A DNA stretch of 58,610 nucleotides, from contig DATKQG010000061.1 in NCBI GenBank assembly GCA_035532835.1, positions 1-58,610 on the forward strand, in the 5' to 3' direction. The DNA is from Candidatus Dormiibacterota bacterium. GTDB lineage: Bacteria; Vulcanimicrobiota; Vulcanimicrobiia; Vulcanimicrobiales; Vulcanimicrobiaceae. This document shows positions 1 through 58,610 of this stretch, piece by piece. The translations under genes were made by a program, and so were the position numbers. Every line of letters begins with the position of its first letter. Position 1 is the stretch's first letter. The notes beneath the pieces are model-generated. The model ran no database searches, was not told the origin of the DNA, and saw only the letters and a list, made by a program, of their open reading frames with translations.

Positions 1-1
1 T

Positions 2-805
2 AAGGGGCGCGCCGTGCCGCCGTTTGGCCGTGCGTGGCTGGTCTGCAAGCTCGGGCGCTGGTACGCCCAGTTTGAGTGCGAGCGCGCGGTCGAGCCTTTG
101 CCGGAAACCGGGCACGCGATTGGGCTCGATCGCGGCGTGAATATGTTGCTCGCCACCAGCGACGGCGAGTTAATTGCCAACCCGAAGCATGTCGCGAAGG
201 CACGGCTGCGCGTTGAGCGGGTGCAGCGGGTGGTTGCCAAGCGTAAGCGGCGCGGGAAGAACCGGCGCAAGGCGATTGATACGCTCGCGCGCCTGCACGA
301 GAAGGTTGCGCGGCAGCGCCGTGACTACGCGCACAAGGTCTCACGTGGGCTGATCGATGCGAACGATGTCATCGTGCTGGAAGACTTGCGCTTGCGCAAT
401 ATGACGCGCAGCGCAAAGGGGAGTATCGAAGAACCAGGCCGCAACGTTGCGGCCAAGGCCGGGCTCAATCGGGCGTTGCTCGATGCGGGTTTTGGCATGA
501 TCGCGCAGTTGATTGCGGAGAAGGCTGAAAGCGCCGCCCGCAGCGTCATCTACGTCGATCCGAAGTACACCTCGCAAACGTGCGCCGCGTGCGGGCACAT
601 TGCAAAAGAGAATCGCTCGGGGCTACAGTTTGCCTGTGTCGCGTGTTCGCACGTCGATCATGCCGACGTGAATGCGGCGCGGGTGATTCTTCAGCGGGCT
701 CAGAAGGGGCCCTTGGCGAGCCGCGCCGCAGCGGCGGACGGCACCGACCCAAGAACCGCGCTATCGTCGAGTGGACCTCGGCTCACGCTGCACGATGCAG
801 CGTGA
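2..805 (+). CDS. tnpB: TnpB-family RNA-guided endonuclease (IS200/IS605), 5' end cut by window
   Basis: The reading frame is open to the left edge, so the N-terminal part lies outside the window; a GTG at 14 is internal to the protein. Numbering from that GTG, the RuvC-like acidic residues are visible as D39 (GLDRGV), E123 (VLEDLRLRNM) and D218 (DHADVNAA). The last brackets a four-cysteine zinc ribbon (CAAC 190-193, CVAC 208-211). This is the classic TnpB/OrfB layout. TnpB is a guide-RNA-directed nuclease that maintains IS200/IS605 elements; the guide (omega) RNA normally overlaps the gene's 3' end. No TnpA transposase is seen, but it could lie to the left. The C-terminal 40 residues after the zinc ribbon are low complexity, as is usual. 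Confidence 0.9.
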   Translation, partial: KGRAVPPFGRAWLVCKLGRWYAQFECERAVEPLPETGHAIGLDRGVNMLLATSDGELIANPKHVAKARLRVERVQRVVAKRKRRGKNRRKAIDTLARLHEKVARQRRDYAHKVSRGLIDANDVIVLEDLRLRNMTRSAKGSIEEPGRNVAAKAGLNRALLDAGFGMIAQLIAEKAESAARSVIYVDPKYTSQTCAACGHIAKENRSGLQFACVACSHVDHADVNAARVILQRAQKGPLASRAAAADGTDPRTALSSSGPRLTLHDAA

Positions 806-806
806 G
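782..806. repeat. Perfect 11-bp hairpin over the tnpB stop codon (probable right-end/omega-RNA hairpin)
   Basis: The arms ctcacgctgca (782-792) and tgcagcgtgag (796-806) are exactly complementary around a CGA loop, and the tnpB stop codon lies inside the right arm. IS200/IS605 elements have subterminal hairpins recognised by TnpA, and the omega RNA scaffold of TnpB is encoded at this place. Assignment to either role is inferred from position. Confidence 0.5.
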
Positions 807-837
807 GGCGCAGACTTCGAAGAACAAGAACTAGCCC

Positions 838-869
838 CCATGGGCTCGAACGGGTGTTCGAGCCCATGG
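838..869. repeat. Perfect 14-bp inverted repeat across the helicase start
   Basis: The arms ccatgggctcgaac (838-851) and gttcgagcccatgg (856-869) pair without mismatch around loop gggt. The copy tagcccc occurs on each side (832-838 and 871-877). The repeat covers both candidate start codons of the following helicase (GTG 854, ATG 866). It could be the boundary of the TnpB element, a terminator for tnpB, or a translational gate on the helicase mRNA; the sequence does not decide. Confidence 0.6.
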
Positions 870-3499
870 ATAGCCCCTTTGTCGCCCTCCACCCCGACGT
901 CGCCCGCTGGTGCGTCGATCGCCTAGGCGAGCCGACGCTCCCGCAACGCGATGCGTTGCCGCCGGGCATCGAGCGACGCAATCTGCTGATCTGCTCGCCG
1001 ACCGGCACGGGTAAGACGCTCGCCGCGTTTCTTCCGATCGTTTCGAGGCTCGCACATCGGCGCGATGCCGACGAGTTGTACCCTAAGACGTACGCGCTGT
1101 ACGTTTCACCGCTGCGGGCTCTGGGTTACGACGTGGAGCACAACGTGCGGCGACCGCTGCGCGAAATGGGGTTGCTCGAACGTCCCAATTCCGAGCGCGC
1201 GACCTTACGGCGCGGCCGCGTTCGCGAGCATTTCGTGCGCACCGGCGTGCGCACCGGCGATACGCCGGTGGAGGAACGGCGGCTCATGCTGGCTCGCCCG
1301 CCGCACCTGCTGATTACCACCCCCGAGTCGCTGGCCCTGATGCTGGCGATGAAGAGTTATCGCAGCGCGCTGCGCAGCCTCGAAACCGTCATCGTCGACG
1401 AAGTGCACGCGCTCGCCGGAAATAAACGCGGCACGCAACTCTCGCTTGCCCTGGAGTCGCTCGAAGACGTCGCGGGCGGATTCAATCGCATCGGCCTCTC
1501 GGCCACGGTCTCTCCGCTCGACCGCATGGCTGCGTTTCTCGTGGGGCCGCAGCGCGCGTGCGAGATCGTCGATCACCGCGCGTTGCGCTCGCTGCAGCTC
1601 CGAGTCGTCGCGCCGTTTACGGGCGCGATGGCGCCCATGACCACCGTTGCCGCTACGGCGAGCGCCCTGTGCGAGGATACGGGAACGTCGCTGGTCTTCA
1701 CCAACGTCCGCAGCCAAGCCGAACGCCTCGCGCACGAAATGCTGCAAACGCAGACGGGGCTCGAGGAAATCGGCGAGGAGCCCGCGCCGCGGCGCTACGA
1801 TTCGCGCATCGGCGTGCACCACAGCGCCCTCGAACGCAGCGTGCGCCATCGCGTCGAAGCGGCGTTACGCGCCGGCACGCTGCGCACGGTCGTCTGCAGC
1901 TCCAGCCTCGAACTCGGCGTCGATATCGGCTACATCGATCGCGTGCTGATCGTCGGCGGTGCGCGGGGAATGACTTCGACGCTGCAGCGGGTCGGCCGGG
2001 CCGGGCATCGGCCCGACGCGATCGCGCGCGGTATCGTGATCGCGCAGGATCGCGACGATATCATCGAGGCCGCCGCGACCAAACGCTGCATCGCCGACGG
2101 CGTTCTCGACGAACTACAGATTCCACACGAGCCGTTGGACGTGCTCGCGCAGTGGATGGTCGCAAATGTCTGTTACGACCGCCGGGTAACGCTCGACGCA
2201 TTGCTCGCGATCGCGCGGCGCAGTTATCCGTATCGAGATCTCGAGCGCGAGGAACTCGTTCGCTGCGCGCGCTATCTCAGCGGCGGCGGTGCGGGTGGTG
2301 ACGAGGCGCACGTGCGGCGCCTCGGCTTCGACGAGGAAGCCGTCTACGGCCTTGGCCGCGAGGTTTGTGCCGCATTCTTTGACAACGCCGGCACGATCCC
2401 GGACGAGCAACACGTGATGGTGCGCGCCAACGGCGGCGAGGTCGGGCGCGTCGAGGAGGGGTTCGCGAACGAATTGCGCGAGGGCGACGTGTTCGTGCTC
2501 GCGGGGCGAAGCATGCGGGTCAAGGAGATCGGGCGCAGCGGCGTCGTTGCCGAACCGCATCGCGGGCGCCCAACCGTACCGCAGTGGAGTTCGCATATGA
2601 AAGGCGTCTCGCCGGCGCTCGCGGCCGAGATCACGACCTTACGCACGACGGTTGCGCAGCATCTGCGCGCGCGGAATCCGCGGCGTGCGTTGGCCTATCT
2701 GCGCGCTCGATACGCGCTGCGGGGTGCCGAGGCGGCGCTCGCGGTACGATACGTCGCGCAACAGCTCGCGCTCTCGGACGTGCCGACGCAGCGTCGCCCG
2801 ATTCTGGAAGTCTATCGAATGGATCGCAGCCAAACCGTTGCGTTTCATACCTGCGCGGGACGCCGCGTCAACGAGACCCTGGCTCGCGTCGTCGGAGCCC
2901 GCATTCACGCGAGCGCCCGTTTGAATACGACGCTGACCACCGACGACAACGGTTTTCTCGTGACGCTGCCGCCGGGGAAGACGCTTCCGGACGTGCTCTG
3001 GGCATCGCTGCTGGGGACCGGCGATTTCGAACGAGATCTGGTGCAAGGGCTGCGGAGCTCGCATCTGCTGCAGAATTATTTTCGTTACGTTGCCAACACC
3101 GGATTGCTCGTGTTGCGGCGCGCGGGCGGACGCACGCAGCGCCGCGGCACGCAGCGCTGGAATAGCACGCGCATTTTCGAGCGCTTGTGGAAGGCCGATC
3201 CACAGTTCCCGCTTTTGCGCGAAACGTTGCGCACGGTCACGCGCGATCTGCTCGACGCGCCGGCGGCGCTGGCGTACCTCGCCGCGATCGAAGGAAGCCC
3301 TCGCGTGCTGCATCCTCCCGCGGCGACGCCGTTCACGTTCGGGATTATCACGTCGTCGTTCGGCGATAGCGTGGTGCTGGACGATCGGGCCGAGATGGTC
3401 GAGGCCTTGCACGATCGCGTGTTGGCCGTCTTGGGCGAGCGAGCCAAACTCCCGGCCGGCTCGCTCGACGAGCCCACGCTCGAACTGACGTACGGATGA
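854..3499 (+). CDS. lhr: Lhr-Core type DEXH-box DNA helicase
   Basis: An 881-residue superfamily 2 helicase. From the N-terminus it shows motif I SPTGTGKT (48-55), the Walker B variant DEVH (182-185), motif III SAT (216-218) and motif VI QRVGRAGHR (378-386). About 480 further residues follow, matching the winged-helix and Lhr-specific region. The length agrees with Lhr-Core proteins (about 850), which are ATP-driven 3'-5' translocases and helicases. The stop overlaps the start of the metallophosphoesterase by four bases (ATGA), so the two are co-translated; Lhr-Core and this phosphoesterase belong to a described bacterial repair cluster with an exonuclease and an ATP-dependent ligase. The start is GTG 854 or ATG 866, both inside a perfect palindrome, and no clear Shine-Dalgarno is present. 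Confidence 0.9.
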   Translation: MFEPMDSPFVALHPDVARWCVDRLGEPTLPQRDALPPGIERRNLLICSPTGTGKTLAAFLPIVSRLAHRRDADELYPKTYALYVSPLRALGYDVEHNVRRPLREMGLLERPNSERATLRRGRVREHFVRTGVRTGDTPVEERRLMLARPPHLLITTPESLALMLAMKSYRSALRSLETVIVDEVHALAGNKRGTQLSLALESLEDVAGGFNRIGLSATVSPLDRMAAFLVGPQRACEIVDHRALRSLQLRVVAPFTGAMAPMTTVAATASALCEDTGTSLVFTNVRSQAERLAHEMLQTQTGLEEIGEEPAPRRYDSRIGVHHSALERSVRHRVEAALRAGTLRTVVCSSSLELGVDIGYIDRVLIVGGARGMTSTLQRVGRAGHRPDAIARGIVIAQDRDDIIEAAATKRCIADGVLDELQIPHEPLDVLAQWMVANVCYDRRVTLDALLAIARRSYPYRDLEREELVRCARYLSGGGAGGDEAHVRRLGFDEEAVYGLGREVCAAFFDNAGTIPDEQHVMVRANGGEVGRVEEGFANELREGDVFVLAGRSMRVKEIGRSGVVAEPHRGRPTVPQWSSHMKGVSPALAAEITTLRTTVAQHLRARNPRRALAYLRARYALRGAEAALAVRYVAQQLALSDVPTQRRPILEVYRMDRSQTVAFHTCAGRRVNETLARVVGARIHASARLNTTLTTDDNGFLVTLPPGKTLPDVLWASLLGTGDFERDLVQGLRSSHLLQNYFRYVANTGLLVLRRAGGRTQRRGTQRWNSTRIFERLWKADPQFPLLRETLRTVTRDLLDAPAALAYLAAIEGSPRVLHPPAATPFTFGIITSSFGDSVVLDDRAEMVEALHDRVLAVLGERAKLPAGSLDEPTLELTYG

Positions 3500-4251
3500 A
3501 CGCGCCGACGCCCGCCGTTCCAACGGCAGTGTTGCAACTCGGCGCCGTCGCGCTGCCGAACGGCTTGCTCTGGCTGGAGCGTTCTCGCGCGCTTGTCGTT
3601 GCCGACGCGCACCTGGCGTATGAAGAAGCGATCGGCGGCGCGCTACCGCTCTGGAGTACGGGAGAAGCGCTGGCCACGCTCGAGCGGGCGGTCGCGCGTA
3701 GCGGCGCCCGCGAGGTTATCTTTCTCGGCGATATCATCCACGGCAGCCGGATGAGCCAGGGCGCGGCGGAGATCGTCCGCGACGCGCTTGCGGCCTTGCG
3801 CCGTGCGTGCGAGGTAACGCTGGTGGCCGGAAATCACGAGGGACGGACGCGCGGGGTTGCAGTTCTCGGCGAGACCGTCCTCTTCGCCGAGCGCGACGGA
3901 TGGCTGTTGGTGCACGGCGACGATGTCGCGCAGGGAGGCACGCGCCGCATCGTGGGGCACCTTCATCCCACGATTCCGCTCGGCGGCGGCAAGAGCGCAC
4001 CGGCGTTTCTCGCATCGGCGCGCTTGATCGTCGTGCCCGCCCTCACCCCGTATTCGACCGGCTTGAACGTGCTTTCGCGTGCATGCACGCAGGCGCTCCG
4101 CGCGTTCGGCTGCTCGGCCGCCGAGTTCGCGGTCGTTGCATCCGGCGATAGCCGCGTCTATCCGTTTGGTTCGTTGACAGCCCTGCGTGCTGCGACCGCG
4201 GGCGCGAGCGCCGGCGGCCGGTACGCGCGCAAGCGTCTCTCGCCGGATTAG
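3496..4251 (+). CDS. pdeM: Metallophosphoesterase of the Lhr/ligase-associated repair cluster (PdeM/MPE-like)
   Basis: A 251-residue calcineurin-like phosphoesterase. The binuclear metal motifs appear in order: D37-x-H39 (VADAHLAYEE), GD at 78-79 (LGDIIHG), GNHE (112-115), then HGDD and GHLHP further on. MPE enzymes of this group are Mn2+-dependent nucleases/phosphodiesterases encoded next to Lhr-Core, and the ATGA overlap with the helicase fits that pairing exactly. A role in DNA repair is inferred from family and neighbour. The 3' end overlaps the convergent NUDIX gene by four bases. Confidence 0.85.
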   Translation: MNAPTPAVPTAVLQLGAVALPNGLLWLERSRALVVADAHLAYEEAIGGALPLWSTGEALATLERAVARSGAREVIFLGDIIHGSRMSQGAAEIVRDALAALRRACEVTLVAGNHEGRTRGVAVLGETVLFAERDGWLLVHGDDVAQGGTRRIVGHLHPTIPLGGGKSAPAFLASARLIVVPALTPYSTGLNVLSRACTQALRAFGCSAAEFAVVASGDSRVYPFGSLTALRAATAGASAGGRYARKRLSPD

Positions 4252-4796
4252 AGCGACGCGAGTCGCTCCAGCGCGGCGTACGACGCGGCGATGCAGGCGA
4301 CTGAATCGATGGCGCCCTCGCGCAGGGCGCGCGTAAACGCGGCGAGCGGCAGAACTTCGACCTCGATGTATTCGCTGGGGTCGAGATGTTGCTCGTGGGT
4401 ACGCTCTGCGTCGTATGCGATGTAGGCCGTCATCGTCGACGTCGATCGCACCGGTTCCGCCGCCGCGTGAAGGAACATCTCCCAGCGCGGCGCGGTGTAG
4501 CCGGTCTCTTCCGTCAGTTCGCGCTGGGCGCACGCAAGCGGGTCCTCCCCGCGTTCGCGCGACCCGGCCGGGAGTTCGAGCGAGATGCTGTCGTTGCCGT
4601 AGCGATACTGGCGAACGAGCACGATCTCGCGCTGCTTCGTCAGCGCGAAGACCATCACGAAGCCCTCCGACTCCCGTACGTAGTACTCCGAGAGCAAGGT
4701 ACCGTTCGGGAGCTCAATCGCATCGCGGCGCAGCCTCAGGTATGGGGAGTCGACCACGAGGGCGGACGAGCGCACGTGCCAGAGCGGTTTTTCCAT
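4248..4796 (-). CDS. NUDIX hydrolase, ADP-ribose pyrophosphatase type
   Basis: A 182-residue protein if read from ATG 4796. A complete Nudix box runs from G78 to G99: G-x5-E84-x7-R92-E93-x2-E96-E97-x-G99. The upstream FVMVFALTKQREIVLVRQYR stretch and the ELPAG sequence just before the box are typical of ADP-sugar pyrophosphatases (NudF/YffH-like), which hydrolyse ADP-ribose and relatives. An in-frame ATG at 4844 would add 16 poorly conserved residues; 4796 fits the family better. The gene is convergent with the phosphoesterase and divergent from the dehydrogenase starting about 55 bases away. Confidence 0.85.
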   Translation of the reverse strand: MEKPLWHVRSSALVVDSPYLRLRRDAIELPNGTLLSEYYVRESEGFVMVFALTKQREIVLVRQYRYGNDSISLELPAGSRERGEDPLACAQRELTEETGYTAPRWEMFLHAAAEPVRSTSTMTAYIAYDAERTHEQHLDPSEYIEVEVLPLAAFTRALREGAIDSVACIAASYAALERLASL

Positions 4797-4850
4797 GCGG
4801 ATGGTATCGCACGAAGCGTTTGCCTCTCCTGTCGCGAACTGCAAGCCTTC

Positions 4851-6467
4851 GTGGAAGATTCTGTCATCGTCGTCGGCGCCGGAACCATGGGCGCCGGTAT
4901 AGCCTTCGTCGCGGCGCGCGGCGGCTTTCCGGTGGAAGTCGTGGAGCCGGACGCGTCCGCGCGCGAGCGGGGCCGGGCCCGCATCGAGGCCGATGCGTTG
5001 CGAGCGGGCGATGCGTCCGCCGTATCACGCATCCGCTGGATCGAACAGATCCCGGAGCGCAGCGCGGCCACGATTGCGATCGAGGCGGTTCCCGAAGACC
5101 CTTCGCTCAAAATACGCATCTTAACGGAGCTCGAGCGCGCGTTAGCCTCGGATGCGTTGCTCGCAACCAACACGTCGTCGCTCAGCATCACCGAGCTGTT
5201 TAGCGGTTTGGATCGCCCCGAACGAGCGATCGGCCTGCATTTCTTCAATCCGCCGGCGGCGATGAAGCTGGTGGAAATCGTCCGGACTGCGAGCACGGAC
5301 GATCGCGCGATCGAGCGAGCGCGAGCGTTCGTGGAACGCAGCCGCAAGAGTGCCGTGCTGGCCGCCGACACGCCCGGGTTCATCGTCAATCGCGTCGCCC
5401 GCCCGTTCTATCTTCAGGCGCTGCGTGCCCTCGATAGAGGCGCAGCGCCGATCGAGACGATCGATGCGCTGGCGCGTGCGGCCGGTTTTCGGATGGGACC
5501 GTTCGAGCTGATCGATTTGATTGGGATGGACGTCAATCTCGCGGTCAGCGAGTCGATCTACGAACGCACGGACCAAGCGCGTTTGATTCCGCTCGAGTTG
5601 CAGCGCGCGATGGTTGCGCAAGGCCGCCTCGGGAGAAAGAGCGGGCTCGGATTCTACGACTATCGTAACGGCGTGCCCGAACGTCTCGACTTGCGCGTCG
5701 ATCCTCCCGGCGGGGAACCGATCGAGGACGAGGTCGTTGCGATCATCGGTTTCGGCGGAATCGCCGACGAACTCGCGGAGCTCCTCGAACAGCGGTACGT
5801 GCACGTGCAACGGATCGAAAACGACGACTTGATCGATGAGTTGCGGCTCGATACGACGATGGTGATCGATACGGGAGACGGCACCAGCGATCGCGGCGAG
5901 CTGGTGGCATCGATGGATTCTTTTCTCGGCCCCGAAACGGTGGTGTTCGTCGATGCGTATGCTACCGACACTCAAGCGGCGGCAAAGCGCATGCGTCATC
6001 CCGAGCGGCTGATCGGCTACGGCGTGCTTGGCAGTTTCGAATCGCAACGGGCCGTCGAAATCGCCGATTCGCCGGGGGCGAGCGACGATGCGTTAGCGCT
6101 GGCGCAAGAGCTTTTCGAACAGCTCGGGAAAGGCGTCGCGCTGGTTGCCGACGAGCCGGGCCTCGTGCTCGGACGCATCGTCGGCTCGATCGTCAATGAG
6201 GCCGTGATCGGCGTACACGAAGACGTTGCGACCGCCGACGACATCGATCTTGCGATGCGTCTGGGAACGAACTATCCGATCGGCCCGATTGCGTGGGGAC
6301 GCGAAATCGGCGGCGCTCGGGTCGCGCGCATTCTCAACCGGCTTGCACAGGCTGAAGGCGACGCGTTCGCACCGCACCGTTCGCTGTGGGTTCTCGATGC
6401 GCTCGACGAGCCGGAAGAGGGGCTCGAACCACCCGAACCGCAGGGCATCGGCGGAGGCATCTTTTAG
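4851..6467 (+). CDS. 3-hydroxyacyl-CoA dehydrogenase, PaaH-like, with a second half
   Basis: A 538-residue protein read from GTG 4851, because the sequence immediately becomes the NAD-binding Rossmann strand [14 protein letters not shown]; longer in-frame extensions run antisense to the NUDIX gene. Family landmarks follow: [22 protein letters not shown] and [19 protein letters not shown]. After the first C-terminal domain there is a second Rossmann-like segment ([18 protein letters not shown]) and a second 3HCDH C-terminal domain ([15 protein letters not shown]), the layout of PaaH/PaaC 3-hydroxyadipyl-CoA dehydrogenases. It would oxidise a 3-hydroxyacyl-CoA with NAD. Its stop overlaps the thiolase start by one base. 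Confidence 0.85.
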
Positions 6468-7642
6468 TGCTGGGCCGCGAAGTGTGGGTGATCGACGCGG
6501 TGCGCACGCCGATCGGGCGTTTGGGCGGAGCGCTCGCGCAGGTGCGTCCCGACGACCTTGCGGCGAGCGTCGTGCGCGCCGTCGTCGACCGCGCGGTCGT
6601 TCCGTACGACCGCATCGACGACGTGTTTTTCGGCGCCGCCAATCAAAGCGGTGAGGATAATCGGAACGTCGGACGCATGGCTGCGTTGTTGGCCGGGCTT
6701 CCCGTCGAGGTCGCGGGCGCGACGTTCAATCGCCTATGCGGTTCGAGCCTCGAAGCGATCAACGCCGCGGCGCACGCGATCGCATGCGGTGACGCCGACG
6801 TGATCGTAGCGGGAGGCGTGGAATCGATGACGCGCGCTCCGTACGTGCTGACCAAAACCGATCGCGCGTTCGGCCGCGACCAGTCGCTGGTCGATACGGT
6901 GCTCGGGTGGCGGATGGTGAACCCCGGCATGCCCGCGGAGTGGACGGTCTCGTTGGGTGAGACGGCCGAGCGCGTAGCCGACGAGTACGGCATCGGCCGC
7001 GCCGAACAAGACCGATTTGCGCTGGAATCGCAACAACGCTACGCGCGTGCGCTCGCATCCGGCGTCTTCGATGACGAAATCGTTGCCGTCGGGGAGGTGA
7101 GCCGCGACGAGCATCCGCGCCCGGCAACGACGCTCGAAGCCCTAGCCAAACTCAAGCCCGCGTTCCGCCCGGGCGGAACGGTGACGGCGGGCAACGCTTC
7201 GGGTATGAACGACGGGGCCGCGGCGGTGATCCTCGCCGGCGCGGAGATCGCGGCGGAGCTTGGCCTGCTCCCCATGGCTCGCGTGCGCGCCAGCGCATCG
7301 GTCGGCGTGCGGCCGGACATCATGGGCATCGGCCCGATCCCCGCCACGCGAAAGGCCCTTTCGCGAGCCGGCCTGACGATCGCGGATATCGACCTGATCG
7401 AGATCAACGAAGCCTTCGCCGCGCAATCGATCGCCTGCATGCGCGACCTGGAGTTGCCGCCCGAAAGGACGAACGTCAACGGCGGCGCTATCGCGCTAGG
7501 CCATCCGCTCGGGGCGAGCGGTGCGCGCATCGTCACCACCTTGCTGCACGAGTTGCGGCGACGCAAAGGACGCTATGGATTGGCCACGATGTGCATCGGG
7601 GTCGGCCAAGGTATTGCAACGATTTTCGAAAGAGTGGAGTAA
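6467..7642 (+). CDS. Acyl-CoA thiolase (PaaJ / acetyl-CoA acetyltransferase family)
   Basis: A 391-residue thiolase starting at GTG 6467, whose first base is the last base of the previous stop codon. The nucleophile is C91 ([11 protein letters not shown]), the histidine H346 lies in [15 protein letters not shown], and the second catalytic cysteine is C376 ([10 protein letters not shown]). It cleaves a 3-oxoacyl-CoA with CoA to give acetyl-CoA and a shortened acyl-CoA. Beside a PaaH-like dehydrogenase the likely substrate is 3-oxoadipyl-CoA, but the sequence alone cannot exclude a general beta-oxidation role. Confidence 0.88.
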
Positions 7643-7655
7643 CGACTACATCATC

Positions 7656-9149
7656 ATGACGACGCTTACGGTTCCGGCTACGACGCAACTCTTGATCGGT
7701 GGAGCGTGGCGTGACGCCGGCGACGGTGCCACGTACGAAGACCGCAATCCCGCGAGCGGCGCGATGCTGGCGCGGGTGGCGGAAGCGACGCGCGATGACG
7801 TCGACGCAGCGGTGGCAGCCGCTCGCGCGGCGTTCGATGCGGGAAAGTGGTCCGGTATGACGGCCGCGCGCCGCGCGAAAATCCTCTACAAAATGGCGCA
7901 GCTCATCGGCGAGCGCAGTAAAGAACTCGCGCTACTGGAAGTGCGCGATAACGGGAAGACGATCGGCACCGCCAAGGGCGAGATGGGCGCCATCGTCGAT
8001 TGTTTCGAATTCTATGCCGGTGCCGTGAGCAAACACTACGGCCAAACGTTGCCGCCTCCGATGTCGACGTATCTTGCCAACACCGTTCGCGAACCCGTCG
8101 GCGTCGTCGGCGCGATCGTGCCGTGGAATTTTCCACTCTTGCTCGCATCCTGGAAAGTGGCGCCGGCGCTTGCGGCGGGTTGTACCGTCGTTCTCAAGCC
8201 GGCGCCGGCGACGCCGCTCACAGCGATAGAGCTGGGAAAGATCGCTTTGGAAGCGGGCGTGCCGGAAGGCGTCCTCAACATCGTTACGGGGTCGAGCCGC
8301 GAACTCGGACAGTGGATCGTCGAGCACCCCGCGATCGATAAGATCGCCTTTACCGGCAGCACGGCTACCGGTAAATTGGTCGCTCGAACCGCCGCGCAGA
8401 CGCTCAAGCGCGTCACGCTCGAACTCGGCGGCAAATCGCCTTCCGTCGTCTTCGACGACGCCGATCTCGACGGCGCGGTCGCCGGCGCGTTGTACGGGAT
8501 TTACTATAATGCCGGCCAGACGTGCGAGGCGCGCTCGCGCATCCTCCTTCAGCGCGGGATCTACGATCGCTTCATCGCCGCGTTCGCTCAGAAAGCCGCG
8601 CTCATTCGCGTCGGCGACCCGGAAGATCCGCAGACGCACGTAGGCGCGATCACGATGCGAGAGCAGTTCGACAAAATCGCCTCCTATTGCCGAATCGGGG
8701 CCGAAGAGGGTGCGCGCGCGATTGTGGGCGGCGGCGCCGCATCGCTCCCGGGCGATCTCGCCGGCGGTATGTTCTGGAACGTCACCGCGTACGAAGCCAA
8801 GGCGTCCGACCGCATCGCGCGCGAGGAGATTTTCGGCCCGGTCGTCTCGTTCGTTCCCTTCGAAACCGAAGCGCAGGCAATCGCTCTTGCGAACGACTCC
8901 GAGTATGGCCTCTCAGCCAGCGTCTGGTCGCAGAATATCGGCCGTGCCAACCGAACGGCACGCGCGATTCGCAGCGGCACGGTCGCTATCAATACGCCGT
9001 ACGCGGTCTTTCCGGGAGTACCGTTCGGTGGGTACAAACAATCGGGATACGGACGCGAGCTTGGCCTGGAAACCATGAATCTGTACAGCGAGACCAAGAG
9101 TGTTCTTACCTACATCGGAGAAAAACCACTCAACCCGTTTGGGGTTTAG
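7656..9149 (+). CDS. NAD(P)+-dependent aldehyde dehydrogenase
   Basis: A 497-residue ALDH-superfamily enzyme starting at ATG 7656, 13 bases after the thiolase stop. The general base is E256 (LELGGKSPSVVF) and the nucleophile C290 (NAGQTCEARSR); the cofactor-binding PWNFPLLL and ITGST-like (FTGSTATGK) segments are present. The C-terminus (GYGRELGLETMNLYSETK) is that of betaine/phenylacetaldehyde-type ALDHs. In the context of the upstream dehydrogenase and thiolase it may oxidise a semialdehyde released by ring cleavage or an aromatic aldehyde; substrate is not determined. Confidence 0.88.
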   Translation: MTTLTVPATTQLLIGGAWRDAGDGATYEDRNPASGAMLARVAEATRDDVDAAVAAARAAFDAGKWSGMTAARRAKILYKMAQLIGERSKELALLEVRDNGKTIGTAKGEMGAIVDCFEFYAGAVSKHYGQTLPPPMSTYLANTVREPVGVVGAIVPWNFPLLLASWKVAPALAAGCTVVLKPAPATPLTAIELGKIALEAGVPEGVLNIVTGSSRELGQWIVEHPAIDKIAFTGSTATGKLVARTAAQTLKRVTLELGGKSPSVVFDDADLDGAVAGALYGIYYNAGQTCEARSRILLQRGIYDRFIAAFAQKAALIRVGDPEDPQTHVGAITMREQFDKIASYCRIGAEEGARAIVGGGAASLPGDLAGGMFWNVTAYEAKASDRIAREEIFGPVVSFVPFETEAQAIALANDSEYGLSASVWSQNIGRANRTARAIRSGTVAINTPYAVFPGVPFGGYKQSGYGRELGLETMNLYSETKSVLTYIGEKPLNPFGV

Positions 9150-9163
9150 CGAGGACCATCCAC

Positions 9164-9484
9164 ATCGAACCGCTGAAAATCGGCCACCAGTACGATACGA
9201 CCTACGGCACCCTGTGGAAGGATGGAACGTTCTTTGCGCGCGGCACGAGCGTGACCGTCGTCGGCGTCCATCTCGACCAGGGGTTCTGCGTGCGCTTTCC
9301 CGCCGACGTCGACGGGGAACCGCTGGAGACGTGGGAGGACTGGAGCGAAGTCGACTTCCTCGCTGCCCAAGGAAGCATCGAGCCGCCGGACGTGCCGATC
9401 TCGCACGCCGTGCTGGCCGAGGCCCGGGACGTCCTCTCCGACGCCGAGGACGGCTGTCATCTCCACCTACACGAAGACGACTAA
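9164..9484 (+). CDS. Small acidic hypothetical protein downstream of ALDH, start codon unusual
   Basis: No family is recognised. About 106 residues, strongly acidic at the C-terminus (ending DAEDGCHLHLHEDD), with protein-like alternating hydrophobic segments (GTSVTVVGVHLDQGFCVRFP). It lies 14 bases after the ALDH stop in a different frame, suggesting translational coupling. No ATG, GTG or TTG occurs near the natural N-terminus. A GAGGA at 9151-9155 is well spaced (8 bases) from an in-frame ATC at 9164; CTG 9173 is another candidate. The start given is therefore a guess. Confidence 0.5.
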   Translation: MEPLKIGHQYDTTYGTLWKDGTFFARGTSVTVVGVHLDQGFCVRFPADVDGEPLETWEDWSEVDFLAAQGSIEPPDVPISHAVLAEARDVLSDAEDGCHLHLHEDD

Positions 9485-9610
9485 AAGTTCATATTGGTGA
9501 CGTAGGTCGCCTCAATATCCCTAGATAATCTTCCCCGTGCTGGGGGTAGCTCGCGGCCGCTAACGGCTCCGAGCGATCATCCATTCCTCTATCACCCGAA
9601 AGGACCGAGA

Positions 9611-12226
9611 ATGCATTCTCGCTTCACTCTGGTGCTGGTCGCAATGCTGTTTGCGATTCCGATGGCCGCTCGTTCGGACGAGGCCGCCGCGACGCTGAAC
9701 GGCACGGTGAAAAGCACGTCGGGCGCGCCTATTTCCGATGCGCGCGTTCTTATTTCAGGCCCGGCCAGCAAAAGCACCACGACCGACGCTGCCGGACACT
9801 TCACGATTTCCACGGTCGCCGGCTACTATCGGCTCGACGTCACCAAGGGCGGCTACGGCCGTGCGACCTTGAGCAACCTCGCACTCTTTGCCGGCGAAAC
9901 GCTGCCGATCACGGTAACGCTACAAGAAGCGAGCCTGAGCACGCTGCGCACGATCGCTACGGTCTCCGTTAACGGAGCCAGTTCGATCAATACCGGAGCC
10001 GCCGTTTCGACGATCACCTCGCGCGAAGCGTTTACCAATCTCGCGAACCCGCAGATCAATAACGTGATCGCGCGTATCCCCGGCGCCGGTATCGAGCGCG
10101 GCTCGACATCGCCGAACACCTCGATCTCTCTGGGCGGCGCGCAGCCGTACGAAACCCAGGTCCTCATCGACGGCCATCCCGTTTCCGGCGGGCGATACGG
10201 CGTCTGGTTCTCGCAGTTCTTCAACTCGTTTTTGCTGCAGGACGTAGAGACGCAGACGGGCCCGGGGAACACCACGCCGTTCGCTTCAACGACCATCGGC
10301 GGTACGGCGAACCTCGTCACGCCGGACTTTACGGGGAAACCCACGGCCGAGTTCGTGACGGGGCTCGACAACTTCGGCGCGCAGTACTCCAGTTTTCTTG
10401 CAACCGACCGGTTCGGCAAGCTTTCGACCGTCATCGGCGGTGCGGTGAGCGGCGTCAAGGGACCGTACTATGAAACCAGCGGTTGCGTGGTCAAACTCGC
10501 CAACAATACGATCTCGCAGGTGCCCGGGCAAATCGGTATCGAGCAATTCTGCGGCGATCTCTCCGGCTCGCTGGTCAGCAAGGGAGAGATCCTCAAATTC
10601 CGCTACGATCTCTCGCCCTCAACCTCGCTATCGGCGGGCTTCGTTGGTTCGCAAGCGGGCTACGTGCCGCAAGGAACGGCCTACGGGCAGGATGCCGGCC
10701 AGACGACGATCGTGCAGTGTATCCCGACAGGATCGGTATCGTACTCCGGGCAGTGCGGAATCCCGGGCAAGGATATCGGCAAGACCGTGAACGGATACAT
10801 TTTCTTCCCGGGTTCCAAGGTGTATAACAATCAGCCGATCTTCACCGGCGAATTTCGCACGTCGCTCGGTGAGAATACGCTCCTGGTTCGCCCGTACGTC
10901 GGCAACATCTCGCGTATCATCGATGGATCGGGCGAAGCCAATTATGCCGACCATTATTCGCCGACGCAAAGCGCGAGCTGCCCGACGGCAGCCGGCGGCG
11001 GCTTGTATTATTGCCCGCAGGGCGCGTTCAATCTGCTCGAATCGGACAAACTGCACGGAACCACCGTGTCGTTCATTCATCCGTTCGGAGAGAACCTCCT
11101 GAACTTTACCTACGACTATCACAGCGACGATACGTTCGCGTACTACGGCAGCCCGTCGGCCGTCAACACGCCCGACACGCTGGAGAAGTACAACATCTTT
11201 TCGCTCACCGGCGATTTTGCGCTGGCGCGTCACTTGAGCCTGCGGGGCGGTCTCTACGAGACCAATTGGAATCTCAACGGCATCCAAGAAATTCCGACGA
11301 CGGTCGGCGGAAAAATCGTCCTGGTACCGGCGTCGCTGACGCGTAGCGTTAGCCGCTTCGATCCGCATATCGCGCTGACGCTTTCGCCGAAGGCGGGGCT
11401 TTCGTATCGCGCGTCGTTCGGAACGTCCGCGGTCTATCCGTACGCCTCCGAGGTCAGCGGATCGGCGTTCTTTACGCAGCCGAACGTAGTCGCTCCGAAC
11501 GGTTCGATCACGCAGAAGAATCCGTTCCTGGATCCGGAAACGGCGACGGCGTTCGACATCGGCATGGACAAGCGTTTCGGTCGCGATAGCGTGCTGAGCC
11601 TCGATTTGCAAAATACCCAGATTCACAACGTCGTAGAACAGTTCACGACGGTCATTCCGGGTTCGCCCTCGATCAATCAACCGGTGAACGTCGCCGGTCT
11701 TTCGGCCCAGTTGCTCACCATGAAGTATAGTCACGAGCCCGGTATCGGGCTTGGCTACTATGCGACGGCGACGCTGAGCCGCTCGATCATCAACGGCGTC
11801 CCGGCGGCATTCTACAGTGCGAATGCCGTTTCGCAGCCGGCGAACGGCCAGCAACAGTGCAGCAACGGCGGGAGCCAGATCTGCATTCCGTATCTCAAGG
11901 CGTACGCGGCGGGAAGCTACACGCTGCGCGACAAGACGTACTTCGAACTCGGCGCCGATTTCGAAGGCAAGAACAATACCTACAATCAACCGCCCTTCAC
12001 GATCTGGGATCTGGTCGTGAAACGCCCGGTAGCCAAGACGCTGACGGTCGGGCTCTCGGTGGAGAATCTGTTCAACACCAACAACTTCAACAATCTGCCG
12101 CAGCCCGGAACGGGCGTCGCACAGGTCGGCCAAAACGCGAATGGTTTGGCGTCGATCCTAGCGCCGCTCATCCCCGCGCCGCCGCGCACGATCCGGTTAC
12201 AACTCGACTACCACATCAACCGCTAA
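9611..12226 (+). CDS. TonB-dependent outer-membrane receptor with CarboxypepD_reg-like domain
   Basis: An 871-residue receptor. A signal peptide (MHSRFTLVLVAMLFAIPMAA) is followed by a carboxypeptidase-regulatory-like beta-sandwich (about 30-105; NGTVKSTSGAPISDARVLI), a plug domain (about 120-250; VLIDGHPVSGGRYG) and a long beta-barrel. It ends in LQLDYHINR rather than the usual terminal Phe. It would import a scarce ligand in a TonB/ExbBD-driven way; the ligand is not evident. A good hairpin terminator follows directly. A decayed partial copy of the 3' end lies 1 kb downstream. Confidence 0.88.
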   Translation: MHSRFTLVLVAMLFAIPMAARSDEAAATLNGTVKSTSGAPISDARVLISGPASKSTTTDAAGHFTISTVAGYYRLDVTKGGYGRATLSNLALFAGETLPITVTLQEASLSTLRTIATVSVNGASSINTGAAVSTITSREAFTNLANPQINNVIARIPGAGIERGSTSPNTSISLGGAQPYETQVLIDGHPVSGGRYGVWFSQFFNSFLLQDVETQTGPGNTTPFASTTIGGTANLVTPDFTGKPTAEFVTGLDNFGAQYSSFLATDRFGKLSTVIGGAVSGVKGPYYETSGCVVKLANNTISQVPGQIGIEQFCGDLSGSLVSKGEILKFRYDLSPSTSLSAGFVGSQAGYVPQGTAYGQDAGQTTIVQCIPTGSVSYSGQCGIPGKDIGKTVNGYIFFPGSKVYNNQPIFTGEFRTSLGENTLLVRPYVGNISRIIDGSGEANYADHYSPTQSASCPTAAGGGLYYCPQGAFNLLESDKLHGTTVSFIHPFGENLLNFTYDYHSDDTFAYYGSPSAVNTPDTLEKYNIFSLTGDFALARHLSLRGGLYETNWNLNGIQEIPTTVGGKIVLVPASLTRSVSRFDPHIALTLSPKAGLSYRASFGTSAVYPYASEVSGSAFFTQPNVVAPNGSITQKNPFLDPETATAFDIGMDKRFGRDSVLSLDLQNTQIHNVVEQFTTVIPGSPSINQPVNVAGLSAQLLTMKYSHEPGIGLGYYATATLSRSIINGVPAAFYSANAVSQPANGQQQCSNGGSQICIPYLKAYAAGSYTLRDKTYFELGADFEGKNNTYNQPPFTIWDLVVKRPVAKTLTVGLSVENLFNTNNFNNLPQPGTGVAQVGQNANGLASILAPLIPAPPRTIRLQLDYHINR

Positions 12227-12243
12227 AGCCCCAAGGCTGAACG

Positions 12244-12277
12244 AAAAGAGCCGCACTCGAATGAGTGCGGCTCTTTT
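12244..12277 (+). terminator. Rho-independent terminator of the TonB receptor gene
   Basis: Perfect 15-bp arms, aaaagagccgcactc (12244-12258) and gagtgcggctctttt (12263-12277), surround loop gaat. The A-run before and T-run after make it usable from both strands, so it could also stop the minus-strand gene at 12310. Confidence 0.9.
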
Positions 12278-12309
12278 ATGACCGAGAGATGGCAGGTAAC
12301 GGGGGCTTC

Positions 12310-12672
12310 CTAAAGTGGAAGATCGCGTTGGAAGCAGCTTCGATAGATCAACTGCGGATTGAGAAAGAGCGGAAGATTCGACGCATCGATTCGCTCGAAA
12401 GGTAGACCGATGAGATCCTCAAACCAGAATCGATGCGCGTTATCCCTGATGAGATAGCCGACGACTTGCCCGTGCCGACCACTGTCACTAATGGCCCAAA
12501 TATTCACGACGGTTGATGCCTTCCCGCTACCCATCGTGTTCGACGTTCCCAGAGCCGAAGTCGACGATGCACAGCGAGCGCCGACACTAGGAGCGTACGG
12601 CCCGGATTCTAGGCGGAGTTGCATTCCCGGTAGAATGCCGATTACTGCTAATGCAATTGATTGGGCGATCAT
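12310..12672 (-). CDS. Hypothetical protein, possibly exported
   Basis: No family is recognised. From ATG 12672 it is 120 residues with a hydrophobic N-terminus (MIAQSIALAVIGILPG) that could be a weak signal sequence although it lacks basic residues. A protein-like middle follows (VVNIWAISDSGRHGQVVGYL). A TTG at 12702 would add ten residues. The GC content is visibly lower than in neighbouring genes, suggesting recent arrival. It sits between a terminator and a scarred region. Confidence 0.45.
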   Translation of the reverse strand: MIAQSIALAVIGILPGMQLRLESGPYAPSVGARCASSTSALGTSNTMGSGKASTVVNIWAISDSGRHGQVVGYLIRDNAHRFWFEDLIGLPFERIDASNLPLFLNPQLIYRSCFQRDLPL

Positions 12673-12702
12673 TAGGCGACTGTCAAGGGCTGACTGAAAC
12701 AA

Positions 12703-12990
12703 TCATGCACGACTGGGCCCTTTCCATTTGAAGCTTGGTTCTTGGCGTCTATGCTTTGCATTCTTTTGGATTTGCCGCGGTGTTCACAAGATCAGTGATC
12801 GTGCTCGTTTAGCGCCGGGCCCGCGAAGGGTGCTCCGCCCAGCCAGTTTGCTGCCGCGGAGCCGCCGACCGATGGGTTGTTCTCCACCCGTGACGCGAGA
12901 ATTTCCTTCATGCGTGTTTCCTCGGAGCCGTCGCAAGGACGGAGGAAGTTACCGCATTACCGTGTCGGCTGGTACGCTTGAAGCTACCGC
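12703..12990. other. Gene-poor stretch with one RNA-like hairpin
   Basis: No convincing coding sequence is seen. A stem-loop at 12918-12947 pairs ttcct with aggaa and, inside, ccgtc with gacgg around a short loop. The stretch leads straight into a receptor-gene remnant, so it may be debris of a lost gene or its leader. Confidence 0.4.
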
Positions 12991-13050
12991 CAGCAACAGC
13001 GGAAGCCAGATCTGTATTCCGTATCTCAAGACGTACTTCGAACGCTTAGC
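12991..13050 (+). pseudogene. Decayed internal-deletion copy of the TonB receptor 3' end
   Basis: Bases 12991-13036 match receptor bases 11860-11905 with four differences in 46 (the segment encoding GSQICIPYLK). The next bases reproduce a later receptor segment (acgtacttcgaac, also at 11935-11947), then jump to the sequence flanking the receptor stop (cccaaggctgaacg). The copy thus looks like a second receptor gene that lost its body, one deletion falling between two short caag-cgtac repeats. An open frame from 12728 to 13060 runs through it but is not protein-like upstream. Confidence 0.75.
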
Positions 13051-13063
13051 CCAAGGCTGAACG

Positions 13064-13096
13064 AAAAGAGCCGCACTCGATGAGCGCGGCTCTTTT
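13064..13096 (+). terminator. Duplicate of the receptor terminator
   Basis: The hairpin aaaagagccgcactc / gagcgcggctctttt repeats the terminator at 12244-12277, including the preceding ccaaggctgaacg, with one stem mismatch and a shorter loop. It now serves as a convergent terminator for the lipoprotein gene ending at 13123, in either orientation. Confidence 0.8.
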
Positions 13097-13122
13097 CTTT
13101 AGACGGAACGTCAGACGGAGTG

Positions 13123-13521
13123 CTAGTTGCCGAGGTAAACGATGTTTCCTTGCCAGTATTTGGTGCAATTCGAGGACTGCACCGTCGGCGAGAAGTTGTA
13201 CCACCAGCAATAGACTTGGCCGGGCGTTAGGCTCGAGAACGTGACCTGCCCGTTCGGTCCGGTCGTCGCTTGTGCGATCGGCGCGGCGGTGCTGAGGTTC
13301 CCATTCGGGTCCGGCGTAGCTTCCGAAACCAGAGCGCCGGCGGCCGGCTGCGAGGAGACGGTGACTTCGACGACGGCCGAGGTAATGTTGGGGTTCGGCG
13401 AATACGTCGTCGCCGTGGGTGACGGGATCGGCGTGACCGTTCCGTAGGGATTGTAATTGCTGTTGCACGCGGCCAAGGCCAGTGCTGCGAGCGCGAGAGC
13501 GAATGCGAAGCGTTTGGGCAT
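13123..13521 (-). CDS. Small lipoprotein of unknown function
   Basis: A 132-residue protein with a clear lipoprotein signal: MPKRFAFALALAALALAAC, lipobox LAAC. A Pro/Thr/Ser-rich linker (TVTPIPSPTATTYSP) follows, then a compact beta-rich domain (SAVVEVTVSSQPAAGALV ... GQVTFSSLTPGQVY) that resembles short Ig/carboxypeptidase-regulatory-like folds used for surface display. ATG 13521 was chosen because it starts the signal peptide; upstream in-frame codons overlap paaX. It lies just downstream of paaX on the same strand. Confidence 0.7.
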   Translation of the reverse strand: MPKRFAFALALAALALAACNSNYNPYGTVTPIPSPTATTYSPNPNITSAVVEVTVSSQPAAGALVSEATPDPNGNLSTAAPIAQATTGPNGQVTFSSLTPGQVYCWWYNFSPTVQSSNCTKYWQGNIVYLGN

Positions 13522-13553
13522 GGCGGGCGAGGTTCGACCGCTGTGGGCGCGAT

Positions 13554-14393
13554 TCATGCGCTCGCCGAGCCCAGGTTCGCGGCCGAGCGGAAGAAGCGCA
13601 GCGACTTCGCGTCGATGGCGGCGTAGTATTCGCGAAAAAGGGCGGCGGCTCGCGTGCCCGCCCAATGCGCCGGCAGCAGCGCGCTGGGCAAACCGGGATC
13701 GATGTACGTGAACTTGCGGTAGTCGTGGACGAGCCACAGGCGCTCGACGAAAGCCTCGCGCTCCGAGAACCCGGCGGTCGTTCGCTCGTCCTGCAACCGG
13801 GGAGTGTACCGGTCGATGAAAGAGTCGTAGGCAGCGCCGATCGCCTTCAGGTCCCAGCATTTTTCGAGCAAGGCGCGGTCGGTGAGCGGCCCGTGGTATT
13901 CGCCTGAAAACAGGTCGATGTCGCCGAGCACGTCCGCGGCTTGGGCTACGTCGCGGGCCTGTTCGATGGTGTCGGAGGGCGAAATCCACGTCGAGGCCGA
14001 GAGCGGCGCCCAGCCCAAGACGGCCAAGTCCTTACGCAGGCGGTCCCGCCGGTCGCGCTGGGCTTCGCTCACGCCGTACGTTAGCATCCGCCACCGGCCG
14101 TCCCATTCCACGATAGGCCCGTAGATGCGGGGGCTGAGCCCTTCGATCCGCCGCCGGCCACGCTCGGTCACGGCGTAAAAGGCACGGTTTCCATGCTTGC
14201 TTGCGACGAGCCAGCCCTGGCGCGACATCCGCGAGACGGCCTGGCGTACCGCCGCGTCCGAGAGTCCGAAGGTCGCCATGAGCCGCACCAGCCCACCGAT
14301 CCAGAGCGAACCGTCGGGGGTGTGGCGGTGGACCATGTCGCCGTATAAGGTAAAAATGAACGAGTTGGGGCGAGTAACCGGCCGCGTTTCCAG
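13554..14393 (-). CDS. paaX: PaaX-family transcriptional repressor
   Basis: About 279 residues. The N-terminal winged helix (SFIFTLYGDMV, then SLWIGGLVRLM and AVRQAVSRMSRQGWL) and the C-terminal LLPAHWAGTRAAALFREYY are diagnostic of PaaX, which represses phenylacetyl-CoA catabolic genes and is released by an aryl-CoA. It is divergent from the BoxB-like oxygenase gene, with a promoter and an inverted repeat between them. The start is unusual: no ATG/GTG/TTG exists between TTG 14447 and an ATG inside the domain. A CTG at 14393 is preceded by AGAGGTG at good spacing, so it is the preferred start. Confidence 0.85.
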   Translation of the reverse strand: METRPVTRPNSFIFTLYGDMVHRHTPDGSLWIGGLVRLMATFGLSDAAVRQAVSRMSRQGWLVASKHGNRAFYAVTERGRRRIEGLSPRIYGPIVEWDGRWRMLTYGVSEAQRDRRDRLRKDLAVLGWAPLSASTWISPSDTIEQARDVAQAADVLGDIDLFSGEYHGPLTDRALLEKCWDLKAIGAAYDSFIDRYTPRLQDERTTAGFSEREAFVERLWLVHDYRKFTYIDPGLPSALLPAHWAGTRAAALFREYYAAIDAKSLRFFRSAANLGSASA

Positions 14394-14394
14394 C

Positions 14395-14423
14395 TTGACA
14401 CCTCTTGGTTGGATGAGTAGTAT
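14395..14423 (+). promoter_or_regulatory. Sigma-70-like promoter of the BoxB-like oxygenase gene
   Basis: A consensus -35 TTGACA (14395-14400), 17-base spacer and -10 TAGTAT (14418-14423) point towards the oxygenase start at 14493. Its -10 overlaps the left arm of the adjacent inverted repeat. Confidence 0.65.
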
Positions 14424-14459
14424 GACGGTATTCTCACGAATTAGCAAAAAACCGTCATA
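14421..14459. promoter_or_regulatory. Candidate PaaX operator: 9-bp inverted repeat
   Basis: The arms tatgacggt (14421-14429) and accgtcata (14451-14459) are perfectly complementary, their centres 30 bases (about three helix turns) apart. They straddle the expected transcription start of the oxygenase promoter, ideal for repression by a dimeric repressor. PaaX is encoded divergently next to it. Binding is inferred. Confidence 0.6.
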
Positions 14460-14492
14460 TACCTGGTTGGACGGTTTCTCAGGAGAGCAACC

Positions 14493-15626
14493 ATGGCGCG
14501 TATTTCCACCTTCGACGACTGGATTGACCTGCTCAAAGACTGGCAGCACGATATTGGCCTGGATCAGGATCTCATCGAGCGCTATATGCCGGGGTACGCC
14601 TTCGAGGCGAAGTACGGCGAGTTGCCCACCTCCGAAATCTATTTCGGCGATTTTCGCGGCGAGCGCCGCTGGGAGAAGATCGGCGAAATTCCCGACCAGC
14701 GTATGCGGGACGCGGTGCTGAACATGATCGTCTATCAGGGCGATACCGAGTTCGCCTCCAACGAGCAGCAGCGTTTTCTGGTGAACAACGCGCCGAGCGA
14801 GTATGACCTCGGTGCGCTGGTGCGGATTATGGTCGAAGAGACGCGCCACGGCTATCAAATGTGCCATCTCCTCGTGAACCATTTCGGCAGCGAGGGCAAG
14901 ATCGAGGCGCAGAAAATGCTCGAGCGTCGCGCTTTCGGCAAAAAGAATCGCCTGCTCAACGCCTTTAACGAAGACGTGACGCATTGGCTGGATTTCTTCG
15001 CGTACACCAACTTTATGGACCGCGACGGGAAGTTTCAGCTTTCGATGCTCTCGCATTCGAGCTTCGCGCCGCTGGCGGCATCGATGGGGCCGATGCTGCG
15101 CGAGGAGGCGTTCCACATGGGCACCGGAATCACGGGCCTGCGCCGTATCGCCAAGGCCGCCGTTATTCCGGTCGAGATGCAGCAGAAGTACTACAACAAG
15201 TGGATTTCCGGCTCGCTCGATCTTTTTGGAACCGATCACTCCGGCTCGGCCCAGTGGGCGTACACGTGGGGCATCAAAGGCCGCGTCGACGAGGACAAAA
15301 CCGGCGAAGCCGTCGATAAAGAGATGCTCAACGAGCGCGCGCGCGGCCAGTTTTACGACGAGATCGGGAAAACGATCGACCGCGTCAACGAAGTCAACCA
15401 GAGCGAGACGAAGTTTTACCTCCCGGACCTGCGCTTCAATCGCAAGATCGGCCAGTTCTCGGGCGAGCGCTATAGCGTGGACGGCCGCCGCCTAACGGAA
15501 GCGGAGTGGGAATCCTACGCACCAAGCGTCCTTCCTACCGGCGCCGACGACGCGGTGCTCGCATCGTATTTCAAGAATCCCGGTTGGATCGCGCCCAAGG
15601 GCAGCAACAGCATTTCTCAAAACTAG
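14493..15626 (+). CDS. BoxB-like diiron aryl-CoA epoxidase (PaaA/BoxB superfamily)
   Basis: A 377-residue ferritin-like diiron oxygenase. Candidate iron ligands are E86 (QGDTEFAS), E116 and H119 (EETRH), D176 or D178 (MDRDGKF), and E205 and H208 (REEAFH). From memory of BoxB (benzoyl-CoA 2,3-epoxidase: Glu120, Glu150/His153, Asp211, Glu240/His243) this spacing is nearly identical, and QGDTExASxEQQR is a BoxB-like signature. The protein is about 100 residues shorter than BoxB. PaaA itself is less similar. It would epoxidise an aromatic-CoA ring using O2 and an external reductase. No BoxA/PaaE reductase, BoxC or PaaBC partner is visible. PaaX lies divergent, and an enoyl-CoA hydratase follows. 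Confidence 0.75.
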   Translation: MARISTFDDWIDLLKDWQHDIGLDQDLIERYMPGYAFEAKYGELPTSEIYFGDFRGERRWEKIGEIPDQRMRDAVLNMIVYQGDTEFASNEQQRFLVNNAPSEYDLGALVRIMVEETRHGYQMCHLLVNHFGSEGKIEAQKMLERRAFGKKNRLLNAFNEDVTHWLDFFAYTNFMDRDGKFQLSMLSHSSFAPLAASMGPMLREEAFHMGTGITGLRRIAKAAVIPVEMQQKYYNKWISGSLDLFGTDHSGSAQWAYTWGIKGRVDEDKTGEAVDKEMLNERARGQFYDEIGKTIDRVNEVNQSETKFYLPDLRFNRKIGQFSGERYSVDGRRLTEAEWESYAPSVLPTGADDAVLASYFKNPGWIAPKGSNSISQN

Positions 15627-15640
15627 CGCCATCGCTAGTT
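15621..15640 (+). other. Intergenic hairpin between oxygenase and hydratase genes
   Basis: The arms aactagcg (15621-15628) and cgctagtt (15633-15640) pair perfectly around ccat and include the oxygenase stop codon. It lacks a T-run, so it is more likely an mRNA-stability or attenuation element than a terminator. Confidence 0.45.
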
Positions 15641-15681
15641 CGCACTCTCCACACGACACGTTTGTACGAGAAAGAATCACC

Positions 15682-16542
15682 ATGAGCGGTAACGGAAGCA
15701 CAACCACGACCCAGCAGACTCCGTTCGGTCGAGAGGCGCGAGCGTTCGACGGAAAGCGCGTCATCAATTATTGGAAAGACGGACACATCGGGTTCATCGA
15801 GATGGACGATCCGCCGGCCAACACCTACACGCACGAAATGATGCGTCAGCTCGACGAAGCGATTCTCGATGCACGCTTCGACGAAGACGTTGAGGTGATC
15901 GTCCTCACCGGCAAAGGCGAGAAATTTTTCTCGGCCGGCGCGAACATCGCGATGCTCAATTCGGTCACGCCGGAATTCAAATACATGTTCTGCCTGCATG
16001 CCAACGAGACGCTCTCGCGTTTGGAGCAGACGCCCAAGCTCGTGATCGCGGCGCTCAACGGACACTGCGTCGGCGGCGGCATGGAGATCGCGATGGCGTG
16101 CGACATTCGCATCGCGCGCAAGGACGGCGGAAAGATCGGCCTGCCGGAGGTCTCGCTCGGCGTGCTCCCGGGTACCGGCGGTACGCAGCGCCTCGCGCGA
16201 TTGGTCGGAAAGCCGCGCGCCATCGAATTGATGGTAACGGGCAAGACCTTCAGCTACGAACAAGCCCAGGACTGGGGCGTGATCACCGATGTCATCGAGG
16301 GCTCGGCGGACGAATTCCGCGCGCAAATCGTGCAGTATGCCCGGCAGTTCTGCACTCCGAACAAGGCCCCGATGGCGGTCGGACACATCAAGCGCGCCGT
16401 TCAGACGGGTGCGGAAATTCCGCTCCAAGATGCGCTAGCGCTCGAACGCGAATTGCAGTCGTTGCTCTTCAAGAGCGAGGACGCGAAAGAAGGCATTGCG
16501 GCGTACAACGAAAAGCGCGTCGCCAAGTTCAAAAATAAGTAG
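15682..16542 (+). CDS. Enoyl-CoA hydratase/isomerase family protein
   Basis: A 286-residue crotonase-fold protein. The oxyanion-hole segments FFSAGANIAML and NGHCVGGGMEIAMACD and the two crotonase glutamates (the E of GGGMEIA and the E of LPEVSLGVLPGTGGTQ) are present. It would hydrate or isomerise an enoyl-CoA, or open a ring like PaaG. It is 55 bases downstream of the BoxB-like gene and probably in its PaaX-controlled transcript. It is much shorter than BoxC (about 550), so it is not a standard BoxC dihydrodiol lyase. Confidence 0.85.
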   Translation: MSGNGSTTTTQQTPFGREARAFDGKRVINYWKDGHIGFIEMDDPPANTYTHEMMRQLDEAILDARFDEDVEVIVLTGKGEKFFSAGANIAMLNSVTPEFKYMFCLHANETLSRLEQTPKLVIAALNGHCVGGGMEIAMACDIRIARKDGGKIGLPEVSLGVLPGTGGTQRLARLVGKPRAIELMVTGKTFSYEQAQDWGVITDVIEGSADEFRAQIVQYARQFCTPNKAPMAVGHIKRAVQTGAEIPLQDALALERELQSLLFKSEDAKEGIAAYNEKRVAKFKNK

Positions 16543-16557
16543 CGCGGTAGCGAGACG

Positions 16558-17295
16558 ATGATCGTTTGGCTGAGCCGAATACCGAGCGTCGTCTCGTTTC
16601 TACTGGTCGTGGGCTTCACCGACGGGCTTGCGTTGGCGGCGATGTTTGCTGCAAGGCGTTGGGCGAATCGTCGGCGGCTCCCAATGGGGCCGCCGATCGT
16701 GAGTGCTTGGGCAACGGTAGCAGGCGGCTTATGCGGCCTGCTTTTTGCTTTTGCCATCGCGACGTTATGGTCGCAACTCCGCGCGAGCGAAACGAACCTC
16801 GATGCGGAGGCGACGGCGGTTCGCCTCGCAGCACGCGATGTCTCGAGCGCGCAAGTTCCCCTTCTACGCGCGTACGTCGAAGCGTCGGTGCGCGAATGGC
16901 CCAGTCTGTGCGGCGGCGGGTCGTTCGCCGCCTCGCGGAGCGCGCTCGTTCGCTTCGAACGCGAGGCGAGTCCGCGCAGTCCCGAATACGCTGCCGACCT
17001 GTCCGCGCAAATCGATGCGCTGGAGCGGACGCGTTTTCGCCGATTGAGATCGTCGCAGCCGACGGTTCCCGACGAAGTATGGGTCGCGCTCGTGGTGTTG
17101 GCGCTCGCCGCGATCGTCGTGTTGTCGATCGCGAACCCGGAACGTCTAGCGTTGCACGTCGCGCTCATGCTGGTCGTCGGCACCGAACTAGGTGCCCTGT
17201 TTTGGGTGTTGACGGTACTAGAACTACCGTTTTGCGGTTCGACCGGTATCGGCTTGAGCGCGCTCGCGAACGCACTTCAAGCGATCGGTCTATAG
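16558..17295 (+). CDS. DUF4239/bestrophin-like membrane protein
   Basis: A 245-residue integral membrane protein with two N-terminal hydrophobic segments (VVSFLLVVGFTDGLALAAM; VAGGLCGLLFAFAIATLW), a soluble helical middle rich in Arg/Glu, and two C-terminal segments (VALVVLALAAIVVLSIA; ALMLVVGTELGALFWVLT). It ends in an LELPFCGSTGIG motif like the DPFxG-type tail of DUF4239 proteins. Function is unknown; channel-like proteins have been suggested for the group. It starts 15 bases after the hydratase stop and may share its transcript. Confidence 0.65.
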   Translation: MIVWLSRIPSVVSFLLVVGFTDGLALAAMFAARRWANRRRLPMGPPIVSAWATVAGGLCGLLFAFAIATLWSQLRASETNLDAEATAVRLAARDVSSAQVPLLRAYVEASVREWPSLCGGGSFAASRSALVRFEREASPRSPEYAADLSAQIDALERTRFRRLRSSQPTVPDEVWVALVVLALAAIVVLSIANPERLALHVALMLVVGTELGALFWVLTVLELPFCGSTGIGLSALANALQAIGL

Positions 17296-17302
17296 GCTGC
17301 GA

Positions 17303-17536
17303 ATGCGCCGTTGGGAGACGCTGGCCGCGCTGCTGGCCGTGATCGTTGCGAGCCTGGCGGCACTCCACGTTCCGTATCGATTGGCGTTTGCGCTGATCGC
17401 AATCGCCCTGATCCTCGTGGTTGGGGCCTCGCGCATCCGTACCGGTATGCTCCGGCGCCCGAAGACGCGTCGTTTTGACGCGACCGAGCGCGCCGAGCGC
17501 ATTCGGGAAGAGCGCGATCGCCGCTTCGGACGCTAG
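17303..17536 (+). CDS. Small membrane protein, unknown function
   Basis: A 77-residue protein with two closely spaced hydrophobic helices (LAALLAVIVASLAALHV; LAFALIAIALILVVGAS) and a highly charged basic/acidic tail (ATERAERIREERDRRFGR). It starts seven bases after the DUF4239-like gene. No family is recognised; the compact operon position supports that it is real. Confidence 0.6.
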   Translation: MRRWETLAALLAVIVASLAALHVPYRLAFALIAIALILVVGASRIRTGMLRRPKTRRFDATERAERIREERDRRFGR

Positions 17537-17585
17537 CGCGGCCCTTCCGGGAGTCATTCCCACCGGCGGCGCCGAAGTTGCACGC

Positions 17586-17864
17586 ATGGTTACCGCGTTC
17601 ATCCTCATGAATGTCGAGCGTCCGAGACTCAAGTCCATCGCCGACGACCTCCTCGCCATAGACGGCGTTGCCGAGGTGTACTCGGTGGCCGGCCCGTTCG
17701 ATCTGGTCGTGATCGCGCGCGTCAAAGAGCACGAGCAACTGAACGATTTAGTGACCGAGCACATCGGATCGCTCGAAGGCATCGAGAGCACCGAGACGTT
17801 AATCTCGTTTCGCGCGTTTGCGAAAAAAGACTTAGGGCTGCTCTGGGACATCGGTGTGGACTAA
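17586..17864 (+). CDS. Stand-alone RAM (Lrp/AsnC effector-binding) domain protein
   Basis: A 92-residue protein that is all effector-binding domain (MVTAFILMNVERPRL ... VAGPFDLVVIARV ... IESTETLISFRAF), without the helix-turn-helix of Lrp/AsnC regulators. Such stand-alone RAM proteins bind amino acids or related ligands and form ring oligomers. ATG 17586 was chosen because it starts the first beta strand. The next gene begins one base after its stop. Confidence 0.8.
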   Translation: MVTAFILMNVERPRLKSIADDLLAIDGVAEVYSVAGPFDLVVIARVKEHEQLNDLVTEHIGSLEGIESTETLISFRAFAKKDLGLLWDIGVD

Positions 17865-17865
17865 C

Positions 17866-18789
17866 ATGAGCGTTCGATCTGCCGGCAGCCCGCTCCAGCG
17901 CCATGCCGTTTTCGGCTTAGGCGGCGTGGGCGGCCTGATCGCCACGTTGCTCTCGGCGGGAGGCCATAGCGTCACGGCGATCGTTCGCAGCGATCCGAAC
18001 GAGCGCATGGACGTCTCCTTGGAGCGGCCCGACGGCGCGATCGTGCGGGGCACCATTCGGTCGGTCACCGCGCTAGACGGTGAGGTCGACGTCCTGTGGA
18101 TCGCCCCGAAAGCGACCCAGCTACGCGATGCGCTCCACGCCGTCGCTTCCTTGCGGCCGAGCTTGGTGGTGCCGCTGCTCAACGGGATCGACCACATGTC
18201 GGTGCTTCGCGACGCGTTTGGCAACGACGTGCTCGTACCGGCGACGATCTCGGTCGAAACCGAGAAGCTTGCGCCCGGGCGCTTCCGTCAGAGCAGCCCC
18301 TTCATCAATCTCACGCTCGCCGAGAACGCTAAGGCGGTACTTGCCCCGGCAACGCAGACGCTCGCCGGATTCGGCGTCGACGTTCGATATATCGACGACG
18401 AACAGACGTTATTGTGGTCGAAGCTGGTGTTTTTGGCACCCTTAGCATTAGCGACGTCGGCGGCGGGAGAGCCGCTCGGCTTCGTGCGGGATACGCCCGA
18501 GTGGCGCGAGCGCTTAGAAGCCGCCGTTCGCGAGGTCGCCGCCGTTGCGCTCGCGTGCGGCGCATCGGTTGAAGCCCACGGTGCTCTCGAATTGATCGGG
18601 CGCGCCAATCCCGGTATGCGGAGTTCCATGCAGAAGGATGTCGAAGCCGGCCGCGAGCCCGAACTCGATGCCATCGGCGGAACGATACTACGCGCTGCCC
18701 AAGCGCACGGCATACCCGTCCCGACGATCGAGGATCTCATCGAACGCACGCGAGCGCGGGTTGCCGCGCGGGCGGCATCCTCGTCTTGA
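17866..18789 (+). CDS. Ketopantoate reductase family (PanE/ApbA) protein
   Basis: A 307-residue Rossmann-fold reductase: AVFGLGGVGGLIATLLSAGG near the N-terminus binds NADPH, and the C-terminal domain carries the conserved lysine segment LLWSKLVFLAPLALAT and the later GRANPGMRSSMQKDVEAGR-like PanE signature. It would reduce 2-dehydropantoate to pantoate for CoA synthesis, though paralogues act on other substrates. ATG 17866 follows the previous stop by one base; a GTG at 17854 is an alternative. The stop overlaps the next start (TTGA). Confidence 0.82.
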   Translation: MSVRSAGSPLQRHAVFGLGGVGGLIATLLSAGGHSVTAIVRSDPNERMDVSLERPDGAIVRGTIRSVTALDGEVDVLWIAPKATQLRDALHAVASLRPSLVVPLLNGIDHMSVLRDAFGNDVLVPATISVETEKLAPGRFRQSSPFINLTLAENAKAVLAPATQTLAGFGVDVRYIDDEQTLLWSKLVFLAPLALATSAAGEPLGFVRDTPEWRERLEAAVREVAAVALACGASVEAHGALELIGRANPGMRSSMQKDVEAGREPELDAIGGTILRAAQAHGIPVPTIEDLIERTRARVAARAASSS

Positions 18790-20381
18790 CCGAATTGTTC
18801 CAACCCGCGGAGCGGAGCGAGCGACTCGTTCGGCCGCTGGATTACGTGCTGTCCATCGGCATCGCGCTTGCGTCGTTCGTCACGCTGTTCGTCAACTATT
18901 GGCTGCCTGCCGGGAAGATCTTCGACGAAGTCTATTTCGCGAGAGCGGCAGAAGATTACCTGACGCGGCAATACATCTACGAAAATACCCATCCGCCGAT
19001 CACCAAGCTGCTGATCACGCTCTCGACGATGATGTTCGGCGGCATGCACGGCGGCGATAACGCGCACGGTTGGCGTTTTCTCGATGTCGTGTTCGGAGCG
19101 GCCTCGGTATGGCTGCTCTACATCCTCGCAAAACGCGTGACGAAATCGTCGCTGTTTGCGTCGTATGCCTCGATCCTGTTCGCCGTGGACGGCATGCACT
19201 TCGTGCAATCGCGGATCGCAACGCCGGAGAGCTTCGTCTGTTTCTTTTCGATCGCGTCGCTCTACACGTTTCTGCGCTATTGGCAAGCGGTGCAGGCGGA
19301 CACGCCGTTTGCGCTGGTTGGCCGCGAGTGGCTGGTGCGCGGCATCGGCGCCCTTGCCTGCGTCGTGCTCGCCATCGCCGGGACGCTCGTACGCTTTCCG
19401 CACGAGTCGCGCCCGGCCATCGTGCTGTGCATCGTGTGGGCTTGCGCGGGGCTCTATCTCGCCTACCGATTGTTGCTCGAACCGCGCTGGCTCGCTCCGC
19501 GCGCGCCGGCTGCAACTCCCCGTGAACGGTCCGGGCTTTGGCTCGCGCTCTTCGCGACCTCGATCGCGCTGCTGGTCACGAGCAAGTGGTACGGCATCAT
19601 GTCGTACGGCGTCGCGTTCGTGGTCGTACTCGGCGTGTGGTTTCAACGCAAGCGCCCGGCCCGCTGGGGGAATCCACGCGCGTTTCCGCTCGACGTGATC
19701 TTCTGCGTCGTCGTGTTCGTGACCGGGAGCATCTACGCGGCGGCTTATACGCCGCAGTTCATCGGCCTCTCCGATCAACCGACCTCGGCCCCCCGCGCGT
19801 ACACGTTTACCGACGTCGTCACGATGCAATACAACGCCTTTGAATACCACGAGCACCTGAACGACGGCGGCCGCAACCAGCACCCGTACGCCTCAAAATG
19901 GTGGCAGTGGCCGCTCGATCTACGCCCGATTCTTTACGCCGCCGAATACGGCGGCAGCGGCCCCACCGCAACCGCGGCGATGGTGTACACGCTCCCCAAC
20001 CCGCTCATTCTCTGGCTAGGGTTGCTCACGGTCCCCTGGATCGGATTTCTTGGGTTGCGCGAGCGCAACAAGGGATACGCGCTGATCGTTCTTGCGTACC
20101 TACTGCAGTGGCTCCCATGGATGGCCTCGCCGAGAATTGCGTTCGCGTACCACTTTTACGTCGACATTCCGCTGATCTGTCTCTGCAACGCGATTGCCGC
20201 ACAACGCTTCTGGCTGATGATGCGCGAATACGGGCGCGACGGCATAGCCGCGCGCGCCGTCGTCGTGGGATATCTGTTAGCGGTCGTCATATCGTTCGTC
20301 TACTTCTACCCGATCCTCGCCGGCGTCACCATCCCCACCCACGCCTGGATGCAACGCATGTGGCTGCACTCGTGGATTTGA
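18786..20381 (+). CDS. PMT-family (GT39) dolichyl/polyprenyl-phosphate-mannose protein mannosyltransferase
   Basis: A 531-residue polytopic membrane enzyme starting at TTG 18786. The conserved acidic pair in the first extracytoplasmic loop (IFDEVYFARAAEDYL) and the following YENTHPPITKLL are hallmarks of PMT enzymes, as are the many hydrophobic spans. These transfer mannose from a polyprenyl-phosphate donor to Ser/Thr of exported proteins. Several exported proteins in this window have Ser/Thr/Pro-rich linkers that could be substrates; this is inference. Confidence 0.85.
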   Translation: MTELFQPAERSERLVRPLDYVLSIGIALASFVTLFVNYWLPAGKIFDEVYFARAAEDYLTRQYIYENTHPPITKLLITLSTMMFGGMHGGDNAHGWRFLDVVFGAASVWLLYILAKRVTKSSLFASYASILFAVDGMHFVQSRIATPESFVCFFSIASLYTFLRYWQAVQADTPFALVGREWLVRGIGALACVVLAIAGTLVRFPHESRPAIVLCIVWACAGLYLAYRLLLEPRWLAPRAPAATPRERSGLWLALFATSIALLVTSKWYGIMSYGVAFVVVLGVWFQRKRPARWGNPRAFPLDVIFCVVVFVTGSIYAAAYTPQFIGLSDQPTSAPRAYTFTDVVTMQYNAFEYHEHLNDGGRNQHPYASKWWQWPLDLRPILYAAEYGGSGPTATAAMVYTLPNPLILWLGLLTVPWIGFLGLRERNKGYALIVLAYLLQWLPWMASPRIAFAYHFYVDIPLICLCNAIAAQRFWLMMREYGRDGIAARAVVVGYLLAVVISFVYFYPILAGVTIPTHAWMQRMWLHSWI

Positions 20382-20421
20382 GATTGAACTACAGTTTTAC
20401 AAGAAATGCCGCGACCGTAGG

Positions 20422-20805
20422 ATGAAAAGCGTGCCATGCCCGCTGATGCGGCGCTTGTTTTACCTTTTCTACGATCGACGAACGCTTGGATTTGTCTTAT
20501 TTCTCGCTGGAACCAGCGAAGTATTTCGGCAAGCGCGCGAAGGGGCTCTTGAGGCGTTTTGTGTATTCTTGGGTCTGACCGCTATGTATTTGCTTGATGT
20601 CGCTTTTTTCGTGGTGCGCCGTAAGGGAGCGCTCTCCGCGCGCACCATCGCGGTGGCGACGGCAACAGCCGTTACCTACGAAGTCACACTTACCATGCCA
20701 ACATTTCGCCTTGAAGAACAAATCGTCGGTTTGATCGTCTTGGTTCCTACGTTTGCGTATCTCTATGGTGTTTTTGTTTGGGGTGATGGGAAGCCGAGCG
20801 GATAG
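20422..20805 (+). CDS. Small polytopic membrane protein, first of a tandem pair
   Basis: A 127-residue protein with about four hydrophobic segments (LGFVLFLAGTSEVF; LGLTAMYLLDVAFFVV; TIAVATATAVTYEV; IVGLIVLVPTFAYLYGVFVW). No family is recognised. About 100 bases downstream lies a close paralogue, roughly 60 percent identical by eye, that is interrupted by a stop. The region has lower GC than its surroundings. An in-frame ATG at 20446 (MRRLFY) aligns with the start of the paralogue and could be the true start. Confidence 0.6.
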   Translation: MKSVPCPLMRRLFYLFYDRRTLGFVLFLAGTSEVFRQAREGALEAFCVFLGLTAMYLLDVAFFVVRRKGALSARTIAVATATAVTYEVTLTMPTFRLEEQIVGLIVLVPTFAYLYGVFVWGDGKPSG

Positions 20806-20903
20806 AAGGCGCTGCTGTAGGCTCTCCTCGATGTGATGGCCCCTCACATCTTAGCTCGGGGGCTCATCGCAGGGGATCCAGAAAGCAACGGTGGCCTTTT
20901 TTG

Positions 20904-21263
20904 ATGCGCTGATTATTTTACGGCCTCTACGATCGGCGATCCGCCGGGTTCGCATTATTTCTTGGTGCGACGTACGACGTATTTCTTCAGGCACGCGGAA
21001 ACAATCTTGAGGCTATGTTGCTTTTTGTTGGTTTGTCTGCCGTGTTCTTGTTGGACGTTGCGTTTTTCGTAGTGCTTCGTAAGGGGGCATTTAACGCCCG
21101 AGTACTTGCTGTAATAGCAGGGGCTGGTATTACTTACGAGTTCATGCTCGTGACGCAAAGGGTATCTTTGGAGGGCCAAATTATCGGTGTAGCGATGTTG
21201 GTGCCGATGTTCGCATACCTCTACGGTATGTTTATCTGGGGCGACGCAAAGCCAAGCGCGTAG
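20904..21263 (+). pseudogene. Tandem paralogue of the small membrane protein with TGA at codon 3
   Basis: Read from ATG 20904 the frame is Met-Arg-stop-Leu-Phe-Tyr and then open to 21263, aligning along its whole length with the preceding gene (both end FVWGD/FIWGD then KPS). The TGA at 20910-20912 stands where the intact copy has an Arg codon (CGC), as one C-to-T change in a CGA codon would produce. A restart at ATG 21015 would give 82 residues lacking the first hydrophobic segment. It is called a recent pseudogene, with a shortened product possible. Confidence 0.65.
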
Positions 21264-21280
21264 TCTCAGCTAGGTGCCAT

Positions 21281-23026
21281 CTACGGGAGATCGATGCGGT
21301 AGAGGTCGCCGCCGTCGATCCAGAGACGTTGCATTTGCCCGGCGGCCGGCGTATCAAAGCGAACGCGCGAGGTGCCGGAGAGAAACGAGCCGTCCTTCTG
21401 CGGACGAAGCGGGCTTATGCCGTCGAAGGTGAGCCGGTCTCCAACGATGATCGTACGCACGATAATGGGCTGCCCCCAGATAACCGCTTCGTAGCGCCCG
21501 ACGAGCGCATTCCACGATGCCGGGTGAGAGAAGCTGCGCGGACCCGCGTATCCCGCCTTGTAATAGAGTTTCGAACCGTTGTTAAATCCGTACACCTGCC
21601 GCTGTTTGTCGCGATGGAAAGCGGTGTAGAACATGCGCAGGCGCGGATCGTGCGTGGCGAACGTATCGTCGCTTTGCGGGAAGACCGGATACGTGGCACC
21701 GTGCAGGCTCGTCGTCAACTCGCGGCCGTCGGCTGCAAACGCGATCGTGGATCCGTCGGTCGCGGTATAGGTTCCGGCGTACTGCGCGGGGTCGGGCACG
21801 ATGTTCGGGGATGGCGGCGGCGCTGGCGCCGCGGGTAGCGCCTGCCCGAGTTGTTGCGCGCGCAATACGGCCATCGCGTACTTCACGATCGCGCACGGAT
21901 GCAATGGCGATTCGACGAGGTTCGCCATCGCGATCGCCCCGAAACCGCGGGTGAGGTTGGCTTGCATGCAGGCGGTGTAGCCGGAGACCCCGCCGGTGTG
22001 CCCGATGAGATGGTCGCCGTCTTTGTGAAAGATCGAGAGCCCGTAGCCGTACTGCTTGTAAAAGCTCGGCCACTCCGCCATCTCGATGCCCGCGGCACCG
22101 GCCGGCTTGCCGTTGGCAAGATGGTCGGCGTTCGTCATCGCCAAGAACGATGCGTGTGAGATCAACGTATGGCCGTCGGCGGTTTTACCGCCGTTTAAAT
22201 ACAACCGCATGTACGCCGCCATGTCGGCGGGAGTGGAGATCACCGAGCCGGCCGGGTCGACGAAATCGTAGTTCTGCGCGGCGATCAGCGCCGGATGGTC
22301 GAGTTGCGGGCGGTCGATGTCGCGAACCTCATACCCCGTTGCGGTATCTTCCATATCGCGGGGCGTGAAGTATGCCGACGAGTGCGCCATGCCGATCGGC
22401 GCGAAGACGCCGGAGGCAAGCTGCTCCTGCCACGGCGCCTTGCCGACGGCTGCGACGACCGCGCCGATCGTCGCGAAGCCGTCGTTCGAATACGCCCATG
22501 CCGTTCCGGGTTGGAAGATCTCATGCGCGTCGCGTAACGCGGCGACCGCGAACCCGTACGACGAGACGAACGTGTAATCGTCGGGAATACCGGCCGTATG
22601 CGAAAGTAATTGATGGATCAGAATCGGTTTGCGGGCGCCTTGGATGCGCCACCACGGCAGATAGGTCGTGACCGGCGCCTGCAAATCGATCAACCCTCGA
22701 TCGTGCATCTGCAGCAGCAGCAGCGTCGTCATCGATTTTGAGATCGAGCCGATCGGAAAGCGCGTGTCGGGCGTAACCGGCGCCTTCGTATCGAGGTTCG
22801 CGTATCCGGCGGTGATGATGCGCAGCGTATGCGTGCGGTCGGTGATCGCCACCGACATGCCCGGTGCCCCTTGCTCGGCTAGCGCGCGCGGAGCGTAGGC
22901 CGCGATGGCTGCGAGCGCTTCATCCATCGTCGGCGCCGCGCTCTGGGCCCGCGACGAGATCGGCGCGAGCGTCGTGAGAACGAAAGCCGCCGCGAGGAGA
23001 CCGCTAGAAAAGCGAGAGTTGCGCAT
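21281..23026 (-). CDS. Exported serine hydrolase, beta-lactamase class C / penicillin-binding family
   Basis: A 581-residue protein with a signal peptide (FSSGLLAAAFVLTTLAPISS). The active-site SxxK is in GSISKSMTTL and the second motif is YSN (AWAYSNDGF); HTGGVSGY in the later part may supply the third motif. Such proteins hydrolyse beta-lactams, D-amino peptides or esters. The C-terminal 180 residues form a beta-rich accessory domain (YAGTYTATDGSTIAF). ATG 23026 was chosen because GGAGG precedes it; it overlaps the exonuclease stop by 23 bases, so the two are coupled. Confidence 0.85.
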   Translation of the reverse strand: MRNSRFSSGLLAAAFVLTTLAPISSRAQSAAPTMDEALAAIAAYAPRALAEQGAPGMSVAITDRTHTLRIITAGYANLDTKAPVTPDTRFPIGSISKSMTTLLLLQMHDRGLIDLQAPVTTYLPWWRIQGARKPILIHQLLSHTAGIPDDYTFVSSYGFAVAALRDAHEIFQPGTAWAYSNDGFATIGAVVAAVGKAPWQEQLASGVFAPIGMAHSSAYFTPRDMEDTATGYEVRDIDRPQLDHPALIAAQNYDFVDPAGSVISTPADMAAYMRLYLNGGKTADGHTLISHASFLAMTNADHLANGKPAGAAGIEMAEWPSFYKQYGYGLSIFHKDGDHLIGHTGGVSGYTACMQANLTRGFGAIAMANLVESPLHPCAIVKYAMAVLRAQQLGQALPAAPAPPPSPNIVPDPAQYAGTYTATDGSTIAFAADGRELTTSLHGATYPVFPQSDDTFATHDPRLRMFYTAFHRDKQRQVYGFNNGSKLYYKAGYAGPRSFSHPASWNALVGRYEAVIWGQPIIVRTIIVGDRLTFDGISPLRPQKDGSFLSGTSRVRFDTPAAGQMQRLWIDGGDLYRIDLP

Positions 23027-23996
23027 GGTCCTCCAAATACTCCGCATCGATGCCGAGCCTACGCAAACGATGCACGAAATCGCGCCAGCCATGATTGAGC
23101 AGCACCTTACGCGGTGCCGCTAGCTCGATGTAGCGCAGGAGCGACGGATAATCCGCATGGTCCGAAAGCGCGAATGCCCGTTCGACCCCGTAGCGGTAGT
23201 GTGCGCCGCGATCGAGCGCCCATCCCGTCAAGACCGCACTGCGCAACGGCTTTTTGTGGATGCGAGCCGGAAGCTCTTTGCCGGACGGCGGCCACACCAG
23301 CACGCGATCGCCCGCAAACGTCGCCTCGTCGTACGCCTCATAGGCGGGAAGCTGGATGCCGCGCTCGCGATAGACGCGCGACATCGCGTCGATGCTGTGA
23401 TGCACCGTGAGCGCGAGCCCGGCCTCGCCGAGAATCGCCATCGCCTCCTGCGCCTTACCGAGGGAGTATGCGTAGAAAACCGGGACCGTGCCGGCCTCCA
23501 GCGCGGCACGAGCAAACGCCGCCATCTCGCCCGCAATCTCTTCGCGCGGCGGAAAGACGTACTGCGGCCGCCCGAACGTGCACTCCATCAGCACCACGTC
23601 GCACGGCTTGACTTCGGTCGGCTCCGTCGTGAGCGAGGGCGCGAGCTTGAAGTCGCCGGTATAGACGAAGCGCCCCGTCTCGCCTTCAACCAAGAGCTGC
23701 GCGCTGCCCAGGACGTGCCCGGCCGAGAAGAGCGTGAAGCGGTGCCCGCCTTCCTCCCAGGGCTCGTTGAAAGCGTGCTCCTCGAAGACCACGGGTGCGC
23801 GATCGGGGCGCTTGGCCCGGCGCGGAAAGCGCACGCGGCAGATGGCCGCCGTATTGGGCGAGGTGACCACGGTGCGGTGCTCGCGAGCGTGGTCGGCGTG
23901 CCCGTGCGAGACGTAGCAGCGCTCGCGCGAGCGCATGCTATCGACCCACAGATCGGGGCCCTCGAGGTAGAGCGATTTTTCACGGAGGCGGAACAC
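23004..23996 (-). CDS. MBL-fold exonuclease, SNM1-like / ligase-associated Exo
   Basis: A 330-residue metallo-beta-lactamase/beta-CASP type nuclease. The metal motif HGHADH lies in CYVSHGHADHARE; SAGHVLGSAQ, YTGDFKLAP and LSDHADYP supply the later ligands. Proteins of this exact size and N-terminus (LYLEGPDLWVDS) are annotated as ligase-associated DNA exonucleases and accompany Lhr-Core, MPE and an ATP-dependent ligase elsewhere. Here it is separated by about 19 kb from the Lhr/MPE pair. GTG 23996 is the start. No ligase is in view. Confidence 0.82.
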   Translation of the reverse strand: MFRLREKSLYLEGPDLWVDSMRSRERCYVSHGHADHAREHRTVVTSPNTAAICRVRFPRRAKRPDRAPVVFEEHAFNEPWEEGGHRFTLFSAGHVLGSAQLLVEGETGRFVYTGDFKLAPSLTTEPTEVKPCDVVLMECTFGRPQYVFPPREEIAGEMAAFARAALEAGTVPVFYAYSLGKAQEAMAILGEAGLALTVHHSIDAMSRVYRERGIQLPAYEAYDEATFAGDRVLVWPPSGKELPARIHKKPLRSAVLTGWALDRGAHYRYGVERAFALSDHADYPSLLRYIELAAPRKVLLNHGWRDFVHRLRRLGIDAEYLEDHAQLSLF

Positions 23997-24065
23997 GGTA
24001 CGAACGAGTGTTCGCCGCGGCCGCCCCGAAAACTTCGCCGTACGCGTGCGGTCTAAAGAAACACT

Positions 24066-25028
24066 ATGGCACGCATTTACGACAATCTTGCCGATACGTT
24101 CGGCAATACTCCGCTCGTGAAACTCCCGAGGCTCGGGAAAGGCCTTCCCGGCACAGTGCTGGTCAAGATGGAGTCGTTCAACCCGGCCGGCTCGGTGAAG
24201 GATCGCATCGGCGTCGCGATGATCGAAGCCGCCGAGCGCGACGGCCGCCTGCTTCCAGGCATGACGATTCTCGAGCCGACCAGCGGCAACACCGGCATCG
24301 CGCTCGCCTTCGTGGCGGCCGCCAAAGGCTACTCGTGCATCTTAGTGATGCCCGACACGATGACGATCGAACGGCGCAGCCTTCTCAAAGCCTACGGCGC
24401 GCAAGTCGTCCTAACGCCCGGCGCAGACGGCATGAAAGGCGCGATTGCCAAAGCCGAAAGCATCCGCGCGACCGCGCCGGCCCGCTACTTCGTCCCGCAG
24501 CAATTCGAGAACCCCGCAAACCCGGAGATCCATCGCCGCACGACAGCCGAGGAAATCTGGCGCGATACCGACGGAGCCGTCGACGTCTTCGTCGCCATGG
24601 TCGGCACCGGCGGCACGATCACCGGCGTCGGCGAACTGCTCAAAGAGCGCAAACCCGGCGTGCGCATCGTCGCGGGCGAACCCGACGCATCGCCGGTCCT
24701 TTCAGGCGGAGCGGCGGCCCCGCACAAGATCCAAGGCACCGGTACCGGCTTCGTTCCAAAGGTTCTGGATACGAAAGTATACGACGAAATCATCCGCGTC
24801 ACCGATGCCGATGCGATCGCGATGGCGCGCCGCGCCGCGCGAGAAGAAGGCATGCTCGTCGGTATCTCCGCCGGTGCCAACATCTGGGCGGCACTGCAGA
24901 TTGCCGCGCGTCCCGAGATGAAGGGCAAAACGATCGTCACCATCGCCTGCGATACCGGCGAACGCTATTTGAGCAATCCGGTCTTCACCGAACAAGAAGC
25001 CGTCATCGTCGAACCCGCGCTGGCTTGA
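24066..25028 (+). CDS. cysK: Cysteine synthase A (O-acetylserine sulfhydrylase)
   Basis: A 320-residue fold-type II PLP enzyme. The Schiff-base lysine is in [11 protein letters not shown], the substrate loop is [11 protein letters not shown], the PLP phosphate-binding loop is [12 protein letters not shown], and the family C-terminal [14 protein letters not shown] is present. It makes cysteine from O-acetylserine and sulfide. It is the closest gene to a large structured repeat that begins 15 bases past its stop. Confidence 0.93.
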
Positions 25029-25043
25029 TGGGGTGTGCCGAGG

Positions 25044-25201
25044 CCCGGTTGCGGGGCGGGACACACCGTTGGGACGGGGACGCGCGCGTTTTTCACATCC
25101 ATGTGAAAAACGCTACTCCGTTCGTCGTCGCTCCCGCCCTCCGGGCTCCGCTCCTCCCTCACAGGCCCCGTGCCAACGGTGTAACCCGCCCCACAACCGG
25201 G
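25044..25201. repeat. Structured intergenic element A: 36-bp outer stem with inner hairpins
   Basis: Outer arms 25044-25079 and 25166-25201 are complementary at 32 of 36 positions. Inside, gcgtttttcacat (25086-25098) and atgtgaaaaacgc (25101-25113) form a perfect 13-bp hairpin, and gccc-tcc-gggc (25136-25146) a smaller one. Read on the minus strand both loops show GGA, and the larger hairpin's core is ACATGGATGT. It fills the gap between cysK and the asparaginase gene. It is not a simple terminator: no U-run follows the outer stem. Possibilities are a non-coding RNA, a MITE-like element or a double-stranded mRNA tail. Confidence 0.7.
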
Positions 25202-25281
25202 TCCTAGCAGCCTGCGGGCGGGGCGAGCCGTTTCGTCGCGAATAGGCCCAGGTCACACTTAACGAAGGAAGTTAGAACGCT

Positions 25282-26283
25282 TTGCAAGCTCCATCCGGAG
25301 AGCCTTTCGTCGACGTAACGCGCGGCGATATCGTTGAATCCGTCCACAATGTCGCGGCTTGCGCCGGCGACGCGAAGGGGACGCTCCACCTCCAACTCGG
25401 CGACATCGATACGCCGATTTTTTTGCGCTCGACCGCAAAGCCGTTCATTGCGGCGGCGGCGATTGAAGCCGGCGTGCGCGATGCGTTCGGGTTGACGATG
25501 GAAGAGATCGCCGTGATGTCGGCATCGCATTCCGGCGAGTCGTTCCACGTAAACGCGGTGCAGTCGATCTTGCAGAAGATCGGGCTCGATGCGTCGGCGT
25601 TGCAGTGCGGCGCGCATGCGCCGTATAACGAGGCTGCGGCGGAAGCGCTGCGCGCGCAAGGCATCGTGCCGAGTGCGCTGCACAACAATTGCTCCGGGAA
25701 GCACGCTGGAATTCTCGCGCTCTCTCGCGTGATGGGGGCGGATCCGGCGTCGTATTTGGAACTGGAGCATCCGGCGCAGCGGGCCATCTTGGCGTTTTGC
25801 GCGCGAATGTCGGATGACGATCCGCACGCGTGGCCGCTGGGGGTGGACGGTTGCGGGATTCCGGTCTATGCCACAAGTTTGCGTAAAGGGGCGCTGGCGT
25901 TCGCGCGATTCGCTTCGCTCGAGGGGATCGAAGCGCGCGATGCGATGGCGCTCTTGGTGGTGCGGGATGCGATGGTTTCGCACCCGGAGTTCGTCGGCGG
26001 CACCCATACGCTCGACACCGATTTGATGCGGGTGGCGGGCGGGGCCATCGCTTGTAAGGCGGGTGCGGAGGGCGTTCACGGGGTGGCCGCAATTCCGCAG
26101 GGCCTTGGATTCGTCAGCAAAGTGATCGACGGAAGCAGCCGAGCGCGAGGGCCTTCGACGCTGGCGCTGCTCTCTCGCTTAGGCGTGCTGGATGCCGAAC
26201 GTGCCGCAAAACTCGATGGGTATGCTCGGCCGGTCGTGTATAATCGAGCGGGGCGCGTGGCCGGAGAGGTCCGCGCGCGATAG
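25282..26283 (+). CDS. L-asparaginase II family (thermolabile/Rhizobium type)
   Basis: A 333-residue protein of the asparaginase II family (PF06089-like), distinct from E. coli AnsA/AnsB. The SxxK-like FLRSTAKPFIAAAA, MSASHSGESFHV and the CSGKHAG motif in LHNNCSGKHAGIL are conserved in this group, as is GVDGCGIPVYA. It hydrolyses asparagine to aspartate and ammonia. The start is TTG 25282. It is followed 48 bases later by metH. Confidence 0.88.
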   Translation: MQAPSGEPFVDVTRGDIVESVHNVAACAGDAKGTLHLQLGDIDTPIFLRSTAKPFIAAAAIEAGVRDAFGLTMEEIAVMSASHSGESFHVNAVQSILQKIGLDASALQCGAHAPYNEAAAEALRAQGIVPSALHNNCSGKHAGILALSRVMGADPASYLELEHPAQRAILAFCARMSDDDPHAWPLGVDGCGIPVYATSLRKGALAFARFASLEGIEARDAMALLVVRDAMVSHPEFVGGTHTLDTDLMRVAGGAIACKAGAEGVHGVAAIPQGLGFVSKVIDGSSRARGPSTLALLSRLGVLDAERAAKLDGYARPVVYNRAGRVAGEVRAR

Positions 26284-26331
26284 TTTTACAGCAACTCCGT
26301 CGCCATCGAACAAGCGGGGAGAGGTAGAGAC

Positions 26332-29300
26332 ATGCACGAGTACTTACGCCTGCTCGGGGAGCGGGTACTTCTTTTTGACGGCGCCATGGGCACGCAGCTC
26401 ATGGATCTCGAGCTGACCGCGCAGGATTTCGGCGGAGAGCGCTACGCGGGCTGTAACGAAGCCTTGGTGCTGACCCGGCCCGATCTGGTGCGCGATATTC
26501 ATCGCTCGTATCTGCTTGCCGGCGCCGATGTGGTCGAAACGGATTCGTTTACGGCCTCGCGCTTGAAGCTGGACGAATATGGCTTAGGCGAGAAAACACT
26601 GGAGATCAACATCCGGGCGGCGCAGCTCGCGCGTGAAGCCTGCGATGAGATTGCCACGCCGGATCGTCCGCGGTTCGTTGCCGGCTCGATGGGGCCGACG
26701 GGGATGCTGGTTTCGTCGTCCGATCCCTCGCTCTCGAAGATTACCTATGCGGAGCTCGCCGATATCTATGGCGAGCAGGCGCGCGCGCTGGTGGACGGCG
26801 GCGTCGATCTGCTCTTGCTCGAGACGATGCAGGACATGCTCGAACTCAAGGCCGCGATCGCCGGCATCACGCGCGAATTCGCCAAGGGTCTGCGGCGCGT
26901 GCCGATTCAAGCGCAGCCGACGCTCATCACCGAAGGGCGGATGTTGCTTGGGACCGACGTGCGCGCGATGTGCGCGACGCTCGACGCGCTGCCGATCGAC
27001 GTGATCGGTTTGAACTGCTCGACGGGGCCCGCGCAAATGCGCGATTCGATCCGCTATCTTGCCGAAAACTCGCGCTGTTTCGTGAGCGTGATTCCGAACG
27101 CGGGATTGCCGTTGATGGGGCCTAAAGGCGAAACGATCTATCCCGAGTCGCCGAGCGAGCTCGCGCACGAGTTGGCGGAGTTCGTCTCGGAATTCGGCGT
27201 CAACGTCGTGGGCGGCTGTTGCGGCTCGACGCCGGAACACATTCGTGCGCTTCGTGCCGCGATCGACGCGACCGGCATCTCGCCGGCCCTGCGAACGCGG
27301 CTGGAATGGCTGCGCGCTCCGCGCGAAGTGATCGCGAGCGACGTCTCGCGCCCGCAGTACGCTGCAAGCGCGATGACCGCGATAGCGCTGGAGCAGGAGC
27401 CGCGCCCGCTCTTGGTCGGCGAACGAATCAACGCGCAGGGCTCGCGCAAGCTCAAGCGCCTGTTGCTGGAAGAGAACTACGACGAAATCGCCATGGTCGG
27501 GCGCGAACAGGTCGAAGGCGGCGCCCACGTGCTCGACGTCTGCTGCGCGCTCACCGAGCGTGTCGATGAAGACGAGCAGATGCGCCAGGTCGTTCGCAGG
27601 CTCGCGCAATCGGTTGAGGCTCCGCTCATGATCGATTCCACCGAGCCGCGCGTCATGCAGGTCGCGCTGGAAAACTATCCGGGGCGCGCCATCATCAATT
27701 CGGTGAATTTAGAAGCCGGACGCGGGAAGATCGATATCGTCGCGCCGCTCGCCGTCGAACACGGCGCGGCGCTCGTCGCGCTGACGATCGATGAGACCGG
27801 CATGGCGAAGACCGCCGCGCGTAAGCTCGAGGTGGCGCGGCGACTCTACGACATCATCGTAGGCGAATACGGCATCCCGCCGGGCGCGCTCATTTTCGAT
27901 GCGCTCACGTTCACGCTGGCTACCGGTGACCCGGAATTCGCCGATTCGGCCGTGGCGACGATCGAGGGCATTCGCGAGATCAAACGCGAGCTGCCGGGAG
28001 TTCTCACCTCGCTCGGCGTCTCGAACGTATCGTTCGGTCTCAAGCCGGCGGCCAGAGCGGCCATCAATTCGGTCTTTCTGCACCATTGCGTGCAGGCGGG
28101 CCTAGACGCGGCGCTCGTCAATCCGAAGGAAATTACGCCCTACGCCGAGGTCGACGCAACCGTGCGCGAACTCTGCGACGACCTCGTGTTCAACCGTCGC
28201 GCCGACGCGCTGGCGCGCGTGATCGAGCACTTCGAAAGCAGCGGTACGGCCGGAGCGATACAGCAAAGCACCGCCGACGAAGACGAAGCGCTGCCGATCG
28301 CGCAGCGCATCCACCAGGCGATTCTGCGACGCCGCAAGGACGGCATCGAACTGAAGATCGATGAAGCCCTGCAAGAGCGTTCGCCCGTTGCGGTGCTCAA
28401 CGAGATTTTGCTGCCCGCAATGAAAGACGTCGGCGATAAATTCGGAGCCGGCGAACTGATCCTTCCGTTCGTTTTACAGTCGGCCGAGGTGATGAAAAAG
28501 GCGGTCGCCCACCTCGAGCAATTCCTCGAGAAAAAAGAAGGCTCGACGAAAGGCACCGTGGTGCTTGCGACGGTCTTCGGCGACGTTCACGACATCGGCA
28601 AGAATCTCGTGAACACGATTCTCACCAACAACGGGTACACCGTGCACGATTTGGGCAAGCAAGTGCCGATGAATACGATCCTTGAGAAAGCCGTGGAAGT
28701 CGGTGCCGATGCGATCGGCCTCTCGGCACTCTTGGTATCGACGAGCAAACAGATGCCGATTTGCGTGCACGAGCAGGATACGCGCGGGCTTTCGTTCCCG
28801 GTGATCGTCGGCGGCGCCGCGATCAATCGCGATTTCGGGCGGCGTATCTCGCTGCTCGATGAAGGCGAGCGCTATTTCGCACCGGGGCTGTTCTATGCGA
28901 AGGATGCCTTCGAAGGTTTGGAACTGATGGACGCGCTTACGTCAGACCCGTCGGCGCGGATCGCGTTACTCGACCGAGCGAAATCGGAGGCGTTCGCGCA
29001 GCGGGATCGGGCGCGGTCGGCTGCGGTCGCCACGCCGGCGGTGCGCCGCATATCCGCGGTGAAACGGGAGCCCGCCGACGTTCCGACCCCGCCGTTCTGG
29101 GGAGCCCGAACCATCGAAGGCATCGACGTGCGCGAGTTGTGGCCGGCATTCGATTTGCGCTCGCTCTATCGGCTGTCGTGGGGCGCGAGTAACGCCAAAG
29201 GCGAGGCGTTCGACGCGCTGGTACGCGACGAATTCGAACCGCGTTTGCGACGCTACGAGCGCGAGTCGGAAAAGGGCGGGTTGCTCGAACCGCGGGTCGC

Positions 29301-29859
29301 GTACGGATATTTCCCGGCTGCGGGCCTCGGCGACGACGTGATCGTGTACGATCCGACCGATACGCAACGTGAGATCGCCCGCTTCCCGTTTGCTCGGCAA
29401 GCCGGCGGCGAGCATCTGTGTTTGGCCGATTATCTGCGCGAACCCGATCGTGGGGGCGCCTCGGACCTCATCGCGCTGCAGGTCGTCACGGTCGGCCGGC
29501 CGTCGTCCGAGCGGACCGATGCGCTGCAGCATGCCGGCGAATACAGCGAAGCGTACTTTCTCCACGGGTTTTCCGTGCAATCGGCGGAAGCGCTGGCGGA
29601 GTACGCGCACGCGCGCATTCGTGCCGAACTGGGCTTACCGGCCGGGCGCGGCAAGCGGTACTCGTGGGGCTACGGCGCCTGCCCGGATCTTTCGCAGCAT
29701 GAAATCGCGTTCGCGCTGCTCGATGCGACCGACCGGATCGGCGTCGCGCTGACCGAGGCGTTCCAGATGGTGCCGGAGCAATCCACGGCGGCGATCGTGA
29801 TGCATCACCCCAAGGCCTCGTATTTCAATGCTGCGGCCGTGCGAGAGTTGGCTTCGTAA
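26332..29859 (+). CDS. metH: Cobalamin-dependent methionine synthase
   Basis: A full-length 1175-residue MetH. The order is: homocysteine-binding domain with zinc ligands C229 (GLNCSTGP), C296 and C297 (GGCCGSTPEHI); pterin-binding domain (LLVGERINAQGSRK); B12 cap and binding domain with the lower axial histidine H753 (DVHDIGKNLV); and the AdoMet reactivation domain (RYSWGYGACPDLSQHE). It methylates homocysteine using methyl-tetrahydrofolate, and needs B12, for which a complete import system lies at 43-47.8 kb. The upstream gap is only 48 bases and holds no room for a riboswitch. Confidence 0.96.
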   Translation: MHEYLRLLGERVLLFDGAMGTQLMDLELTAQDFGGERYAGCNEALVLTRPDLVRDIHRSYLLAGADVVETDSFTASRLKLDEYGLGEKTLEINIRAAQLAREACDEIATPDRPRFVAGSMGPTGMLVSSSDPSLSKITYAELADIYGEQARALVDGGVDLLLLETMQDMLELKAAIAGITREFAKGLRRVPIQAQPTLITEGRMLLGTDVRAMCATLDALPIDVIGLNCSTGPAQMRDSIRYLAENSRCFVSVIPNAGLPLMGPKGETIYPESPSELAHELAEFVSEFGVNVVGGCCGSTPEHIRALRAAIDATGISPALRTRLEWLRAPREVIASDVSRPQYAASAMTAIALEQEPRPLLVGERINAQGSRKLKRLLLEENYDEIAMVGREQVEGGAHVLDVCCALTERVDEDEQMRQVVRRLAQSVEAPLMIDSTEPRVMQVALENYPGRAIINSVNLEAGRGKIDIVAPLAVEHGAALVALTIDETGMAKTAARKLEVARRLYDIIVGEYGIPPGALIFDALTFTLATGDPEFADSAVATIEGIREIKRELPGVLTSLGVSNVSFGLKPAARAAINSVFLHHCVQAGLDAALVNPKEITPYAEVDATVRELCDDLVFNRRADALARVIEHFESSGTAGAIQQSTADEDEALPIAQRIHQAILRRRKDGIELKIDEALQERSPVAVLNEILLPAMKDVGDKFGAGELILPFVLQSAEVMKKAVAHLEQFLEKKEGSTKGTVVLATVFGDVHDIGKNLVNTILTNNGYTVHDLGKQVPMNTILEKAVEVGADAIGLSALLVSTSKQMPICVHEQDTRGLSFPVIVGGAAINRDFGRRISLLDEGERYFAPGLFYAKDAFEGLELMDALTSDPSARIALLDRAKSEAFAQRDRARSAAVATPAVRRISAVKREPADVPTPPFWGARTIEGIDVRELWPAFDLRSLYRLSWGASNAKGEAFDALVRDEFEPRLRRYERESEKGGLLEPRVAYGYFPAAGLGDDVIVYDPTDTQREIARFPFARQAGGEHLCLADYLREPDRGGASDLIALQVVTVGRPSSERTDALQHAGEYSEAYFLHGFSVQSAEALAEYAHARIRAELGLPAGRGKRYSWGYGACPDLSQHEIAFALLDATDRIGVALTEAFQMVPEQSTAAIVMHHPKASYFNAAAVRELAS

Positions 29860-29913
29860 CCCAAGGTCCCGCGGTCGCAGGTAGGGATGGCGTGCGGCGC
29901 GGGCCAATCCCGG

Positions 29914-31152
29914 ATGGCTATGCACCTCTCTCGCTCGTTCCGCGCGCTCGCAGCGCTTCTATGTGCCGCGTCCGTGGCCGCCTGCTCCCATTCCACCTCG
30001 TCGTCGGGCGCAGGCGCAAGCCCGGCACCCGCCGCCATCAAAATCGGCATCGACCTGCCGCTCTCCGGAGCCGATGCCTCGGTCGGGCGCAGCACCCTCA
30101 ACGGGATGCTGCTGGCGATCTCCCAGGCGAACGCCAAGGGTCTGCCGGGCAAGTTCAAGCTCGAAACCATGCAGCTCGACGATGCCGTCCAAGGCGTCCA
30201 CAGCCCGGAGCAGGGTGTCTCGAACGTGAAAACGATGATCGCCGATCCGAGCGTGCTCGCTATGCTCGGCCCCTATAACTCGAACGTGGCCTCGGCGGAA
30301 ATTCCGGTAACGAACGGGGCGGGCCTCGCGCAGATTAGTCCGTCCGCCGTCAGCGACGGCTTGACGCTTGGAGCGGATGCCGCAACGCTGCGCCGTAATA
30401 ACCCGGCCCAGAACGCCTTTTTCCGCGTCTGCACGACCGATTCGCGGCAGGGCTCGGCGGCGGCGGCATTCGCGCTGAAGTTCGGGTGGAAGAAGGCCTA
30501 CATCATCGATGACGACGAGACCTACGGGCTCGATCTGGCGAACGTTTTCGAGCACGATTTCGCCGCTAAAGGCGGTACGATTCTCGGGCACGATCACATT
30601 GCGAAGAATACGCAAGATTTCAAATCGTTGCTCACTAAAATCGCGGCGACCAAGCCCGACCTCATCTTTTTCGGCGGAACCACCTCGACCGGAGCCGGCT
30701 TGATCCGGCAGCAAATGTTCGATACGGGTCTGGGTAAAGTGGCGTTCATGGGCGGCGACGGCATTCCGGATATCGCTACGGTCGCCGGTCCGCGCGCTGA
30801 CGGCACCTATTATACGCTAGCCGCTCCCAACGCGCAGAAGCTTCCGTCCGCGCAGGCCTTCATCAAGGCCTACGAAGCCGCGTACCATAAGCCGATCGGC
30901 CCCTACAGCGCGAACGCCTATGCCGCCGCGCAGGTGGCGATCGTGGCGATCGAGCATGCGATCGTCGCCGCCGGAAACGCCATGCCGACGCGGGCGCAAG
31001 TGCTCGCGCAGGTCGCGAAAACCACCGACGTTCGCACGCCGATCGGCCCGATCAGCTTCGATGCGAACGGCGATGTGAAACAGCCCGTGCTCTCGCTGTA
31101 TACGATCAAGAATGGGAAACCCGTTTTTCTCGATCAGATCAATCTGAAATAG
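29914..31152 (+). CDS. livK: Branched-chain amino-acid ABC transporter substrate-binding lipoprotein
   Basis: A 412-residue periplasmic binding protein of the Leu/Ile/Val family. A signal peptide with lipobox (LCAASVAAC) is followed by a Ser/Gly/Ala-rich tether and the type I fold beginning IKIGIDLPLSGADAS. The start is taken at ATG 29914; ATG 29887 and 29920 are in frame, and a GGTAGGG abuts 29887 too closely to be decisive. It is the first gene of a five-gene liv operon and captures the substrate for the permeases. Confidence 0.9.
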   Translation: MAMHLSRSFRALAALLCAASVAACSHSTSSSGAGASPAPAAIKIGIDLPLSGADASVGRSTLNGMLLAISQANAKGLPGKFKLETMQLDDAVQGVHSPEQGVSNVKTMIADPSVLAMLGPYNSNVASAEIPVTNGAGLAQISPSAVSDGLTLGADAATLRRNNPAQNAFFRVCTTDSRQGSAAAAFALKFGWKKAYIIDDDETYGLDLANVFEHDFAAKGGTILGHDHIAKNTQDFKSLLTKIAATKPDLIFFGGTTSTGAGLIRQQMFDTGLGKVAFMGGDGIPDIATVAGPRADGTYYTLAAPNAQKLPSAQAFIKAYEAAYHKPIGPYSANAYAAAQVAIVAIEHAIVAAGNAMPTRAQVLAQVAKTTDVRTPIGPISFDANGDVKQPVLSLYTIKNGKPVFLDQINLK

Positions 31153-31153
31153 C

Positions 31154-32065
31154 GTGCACGAGTTTCTCGCGCAACTCGTCAACGGTATCTCGCTGGGCGG
31201 AATCTACGCGCTGATCGCGATCGGGTACACCATGGTGTACGGAATCGTCGAACTGATCAATTTCGCGCACGGCGACGTCTACACGCTCGGCTCGTTCTTC
31301 TCGCTCGCCATCCTCACCGCGCTGGGCGCTACCGGGGAACTACACGGAAGCGTGCTGGTGATCGACGTCGCGCTTTCGCTCGTGGGCGCGGCCGTATGTT
31401 GCGGCTTGATCGGCGTGTTGATCGAACGGCTCGCCTATCGTCGCTTGCGCAACGCCCCGCGATTGGCTCCGCTCATAACCGCGATCGGCGTTTCTTTTAT
31501 TCTTGAGAACGTGATGCAAGCGTGGAAGGGCTCGGCCCCGCTACCGTTCCCGGACGTGCTCCCTAATCCGACGTTCGCGCTCGGTCCGGTCAGCGTCTCG
31601 ATGCAGCAACTCGTCGTCGTCGCGCTCGCGCTGGTCGCGATGATCTCCCTGCAGATCTTCGTCTCTCGCTCGAAGACGGGTAAAGCGATGCGGGCGGTCG
31701 CGCAGGATCGGCAGGCGGCGCTCCTGATGGGCATCGACGTCAACCGCACGATTGCGATCACGTTCTTGATCGCCGGAGTGCTGGCGGGAATCGGCGGCTT
31801 CGTCTCGGGCGTGTACTATCAATCGACGTGGTTTCTCAACGGCTTCGGCGCCGGGCTCAAAGCATTCACGGCAGCGGTTCTGGGTGGGATCGGTAACCTG
31901 CCGGGGGCGATGCTCGGCGGCTTTTCCATCGGCATCATCGAGTCGTTCGCAACCTGGAAACTCGGTGGCCAATGGAGTAACGTAACGGTTTTTGCGATTT
32001 TGGTGATCGTCTTGATCGTGCGCCCCTCCGGTCTGCTCGGCCGTCGTACGCAGGAGAAGGTATGA
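31154..32065 (+). CDS. livH: Branched-chain amino-acid ABC transporter permease LivH
   Basis: A 303-residue inner-membrane permease starting at GTG 31154, one base after the livK stop. The N-terminus NGISLGGIYALIAIGYTMVY and the EAA-like loop SKTGKAMRAVAQDRQAALLM are characteristic of LivH. It forms the translocation path with LivM. Its stop overlaps livM by four bases. Confidence 0.94.
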   Translation: MHEFLAQLVNGISLGGIYALIAIGYTMVYGIVELINFAHGDVYTLGSFFSLAILTALGATGELHGSVLVIDVALSLVGAAVCCGLIGVLIERLAYRRLRNAPRLAPLITAIGVSFILENVMQAWKGSAPLPFPDVLPNPTFALGPVSVSMQQLVVVALALVAMISLQIFVSRSKTGKAMRAVAQDRQAALLMGIDVNRTIAITFLIAGVLAGIGGFVSGVYYQSTWFLNGFGAGLKAFTAAVLGGIGNLPGAMLGGFSIGIIESFATWKLGGQWSNVTVFAILVIVLIVRPSGLLGRRTQEKV

Positions 32066-33135
32066 TCTACGCGGTCGCTGCCGCGATCGTCCTCTTTGCC
32101 GTCGCCATCGGCCGCATGCGCGGCGCGCGGGTGCGCGGCTTCGCTCTGGCGGCCTTTGCGATCGTCCTCGCACTGGTTCCGTTGGTGGTGCGTAACGATG
32201 CGTCGATCAACACGCTTGCCGATGTCGGAATCTACGTGATGCTCGCGCTGGGCCTGAACATCACCGTCGGCTATGCCGGGCTCCTGGATTTAGGCTATGC
32301 GGCGTTTTTCTCGATTGGCGCGTATGCGTACGGCATGTTGGCCAGCCCCCAATTCGGCCTGCACTGGCCTTTTTGGGCGCTGTTGTTCGTCGGCGCCGGG
32401 CTCGCGGCGTTGTTCGGATTTTTACTCGGTGCGCCGACGTTGCGTCTGCACGGCGATTATCTCGCCATCGTCACGTTGGGCTTCGGATTGATCGTTCCGC
32501 AGATCTTTCAGAACCTTACCCGATACACCGGCGGCCCCAACGGGATTAGCGGCCTCGATACGCCGGCCTTCTTCGGGCATTCGTTCGGTCAGAGCGCCGT
32601 GCCGTTTTACTACGTGGTGCTCGCGATCGTGGCGATCGTGATTCTCTTGGTCAACAATTTGCGAGAGAGCCGCCTAGGCCGCGCGTGGATGGCGATGCGT
32701 GAAGATCCGCTCGCAGCCAAGCACGTCGGCATCAATACGACCGGCGTGCAAATCGCCGCATTCGCCTTCGGCGCGGCGATCGCGGGCTTGGCGGGCGTCA
32801 TCTTTGCGGCAAAATTAAGCCTGGTCTCCCCCGATCTCTTCACGTATCAGACGAGCATCTTGGTGCTTTCGATGGTCGTTCTGGGCGGCATGGGCAATAT
32901 TCCGGGCGTCATTATCGGCGCCGTGCTACTCGCTCTGGTTAATGGCTTCGTGTTGCCGCAAATTAACGGCTTGGTCAACGGTGCGCTGCACACGCACCTC
33001 GATCTCACCAACTACAATTTCTTTATCTACGGCGCGATCTTGGTTGCGTTGATGCTCTTTCGTCCCGAAGGTCTGCTCCCGAATCGCGAACGCCAACAAG
33101 AATTACATGCCGCAACCCCGACGGAGTCGGTCTGA
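32062..33135 (+). CDS. livM: Branched-chain amino-acid ABC transporter permease LivM
   Basis: A 357-residue polytopic permease with the conserved LNITVGYAGLLDLGYAAFFS segment and the coupling loop SRLGRAWMAMREDPLAAKHV. It starts at ATG within the ATGA overlap with livH and ends directly against the GTG of livG, so it belongs to the same coupled operon. Confidence 0.94.
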   Translation: MIYAVAAAIVLFAVAIGRMRGARVRGFALAAFAIVLALVPLVVRNDASINTLADVGIYVMLALGLNITVGYAGLLDLGYAAFFSIGAYAYGMLASPQFGLHWPFWALLFVGAGLAALFGFLLGAPTLRLHGDYLAIVTLGFGLIVPQIFQNLTRYTGGPNGISGLDTPAFFGHSFGQSAVPFYYVVLAIVAIVILLVNNLRESRLGRAWMAMREDPLAAKHVGINTTGVQIAAFAFGAAIAGLAGVIFAAKLSLVSPDLFTYQTSILVLSMVVLGGMGNIPGVIIGAVLLALVNGFVLPQINGLVNGALHTHLDLTNYNFFIYGAILVALMLFRPEGLLPNRERQQELHAATPTESV

Positions 33136-33903
33136 GTGGCTTTGCTGGAGATCGCGCGGGTAGAGAAACGCTTCGGCAATCTTACCGCGGTGAAGAGCCT
33201 CGATTTGAACGTAGCGGCCGGCACGATCGCCGGAGTGATCGGCCCGAACGGCGCCGGGAAATCGACCGTCTTCAACCTCATCACGGGGGTCTATCGGCCC
33301 GATGCCGGCGAGGTGCGTTTTGAGGGGAGCCGCATCGACGGCCGCCCGACCTATCGGGTCGCCCGGCGCGGGATTGCGCGAACGTTTCAAAACTTGCGAC
33401 TCTTCGGTCATCTCGACGCGGTCGAAAACGTCTTGATCGGCGAGCACGGAAAATTGCGTGCCAATGCTTTCGATTCGCTGCTGCACGTTCCGCGCGAGCG
33501 ACGCGAGGAACTCGCGGCTCGCGAACGAGCGATCGATTTGCTGGCGTTCGTCGGCTTACGCGACGTCGGGTCGCAGTTCGCACGGAACCTTTCGTACGGC
33601 TCGCAGCGACGTTTGGAAATCGCGCGCGCGCTCGCGGGCGATCCGCGGCTCTTGCTGCTCGACGAGCCTGCCGCCGGTATGAATCCAACCGAAAAAGGTT
33701 CGCTGGTAGATTTGATCCATGCGATCCGCGACCGCGGGGTGACGGTGATCTTGATCGAACACGACATGGGTTTGGTCATGCAACTCTGCGAAACGATCGC
33801 GGTGCTGGATTACGGCGAAAAAATCGCGGAGGGCGATCCGGCGAGCATCCGCTCGAACGCGCGCGTGATCGAAGCGTATCTCGGCGTCGAGGCGCCGGCG
33901 TGA
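33136..33903 (+). CDS. livG: Branched-chain amino-acid ABC transporter ATPase LivG
   Basis: A 255-residue ATPase with Walker A GPNGAGKST, signature LSYGSQRRLEIARAL, Walker B LLLLDEPAAGMNPTE and the switch histidine in LIEHDMGLVM. GIARTFQNLRLF is the LivG-type Q-loop. It starts at GTG immediately after the livM stop and overlaps livF by four bases. Confidence 0.95.
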   Translation: MALLEIARVEKRFGNLTAVKSLDLNVAAGTIAGVIGPNGAGKSTVFNLITGVYRPDAGEVRFEGSRIDGRPTYRVARRGIARTFQNLRLFGHLDAVENVLIGEHGKLRANAFDSLLHVPRERREELAARERAIDLLAFVGLRDVGSQFARNLSYGSQRRLEIARALAGDPRLLLLDEPAAGMNPTEKGSLVDLIHAIRDRGVTVILIEHDMGLVMQLCETIAVLDYGEKIAEGDPASIRSNARVIEAYLGVEAPA

Positions 33904-34613
33904 GCGCGCTCCTCGACATTGCCGATCTCGACGTGCGGTACGGCGGCATCCGCGCGCTGCATGGGATCTCGTTACACGTCGAAGAGGGTGAGATCGTGGC
34001 GTTGCTCGGTGCGAACGGTGCCGGAAAGACGACCACGCTGCGTGCCGTGAGCGGCCTGATCCGCGCGCATAGCGGGCGGATAGCTTTCGCGGGGAGCGAT
34101 ACGTCGCGACGGCCCGCGAACGAGATCGCCCGCATCGGCCTCGGCCACGTACCGGAGGGACGGCGCGTCTTCGCGCGGATGAACGTACGCGAAAATCTCG
34201 AGTTGGGTGCGTACGCGGTCGCATCCGCCAAGATCGTGCGCGAGCGATTCGAGGAAGTCTTGGCCATATTCCCGCGTCTGCACGAGCGGCTGGATCAGTT
34301 CGCCGGAACGCTGTCGGGTGGAGAGCAGCAAATGCTCGCCATCGGTCGCGCGCTCATGAGCGCTCCGCGTCTGTTGCTCTTGGACGAACCCTCGCTCGGC
34401 CTATCGCCGTTGCTCGTGCAGACGATTTTTTCGGTGATACGGAATATCCACGCGCGCGGCACGACGGTACTGCTGGTGGAACAGAACGCTCGCCAAGCGC
34501 TCGGGATCGCGAGCCGCGGTTACGTGTTGGAGAACGGCCGCATCGCGCGCGAGGACCGAGCGTCGAATCTTCTGGGCGATCCCGCGGTCGTGGCCGCCTA
34601 CCTCGGCGGGTAG
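33900..34613 (+). CDS. livF: Branched-chain amino-acid ABC transporter ATPase LivF
   Basis: A 237-residue ATPase: Walker A GANGAGKTT, signature LSGGEQQMLAIGRAL, Walker B LLLLDEPSLGLSP, and LVEQNARQAL in place of the usual switch segment, as in LivF. It begins at GTG within the four-base overlap and completes the KHMGF set. Its end overlaps the convergent fatty acid synthase gene by 16 bases. Confidence 0.95.
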   Translation: MSALLDIADLDVRYGGIRALHGISLHVEEGEIVALLGANGAGKTTTLRAVSGLIRAHSGRIAFAGSDTSRRPANEIARIGLGHVPEGRRVFARMNVRENLELGAYAVASAKIVRERFEEVLAIFPRLHERLDQFAGTLSGGEQQMLAIGRALMSAPRLLLLDEPSLGLSPLLVQTIFSVIRNIHARGTTVLLVEQNARQALGIASRGYVLENGRIAREDRASNLLGDPAVVAAYLGG

Positions 34614-35875
34614 AGGTCCGCGCGCGTCGGCGGCAGGTCGACGCGTCCGTGCTCGTCCGGTCGCGCCAACAGCGCTTGGAAGAGCCCGATGTTTCCAGCC
34701 GCGAAGTTCGCCGCGCTCCCGGCCATATAGAGCCGCCACGTGCGATACGCGCGCGCACCCGCAGCCTCGATCGCCGCATCGCGATGGCGTTCGATGTTCT
34801 CGACCCACGCTCGCAGCGTGCGGACGTAATGCTCGCGCAGATTCTCGACGTCGCGTACCTCGAATCCGCAGCGCTCCGCGATCTCCAGGCTCTTCCCGAT
34901 CGCTACGAGTTCGCCGTCCGGAAACACGTAGCGGTCGACGAAACCGCGAGCCTTTCCGCCGCGCCGTCCGGGACTCTGTTCGGCGATACCGTGATTGAGA
35001 AAGAGCCCGCCGGGGCGCAGCGCGCCCAGTACCGTTTCGAAATAGGCGGGTAATTGGGCCAGCCCCACGTGCTCGACCATGCCGATGCTCGCAATGCGAT
35101 CGAACGTCATGCCCTGCAAATCGCGATAGTCGCGCAGTTCCACGCGCGCCGTTTCGGTCAATCCCGCCAGCTCTATGCGCCGTTGCGTTTCGTCGCGTTG
35201 CCGCGCACTCAGGGTGATACCCAGGACGTTCGCTCCATACGAGCGGGCGGCATGGATGAGGAGCGCTCCCCATCCGCAACCGATGTCCAGCAACGTCATG
35301 CCGCGGCGTAGCCTTAACTTGCGCGCGATATAGTCGAGCTTGGCTAGCTGGGCCGCTTCAAGATCCATTGCCGGCGATTCGTAGTACGCGCACGAGTAGG
35401 CCATCGATCGATCCAGAAAGCTTTCGTAGAATTGCACGGGATGATCGTAATGGTAGGTGATGGCGGCCCGATCGCGCTCGCGCGAATGCATCTCGCCGCG
35501 TAGGCGCGCGGGGCTCGAGCCGTTGCCGTTGCCGGCTCGCGGTAACCGCGATAACAAGTATCCGGCGTGGAGCGTCCTGGCCAGCGAACGGTCCACATCG
35601 GCGGCGTTGAAAGCGGAGACGGCGCTAGGCAAATCTCCCTCGACGTCGAGCTGCCCTTCGACGAAGGCTCTGCCCGCGTTGAGATCGACCGGGGGCGCAA
35701 ACGCGGTGCGCAGCGCGTCGGGCGAATTGACGAGCAGGGTAAACGTGCGGGTGACGTCGCGGCTGGGCAGTATGCTGCCGTCCCAGAGACGCACGTCGAA
35801 GCCCCGTAAGAAGCGTTGGCCAAAGATCGTCTCGAGCAGGGCAACGTTGCGTGCGATTAAACGATCTTGCTGCAT
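34598..35875 (-). CDS. cfa: Cyclopropane-fatty-acyl-phospholipid synthase
   Basis: A 425-residue enzyme with the SAM-binding motif LLDIGCGWGALLIH and the flanking Cfa signatures YHYDHPVQFYESFLD, SIGMVEHVG and GRRGGKARGFVDRYVFPDGEL. It transfers a methylene group from SAM to unsaturated acyl chains of membrane phospholipids. It is convergent with the liv operon and upstream of nothing on its own strand for 20 bases, then nagA; the two minus-strand genes may be co-transcribed. Confidence 0.93.
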   Translation of the reverse strand: MQQDRLIARNVALLETIFGQRFLRGFDVRLWDGSILPSRDVTRTFTLLVNSPDALRTAFAPPVDLNAGRAFVEGQLDVEGDLPSAVSAFNAADVDRSLARTLHAGYLLSRLPRAGNGNGSSPARLRGEMHSRERDRAAITYHYDHPVQFYESFLDRSMAYSCAYYESPAMDLEAAQLAKLDYIARKLRLRRGMTLLDIGCGWGALLIHAARSYGANVLGITLSARQRDETQRRIELAGLTETARVELRDYRDLQGMTFDRIASIGMVEHVGLAQLPAYFETVLGALRPGGLFLNHGIAEQSPGRRGGKARGFVDRYVFPDGELVAIGKSLEIAERCGFEVRDVENLREHYVRTLRAWVENIERHRDAAIEAAGARAYRTWRLYMAGSAANFAAGNIGLFQALLARPDEHGRVDLPPTRADLYPPR

Positions 35876-35895
35876 CGAGTTCTCCCTCCGATGAA

Positions 35896-36993
35896 TCAGG
35901 CCGCGGTTGGTCGCCCCACGTGTACGCCGTAGACGCCTTGCCCCGCGACCATCGTACCAACGATTGCGTAGTCTTCATCCCAAATCGAGAGATCGGCGCG
36001 CATGCCCGGAGCGATGCGCCCCATCTCGTGTTCGTGCTTGATCAATTTCGCCGGTGCGTGCGTCGCCGCGACGATCGCTTGAGCGAAGGAAATTTCGGCG
36101 TACGACATGTAGTTGCGCACCGCTTGATCGATGCGTAACGCGCTGCCGGCAATGGTGCCGTCGTCCGAGCGCATGACGCCGCCCTCGATGTGGTATCCGG
36201 AATCGGCGGGCGGCATGTTGTCGGTCGCGAGCACGATGCGGTCGCCGAGCGTGCGGTACAGAATATCGACCATAACCGGAGAGACGTGATATCCGTCGCC
36301 GATCACTTGCACCAACGTCCGGCGGTCTTGGATGAACGCAGCCAATATCGACGGATCGCGGTGGTCCAGCGGCGGCATACCGTTAAAGGCATGCGTCAAC
36401 GAACGAAAGCCCAAACCGATCGCGAGCAGTCCATCGCCGTAGCGCGCCGATGTGTGCCCGGCGGAGCATACGACACCGTGTTCCAGAAAGACCCGCATCG
36501 CTTGCGCGGCTCCCTCGACTTCGGGCGCCATCGTGACGAGCAGGCACGCTCCCTTGCATGCGTCGACCATCTCTTTCGCGCGCTCGGCGGACGCCGGCAA
36601 GAGCCAATCGCTGCGGTGGACGCGCCGGAATTTCGGATTGAGAAACGGTCCTTCAAAATGGATGCCTAGGCACCGCGCGCCGCGGGGCGTGTCTTCTTCG
36701 AGGTCGTGTGCGGCATCGACGATGTCCGACGCGGCGTGCAGCATCGATTCGAAAGGCGCCGTCATCACGCTGGCTACGAATCCCGTCGCGCCCATGCGCG
36801 CGTACTCCGCCGCCGCTACGGCCACCGCGTTGCCCTGGTCGCGGTTGAAGAGAAACTCGCCCGCTCCGTTGGTGTGCACGTCGATCAGGCCGGGAGCGAT
36901 GCTGCTCCCCGCCGGCAGGGCGTAATCCGATGGACCGTCGGCCGGAAGAATTGCCGCGATGCGTCCGTTTTCGATGGATAGCCGCCCGTACAT
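35896..36993 (-). CDS. nagA: N-acetylglucosamine-6-phosphate deacetylase
   Basis: A 365-residue amidohydrolase from ATG 36993. Diagnostic stretches are PGLIDVHTNGAGEF, GIHFEGPFLNPKF, AGHTSARY, THAFNGMPPLDHRDP, VIGDGYHVSP and LATDNMPPAD. It deacetylates GlcNAc-6-phosphate in amino-sugar and cell-wall recycling. The ATG lacks a ribosome site, and the frame continues upstream through STGVTLGPAFIAIGDGSS, which resembles the natural first strand of amidohydrolases; see the separate ribosome-binding-site entry. The real N-terminus is probably about 20 residues longer. Confidence 0.9.
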   Translation of the reverse strand: MYGRLSIENGRIAAILPADGPSDYALPAGSSIAPGLIDVHTNGAGEFLFNRDQGNAVAVAAAEYARMGATGFVASVMTAPFESMLHAASDIVDAAHDLEEDTPRGARCLGIHFEGPFLNPKFRRVHRSDWLLPASAERAKEMVDACKGACLLVTMAPEVEGAAQAMRVFLEHGVVCSAGHTSARYGDGLLAIGLGFRSLTHAFNGMPPLDHRDPSILAAFIQDRRTLVQVIGDGYHVSPVMVDILYRTLGDRIVLATDNMPPADSGYHIEGGVMRSDDGTIAGSALRIDQAVRNYMSYAEISFAQAIVAATHAPAKLIKHEHEMGRIAPGMRADLSIWDEDYAIVGTMVAGQGVYGVHVGRPTAA

Positions 36994-37050
36994 CGACGAG
37001 CCGTCACCGATCGCAATGAACGCCGGGCCGAGGGTAACTCCTGTTGACGT

Positions 37051-37064
37051 AATCGGCCTCCTTA
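37051..37064 (-). promoter_or_regulatory. Perfect Shine-Dalgarno TAAGGAGG upstream of nagA without a canonical start
   Basis: Minus-strand TAAGGAGG (37057-37064) is an eight-base match to the 16S anti-Shine-Dalgarno. The codons after it, in the nagA frame, are CCG, ATT (37053-37051), ACG and TCA; no ATG/GTG/TTG appears until 36993, 64 bases away. ATT 37053 is the best candidate start even though spacing is short. Confidence 0.55.
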
Positions 37065-37097
37065 GCGAGCGATTTTAAGGCTTCGACGCCCCATGTA

Positions 37098-39818
37098 TCA
37101 CCGCCCCTTGCGCAGGAACCGCGCAAAGAATCCGGCCTTTTGCGGTGGGGGCTCGGGCATCGGGGCAGCGAGGGCCGCATGCTCGGAAGCCGAGCGAGCG
37201 AGGCGTTCCAGGCGCGCCATATGTGCCTGAGCGTGCCCTTCCAGGGTCGATCGCAGCGCTTCGAGCTGGTTCCAGCCGGCCGGCGCGCGCCCGGCTGCGA
37301 CCGCGCGCTCGTACTCTAACGACGACACGACAAAAATGCGTTCGCTCGCGATGTTACGTTCGCGTAGATACTGGCTAGCAAGTTCCACGACGCCGCGCCG
37401 CTCGGACGACGCTTCGTTGTCGGCGATCGTGTGCGCGAAAGTCATCGGCTTGCCGAATTCGGCTACGCGTTCGTAGACGGCAAGTTCTCGATCCGAAAGC
37501 TGGCGCGAGAAGAGACACAGCACCTCGCTTGCGTGGCTGGCCGCGACCACCGTGATATCCTCGGCGGCACTGTCTCCCGAATCGAATGCGGGCGCGTGCA
37601 CAAGCACCAGTTCGCGCGGCAGGCCCCACGGAACGAGCACGAGCACGGGTGCGTCGGCGGCGGCGGCGGATGCGCGTTCGAACGGCAGTTCCTCCCAGCG
37701 CCCCCGCGCATCCAGCGTGAACGCCTGTTCGCTCGGCCCGTACCGGACGTGGATGGGAAAGCGCACGCTGCCGGCGACGTCGTCCGTCAACACCACCCTG
37801 CCCGCGATTGCGTTGATAAGGCTCGACTTACCGCGCCGGAGCGCACCTAGCACCGCAACCCTCCATCGTGTGGGCTGCAGCCCCGCGTCGTATACCTGCG
37901 CGTCGAACGCCGCCGCGTCGGCATGCGCGATGCGCACCGCCTCGGAGCCCGCATCGGCCGGCGCGATTTCCTCGTCGCGTTCGATAAAGTGTTCGACCGT
38001 CGCAGCGACGCGCGCGCGGCCTTCGGCGAGCTCGGTTCGGCGTGCGAGCAATGCGGCGCGTACGCCTTCTTGCGTCCCTTCCCGGCCGGCTTGCAGCGCG
38101 CGATCTATCGATCCCAGTTCGATATCGCGTTTGTCGACGACCGCGCGGGCAAGCGCCTGCGCGAGATCGTCGTACACTCGTTGCATCCGTGAGCCGATGC
38201 GGTCCGCAAACGCCTGCGTCTGCGTTCGCAACCGCGGGAAAATCTCGGAGCGAAGATCGGCGAGGAGTTCGCGCTTCATGTAACTGCCCGGTTGACGGGT
38301 CGCGAACCGGCTCGCGATGTCGTGCACGAGCGCGATGGCCGGCCCGCCGATCGCCTCCAGGACGATCGTTGCGGCGACGGCGGCGCGGACGTTCCCGCTC
38401 CAAAGACTCGTGCTCGGTTCGGCACCGAACGCGCGCGCGGCCGCATCGTTTGCGCTCCAGCGCACCGATGCGATCGTTTCGATGCGTTCCAGGGACGACT
38501 CGATATCGTCGCACACGGCCTGCGCCGCATCGCGGGCGAAATCCGCGACGACCGCGGCCAGGACGCGATCGACGATAATATGGAGCCGAGCGCGATCGCG
38601 TAACCGCGCGATGTCGGCGGAATCGAATCCCTGCGAGAGCGCTCGTTCCAACTCTTGCGCGAGGTCGAGGCCGCGTTCGTCGATCCGTTTGCGTTCTTGC
38701 ATCCCGCCGCGCAGTATACGTTCGTGCTCCGTTCTCGCGCGTTCGTCAACGTTTCGCAATGCCGGGACGAGCATCGCGCGCTGTTCGCTCAGCGACGTCG
38801 CATCCAATGCCAGCATGTCGAGGTCGCGCCCGATGTCGTCGAGCGTATCGGCCACGGCTCCATCTACCTGCGATGCGACTCGACGTAACCGCGCGCGCCC
38901 GGTTCGCCTGATGAGCGAGGCGTCCAGCGCCGCTAAAAACTTTGGAAAGCGGCTGGCTTCGACGGCCCCGGGATCGCCGGTCAGTACGCCGTCCACGTAT
39001 TCTCGAGCCGAAAGCGCGTAGACGTACGTCCCGGGCGCGTGAATCGCCGCCATATTGGCAATGCGCTCGTAGGCGTGCTCCCATCCGGGACGGCCGTCGG
39101 CTTGCGGCTGCTGCCAAAGATCGATCTTGGTCTGCACGATGAAAATCGAGTCGATGTGCTGCCGGACAATGCCTAAGAACGCGGCATCCCCCTCGGTGAA
39201 CGGCTGTTGCGAATCGATCAGGTAGAGCACCGCATCGGCGGTCGGCAGAAACTGCAGCGTGGCCCGGCGGTGCGCCGGGTTAATCGAGGCGAGGCCGGGC
39301 GTATCGGCAAGCACGAAGCCGCGTTCTAAAAACGGAGAATCCGTCGCGACGACGACGCGCGAGGGCGCATCGGCTTCACCTTTGGTCGCATCGTGGATCG
39401 TTCCCACGTCCCCGTTCCCGACTGCGATAAAACGATTGAGCCGATCGAGGGGGATCCGCTCGGTACGCCCGTCTTCGTACACCGCGGTGGCCAGCGTCTC
39501 TTTGCCGTAATTAAGCTCGGTGATCGTCGCCGTCGACGGGTTGATGTCGGTGGCGAGCAAACCGGCGAGTTGCGTGCCCGCGCTCGTCTGCTCGTAACGA
39601 AACTTCCCCAGCAGGGCGTTGAGCAGAAAGGACTTTCCGCTGGAAAATTCTCCCACGACCGCCAGGACGAACGTGTCGCCCTGCAGTCTCTTGCGGGCGG
39701 ACCGAACCTCGCTAAGATCGCGCTCGACGAGCAGCGGTTCGAGTACGAGCAATTGCGCGACCAAATCGTCGCGCGTTTGCTCGTACTGCCGCATAGCATC
39801 GGTATCGACTCGACTCAT
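37098..39818 (-). CDS. Bacterial dynamin-like protein with two GTPase domains
   Basis: A 906-residue protein. The first GTPase domain shows G1 GEFSSGKSFLLNALLG (56-71), G3 ADTPGLASI and G4 QTKIDLW; a long coiled, amphipathic helical region follows; a second G1 GALRRGKSSLINAIAG lies near residue 660. In the second domain the DxxG position reads APAFDSGDS and no clear TKxD is seen, so it may bind but not hydrolyse GTP. Fused tandem dynamins such as Bacillus DynA remodel or protect membranes. It is followed 30 bases upstream-wise by the mutase gene on the same strand. Confidence 0.85.
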   Translation of the reverse strand: MSRVDTDAMRQYEQTRDDLVAQLLVLEPLLVERDLSEVRSARKRLQGDTFVLAVVGEFSSGKSFLLNALLGKFRYEQTSAGTQLAGLLATDINPSTATITELNYGKETLATAVYEDGRTERIPLDRLNRFIAVGNGDVGTIHDATKGEADAPSRVVVATDSPFLERGFVLADTPGLASINPAHRRATLQFLPTADAVLYLIDSQQPFTEGDAAFLGIVRQHIDSIFIVQTKIDLWQQPQADGRPGWEHAYERIANMAAIHAPGTYVYALSAREYVDGVLTGDPGAVEASRFPKFLAALDASLIRRTGRARLRRVASQVDGAVADTLDDIGRDLDMLALDATSLSEQRAMLVPALRNVDERARTEHERILRGGMQERKRIDERGLDLAQELERALSQGFDSADIARLRDRARLHIIVDRVLAAVVADFARDAAQAVCDDIESSLERIETIASVRWSANDAAARAFGAEPSTSLWSGNVRAAVAATIVLEAIGGPAIALVHDIASRFATRQPGSYMKRELLADLRSEIFPRLRTQTQAFADRIGSRMQRVYDDLAQALARAVVDKRDIELGSIDRALQAGREGTQEGVRAALLARRTELAEGRARVAATVEHFIERDEEIAPADAGSEAVRIAHADAAAFDAQVYDAGLQPTRWRVAVLGALRRGKSSLINAIAGRVVLTDDVAGSVRFPIHVRYGPSEQAFTLDARGRWEELPFERASAAAADAPVLVLVPWGLPRELVLVHAPAFDSGDSAAEDITVVAASHASEVLCLFSRQLSDRELAVYERVAEFGKPMTFAHTIADNEASSERRGVVELASQYLRERNIASERIFVVSSLEYERAVAAGRAPAGWNQLEALRSTLEGHAQAHMARLERLARSASEHAALAAPMPEPPPQKAGFFARFLRKGR

Positions 39819-39846
39819 TCGAAGGAAATTCGTCCTTGGGTTGCTG

Positions 39847-41196
39847 CTATTGCCGAATCAGCGCTAGCGCTTCGTCCCGGTGGCGCTCCATCAATGCGAG
39901 CGAATCCCCTTCGACGTTGAGCCGAAGGAGCGGCTCGGTATTCGACGGACGCACGTTCATCCACCAATCGGGGTAACCGATCGTAACGCCGTCGAGATGA
40001 TCGATCTGCGCGTCCGCATAGTGGGCTTGCAACTGCGCGAGCTTCGCGGGGATGTCGTGAACGGTGCTGTTGATTTCCCCGGAGCGAAAGCGCGTATCGA
40101 TCGGACGGATCACGTCGCTGACCGGAGCGTCGGCCTCGCCGAAGACCTCGAGGCATTGTAGGAATGCGATCATCCCCGAGTCGGCATACCAGTTGTCCTT
40201 GAAGTAGAAGTGGCCGGAGTGCTCTCCGCCAAACATCACGTCGCGCTCGCGCATGATTTTTTTGATGATCGAGTGGCCCACTTGCGAACGAATCGGTACG
40301 CCGCCGGCGCGCTCGATTTGCTCGGGGACGCTGCGGCTACAGATCAAGTTGTAGAGAATGCGCGACCCGGGATATTTTTTGAGCGTGTTCAGGGCGACTA
40401 GGGCCGTGACGGTGCTGCCATCGATCAGAGCGCCGCGTTCGTCGACGATGAACATACGATCCGCGTCGCCGTCGAAGGCCACGCCGACGTCGCAGCCGTG
40501 TTTCTTCACCGCGGCCTGGAGATCGGCCATATTCTCGGGTTCGATCGGGCTCGCGGGATGATTCGGAAAGCTGCCGTCGAGTTCGAAGTAGAGCGGCACG
40601 ATTTCGCACGGCAGATGTTTGAAAACGTACGGCACGGTCTCGCCGGCCATACCGTTTCCGGCATCGACCGCAATTTTGAACGGCTTGATCGCCGAGCGAT
40701 CGACGAACGAGAGGCAATGCTCGGCAAACGCGTCCAGAACGTTCCGCCGTTCGATATGGCCGGGACTAGCGGCCGGCTCGGGGAGGCGTCCGGCCAGGAT
40801 GTTATCGCGGATGGTCGATAGCCCGGTGTCGAGCGAAATCGCCTCCGCGCGCGCGCGCGTGAACTTCATCCCGTTGTACTGTGCGGGGTTATGCGAGGCC
40901 GTGATCATAACGCCGCCGTCGAAGCCATATTTTCCGACTGCGAAGTAGAGCGCGTCGGTGGATACCTTGCCGATGTCCAGGACGTCCGCACCGGCCTCGG
41001 TCGCACCCCGAGCGAATGCCTCGAAGAGATTCTCGCCGCTAGGACGCATGTCGCGTCCCACTACGACTTTCTTGGCACCGAGTAGCGAAACAAAGCATCG
41101 TCCGATCCGATATGCGACCTCGTCGTCGATCTCGGACGGATAAATTCCGCGGACGTCGTAGGACTTGAAAATACTCGGATCGATCTGCGTTGGCAT
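39847..41196 (-). CDS. Phosphomannomutase/phosphoglucomutase
   Basis: A 449-residue alpha-D-phosphohexomutase from ATG 41196 (MPTQIDPSIFKSYDVRGIYP). The phosphoserine loop is MITASHNPAQYNGMKF, the Mg-binding loop DGDADRMF, the sugar-binding loop GGEHSGHFYF and the phosphate-binding loop RPSNTEPLLRL. It interconverts 1- and 6-phosphates of mannose or glucose, feeding GDP-mannose and envelope sugars. This could supply the polyprenyl-phosphate-mannose used by the PMT enzyme at 18.8 kb (inference). Confidence 0.92.
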   Translation of the reverse strand: MPTQIDPSIFKSYDVRGIYPSEIDDEVAYRIGRCFVSLLGAKKVVVGRDMRPSGENLFEAFARGATEAGADVLDIGKVSTDALYFAVGKYGFDGGVMITASHNPAQYNGMKFTRARAEAISLDTGLSTIRDNILAGRLPEPAASPGHIERRNVLDAFAEHCLSFVDRSAIKPFKIAVDAGNGMAGETVPYVFKHLPCEIVPLYFELDGSFPNHPASPIEPENMADLQAAVKKHGCDVGVAFDGDADRMFIVDERGALIDGSTVTALVALNTLKKYPGSRILYNLICSRSVPEQIERAGGVPIRSQVGHSIIKKIMRERDVMFGGEHSGHFYFKDNWYADSGMIAFLQCLEVFGEADAPVSDVIRPIDTRFRSGEINSTVHDIPAKLAQLQAHYADAQIDHLDGVTIGYPDWWMNVRPSNTEPLLRLNVEGDSLALMERHRDEALALIRQ

Positions 41197-41244
41197 GACG
41201 GTTTCTCGTTCGGAAGGGTTGGCGGTGCGACCTCTGTTGGGTTC

Positions 41245-42621
41245 GTGAAGGCGAGGCAATCGCCGTTTTCCCGCGTTACCGGAACACTTGTGTTTACGGT
41301 CTTTCTCGTTATCGTCCTTGCGGTCGCCGTGCAGGGAGCGTTCCAGACGCGGGCCAGCATCGCGCAAACCTTCGATCGGCAGTCGCGCATCGAGCAGGCG
41401 CAGGTGGCACTTGAAGAGCTGCTGCGTTTGCAAATCGACGAAGAGAATTCCGTCCGCGGCTATATCCTCAACCGCGATCTCTTCTATCTGCAACAGTATG
41501 CCGGCGCGGTGGCGTCGTTCGATCGCAAGGAACAGACCGTTCGCTTGGCTTTGGAGGCCGAGCAGCTCAACGGCGCCCTGACGATGCTCGAGCAGTATGC
41601 CACGCTGCAACAACAATGGCGTACCCAGGTTGCGCGGCCGATGCTCGCGCGGCCCGATCGTTCGATGGAAGAGATCGATAAGCAGAACAAGGCGTTCTCC
41701 GATTACGAAAACCGAACCGCCGACGCCATCCGCTTGGTCCTCGCGAATACCAATGCGGCGCTGGCCCTGAGCACGCAGACGCAAATCAATCAAACGCTGT
41801 ACGTCCGCGCGTTTTGGTTGCTGGTGTTCGGCCTCATGACCATCCTCTTCAACGCTTACGGCTCGCGTGTGAGCAAAGAGTTGGAAGAAGAGCGCACGAC
41901 CACCGAGATTCTGCAACGGGCGTTTCGCAGCCAGCACGTCCCGTTGCCCAATTGCGAGGTTGGGAGCGCGTATCTCGCGGCGAGCAGCCACCTAGCGGTC
42001 GGCGGCGACGTCTTCGACGTGTATCGTCTGTCGGGAAATCTCGCGCTCGTCTTGATCGCCGACGTTAGCGGTAAGGGCGTCGACGCGGCGGTCATCACCG
42101 CGTTCATCAAGTTTACGATCCGCGGCATCGCGCTGCGGCGCCGCGATCCCGGCGCGATGCTTGCGGAATTTAATACCGCGTTCGCCCAGACCGTCGAGAA
42201 TCCGTACCTGTTCGTTTCGATGTTCGTGGGCGTGCTCGATACGCAGACGCTCCAGCTGCGATATGCCAGCGCGGGGCACGATTCGGCATTCGTTCGACGT
42301 TCTACCGGAGTGCAACAACTCGCGGTGACCGGGCCGGTGCTGGGCGTCATGGAGGAGCCGTTCGAGACCAAGACGCTCTTCCTGGAAGACGGCGACATGC
42401 TGGTGCTGGCGACCGATGGCCTGACCGAGGCTCGGGACCGCTCGGGCGAGCAATTGCACGAAGAGGGCGCGATGCGGCTGATCGAGCAGAGCAGCGTGCA
42501 CCCGCAACCGCTGGCGGACGAATTGATCGCTCGGGTCAAAGCGCTGGGCGGAAACACGATGCGAGACGATCTCGCCATCCTGGCGATTCGCGTGCGGGAT
42601 CCGCAGGTGAGCGATGCGTAA
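41245..42621 (+). CDS. Membrane sensor with CHASE3-like domain and SpoIIE-type PP2C phosphatase
   Basis: A 458-residue protein from GTG 41245. A transmembrane helix (LVFTVFLVIVLAVAVQGAF) leads into a four-helix extracytoplasmic sensor (LQIDEENSVRGYILNRD, typical of CHASE3), a second helix (FWLLVFGLMTILFNAYG) and a PP2C SpoIIE domain (SSHLAVGGDVFDVYRL; IADVSGKGVDAAV; GHDSAFV; LATDGLTEARD; RDDLAILAIRV). Such phosphatases act on anti-anti-sigma factors in partner-switching. No anti-sigma partner is visible next to it. Confidence 0.88.
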   Translation: MKARQSPFSRVTGTLVFTVFLVIVLAVAVQGAFQTRASIAQTFDRQSRIEQAQVALEELLRLQIDEENSVRGYILNRDLFYLQQYAGAVASFDRKEQTVRLALEAEQLNGALTMLEQYATLQQQWRTQVARPMLARPDRSMEEIDKQNKAFSDYENRTADAIRLVLANTNAALALSTQTQINQTLYVRAFWLLVFGLMTILFNAYGSRVSKELEEERTTTEILQRAFRSQHVPLPNCEVGSAYLAASSHLAVGGDVFDVYRLSGNLALVLIADVSGKGVDAAVITAFIKFTIRGIALRRRDPGAMLAEFNTAFAQTVENPYLFVSMFVGVLDTQTLQLRYASAGHDSAFVRRSTGVQQLAVTGPVLGVMEEPFETKTLFLEDGDMLVLATDGLTEARDRSGEQLHEEGAMRLIEQSSVHPQPLADELIARVKALGGNTMRDDLAILAIRVRDPQVSDA

Positions 42622-43015
42622 GGCGTTGTATGCGTTTGCTATCGTGCTGGCGTGCGTCGCGATGACGCAGGGTGCGCTCAGGGCACAGTGCACGCTCCCC
42701 ATCGGCGCGCGCGTCGTCTTGTACGGTACCAGCGACGATCCCGACGTATTCGTATGGGATTCGCGTTTTCGCATGCGTTCGTACGCGCAGGGGTCGTTCG
42801 ACCAAGCCCGAGCGCTGCTTCCGCACGCGTTGCTCGTCGAGCCGGGGACGCGCGCGCGCATCGTCACTTGCGTTGCCGGATTCGTCGAATCGAAATACAG
42901 CGATCGCGCGGACGACGCGATCGGCATCGTCATCGTCAGCGGGCGCTATCGCGGCCGTGGCGGCTGGGTTCTCGAGACCGACGTGCGCAGCATGTTACGA
43001 CATCCAAGGCGTTAG
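42614..43015 (+). CDS. Small exported protein of unknown function
   Basis: A 133-residue protein with a cleavable signal peptide (MRKALYAFAIVLACVAMTQGA). The mature part is a beta-rich sequence with two cysteines (QCTLPIGARVVLYGTSDDPD; IVTCVAGFVESKY) that could form a disulfide, and a GRYRGRGGWVLETDVR segment reminiscent of small SH3-like domains. The start overlaps the phosphatase gene by eight bases, implying co-expression. No family is recognised with confidence. Confidence 0.65.
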   Translation: MRKALYAFAIVLACVAMTQGALRAQCTLPIGARVVLYGTSDDPDVFVWDSRFRMRSYAQGSFDQARALLPHALLVEPGTRARIVTCVAGFVESKYSDRADDAIGIVIVSGRYRGRGGWVLETDVRSMLRHPRR

Positions 43016-43017
43016 AG

Positions 43018-43794
43018 TTAGAGTACGGCGTCGCGAGCGAAAACCCGGAGCCGGCCGTCCGGGAGCCGGACGCGTTCCATCTCGATTCCGTATGCTTCCT
43101 CGATCGCGTCCCCGGCGAGGACCGCGTTTGGGCGATCGAAGGCGAGGAGACGATCGCAGCCCAGCAGCATCAGGCGATCGGCATAGGCTGCGGCCTCGTT
43201 GAGATCGTGCAGCACGCACAAAACGGTGTGGCCGCGCCGCGCGACCTCGCGCAACAATGCGAGAATCTTGTGCGCTACCCGTACGTCGAGATGGCTGGTC
43301 GGTTCGTCGAGGATCAACACCGGCGTCTCCTGCGCTAATCCCATCGCGATCCACACCCGTTGGCGTTCCCCGCTTGAAAGCGTCGAAAACAATCGCTCGC
43401 GATACGCTTCCATGCGAACCGCTCGTAACGCACGTTCGATCGCGGCCTCGTCGTCCGGAGTGCTCGACCACTCCCACCAACGGTGGTGAGCGAAGCGTGC
43501 GATGCCGACGACGTCGGCGACTTTGAGCGCGTCGGTGAGCGCGTCGTCGCTGGTTACGAACGCCATGCGTCGCGCGCGCTGAGCGGGCCGCAAACGATCG
43601 ACGGCCTCGCCGCCAACGACGATGCTTCCGGTTGCGTGCGGACGAACGCCGGCGATCGCTCGTAGCAGCGTGGTCTTTCCGACTCCGTTCGGGCCGAGAA
43701 CGGCGACGAACTCTCCGGGCTCGACGCTCGCGTTCACGTCGCGCAGCAGCATCCGTCCGTCGATTGAGACGCCGAGATCGCGAAGTTCGATCAC
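43018..43794 (-). CDS. btuD: Vitamin B12 ABC transporter ATP-binding protein
   Basis: A 258-residue ATPase of the FecCD-associated type from GTG 43794: Walker A GPNGVGKTT, signature LSSGERQRVWIAMGL, Walker B VLILDEPTSHLD and switch VLHDLNEAA. It overlaps the permease gene by four bases and is the last gene of the riboswitch-led operon, which fixes its substrate as a cobamide rather than ferric siderophore. Confidence 0.9.
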   Translation of the reverse strand: MIELRDLGVSIDGRMLLRDVNASVEPGEFVAVLGPNGVGKTTLLRAIAGVRPHATGSIVVGGEAVDRLRPAQRARRMAFVTSDDALTDALKVADVVGIARFAHHRWWEWSSTPDDEAAIERALRAVRMEAYRERLFSTLSSGERQRVWIAMGLAQETPVLILDEPTSHLDVRVAHKILALLREVARRGHTVLCVLHDLNEAAAYADRLMLLGCDRLLAFDRPNAVLAGDAIEEAYGIEMERVRLPDGRLRVFARDAVL

Positions 43795-44771
43795 GTGCGT
43801 GCCTCCGAGCGCAGATACAGATAGAGAAAGGTGGGAACGCCGATGAATGCCAGGAGCACGCCGATCGGGAGTTCGGACGGTGCGACGATGGTGCGGCCGA
43901 TCGCATCCGCGACCAGGCAGAGCGCGGCGCCGCAGAACGCGCACGCCGGAAGCAAGACGCGCGCATCGGAGCCCACGACGCGACGTGCCAAATGCGGAAC
44001 GATCAGGCCGATGAAGCCGACGATCCCCGCGAGTGCGACGCTGCTTGCCGCTAGGAGTGACGATGCGATCAGGATGAGCCACTGCGAACGGCCGACGTCG
44101 AGCCCGACGGCGCGTGCGCGGACGTCGCCGACGCGCAACGCGTTCAGCGCGGGGATGGCAAAAAGCGCGAGCGCCATGCCGAGCGTCGCATACGGGAGAG
44201 CGACCGCGAGCGAGTGCCAGCCGCGGCCCGCCAGCGATCCCGCCAACCACGCGATGATCTGTTGCTCGTAGTCGATCGATTGGGCGCGCGTGAGGACCAG
44301 GGCGACGACGGCCGAAAAAAGGGCCGAGAGCGAGATGCCGGCGAGGATGAGCCGATTGGGATCGACGCCGCCGCCGCGTCGCGCAAGGGCTGCGACGAGG
44401 ATCGCGGTGCCGAGGCCAGCGACGAATCCGATCCCGGGCGTCAGCGGCGGCGCCACGCCGGCGAGAATGGCGATGGAAATGGCAGCCGCCGCGCCCGCAC
44501 TCACGCCGGTGAGATAGGGGTCGGCAAGGGGATTGCGCAGCATCCCCTGCAAGAGCGCCCCGGCCACCGCGAGCGAGGATCCTACTACGATCGCGATGCA
44601 GATGCGCGGCATCCGGAGTTGCCACACGATCGTCGTTACCGCGCTCGCATGCGCCGGATGCAAGAGCGCTTGCATCACGTCGGTCGTAGCGAGCGGGCTG
44701 CCTCCGACGAGCAGACCGCCGCAGGCTGCAAGCAGCGCAAGCGCCGCTAGGCCGGCAAGTCGGAGGAGCAT
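43791..44771 (-). CDS. btuC: Vitamin B12 ABC transporter permease (FecCD/BtuC family)
   Basis: A 326-residue permease with about ten hydrophobic spans. The BtuC/FecCD landmarks WQLRMPRICIAIVVGSSLAV, LQGMLRNPLADPYLTGVSAG and GIVGFIGLIVPHLARRVVG are intact, the last being the coupling region that contacts BtuD. It lies between btuB and btuD on the minus strand, downstream of a cobalamin riboswitch. Confidence 0.92.
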   Translation of the reverse strand: MLLRLAGLAALALLAACGGLLVGGSPLATTDVMQALLHPAHASAVTTIVWQLRMPRICIAIVVGSSLAVAGALLQGMLRNPLADPYLTGVSAGAAAAISIAILAGVAPPLTPGIGFVAGLGTAILVAALARRGGGVDPNRLILAGISLSALFSAVVALVLTRAQSIDYEQQIIAWLAGSLAGRGWHSLAVALPYATLGMALALFAIPALNALRVGDVRARAVGLDVGRSQWLILIASSLLAASSVALAGIVGFIGLIVPHLARRVVGSDARVLLPACAFCGAALCLVADAIGRTIVAPSELPIGVLLAFIGVPTFLYLYLRSEART

Positions 44772-44784
44772 GCGGCTCGCGTTC

Positions 44785-46677
44785 CTATCTGGTCGTTAAC
44801 TCGAGCGCGAACGAGCGCCCGGGCATGGGATAACCGGACACCTGCGCGTAGCGCTCGTTCCCAAGGTTGTATCCGCGAAGCGACAGCAGCGCATGGCGAC
44901 CGGCACGAAAACGCGCGAACGCGTCCACACTCGTAAATGCCGCCGCTTGGTCGAAGAGCGGTTGGGTTGGATCGACCGCCGCGTTCGCGCCGACCGAACG
45001 GAGGGCTATCCCGGCGTCGTGCAAGAGTGTGGATCTCCCGCCGCTGATATCGAGGTGCAAGTTGAGGCTGATCACCGGGTCGTGAGGGAGGCGCGATTGC
45101 GCGACGAGATCCTGCGCTCTATAGAGATCGGTCACGTTGAGTCCCGTGACCACGCCATGGTATGGACGCGTGCGCACGTCCAGCGTGAATCCTTGGAGCA
45201 GCGCGCGATCGATATTCTCAGGCTGATAGATGAAGTTCACCGGATCGACTTCAACCGGAACGATTAAATCGTTGGTGCGATTCGTGAACCACCCGAACGA
45301 AACGCCGCCCATGAGGTGGTCGTCGACTAGCGTGAGATCGCCGACTCGCGCGCGCTCCGGATGCAGCGCTGGGTTACCGTAGCCGGGAAAGTAGAGTTCG
45401 ACGGCGTTCGGTGCGCGAAACGCATTGGCATAGTTGGCCTTGAGCGACAATCCCGCACCGAGCGAAACGCGCGCGCCGATCGACGGGGAAAATTCGCCGC
45501 CGAGCGCGCCGTCACGCTCGCCGCGAATGCCGACGTACGCCGAGGAGTCGCCACCGAGCTGGACGTTTTCCTGCGCGTACGCCGCGGACTGTGCGATTGC
45601 GGCGAAGGTGACGCCCGGCGTTGCGGTTCCACCGCTGTCGCTGCGCACGACGCCGCGCGAGAGATCGATGCCGTAGATGAGCCGTTCCGAAGCTCCGCTC
45701 ACGACGTTGCGCAAGCCGAAGTCGGTACGCGACTCCGTGCTTACCGCGGTCGCCGGCTGATAGCAGTTTGCGTCGTTGACCGAATCGCACCCGAAAGCTA
45801 TCTGTTGGCGCGTACCGCCGAGTTGGAGCGTCGCGATGGATTGCGCTCTGCGCTGCGTGAGGGTGAGATCGGCGTTTGCATTCACGTCGTCCTCACGGCT
45901 AGAGGAGGAGAAGAATCCGGTCGGCCCCGGCGCACCGATGTGGTCGGACGTCAACCCGGCTCGGAGCGAAGCCTCGATGCCGCCGAGTTTTCGATCGAAC
46001 GCGGCGTGTACGGAGGTCGCTTCGTAATCGGCGTTCGCGCGCGTCGTCGGCGTCGTGCCGTCGGAGGGTAACGCATAGCCGTTCTTTGAAACGATGCGCT
46101 GGAACGTGAAGCCGTCGGCATTCGCGGTAATTTCGCGATCGCCGAAGCTACCGACGCGCAGATCGGCTTTCGCCGGCGTACGTCCGGCCGTGATGATATT
46201 GATGATGCCGCCGATCGCGCCGGTCCCGTACAGCGTCGAACCGCCGCCTTCGACGACTTCTATGCGCCGAACGCCGGCGGTCGGTAGAACCCCGAGATTG
46301 ACGCCGTTGCCGAGCGATCCCGGTGCCGGAAGCCCGTCGATGAGGACCAAAACTTGCGCCGAGTTGCTGCCGCGAATGCCATACGAAACCGAGGCTCCGA
46401 TCGCACCGTAGGATGCGAGCTCGACGCCCGGAACCGCCGCGATGGCCTCGCCCACGGTGCGATAACCGTTGCGTGCGATTTGCTCTGCGGTGACGACGTA
46501 CACGGTGCGCACGCTGTTGCGCAACGTGGTCTCGGAGCGATCGGCGGTCTGCACGTGCGCGATCTGAGGAATCGGGGACGGGGTGGGAGCCGGCGTTGTC
46601 GCAGCCCCCGCTGGAGCGCGAAGAACGAGCAAGAGTGCTACGGCGCAGAGCGCGCGCAGCATGAAAACGCGGAACAT
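44785..46677 (-). CDS. btuB: TonB-dependent vitamin B12 receptor
   Basis: A 630-residue outer-membrane receptor. A signal peptide (MFRVFMLRALCAVALLLVL) precedes a plug domain (TVYVVTAEQIARNGYRTVGE; VLVLIDGLPAPGSLG; EVVEGGGSTLYGTGAIGGI) and a 22-strand-type barrel ending SFALELTTR. ATG 46677 is chosen over 46695 because AAGGAAGGG lies about eight bases before it. The cobalamin riboswitch directly upstream identifies the substrate and implies repression when B12 is plentiful. Confidence 0.92.
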   Translation of the reverse strand: MFRVFMLRALCAVALLLVLRAPAGAATTPAPTPSPIPQIAHVQTADRSETTLRNSVRTVYVVTAEQIARNGYRTVGEAIAAVPGVELASYGAIGASVSYGIRGSNSAQVLVLIDGLPAPGSLGNGVNLGVLPTAGVRRIEVVEGGGSTLYGTGAIGGIINIITAGRTPAKADLRVGSFGDREITANADGFTFQRIVSKNGYALPSDGTTPTTRANADYEATSVHAAFDRKLGGIEASLRAGLTSDHIGAPGPTGFFSSSSREDDVNANADLTLTQRRAQSIATLQLGGTRQQIAFGCDSVNDANCYQPATAVSTESRTDFGLRNVVSGASERLIYGIDLSRGVVRSDSGGTATPGVTFAAIAQSAAYAQENVQLGGDSSAYVGIRGERDGALGGEFSPSIGARVSLGAGLSLKANYANAFRAPNAVELYFPGYGNPALHPERARVGDLTLVDDHLMGGVSFGWFTNRTNDLIVPVEVDPVNFIYQPENIDRALLQGFTLDVRTRPYHGVVTGLNVTDLYRAQDLVAQSRLPHDPVISLNLHLDISGGRSTLLHDAGIALRSVGANAAVDPTQPLFDQAAAFTSVDAFARFRAGRHALLSLRGYNLGNERYAQVSGYPMPGRSFALELTTR

Positions 46678-46720
46678 GGCGATCCCTTCCTTCATGCGAG
46701 GAACGACGATACGTTGTGAC

Positions 46721-46865
46721 GTCTGCCCGGTATCCTGACTTGCGGATCGTAGCCGTCGTGCCCGCGTCTTCCCATCTCGTACGAGATAGTGACGGTGGGC
46801 GGCTCCCCGCGTACAGTGGCGCGACCGTGCCGGATTTCAACCGGCTTCCCGCGCAAACGTTTAGG
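46721..46865 (-). ncRNA. Cobalamin (B12) riboswitch controlling btuBCD
   Basis: Read on the minus strand the consensus blocks appear in order: GCGGGAAGCCGGTTGAAAT, TCCGGCACGGTCGCGCCACT (B12 box around 46813-46820), GTACGCGGGGAGCCGCCC, then GGGAAGACGCGGGC and finally AAGTCAGGATACCGGGC near 46730. Adenosylcobalamin binding would reduce expression of the downstream btuB. The start of btuB is 44 bases beyond the aptamer. Confidence 0.93.
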
Positions 46866-46948
46866 CGCGCTCTATTAGCAGAGACATGCCGCCGAACCTC
46901 CCGAAGACGGGCGGAACCGAGCCGGAACAGCAGGAAAGCGCAGCCAAC

Positions 46949-47800
46949 ATGTTTCGCATCACGTCCCGCCACGTTTTTGCCCTAGCGTTCCTCGCGATCT
47001 TCGCGGCTTGCGCGCCGGTTGCTCGGCCGTCGCGCCCCGCCCACGCGCCGCGCATCGTCTCGCTGCTCCCCGCCTTCACCGAGGATCTCTTCGCGGTCGG
47101 TGCGGGGAGCCAGGTGGTAGCCGTCTCGCGATTCTCCGATTTCCCGCCGGCCGCGCGGGCTCTGCCCAGGGTCGCCGACGTCTCGAGCATCGACGTCGAG
47201 CGGATCGTCGCTCTCCATCCTGACGCGATCGTCGGCATTCCCTCGCAGCAGCGCTTGCTCGAGCCTCTGGTTCGCGCCGGCTTCGACGTCCGGATCGTTC
47301 CGAACGACTCCTACGCCGATGTTTTTAGCGCCATTCGCACCTTGGGTCGTCTGAGCGGACATTCGGCGCGGGCAAACGCCGAAATCGAACGATTGCGCCG
47401 AACTACCGCTGCCTTGCATGCGCGGACGCGTGCGTTCAAACGCCATCCCAGCGTCTTCGTGGCGCTCGGTACGGGGCCGATTTGGACGGCCGGCGACGGC
47501 TCCTACATCGCCGAAATGATTGCGATTGCCGGCGGACGCAACGCTGCGGCAGATGTACGCCTCCCCTATGCCGAATATAATGAGGAAGCGCTGTTGCGGG
47601 ATCAGCCGGATGCGATCGTGTACGGCTCGGATACCAAACTTGCAAGCGTGCTAAACCGTGAGCCGTGGCGCGATCTGCGCGCGGTTCGCGAGGGGCACGT
47701 CTATCAACTCCCCGATGCCGATTGGCTTTATCGGCCGGGACCACGTTATATAAAGGGACTCCACTGGCTCATCGAACGTTTGACACCGCTGGCGAGGTAA
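46949..47800 (+). CDS. btuF: Vitamin B12-binding protein (BtuF-like), probable lipoprotein
   Basis: A 283-residue class III periplasmic binding protein. A signal with lipobox (LAIFAAC) is followed by APRIVSLLPAFTEDLFAVGA, the BtuF/FecB N-terminal signature, and VALHPDAIVGIPSQQ and GTGPIWTAGDGSYI later. It is divergent from the btuBCD operon and completes the importer; the riboswitch is on the other strand, so btuF is controlled separately. ATG 46949 was chosen for the signal peptide; an ATG at 46886 would add 21 residues. Confidence 0.88.
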   Translation: MFRITSRHVFALAFLAIFAACAPVARPSRPAHAPRIVSLLPAFTEDLFAVGAGSQVVAVSRFSDFPPAARALPRVADVSSIDVERIVALHPDAIVGIPSQQRLLEPLVRAGFDVRIVPNDSYADVFSAIRTLGRLSGHSARANAEIERLRRTTAALHARTRAFKRHPSVFVALGTGPIWTAGDGSYIAEMIAIAGGRNAAADVRLPYAEYNEEALLRDQPDAIVYGSDTKLASVLNREPWRDLRAVREGHVYQLPDADWLYRPGPRYIKGLHWLIERLTPLAR

Positions 47801-48861
47801 ACTCGGCCCGCGCGCTCGTCGTCGCCGTCGATCTCGACGACCCGGCACGACCGATCGACCCCGAACTGCTCGAATTCGAAGCCCTTGCAATCGCGGCCGG
47901 GGCCCAACCGATCGCCCGCATCGTGCAGAAACGCGCCGCGTACGATCCCGCGACCTTGGTCGGCAGTGGAAAAGCGCACGAAATCGCGGCGCTGGCGAAA
48001 GAATGCGACGCCGGTTTGATTTTGGTACTCAACGATTTGCGCCCGCGTCAGCGTAAGAACCTCGAAGCGATCATCTCCGTGCCGATCGTCGATCGCACGA
48101 TGTTGATTTTAGACGTCTTCGCCGCGCACGCTCGCAGCCGCGAGGGAAAGCTCCAAGTCGAGCTCGCGCAATTACGCTACCGGCAATCAAACCTCATCGG
48201 CGTCGGTGCAGACCTTTCGCGGCTCGGCGGCGGCATCGGCACGCGCGGACCCGGCGAGAGCAAGCTGGAAGTCGATCGCCGGCGCATCCAACATCGCGTG
48301 ACCGTGTTGCGCGGCGCTCTGGAAGACGTGCGCCGCCAACGGGGAACGCGCCGCGCGGCGCCGCATCGCGAGCCGCTGGTCGCGCTGGTCGGCTACACCA
48401 ACGTCGGCAAGTCCTCGTTGCTCAACGCGCTTGCAAAATCGGATGCGCTGGTTGCCGATCAACCCTTTGCCACGCTCGATCCGACGGTGCGCCGCGTCTA
48501 TCTGGCTCCCGATCGCTACGTGCGGCTGGCGGATACGGTGGGCTTCATCACCGATCTCCCCAAGGATTTGATCAACGCCTTTCGCGCGACGCTCGAAGAA
48601 TTGCGCGAGGCTCAACTCTTGATTCACGTTTTGGACGCCAGCAACCCCGATTGGCCGCGTCAACGCGTCGCCGTCGACGCCATCGTGCACGATTTGGAGC
48701 TCGACGCCACGCCCCGCATCATCGTCTTCAATAAATGCGACGCAGCTCCAAACATTCCGCATGAAGCGGACTCGATCGCGGTCAGCGCGACCACCGGCCA
48801 GGGGCTCGACGCCCTCCGAGAAGCGATCGCGACACGATTGCAAGCCGAAGGCGTATCCTAA
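47764..48861 (+). CDS. hflX: GTPase HflX, short form
   Basis: About 365 residues. The HflX domain (VGSGKAHEIAALAKECDA; EGKLQVELAQLRYR; GGGIGTRGPGESKLE) is followed by the GTPase domain (G1 GYTNVGKSSLLN; ADTVGFITDLPKDLI; FNKCDAAP). HflX binds ribosomes and splits stalled 70S under stress. The C-terminal domain of E. coli HflX (about 80 residues) is absent. No ATG/GTG/TTG exists near the expected N-terminus except a GTG at 47665 far inside btuF; a CTG at 47764 preceded by AAAGGGA is preferred, giving a 37-base overlap with btuF. Confidence 0.9.
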   Translation: MAHRTFDTAGEVNSARALVVAVDLDDPARPIDPELLEFEALAIAAGAQPIARIVQKRAAYDPATLVGSGKAHEIAALAKECDAGLILVLNDLRPRQRKNLEAIISVPIVDRTMLILDVFAAHARSREGKLQVELAQLRYRQSNLIGVGADLSRLGGGIGTRGPGESKLEVDRRRIQHRVTVLRGALEDVRRQRGTRRAAPHREPLVALVGYTNVGKSSLLNALAKSDALVADQPFATLDPTVRRVYLAPDRYVRLADTVGFITDLPKDLINAFRATLEELREAQLLIHVLDASNPDWPRQRVAVDAIVHDLELDATPRIIVFNKCDAAPNIPHEADSIAVSATTGQGLDALREAIATRLQAEGVS

Positions 48862-49557
48862 ATGATCCGAAAGCGAATGCTTTGCGGCCTGGCATGCGCT
48901 GCGGCGCTCCTCTGCGCCTGCGCGCCGCGCTATCCCGACGATCGTCTCGTTTCGATCGTGCAAAAGCTAAAGCCGTCGGTCGTGATGTTGGCGATGCGTC
49001 TGCCCCCCGAGCATGCGAGCGATGCGTACGACGTTTCTTTTGCATCGGGCTCGGTGGTGGCTAGCGGCGCGTGGGGAAGCGACATCCTCACGGTGCGACA
49101 CGCGGTACGCGGCGCATGGCATATGTTCGTGACGGTCGGCAATACCCATAAAGTCCCGGGCAAAGTGATCGCGCTCGATCCCGTCAACGATATCGCACTC
49201 GTGCGTATCGCCCGGCCGAATCTTCCCGTCGTCGCACTCGGTTCGTCGGGCGAATTGGCAACGCAAACCGGTCGCGAGGTCGCGCTGATGGGCTATCCGA
49301 TCCCCGACGAAATCGACGGCGGCCTGCGGACGTCACTCGTGACCGGCACGCTCTCGGCCGTGCGCAAGAATGCGCTCGAGATGTCGCTTGCCGTCGTGCC
49401 GGGCGAGAGCGGCGGCCCCGTGTTTCTTGCCGATACCGGCGAGATCGTCGGCGTCGTTGAAGCCCGCATCGGCGAGGAACCCAGTATCGGCTTCGCGCTA
49501 CCGATCGACGATGCGAAACGTTTCCTGCATCGCTACGACGCACAACACGGCTTCTAG
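48862..49557 (+). CDS. Trypsin-like serine protease lipoprotein
   Basis: A 231-residue protein with a lipoprotein signal (MIRKRMLCGLACAAALLCAC). The catalytic triad is visible as His in LTVRHAVRG, Asp in DPVNDIALVRI and Ser in PGESGGPVF, the order of DegP/trypsin-2 enzymes; no PDZ domain follows. It could act in envelope quality control. It starts directly after the hflX stop, and a large inverted-repeat element begins eight bases after its own stop. Confidence 0.85.
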   Translation: MIRKRMLCGLACAAALLCACAPRYPDDRLVSIVQKLKPSVVMLAMRLPPEHASDAYDVSFASGSVVASGAWGSDILTVRHAVRGAWHMFVTVGNTHKVPGKVIALDPVNDIALVRIARPNLPVVALGSSGELATQTGREVALMGYPIPDEIDGGLRTSLVTGTLSAVRKNALEMSLAVVPGESGGPVFLADTGEIVGVVEARIGEEPSIGFALPIDDAKRFLHRYDAQHGF

Positions 49558-49564
49558 GTGAGGC

Positions 49565-49747
49565 TCACTCGTTAGGGACCGTGGCGGGAGTGGTGCTTGG
49601 GGAAGCTGCGATTTTTTTGGCCCAAACAGGATGTTTGCTTCAAAGCTTCGCTTTGCCAAAAAAACGTAGCAGCGTTGGATTTTACAGGATGTAAAATCCA
49701 ACAGCGGTTCCCCAAGCACCACTCCCGCCACGGTCTCTAACGAGTGA
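49565..49747. repeat. Structured intergenic element B: 40-bp outer stem with nested hairpins
   Basis: Outer arms 49565-49604 and 49708-49747 are complementary at 39 of 40 positions. Within lie a second stem (gctgc/gcagc plus tttttttggc 49612-49621 with gccaaaaaaa 49655-49664) enclosing hairpins caaaca-gga-tgtttg (49623-49637) and caaagc-ttc-gctttg (49641-49655), and then a perfect 13-bp hairpin with loop gga (49674-49702). The element exactly fills the gap between two convergent genes. It may terminate both, but its size and branching go well beyond a terminator. Confidence 0.75.
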
Positions 49748-49751
49748 CGGC

Positions 49752-50858
49752 TTACGGCACCGGCGTCCGTATTGGATGAACGGTCGCCGGCGCGATGAGG
49801 GTGCGGTCGCCGACCCACTGTAACGGCGGGATTTGGAACGCGCGTGCGAGCGCGTTGAGATCGTGCGCGTAGGTGGAACGCAGTTTCGAAAAGCGCTCCC
49901 AGGCTTGGTCGCGGTCGTGAAGCGTAAAGCCGGCGTCGATCAATCGTTCGCAAGCGCGGTCGAACTCGCTACGATCGATGCCCGGAGTGTTCTCCGCGTT
50001 ATCTTGCAGGAAATATTTGGCGAGATCGTGCGCGGCGTGTCGTCCCAGCGTGTAGGTGATTCGCGCTTCGCCGGTTGCGTCGCGGACGGTTGTCGTCAAC
50101 AGCACCGAAGCATCCAACAGCGTTCCCAGGGTGCCGATCCAAGATTCGTAATCGTGGCTCGAGCGAAAATAAGCCAGCGCCGGATACGCGAGGTGGCTCT
50201 CGATAACGCTTGCGATCCAGCGTTGCCCGTCGCGCAACGTGCTTGCCAAATCGTCGCGATTGTTGGCGAAGCCGGCGATCGTGACCATGCCGACGCCGCT
50301 CGGTGGGGAGCCGGCGCGCGCTCCGACCATAACGACGAATTGCTCCCGTGCCTGAAACGTGCCGAACAGCGCAAAGAGATAGGCCGTCGTGATGGAGACC
50401 ACGCCCAAACCGGATGCGCCGGCGCAGAGCGAGACCGCGCGCGCGAGCCCGGAACGCGCGACGATGTCGCCGTAGCCGATGGTCGTGAATGAGACGCCAG
50501 CGTAGTACACCGCCGCCCAGTACGTGTGCAGCGAAGGCCGCATCTGCTCACGCATCGCCCAGAACAAGCCGCCGTAGGCGAAAATCAGGAGCAAAATCCA
50601 AAAGGCCAGCATCAGGACCAGCGTTGCGGGCGCGAAGATGGCGAGCAGATCTTCGCGGTGCTCCTCATCGTTGGGATAGAGTTTCCATGCCAGGCGAGGC
50701 CAGAGCCACCACATCGTTTTCCAAAAGTACGAGCTCAGACGAAAGCGGCGTCCCACGGCGCGCGGCACGATCACCGACTGAAAGACGTCGCTCAACGTCG
50801 CGGCGATCAGAAGGATCGCGGCAAGCGCGATAGCGCCGTTGCTCATCGCTACGAACAT
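49752..50858 (-). CDS. Two-transmembrane-type potassium channel
   Basis: A 368-residue protein with an N-terminal hydrophobic segment (AIALAAILLIAATLSDVFQS), a pore module with helices around TLVLMLAFWILLLIFAYGGL and VSITTAYLFALFGTF, and the selectivity filter TTIGYGD. The cytoplasmic C-terminal 200 residues form a helical domain not recognised as RCK/TrkA_N. It probably conducts K+ across the inner membrane. It is convergent with the protease gene across the structured element. Confidence 0.85.
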   Translation of the reverse strand: MFVAMSNGAIALAAILLIAATLSDVFQSVIVPRAVGRRFRLSSYFWKTMWWLWPRLAWKLYPNDEEHREDLLAIFAPATLVLMLAFWILLLIFAYGGLFWAMREQMRPSLHTYWAAVYYAGVSFTTIGYGDIVARSGLARAVSLCAGASGLGVVSITTAYLFALFGTFQAREQFVVMVGARAGSPPSGVGMVTIAGFANNRDDLASTLRDGQRWIASVIESHLAYPALAYFRSSHDYESWIGTLGTLLDASVLLTTTVRDATGEARITYTLGRHAAHDLAKYFLQDNAENTPGIDRSEFDRACERLIDAGFTLHDRDQAWERFSKLRSTYAHDLNALARAFQIPPLQWVGDRTLIAPATVHPIRTPVP

Positions 50859-50912
50859 GGTCGAGCAGACTTGCGTGCGGGAGCGCTCGCACCTGCCCGG
50901 CCGCCGAGGGAG

Positions 50913-51458
50913 CTACGGTTGCGGGGTGAGGATCGGGCTGACGCTTGGCGGAGGCGTGCCGCGCAAGGCCGGGCCGATCGTCGGTGTGGCTGTGGCATTC
51001 GGCGCCGGGGTGCTGGAGAGTGCCGGCCCGATCGTCGGCGTCGCCGTAGGCGCCGGCCCGACGCTGGGCGGGGGGGTTGGGGTCGCCGGAGGCGGCAGCG
51101 TCGACTGGTCGGAGGGCATGGCGACGGGCGTGAGCCGCAGATAGCCGACCTGGGTCGTCTGATCCTTGCTGATTTCGACGTTGGCGCTATCGGTCGTGAA
51201 GCCGGGCGAGCGTGCGGTCACGGTTTGGTTGCCGATGGGGATGCGTACTAAGGTGAACGCCCCTTGCGTGTCGGCCGTGGCCGTATAGATGGAGCCCACC
51301 GAGATGATCGCGTTGGCGATGGGGCGATTCGTCGTCGAATCCAGCACGCGGCCGGTGACCGTGCCATAATCTTGGACACCGACGACGGCGTTGTTGCAGC
51401 CGCCGCCGTTGGCTCCCAGCAAGAGGAGAAGGGCGACGCCGACGATCGCATTGCGCAT
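50913..51458 (-). CDS. Exported protein with CarboxypepD_reg-like domain and Pro/Thr-rich tail
   Basis: A 181-residue protein with a hydrophobic signal (MRNAIVGVALLLLLGANGGG) ending at a cysteine that could be lipidated. A regulatory-like beta-sandwich follows (TVTGRVLDSTTNRPIANAII; AFTLVRIPIGNQTVTARSPG), then a 60-residue Pro/Thr/Ala tail in which TATPTIGPAL occurs twice. The duplication is also visible in DNA (near 50968-51000 and 51024-51056). The tail looks like an extended linker and a possible O-mannosylation target. ATG 51458 was chosen for the signal peptide. Confidence 0.7.
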   Translation of the reverse strand: MRNAIVGVALLLLLGANGGGCNNAVVGVQDYGTVTGRVLDSTTNRPIANAIISVGSIYTATADTQGAFTLVRIPIGNQTVTARSPGFTTDSANVEISKDQTTQVGYLRLTPVAMPSDQSTLPPPATPTPPPSVGPAPTATPTIGPALSSTPAPNATATPTIGPALRGTPPPSVSPILTPQP

Positions 51459-51592
51459 GGGGTGAGAGTACCATTCCCATCGAGACGAAGCCTCCGGCAC
51501 GCTGCGTGTTTTGCAGCAGCGGGGCAAATTGGCCCACTCGAACCGATATTTTCCCAGGTAAACGGACGACGGAGTGAAAAAAAACAGGAGCC

Positions 51593-51946
51593 ATGAATCC
51601 GTACGGTCCGGTTGCGATCTATCTTTGCGTCGCGCTTGCTGCGGCGCTGCTCTTTACCTTTCTGCCCGGTTTGGTCGGCCGCAGTAAACCCAACCCCCAA
51701 AAGGACGAAGCGTACGAGTGCGGTGTCGAACCGACCTCGGCCGTGGCCGGGCGCTTCCCGGTGCGCTTCTATCTGATCGCGATGCTCTTCGTCATCTTCG
51801 ATGTCGAGGCTGCGTCGTTCTATCCGTGGGCGGTGCGCATGCATTCGCTCCGAGTCTTTGGGCTGGTTGAAATGGTCGTATTCGTGATCGTTCTGGGCAT
51901 CGGTTACGCCTATGTGTGGAAGAAGGGGGGCTTTCAATGGAGATAA
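51593..51946 (+). CDS. nuoA: NADH-quinone oxidoreductase subunit A
   Basis: A 117-residue membrane subunit with three spans. The NuoA loop [20 protein letters not shown] contains the conserved cysteine that lies near the quinone site, and [20 protein letters not shown] is the family signature. AGGAG lies just before the ATG. It opens the nuo operon and overlaps nuoB by ten bases. Confidence 0.95.
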
Positions 51947-52416
51947 GCCCCGGCCAATTCTTGCTCGCGAGGGTGGATGACGTCGCGCGATGGGCGCAGA
52001 GCTCGAGCGTTTGGCCGCTCACCATGGGCCTTGCGTGCTGCGCGATCGAGATGATGACCGCTACCGCGCCCGAGTACGATATCGCGCGCTTGGGCTCGGA
52101 GGTCTTTCGGAGCTCGCCGCGCCAAGCGGATCTGATGATCGTTTCCGGCCGCGTCGCTCAGAAGATGGCCCCCGTCGTCAAGCGCATCTTCGACCAAATG
52201 GCCGACCCCAAATGGGTGATATCGATGGGTGCCTGCGCAAGCTCGGGAGGCGTATTCGACAACTACGCGATCGTGCAGGGCGTCGATACGATCATTCCGG
52301 TCGACGTCTACGTCCCCGGCTGTCCGCCGACGCCCGATGGGCTGCTGTATGCCATCAATTTGATCCAGCAGCAGATCCGCGAGGGTGGTCGCGGCGGTAT
52401 TCTGGCGCGCTCCTAG
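51937..52416 (+). CDS. nuoB: NADH-quinone oxidoreductase subunit B
   Basis: A 159-residue subunit carrying cluster N2, the final electron donor to quinone. Its four ligands are C34 and C35 ([10 protein letters not shown]), C100 (GACASSGG) and C129 (PGCPPTPD). ATG 51937 is chosen over an upstream in-frame start at 51916 because it starts the conserved region, with a G-rich ribosome site within nuoA. Confidence 0.96.
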
Positions 52417-52439
52417 CTTTGCTTCAGTAAGAGGTTCTC

Positions 52440-53054
52440 ATGCCCAGTACGCAATCGCCGCCGATCGCCGGTGCGGCGATCGACCCGCCGAGCTTGCGCC
52501 CCGCCATCGACGATGCCGTCATCGAACGCGTCGATGCGCGCGGCGTGCGCGCGCGATTGGAAGCGCTCAAAGGCGAAGGCTTCACGATGCTGCTCGATCT
52601 CGGTGCGGTCGATTACCCGCAGCGAGCACCGCGCTTCGACGTCGTCTATCATCTGCTGAAGATTCCGAATGCGGCGGCCTCGGTGGCAACCGTCGGAACC
52701 CCGGCGCGCGTGCGCGTGCTGTGCGGTGTGGACGGAGCGGACCCGCATCTGCCCAGCGTCGTCGATCTGTGGAGATCCGCCGATTGGGCCGAGCGCGAGG
52801 TTTGGGACCTGTTCGGCATCGTCTTCGACGGCCACCCGGACCTCCGACGCATTCAAATGCCGCAGGAGTGGGAGGGCCATCCGCTGCGCAAAGACTATCC
52901 GTTGCGCGGCCCCGAGCGCGATCGCTCGCCGCGCCCCAGCTTCGCGTTGAAATCGAACGTTCAGGCCGGGACGCCCCCGTCGGGGCGCACGCTCGAAGCC
53001 TTGCAGGAACAGATCAAGCGAGCGGCCGCACAGGATGGAGCGGCGCATGAGTAG
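52440..53054 (+). CDS. nuoC: NADH-quinone oxidoreductase subunit C
   Basis: A 204-residue peripheral-arm subunit with the 30-kDa signature WAEREVWDLFGIVFDGHPDL and LRKDYPLRGPERD. The start is ATG 52440 with AAGAGG upstream. It overlaps nuoD by eight bases. Confidence 0.95.
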   Translation: MPSTQSPPIAGAAIDPPSLRPAIDDAVIERVDARGVRARLEALKGEGFTMLLDLGAVDYPQRAPRFDVVYHLLKIPNAAASVATVGTPARVRVLCGVDGADPHLPSVVDLWRSADWAEREVWDLFGIVFDGHPDLRRIQMPQEWEGHPLRKDYPLRGPERDRSPRPSFALKSNVQAGTPPSGRTLEALQEQIKRAAAQDGAAHE

Positions 53055-54270
53055 TTTGTCGGCAACGCCCCTCACCCCCGAGATCGTCACGCAAGACGGT
53101 AACTCGATGGTGCTCTCGATGGGCCCGCAGCATCCGTCCACGCACGGCGTGCTGCAAGTGATGTTGGAGATCGAAGGCGAGACGGTCGTGAAGGCCGAGC
53201 CCGAGATCGGTTATTTGCATACCGGCATCGAGAAATCGGCCGAGAATCTGTTTTGGTCGCAAGCGCAGACGGTGATCGAGCGCATGGATTACCTCGCGCC
53301 CGAATCGAACGCGCTCTGTTACGCCCTCGCGGTCGAGAAGTTGCTCGGCGTTACCGACGCGATTCCAAAGCGCGCTCAAGCGATCCGCGTGCTCTTCGCC
53401 GAGTTGACGCGTATCGCATCGCATTGCGTCTGGCTTGGGACCGGCGGTATCGATCTCGGCGCGCTTTCGGTGTTCTTCTACACGTTCGACCTGCGCGAGA
53501 ACATTCTCGATCTGCAAGAGGCGGCCGGCGGAGCGCGCATGCATCCGAACTACGTGCGGATCGGCGGCCTCAACGGCGATCTGCCGGATGGATTCCTCGC
53601 CAAGCTCGATGCGCTGATCGAAAAGTTTCCCGGGCGCATGCGCGATCTGCGCGGGCTGCTGCAGGCCAATCCCATTCTGCAGGACCGCATGATCGACGTC
53701 GGCGTACTCTCGCTCGACGAAGCGCTGCAGTGGAACTGCACCGGGCCGACGCTGCGTGCCTGTGGCGTGGCGTACGACGTGCGGCGCGCGTTTCCGTATT
53801 CGAGTTACGAAGAGTATGAATTCGATATTCCCACCCGTACGGAAGGCGACGCGTACGCGCGTTTCCTCGTCCGCTTGGATGAGATGGAAGAATCGCACCG
53901 CATCATCAAACAGGTGCGAGCCAAACTCGATACACCCGGGCCCGTCTTGGTCGACGATCCCAAAATCGCCGCCCCACCCAAGGAAACGATCGCGCTTTCG
54001 ATGGAGGCGCTGATCCATCACTTCAAAATCGTGAGCGAGGGCTTTCGCGTGCCGCCGGGCGACGTCTATCACGCGGTCGAGGGGCCGCGCGGCGAACTCG
54101 GCTTCTACATCGTGAGCGATGGCGGAAATCGCCCGTATCGCGTGCGGACGCGCCCGCCCAGCATGTACAATCTGCAGGCGCTAAAGAGCATCGCGCCGGG
54201 TAACCTCATCGCCGATTTGGTCGTCTCGATCGGATCGCTCGATCCGGTCTTCGGTGAGGTCGACCGCTGA
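53047..54270 (+). CDS. nuoD: NADH-quinone oxidoreductase subunit D
   Basis: A 407-residue 49-kDa subunit forming the quinone pocket with NuoB. Conserved stretches are MGPQHPSTHGVLQVMLEI, GYLHTGIEKSAEN, EGPRGELGFYIVSDGG and RTRPPSMYNLQAL. The start is ATG 53047. Its stop overlaps the next start (TGATG). Confidence 0.96.
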   Translation: MSSLSATPLTPEIVTQDGNSMVLSMGPQHPSTHGVLQVMLEIEGETVVKAEPEIGYLHTGIEKSAENLFWSQAQTVIERMDYLAPESNALCYALAVEKLLGVTDAIPKRAQAIRVLFAELTRIASHCVWLGTGGIDLGALSVFFYTFDLRENILDLQEAAGGARMHPNYVRIGGLNGDLPDGFLAKLDALIEKFPGRMRDLRGLLQANPILQDRMIDVGVLSLDEALQWNCTGPTLRACGVAYDVRRAFPYSSYEEYEFDIPTRTEGDAYARFLVRLDEMEESHRIIKQVRAKLDTPGPVLVDDPKIAAPPKETIALSMEALIHHFKIVSEGFRVPPGDVYHAVEGPRGELGFYIVSDGGNRPYRVRTRPPSMYNLQALKSIAPGNLIADLVVSIGSLDPVFGEVDR

Positions 54271-55034
54271 TGCAGAGTTTCGAAACGTTGTACGAACGTC
54301 TGCGCCCGGAGTGCGAGCGCCTGATCGCGCAGTACGAACACCCGCGCTCGGCCTTGCTGCCGATCGTGCATCTCTTTCAACAACACGAAGGCTACGCCAG
54401 CCGCGAGGCGATGCGCGCGACGGCGGAAATGCTGGAGCTCACGCCTGCGGTTGTCGAGTCTACGGTGTCGTTCTACTCGTTGTTTTTTCGCAAGCCGGTC
54501 GGCCGATACGTGCTGCAGGTCTGTCGCGGACTCTCGTGCACGATCAACGGCGCCGAAGAGATCATGGCCTACTTCCGCGAGAAGCTCGGCATCGGCCATC
54601 TGCAGACGACGGCCGACGGGCTCTTCTCGTACGAGGAAGTCGAGTGTTTGGCCGCATGCGATCGGCCCACGTGCATGCAGGTTAACCTCGAATTTTTCTA
54701 CGATCTGACGCCGGCCGCGATCGACGAGATGATCGAAGCGATGCGCGGCGGGGCGTTCTCGGTGGCGCCGATTGCGCAGACGCGGCCACCGGAGTCGACC
54801 TGGGCGATCAAGCAGGACGACCAGGTGGCGACCGGGCGTAAATCACCCGGTGCGACCGATGTGGCCCGTCCCAATAACGCGGGTGGGCTCGGCGACGCGA
54901 GCGGCGTGATCATGCTCGATCGATTCGTCAACAAAGAGATCGCGTTTAGCGAACGTTCGAACGAACGGCTCGTTCGCGATTCGCGCGCGGTATACGACGT
55001 CCTAGAGGACGGGGAGCAGCATGCCGGTCACTAA
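54270..55034 (+). CDS. nuoE: NADH-quinone oxidoreductase subunit E with C-terminal extension
   Basis: A 254-residue 24-kDa subunit. Cluster N1a ligands are the CX4C of QVCRGLSC and the CX3C of ECLAACDRPTC. The usual NuoE ends around residue 165; here about 90 extra residues follow, polar and disordered-looking (QDDQVATGRKSPGATDVARP) and then a short helical end (FVNKEIAFSERSNERLVRD). The extension's role is unknown. The gene overlaps nuoF by 14 bases. Confidence 0.93.
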   Translation: MQSFETLYERLRPECERLIAQYEHPRSALLPIVHLFQQHEGYASREAMRATAEMLELTPAVVESTVSFYSLFFRKPVGRYVLQVCRGLSCTINGAEEIMAYFREKLGIGHLQTTADGLFSYEEVECLAACDRPTCMQVNLEFFYDLTPAAIDEMIEAMRGGAFSVAPIAQTRPPESTWAIKQDDQVATGRKSPGATDVARPNNAGGLGDASGVIMLDRFVNKEIAFSERSNERLVRDSRAVYDVLEDGEQHAGH

Positions 55035-56313
55035 AGTGTTGACCGCCGGTATCGGCGAGGTCGATCTGCGCGATTTCAAGGTGTATCGCGATCGCGGCGG
55101 TTACAAGCAATGGGAACGCGCGGTACGCGAGTTGCAGCCGGCGCAAGTCTTGGAGCTGGCGGATCGCTCCGGCCTGCGGGGCCGCGGCGGCGCGGGCTTC
55201 CCCACCGGAAAGAAATGGTCGTTTCTGCCGAACGACAGCAAGCCGCGTTATCTCGTCTGTAATTGCGACGAAGCCGAACCCGGAACGTTCAAGGACCACA
55301 TGTTGCTCGAGCAGGCTCCGCACTTAGTGCTGGAGGGCATTCTGCTGGGCGCTTACGGCATCGCCTCGCACCACGCGTTCATCTACATTCGCGGCGAATT
55401 CAAGCGCGGTTTCGAGATTTTCTCGAAGGCGCTCGATGAGGCGCGAGCCGCCGGCCTGCTGGGAAAGAATATCTTCGGGACCGGATACGATCTCGAAGTG
55501 ACCGTGCATCGCGGTGCGGGCGCATACATCTGTGGCGAAGAGACCGGCCTGCTGAACTCGCTGGAGGGCAAACGCGGCGAGCCGCGCCTCAAGCCGCCGT
55601 TCCCCGCCATCGCCGGACTCTACGGCATGCCCACCGTCGTGAACAACGTCGAGACGCTCGCGTATCTCGTGCCGATTCTCGAAAAAGGTGCGGAGTGGTT
55701 CGCCGCGGTTGGGACCGAGCGCAGCAAGGGCTACAAGATCATCTCGATCTCCGGCCACGTGCGCAAGCCGGGCAACTATGAAGTGGCACTAGGAACGACG
55801 GTGCGCGAGTTGATCGAGATCGCCGGCGGCCTGCGCGAGGGGCGCACGTTGATGGCGGTACAGCCCGGCGGCGGCTCGTCGGCGTGCATCTTTGAAGAAC
55901 ATCTCGACTGGCCGTACGATTACGAGAGCATGGCAAAGGCCGGTTCGATGCTCGGATCGGGCGCGTTCGTCGTGTTCGACGATACGACCGACTTTGTGAA
56001 GTGCGCGTTCAACCTGGTGCGCTTTTTCGCGCACGAATCTTGCGGGCAGTGTACCCCGTGCCGCGAGGGCGGCCATTGGCTCGAAACGGTGCTGCATCGC
56101 TTTGTCGAAGGGCGCGGGTTGCGCAGCGACCTCGAGATGATCCGGCGAGTGAGCAGTACGATTACGGGATTGAATCTCTGCGCGCTCGGCGACTCCATCG
56201 AGCCGTTCCTCAAATCGGTCATCAATCGATTCCCCGAACAGTTCGAAGCGCGCATCGATGCGCGGTCACTCCACCAGAATGGATCAACTGCCATGGCGGC
56301 CTCCGCACAATGA
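55021..56313 (+). CDS. nuoF: NADH-quinone oxidoreductase subunit F
   Basis: A 430-residue NADH-binding subunit: NADH/FMN glycine-rich loops GLRGRGGAGFPTGKKWSF and HRGAGAYICGEETGLLNS, and the N3 cluster ligands in ESCGQCTPCREGG plus a later cysteine (GLNLCALGD). It accepts hydride from NADH and passes electrons onward. The stop overlaps nuoG (ATGA). Confidence 0.97.
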   Translation: MPVTKVLTAGIGEVDLRDFKVYRDRGGYKQWERAVRELQPAQVLELADRSGLRGRGGAGFPTGKKWSFLPNDSKPRYLVCNCDEAEPGTFKDHMLLEQAPHLVLEGILLGAYGIASHHAFIYIRGEFKRGFEIFSKALDEARAAGLLGKNIFGTGYDLEVTVHRGAGAYICGEETGLLNSLEGKRGEPRLKPPFPAIAGLYGMPTVVNNVETLAYLVPILEKGAEWFAAVGTERSKGYKIISISGHVRKPGNYEVALGTTVRELIEIAGGLREGRTLMAVQPGGGSSACIFEEHLDWPYDYESMAKAGSMLGSGAFVVFDDTTDFVKCAFNLVRFFAHESCGQCTPCREGGHWLETVLHRFVEGRGLRSDLEMIRRVSSTITGLNLCALGDSIEPFLKSVINRFPEQFEARIDARSLHQNGSTAMAASAQ

Positions 56314-58583
56314 GTTCTACTCCAACGCAGCCGGATCTCGTACGTCTCACGATCGACGGCGTCGCGGTTGAGGTGCCCAAAGGCACCCTCATCGTCGAAG
56401 CGGCCAAGACGATCAAGCAAGAGATCCCCGTCTATTGTTACCACCCCAAGCTCGGGCCCGCCGGACTCTGCCGCGTCTGTTTGGTGGAAGTCGAAGGCAT
56501 GCCCAAACTGCAGATCGGCTGCAATACGCCGGTGAGCGACGGCATGGTGGTGCACACGCAGAACGCCAAAGTCGATACCGGACGTTCGATGATTTTGGAG
56601 CTGTTGCTCGTGAATCACCCGCTCGATTGCCCGATCTGCGACAAGGGCGGCGAATGCGATCTCCAGGATTACGCCATGGCGTACGGGCGTGGAAGCTCGG
56701 ACGTTGCGGATGCGAAGACCAGCAAACCCAAGGGCGTCGATCTCGGGCCGACGATCGTGCTGGACGAAGAACGCTGCGTAGTCTGTCAGCGCTGCGTGCG
56801 CTTCGACGATATCATCGCGCAAGAGAATCAACTGGTTCTGAAGGATCGCGGAGCACGCGACATTATCGCGACCGCCACGGGCGAGCCCTACCGGCATAAT
56901 TTCACCGGCAACGTGACCGAGATATGTCCGGTCGGTGCGTTGACGTCCAAAACGTATCGCTTCAAATCGCGCCCCTGGGATCTGCAACGCACGCAGACCA
57001 GTTGTACCCAGTGCGCCGTCGGTTGCCAGCAGATGGTCGACGTCCGTTTCGGGATCCCGTTGCGGACGATGTCGGTTGAAAGCGACGATGCGATCTCCGA
57101 CGGATGGCTCTGCGATCGGGGACGCTACAACATCGGCTTCTACGCCTCCGCGGAGCGCATCACGCAGCCGTTATATCGCAAGGACGGCGAGTTTCACCAG
57201 ATCGGCTGGGACGATGCATTCAGTCTCTGGGCGAAGGCCATCAAGTCCTCGATCGCGGCCAACGGCGCCGCGAGCGTGGGCGCGATCGGCGGCGGACGCC
57301 TCACTAACGAAGAAGCGTTCTTCTTGCAGTACCTGTTCCGCGCGCTCGGCGTGGAGAATTTGGATTGGCGCGCGGGCACGCAACGCCAAGCCGGCCCCGG
57401 CCCCTCCGGCGGAACCTATGCCGAACTCGAACGCGCGGATGCGATCGTGATTGCCGGCGAATCTCCGGCCGAACGCGCACCGGTGATGGACCTGCGGATC
57501 CGCAAAGCGGTTGCGCGTAACGGAGCGACCTTGATCCGCATCGCGCCGACAGAAGGTAAGCCGAACGTCGCGTGCACCGACGTCGCGACGGTCGCGCAAG
57601 CGATCGAGGCGATGCCGAGCGGTGCCAAAAACATCGCGCTCGTCTGGGACGGCGTCGACCTGCAGCTCGGCGCGGAGCTTGCGAAGGCCGCTTCGGGTTG
57701 GGCCGGTCTGCGCACGTATATCACGGCCGAACAAGCCAACGCTCGCGGTGCCGAAACGATGGGGATGCTCCCGTGCGAAGGCGCCATGGATACTCTGGCG
57801 ATGTTCGCGGCGGCGCGCGAGGGCCGCCTCGACGTGCTCTCGCTCTTCGGAGTCAATCCGGTGTTGCACGCGAGCGATGCTGCGGCAACGCGCGCGGCGC
57901 TCGAGCGCGTACCGTTCCTGGTGGTCAGCGATCTCTTTATGACGCAGACGGCCGAAATGGCGACGCTCGTCCTTCCGGCGAAGGGTGCCTTCGAGAAGGG
58001 CGGCACGACCACGAATCTCACCGGCGACGTTCTTCCGGTAAACCAGTCGTTGCAGGCGCCCGAAAGCGCGCTCTCGGATTTCGAGATGTTAATCGGCTTG
58101 GCGCAGCATTTCGACGAGGTGCCGTTGCCGACGAGCGAGGAGCTCGACGCGCGCGTGATCGCACTGTGCGCGAAACCACCGGTCGAGGGCGGTTTCGGCG
58201 ACCGGCGATACGCTTCCGCAGCCCCGAGCCGGCCGGCGCCCGCACCCTCCGACGGGCTTACCGTCGTGGTACGCTCCGCCGTCTTCGCCGGCGGCGGAAC
58301 CAGCGCGCACGACGAACGCATCGCGTCGCTGCGGCCATTGCCGCACGCATCGCTGGGTGCGCAAGATGCCACGCTGTACGGCCTGCAAAACGGCGATCGT
58401 ATCGATTTGGAGTGCGAGCGGATGCTCTTGCGCGACATGGTGGTTGCGGTGCGTCCCGGCATGCGTCCCGGGATCGTCGTGCTGACCGGCGGTTTGCCGG
58501 GACGCGCGGCCAACTCGCTCTCCGCGGGCGCGCGAGCGCGCGTCGTCAACATTCGCAAGGCCGCAACGCCGGTGGGGGTCTAA
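56310..58583 (+). CDS. nuoG: NADH-quinone oxidoreductase subunit G
   Basis: A 757-residue 75-kDa subunit from ATG 56310. The N-terminal [2Fe-2S] ligands (YCYHPKLGPAGLCRVCLVE), the histidine-cysteine N5 motif (CDKGGECDLQDYA), N4 (CVVCQRCVRF and CPVGAL) and the extra N7 motif (CTQCAVGC and a later LCDRG) are all present. A molybdopterin-oxidoreductase-like domain without an obvious active site follows. N7 is found only in some bacteria. Confidence 0.95.
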   Translation: MSSTPTQPDLVRLTIDGVAVEVPKGTLIVEAAKTIKQEIPVYCYHPKLGPAGLCRVCLVEVEGMPKLQIGCNTPVSDGMVVHTQNAKVDTGRSMILELLLVNHPLDCPICDKGGECDLQDYAMAYGRGSSDVADAKTSKPKGVDLGPTIVLDEERCVVCQRCVRFDDIIAQENQLVLKDRGARDIIATATGEPYRHNFTGNVTEICPVGALTSKTYRFKSRPWDLQRTQTSCTQCAVGCQQMVDVRFGIPLRTMSVESDDAISDGWLCDRGRYNIGFYASAERITQPLYRKDGEFHQIGWDDAFSLWAKAIKSSIAANGAASVGAIGGGRLTNEEAFFLQYLFRALGVENLDWRAGTQRQAGPGPSGGTYAELERADAIVIAGESPAERAPVMDLRIRKAVARNGATLIRIAPTEGKPNVACTDVATVAQAIEAMPSGAKNIALVWDGVDLQLGAELAKAASGWAGLRTYITAEQANARGAETMGMLPCEGAMDTLAMFAAAREGRLDVLSLFGVNPVLHASDAAATRAALERVPFLVVSDLFMTQTAEMATLVLPAKGAFEKGGTTTNLTGDVLPVNQSLQAPESALSDFEMLIGLAQHFDEVPLPTSEELDARVIALCAKPPVEGGFGDRRYASAAPSRPAPAPSDGLTVVVRSAVFAGGGTSAHDERIASLRPLPHASLGAQDATLYGLQNGDRIDLECERMLLRDMVVAVRPGMRPGIVVLTGGLPGRAANSLSAGARARVVNIRKAATPVGV

Positions 58584-58584
58584 G

Positions 58585-58610
58585 GTGCAGGGAGCGATCG
58601 ATACCCTCAA
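58585..58610 (+). CDS. nuoH: Probable nuoH, first codons only
   Basis: One base after the nuoG stop a GTG opens a frame that reads MQGAIDTL to the window edge. In nuo operons nuoH, the membrane subunit next to the quinone site, comes next. Only eight codons are visible, so the call rests on position. Confidence 0.4.

Follow-up and report, generated by a model that had tools for sequence, protein, structure and literature searches.

We suggest that the long inverted repeat found between two convergent genes of the window (the whole 58.6-kb stretch of DNA analysed here) is, on balance, a copy of a dispersed, occasionally mobile, structured RNA of one Eremiobacterota family, whose arms are probably shaped by template switching and which may act in cis at the 3' end of mRNAs. 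The outer arms of the window copy (49565-49604 and 49708-49747) are complementary at 39 of 40 positions, the single exception being a G.U wobble on the + strand, and when arms up to 400 bp apart are considered this is the longest and most perfect inverted repeat of the window. The + strand folds with a minimum free energy of -137.3 kcal/mol (z = -16.0; 0/200 dinucleotide shuffles reach an equal fold) and the minus strand with -124.7 kcal/mol (z = -13.5). The fold consists of two nested closing stems and three hairpins (P3, P4 and P5; Table 1), and thus reproduces the architecture described in a first-pass annotation of this DNA, namely a near-perfect 40-bp inverted repeat enclosing three hairpins and a second nested stem. 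The same annotation had the element fitting exactly between two stop codons; it does sit between convergent stops, but with gaps of 7 nt (to the + gene, ending at 49557) and 4 nt (to the - gene, ending at 49752).

Table 1. Coordinates of the element, its parts and related features in the window
Feature	Position	Strand	Evidence
Whole element, structured RNA	49565..49747	+	Arm pairing, fold, genome copies, covariance-model matches, wobble bias
Left arm, 34 nt, locus-specific half of outer stem P1	49565..49598	+	Copy alignment, mismatch counts, paralog arm comparison
Conserved core, 115 nt	49599..49713	+	Alignment of copies
P2 5' strand (GCTGCG A TTTTTTTGGC)	49605..49621	+	P2: 95.8% of cells paired, both-side changes at 16/16 pairs
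P3 hairpin, loop GGA at 49629-49631	49623..49637	+	Fold; GGA in 70/72 copies
P4 hairpin, preceded by CTTC linker	49642..49654	+	Fold, alignment
P2 3' strand	49655..49670	+	Fold, alignment
P5 hairpin, loop GGA at 49687-49689	49672..49705	+	Fold; GGA in 60/72, CGA in 11/72 copies
Right arm, 34 nt, locus-specific half of outer stem P1	49714..49747	+	Copy alignment, mismatch counts, paralog arm comparison
Left neighbour gene, trypsin-like protease (PF13365)	48862..49557	+	
Right neighbour gene, ion channel (PF07885)	49752..50858	-	
"Element A", apparent diverged relative with a different P2-P4 region, ~10 copies (L044-L053), copy-specific outer arms	25044..25201	-	

The element is repeated many times. 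A nucleotide search of its own genome (G000; 2.89 Mb in 120 contigs) returned about 9 copies, and at least 30 are present there. A covariance model, R1, gave 40 matches in G000 and 25 in G001, a genome of the same genus; some of these matches are incomplete copies lying at the ends of contigs. R1 identified carriers in 26 of 61 genomes of the family, and a second model, R2, in 62 of 148 Eremiobacterota genomes, all in one family among the carriers listed; these larger searches used strict filters and give copy numbers that are lower bounds, and most genomes are metagenome assemblies, a caveat both for copy counts and for the core inversions described below. In public records the motif occurs in Candidatus Eremiobacterota, plus one record labelled Brevundimonas and one other bacterium. 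No matches were obtained in the phage, plasmid and viral collections searched, and a phage or plasmid origin was rejected on that ground. The cores fall into sub-families, and Element A, a copy of which (G000:C9:41097-41213) matches R1 with E 1.2e-5, appears to be a diverged relative. Partial loss was also seen: L107 (G064:C2:49413), the probable ortholog of the intact L118 in G073, has the whole P3 hairpin deleted, and L238 (G130, locus L109) is a remnant with P5 and the right arm only, pointing to partial deletion.

Among the copies of the own genome the inner 115 nt are nearly constant, and the outer 30-40 nt vary, each remaining self-complementary. Within this core of about 115 nt, a closing stem is accompanied by a small hairpin and by two long ones whose loops read GGA. 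In an alignment of 72 sequences, 93.2% of cells are paired (36-47% in slid controls), two-sided changes number 1362 versus 397 in shuffles, and such covariation is seen at 56 of 57 pairs; the alignments (A3 and A4) were fitted to the model structure, which inflates pair counts within the model and not in the arm parts beyond it. Because the alignment was fitted in this way, mismatches in the arms, which lie mostly outside the model, serve as an independent test. Isolated arm mismatches, read on the core (+) strand, are G.U in 46 cases and A.C in 8 (24:3 in the own genome, 14:0 in genus g35 plus L020). Pairing needed at the level of DNA would give equal numbers, and the excess of G.U therefore indicates that the + strand, the one with the GGA loops, is selected as RNA, its pairing being kept with a strand bias. 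The first-pass annotation had offered selection as RNA or DNA structure as one option, to be abandoned if, among other signs, relatives held neither copies nor covariation; many copies exist, and nearly every pair covaries. Its alternative of a double-stranded tail shared by two mRNAs fares worse, a symmetrical tail leaving the strand asymmetry unexplained.

Conservation of the core is also evident at single loci. For many of the G000 copies there is an ortholog in G001, the flanks being about 92% identical. The orthologous cores differ by 0-2 nt per ~110 nt (98-100% identity), and the best paralogs mostly reach 87-98%, so that a core resembles its ortholog more closely than it does almost any paralog. 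This pattern is explained neither by neutral decay nor by a homogenising of the copies, and the comparison argues firmly that individual cores are under strong conservation at their own loci.

The position of the copies is equally distinctive. Of the 25 own-genome copies for which both neighbouring genes were called, 19 are placed between convergent genes, versus 3 of 43 gene junctions in the window, and in most cases no more than ~20 nt separate the end of an arm from the stop codon. An unusually large intrinsic terminator serving both directions would sit between convergent genes and be strongly structured on both strands, as this element is. Such terminators should, however, be followed by a U-tract, which is missing on either side (mean T in 8 nt of 1.2 and 1.7; expected 1.5); moreover, the core is conserved in sequence detail and the pairing bias is strand-specific. 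We regard this explanation as very improbable, in line with the earlier remark that a terminator needs far less structure. At locus L116 of genus g35 (L231, L232 and L233), the signal peptide of the downstream gene seems to begin within the inverted core, which would provide its start codon and opening residues (TTGAAGTCGACATCCTGTCG..., M K S T S C R A R K), in frame in three species.

The outer arms (20-40 bp) behave quite differently from the core: they differ at almost every locus and are self-complementary throughout. Paralogs with cores 96-99% identical show an arm identity of only ~0.40-0.45 in the inner 20 nt and, beyond, values near background (0.27). Arms so dissimilar around nearly identical cores are largely made at the locus, and inheritance of the arms along with the core was rejected. 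When orthologous arms are compared, changes are mostly mirrored, with 24 transition and 32 transversion pair switches (56 in total) against 10 single wobble changes and 12 broken pairs on one side only (22 in total); two pairs (L085/L122 and L095/L153) have arm indels that inflate the mirrored count, and excluding them leaves 16 transitions and 10 transversions versus 18 one-sided changes. The core itself is inverted relative to its flanks in three well-placed orthologous pairs, and also at loci L116 and L117 of genus g35. Homogenisation of arms and inversion of spacers are the published signature of replication template switching (PMC8604942), a process able to create and maintain RNA hairpins (PMC8794818). 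The mirrored changes together with the core inversions strongly suggest that such switching takes place between the arms. The perfection of the stem had been taken as a hint of recent origin; on the contrary, the orthologous loci of a second species carry the stem, with mirrored arm changes. In the arms of the G000 copies, CTAG is ~14 times commoner than in the window, which near stop codons is partly expected, inside the inner arms less so.

Ordinary compensatory substitution, with selection alone keeping the arms paired, would likewise agree with the strong G.U bias, itself a mark of selection on pairing. At such divergence, though, one-step G.U intermediates should dominate, and instead most changes are mirrored, pair switches by transversion occur about as often as those by transition, and cores invert. 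We consider it rather unlikely that substitution of this kind suffices. Template switching would also copy one flank, sometimes coding, as a reverse complement onto the opposite side. Arms often overlap the ends of flanking coding sequences, and where one arm does so the opposite arm must be the copy; at L117/L243, for instance, the last codons of the gene (GATGGTAG) reappear inverted on the other side. Similarly, in four G000/G001 pairs (L101, L099, L089 and L088) the empty site holds the outer portion of one arm, which is native sequence. The idea that the native arm is invariably the right one was true of these four and of L109/L215 but was dropped as a general rule: L165 showed no clear native side, L116 is a probable deletion remnant with coding sequence shared with the core end, and at L117 the native flank is opposite unless the core has flipped. 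The birth of an arm is not cleanly visible in these comparisons, which tells against this part of the proposal: over their innermost 17-27 nt, the arms of the empty-site pairs have no match in either the flank or the donor, and some of the empty sites, L214 and L234, may be what a deletion left behind. As for a target-site duplication, possible repeats of 2-3 bp occur at some empty sites, inconsistently among sites.

The dispersal of the copies raises the question of movement. Locus L106 is filled in G064 only and empty in five congeners (G041, G073, G113, G130 and G146), and by parsimony is an insertion, so that at least one recent insertion can be read with confidence from these genomes. A selfish mobile element, of MITE or REP-like type, whose structure serves its own transposition only, would be expected to show many copies, insertion in one lineage with five empty relatives, intergenic location and sub-families of cores, all of which we observe. 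Such an element should have arms that are shared ends, which these are not; old individual copies are far better conserved than flanking DNA, unexpected for dead copies; and the element is unseen in the phage, plasmid and viral contigs searched. Nor was a mobilising enzyme found when reverse transcriptase and Y1 transposase were sought in the main carriers. Reverse transcriptase occurs in 4 of 61 genomes and the Y1 (RAYT) transposase in 2 of 61, both being absent from G000, G001 and the three g35 genomes tested; retrotransposition was rejected for lack of the former in the main carriers, and a RAYT/REPIN system for lack of the latter in the carriers with most copies. A purely selfish nature is accordingly unlikely in our judgement. 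The MITE suggested by the first-pass annotation is half right: the element is dispersed and multicopy, but the 40-bp arms are specific to each locus and the conserved unit is the 115-nt interior only. One may also imagine a class of mobile RNA that carries just the core, builds its stem at each site by fold-back copying of the flank and is then kept as a functional RNA of the mRNA 3' end, a possibility that we entertain only tentatively.

Two observations concern other elements at these loci. An IS110-family element (320-aa transposase, PF01548/PF02371) is inserted in the CAGGATG hairpin loop of L016 (G000:C36 start) and of L031, L033 and L042 (G001), so that the GGA hairpin looks like its landing site; the IS110 elements are found in a few interrupted copies only. 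Locus L117 is filled in two congeners, and L217 (G064) and L245 (G146) instead carry an unrelated long palindrome (CTTTTT..ATGGTTAATCGCTCGG ... CCGAACGATTAAC/CCGAGCGATTAAC).

Taken together, our preferred reading would run as follows. After insertion, the arms would be created and kept perfect by replication template switching between the inverted repeats, as the mirrored changes strongly suggest, and the same process would mirror new mutations and occasionally flip the core. The RNA may then act in cis at the 3' end of an mRNA reading into the element, where the long stem could seal, insulate or protect that end between tightly spaced convergent genes, with the GGA-loop core as a candidate docking site for an RNA-binding protein. 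Against this, the core changes its orientation with respect to the two genes from one species to another, so no single gene can be the one that the element always serves, and the convergent bias weakens outside the own genus. A cis-acting RNA at the 3' ends of packed convergent genes nevertheless seems the most economical reading of its putative function.

With regard to the putative protein partner, both hairpin loops are GGA in most copies, and some copies contain ACAUGGACGU, which we take to be close to the CsrA/RsmE site. CsrA would be the obvious candidate binder because of these loops and of the precedent of TwoAYGGAY, an RNA for which CsrA binding has been proposed (PMC4333381). That the RNA acts in trans as a sponge, titrating CsrA with its GGA loops as has been suggested for TwoAYGGAY, would fit with the CsrA encoded by the own genome (G000:C8:10568-10723), with CsrA hits in 50 of 61 searched genomes and with the weak full-length similarity of a few copies to RF01731. 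Carriage, however, does not track CsrA: carriers are 6 of the 11 genomes without a CsrA hit (some of these 11 being incomplete) and 20 of the 50 with one. Most of the family has a hit, and in genus g9 neither genome does (G009 and G058, both among the 11). The distribution of the element being independent of CsrA across genomes, CsrA was rejected as an obligatory partner. Furthermore, the P5 loop is CGA in part of the copies (11/72), and a redundant sponge gives no reason for dozens of loci, with arms that differ from one to the next, to hold their cores at 98-100% identity. Titration of CsrA thus strikes us as improbable.

Template switching is a proposed answer to the unsettled question of how long stems come into being and keep their pairing in the face of random mutation. 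With dozens of copies per genome in many species, and with orthologous and empty sites, the element offers a large natural series for following how perfect RNA stems originate and are maintained, and is, as the arm comparisons strongly suggest, an apparent natural case of DNA copying that builds and repairs RNA stems. For a phylum that has been little studied, it further contributes a widespread RNA family not described before, possibly linked to TwoAYGGAY, itself of unknown function.

No prior description of the element in Eremiobacterota was found in the literature searched, and an Rfam search of the window copy gave nothing meaningful and no RF01731 match. The nearest described relative would be TwoAYGGAY (RF01731; Weinberg et al. 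2010, PMC2864571), which is known from human gut, Gammaproteobacteria and Clostridiales. Diverged copies of genus g35 match its covariance model over the full length with 38.2 bits (L109), 35.2 bits (L060 and L115, the same place) and 29.8 bits (L121), below the gathering cut-off of 43. The two share a long, poorly conserved outer stem, a branched inner part, GGA hairpin loops and an AAG - hairpin - CGGUU junction. As to the two AYGGAY hairpin loops of that family, AUGGAU/AUGGAC occurs in many g35 copies, and the window copy has CAGGAU in both loops. Our element differs in its extra P3/P4 domain, and dispersal with locus-specific arms is not described for TwoAYGGAY in the literature examined; we take the common outer-stem and GGA-loop character as a lead. 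GGA hairpin loops are common as well to CsrA-binding RNAs of the CsrB/RsmZ type, which are stand-alone sRNA genes, in contrast to dozens of dispersed copies without CsrA dependence. Like REP/REPIN-RAYT systems and bacterial MITEs, the element is a dispersed intergenic palindrome; unlike the former it has no RAYT in the carriers with most copies, and unlike the latter its terminal repeats are not common to copies and its conserved part is internal. It thus appears to be an undescribed many-copy structured RNA of Eremiobacterota that is neither an intrinsic terminator, a REP/RAYT element, a retroelement nor a MITE with shared ends. The closest parallel for its arms lies in the RNA hairpins attributed to template switching (PMC8794818; PMC8604942), which likewise display arm homogenisation, reverse-complement copies of flanks and spacer inversion. 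Those earlier cases were inferred from the histories of RNA genes, rRNA included, and from yeast coding DNA, whereas here the process would extend to a whole bacterial repeat family, seemingly at every locus.
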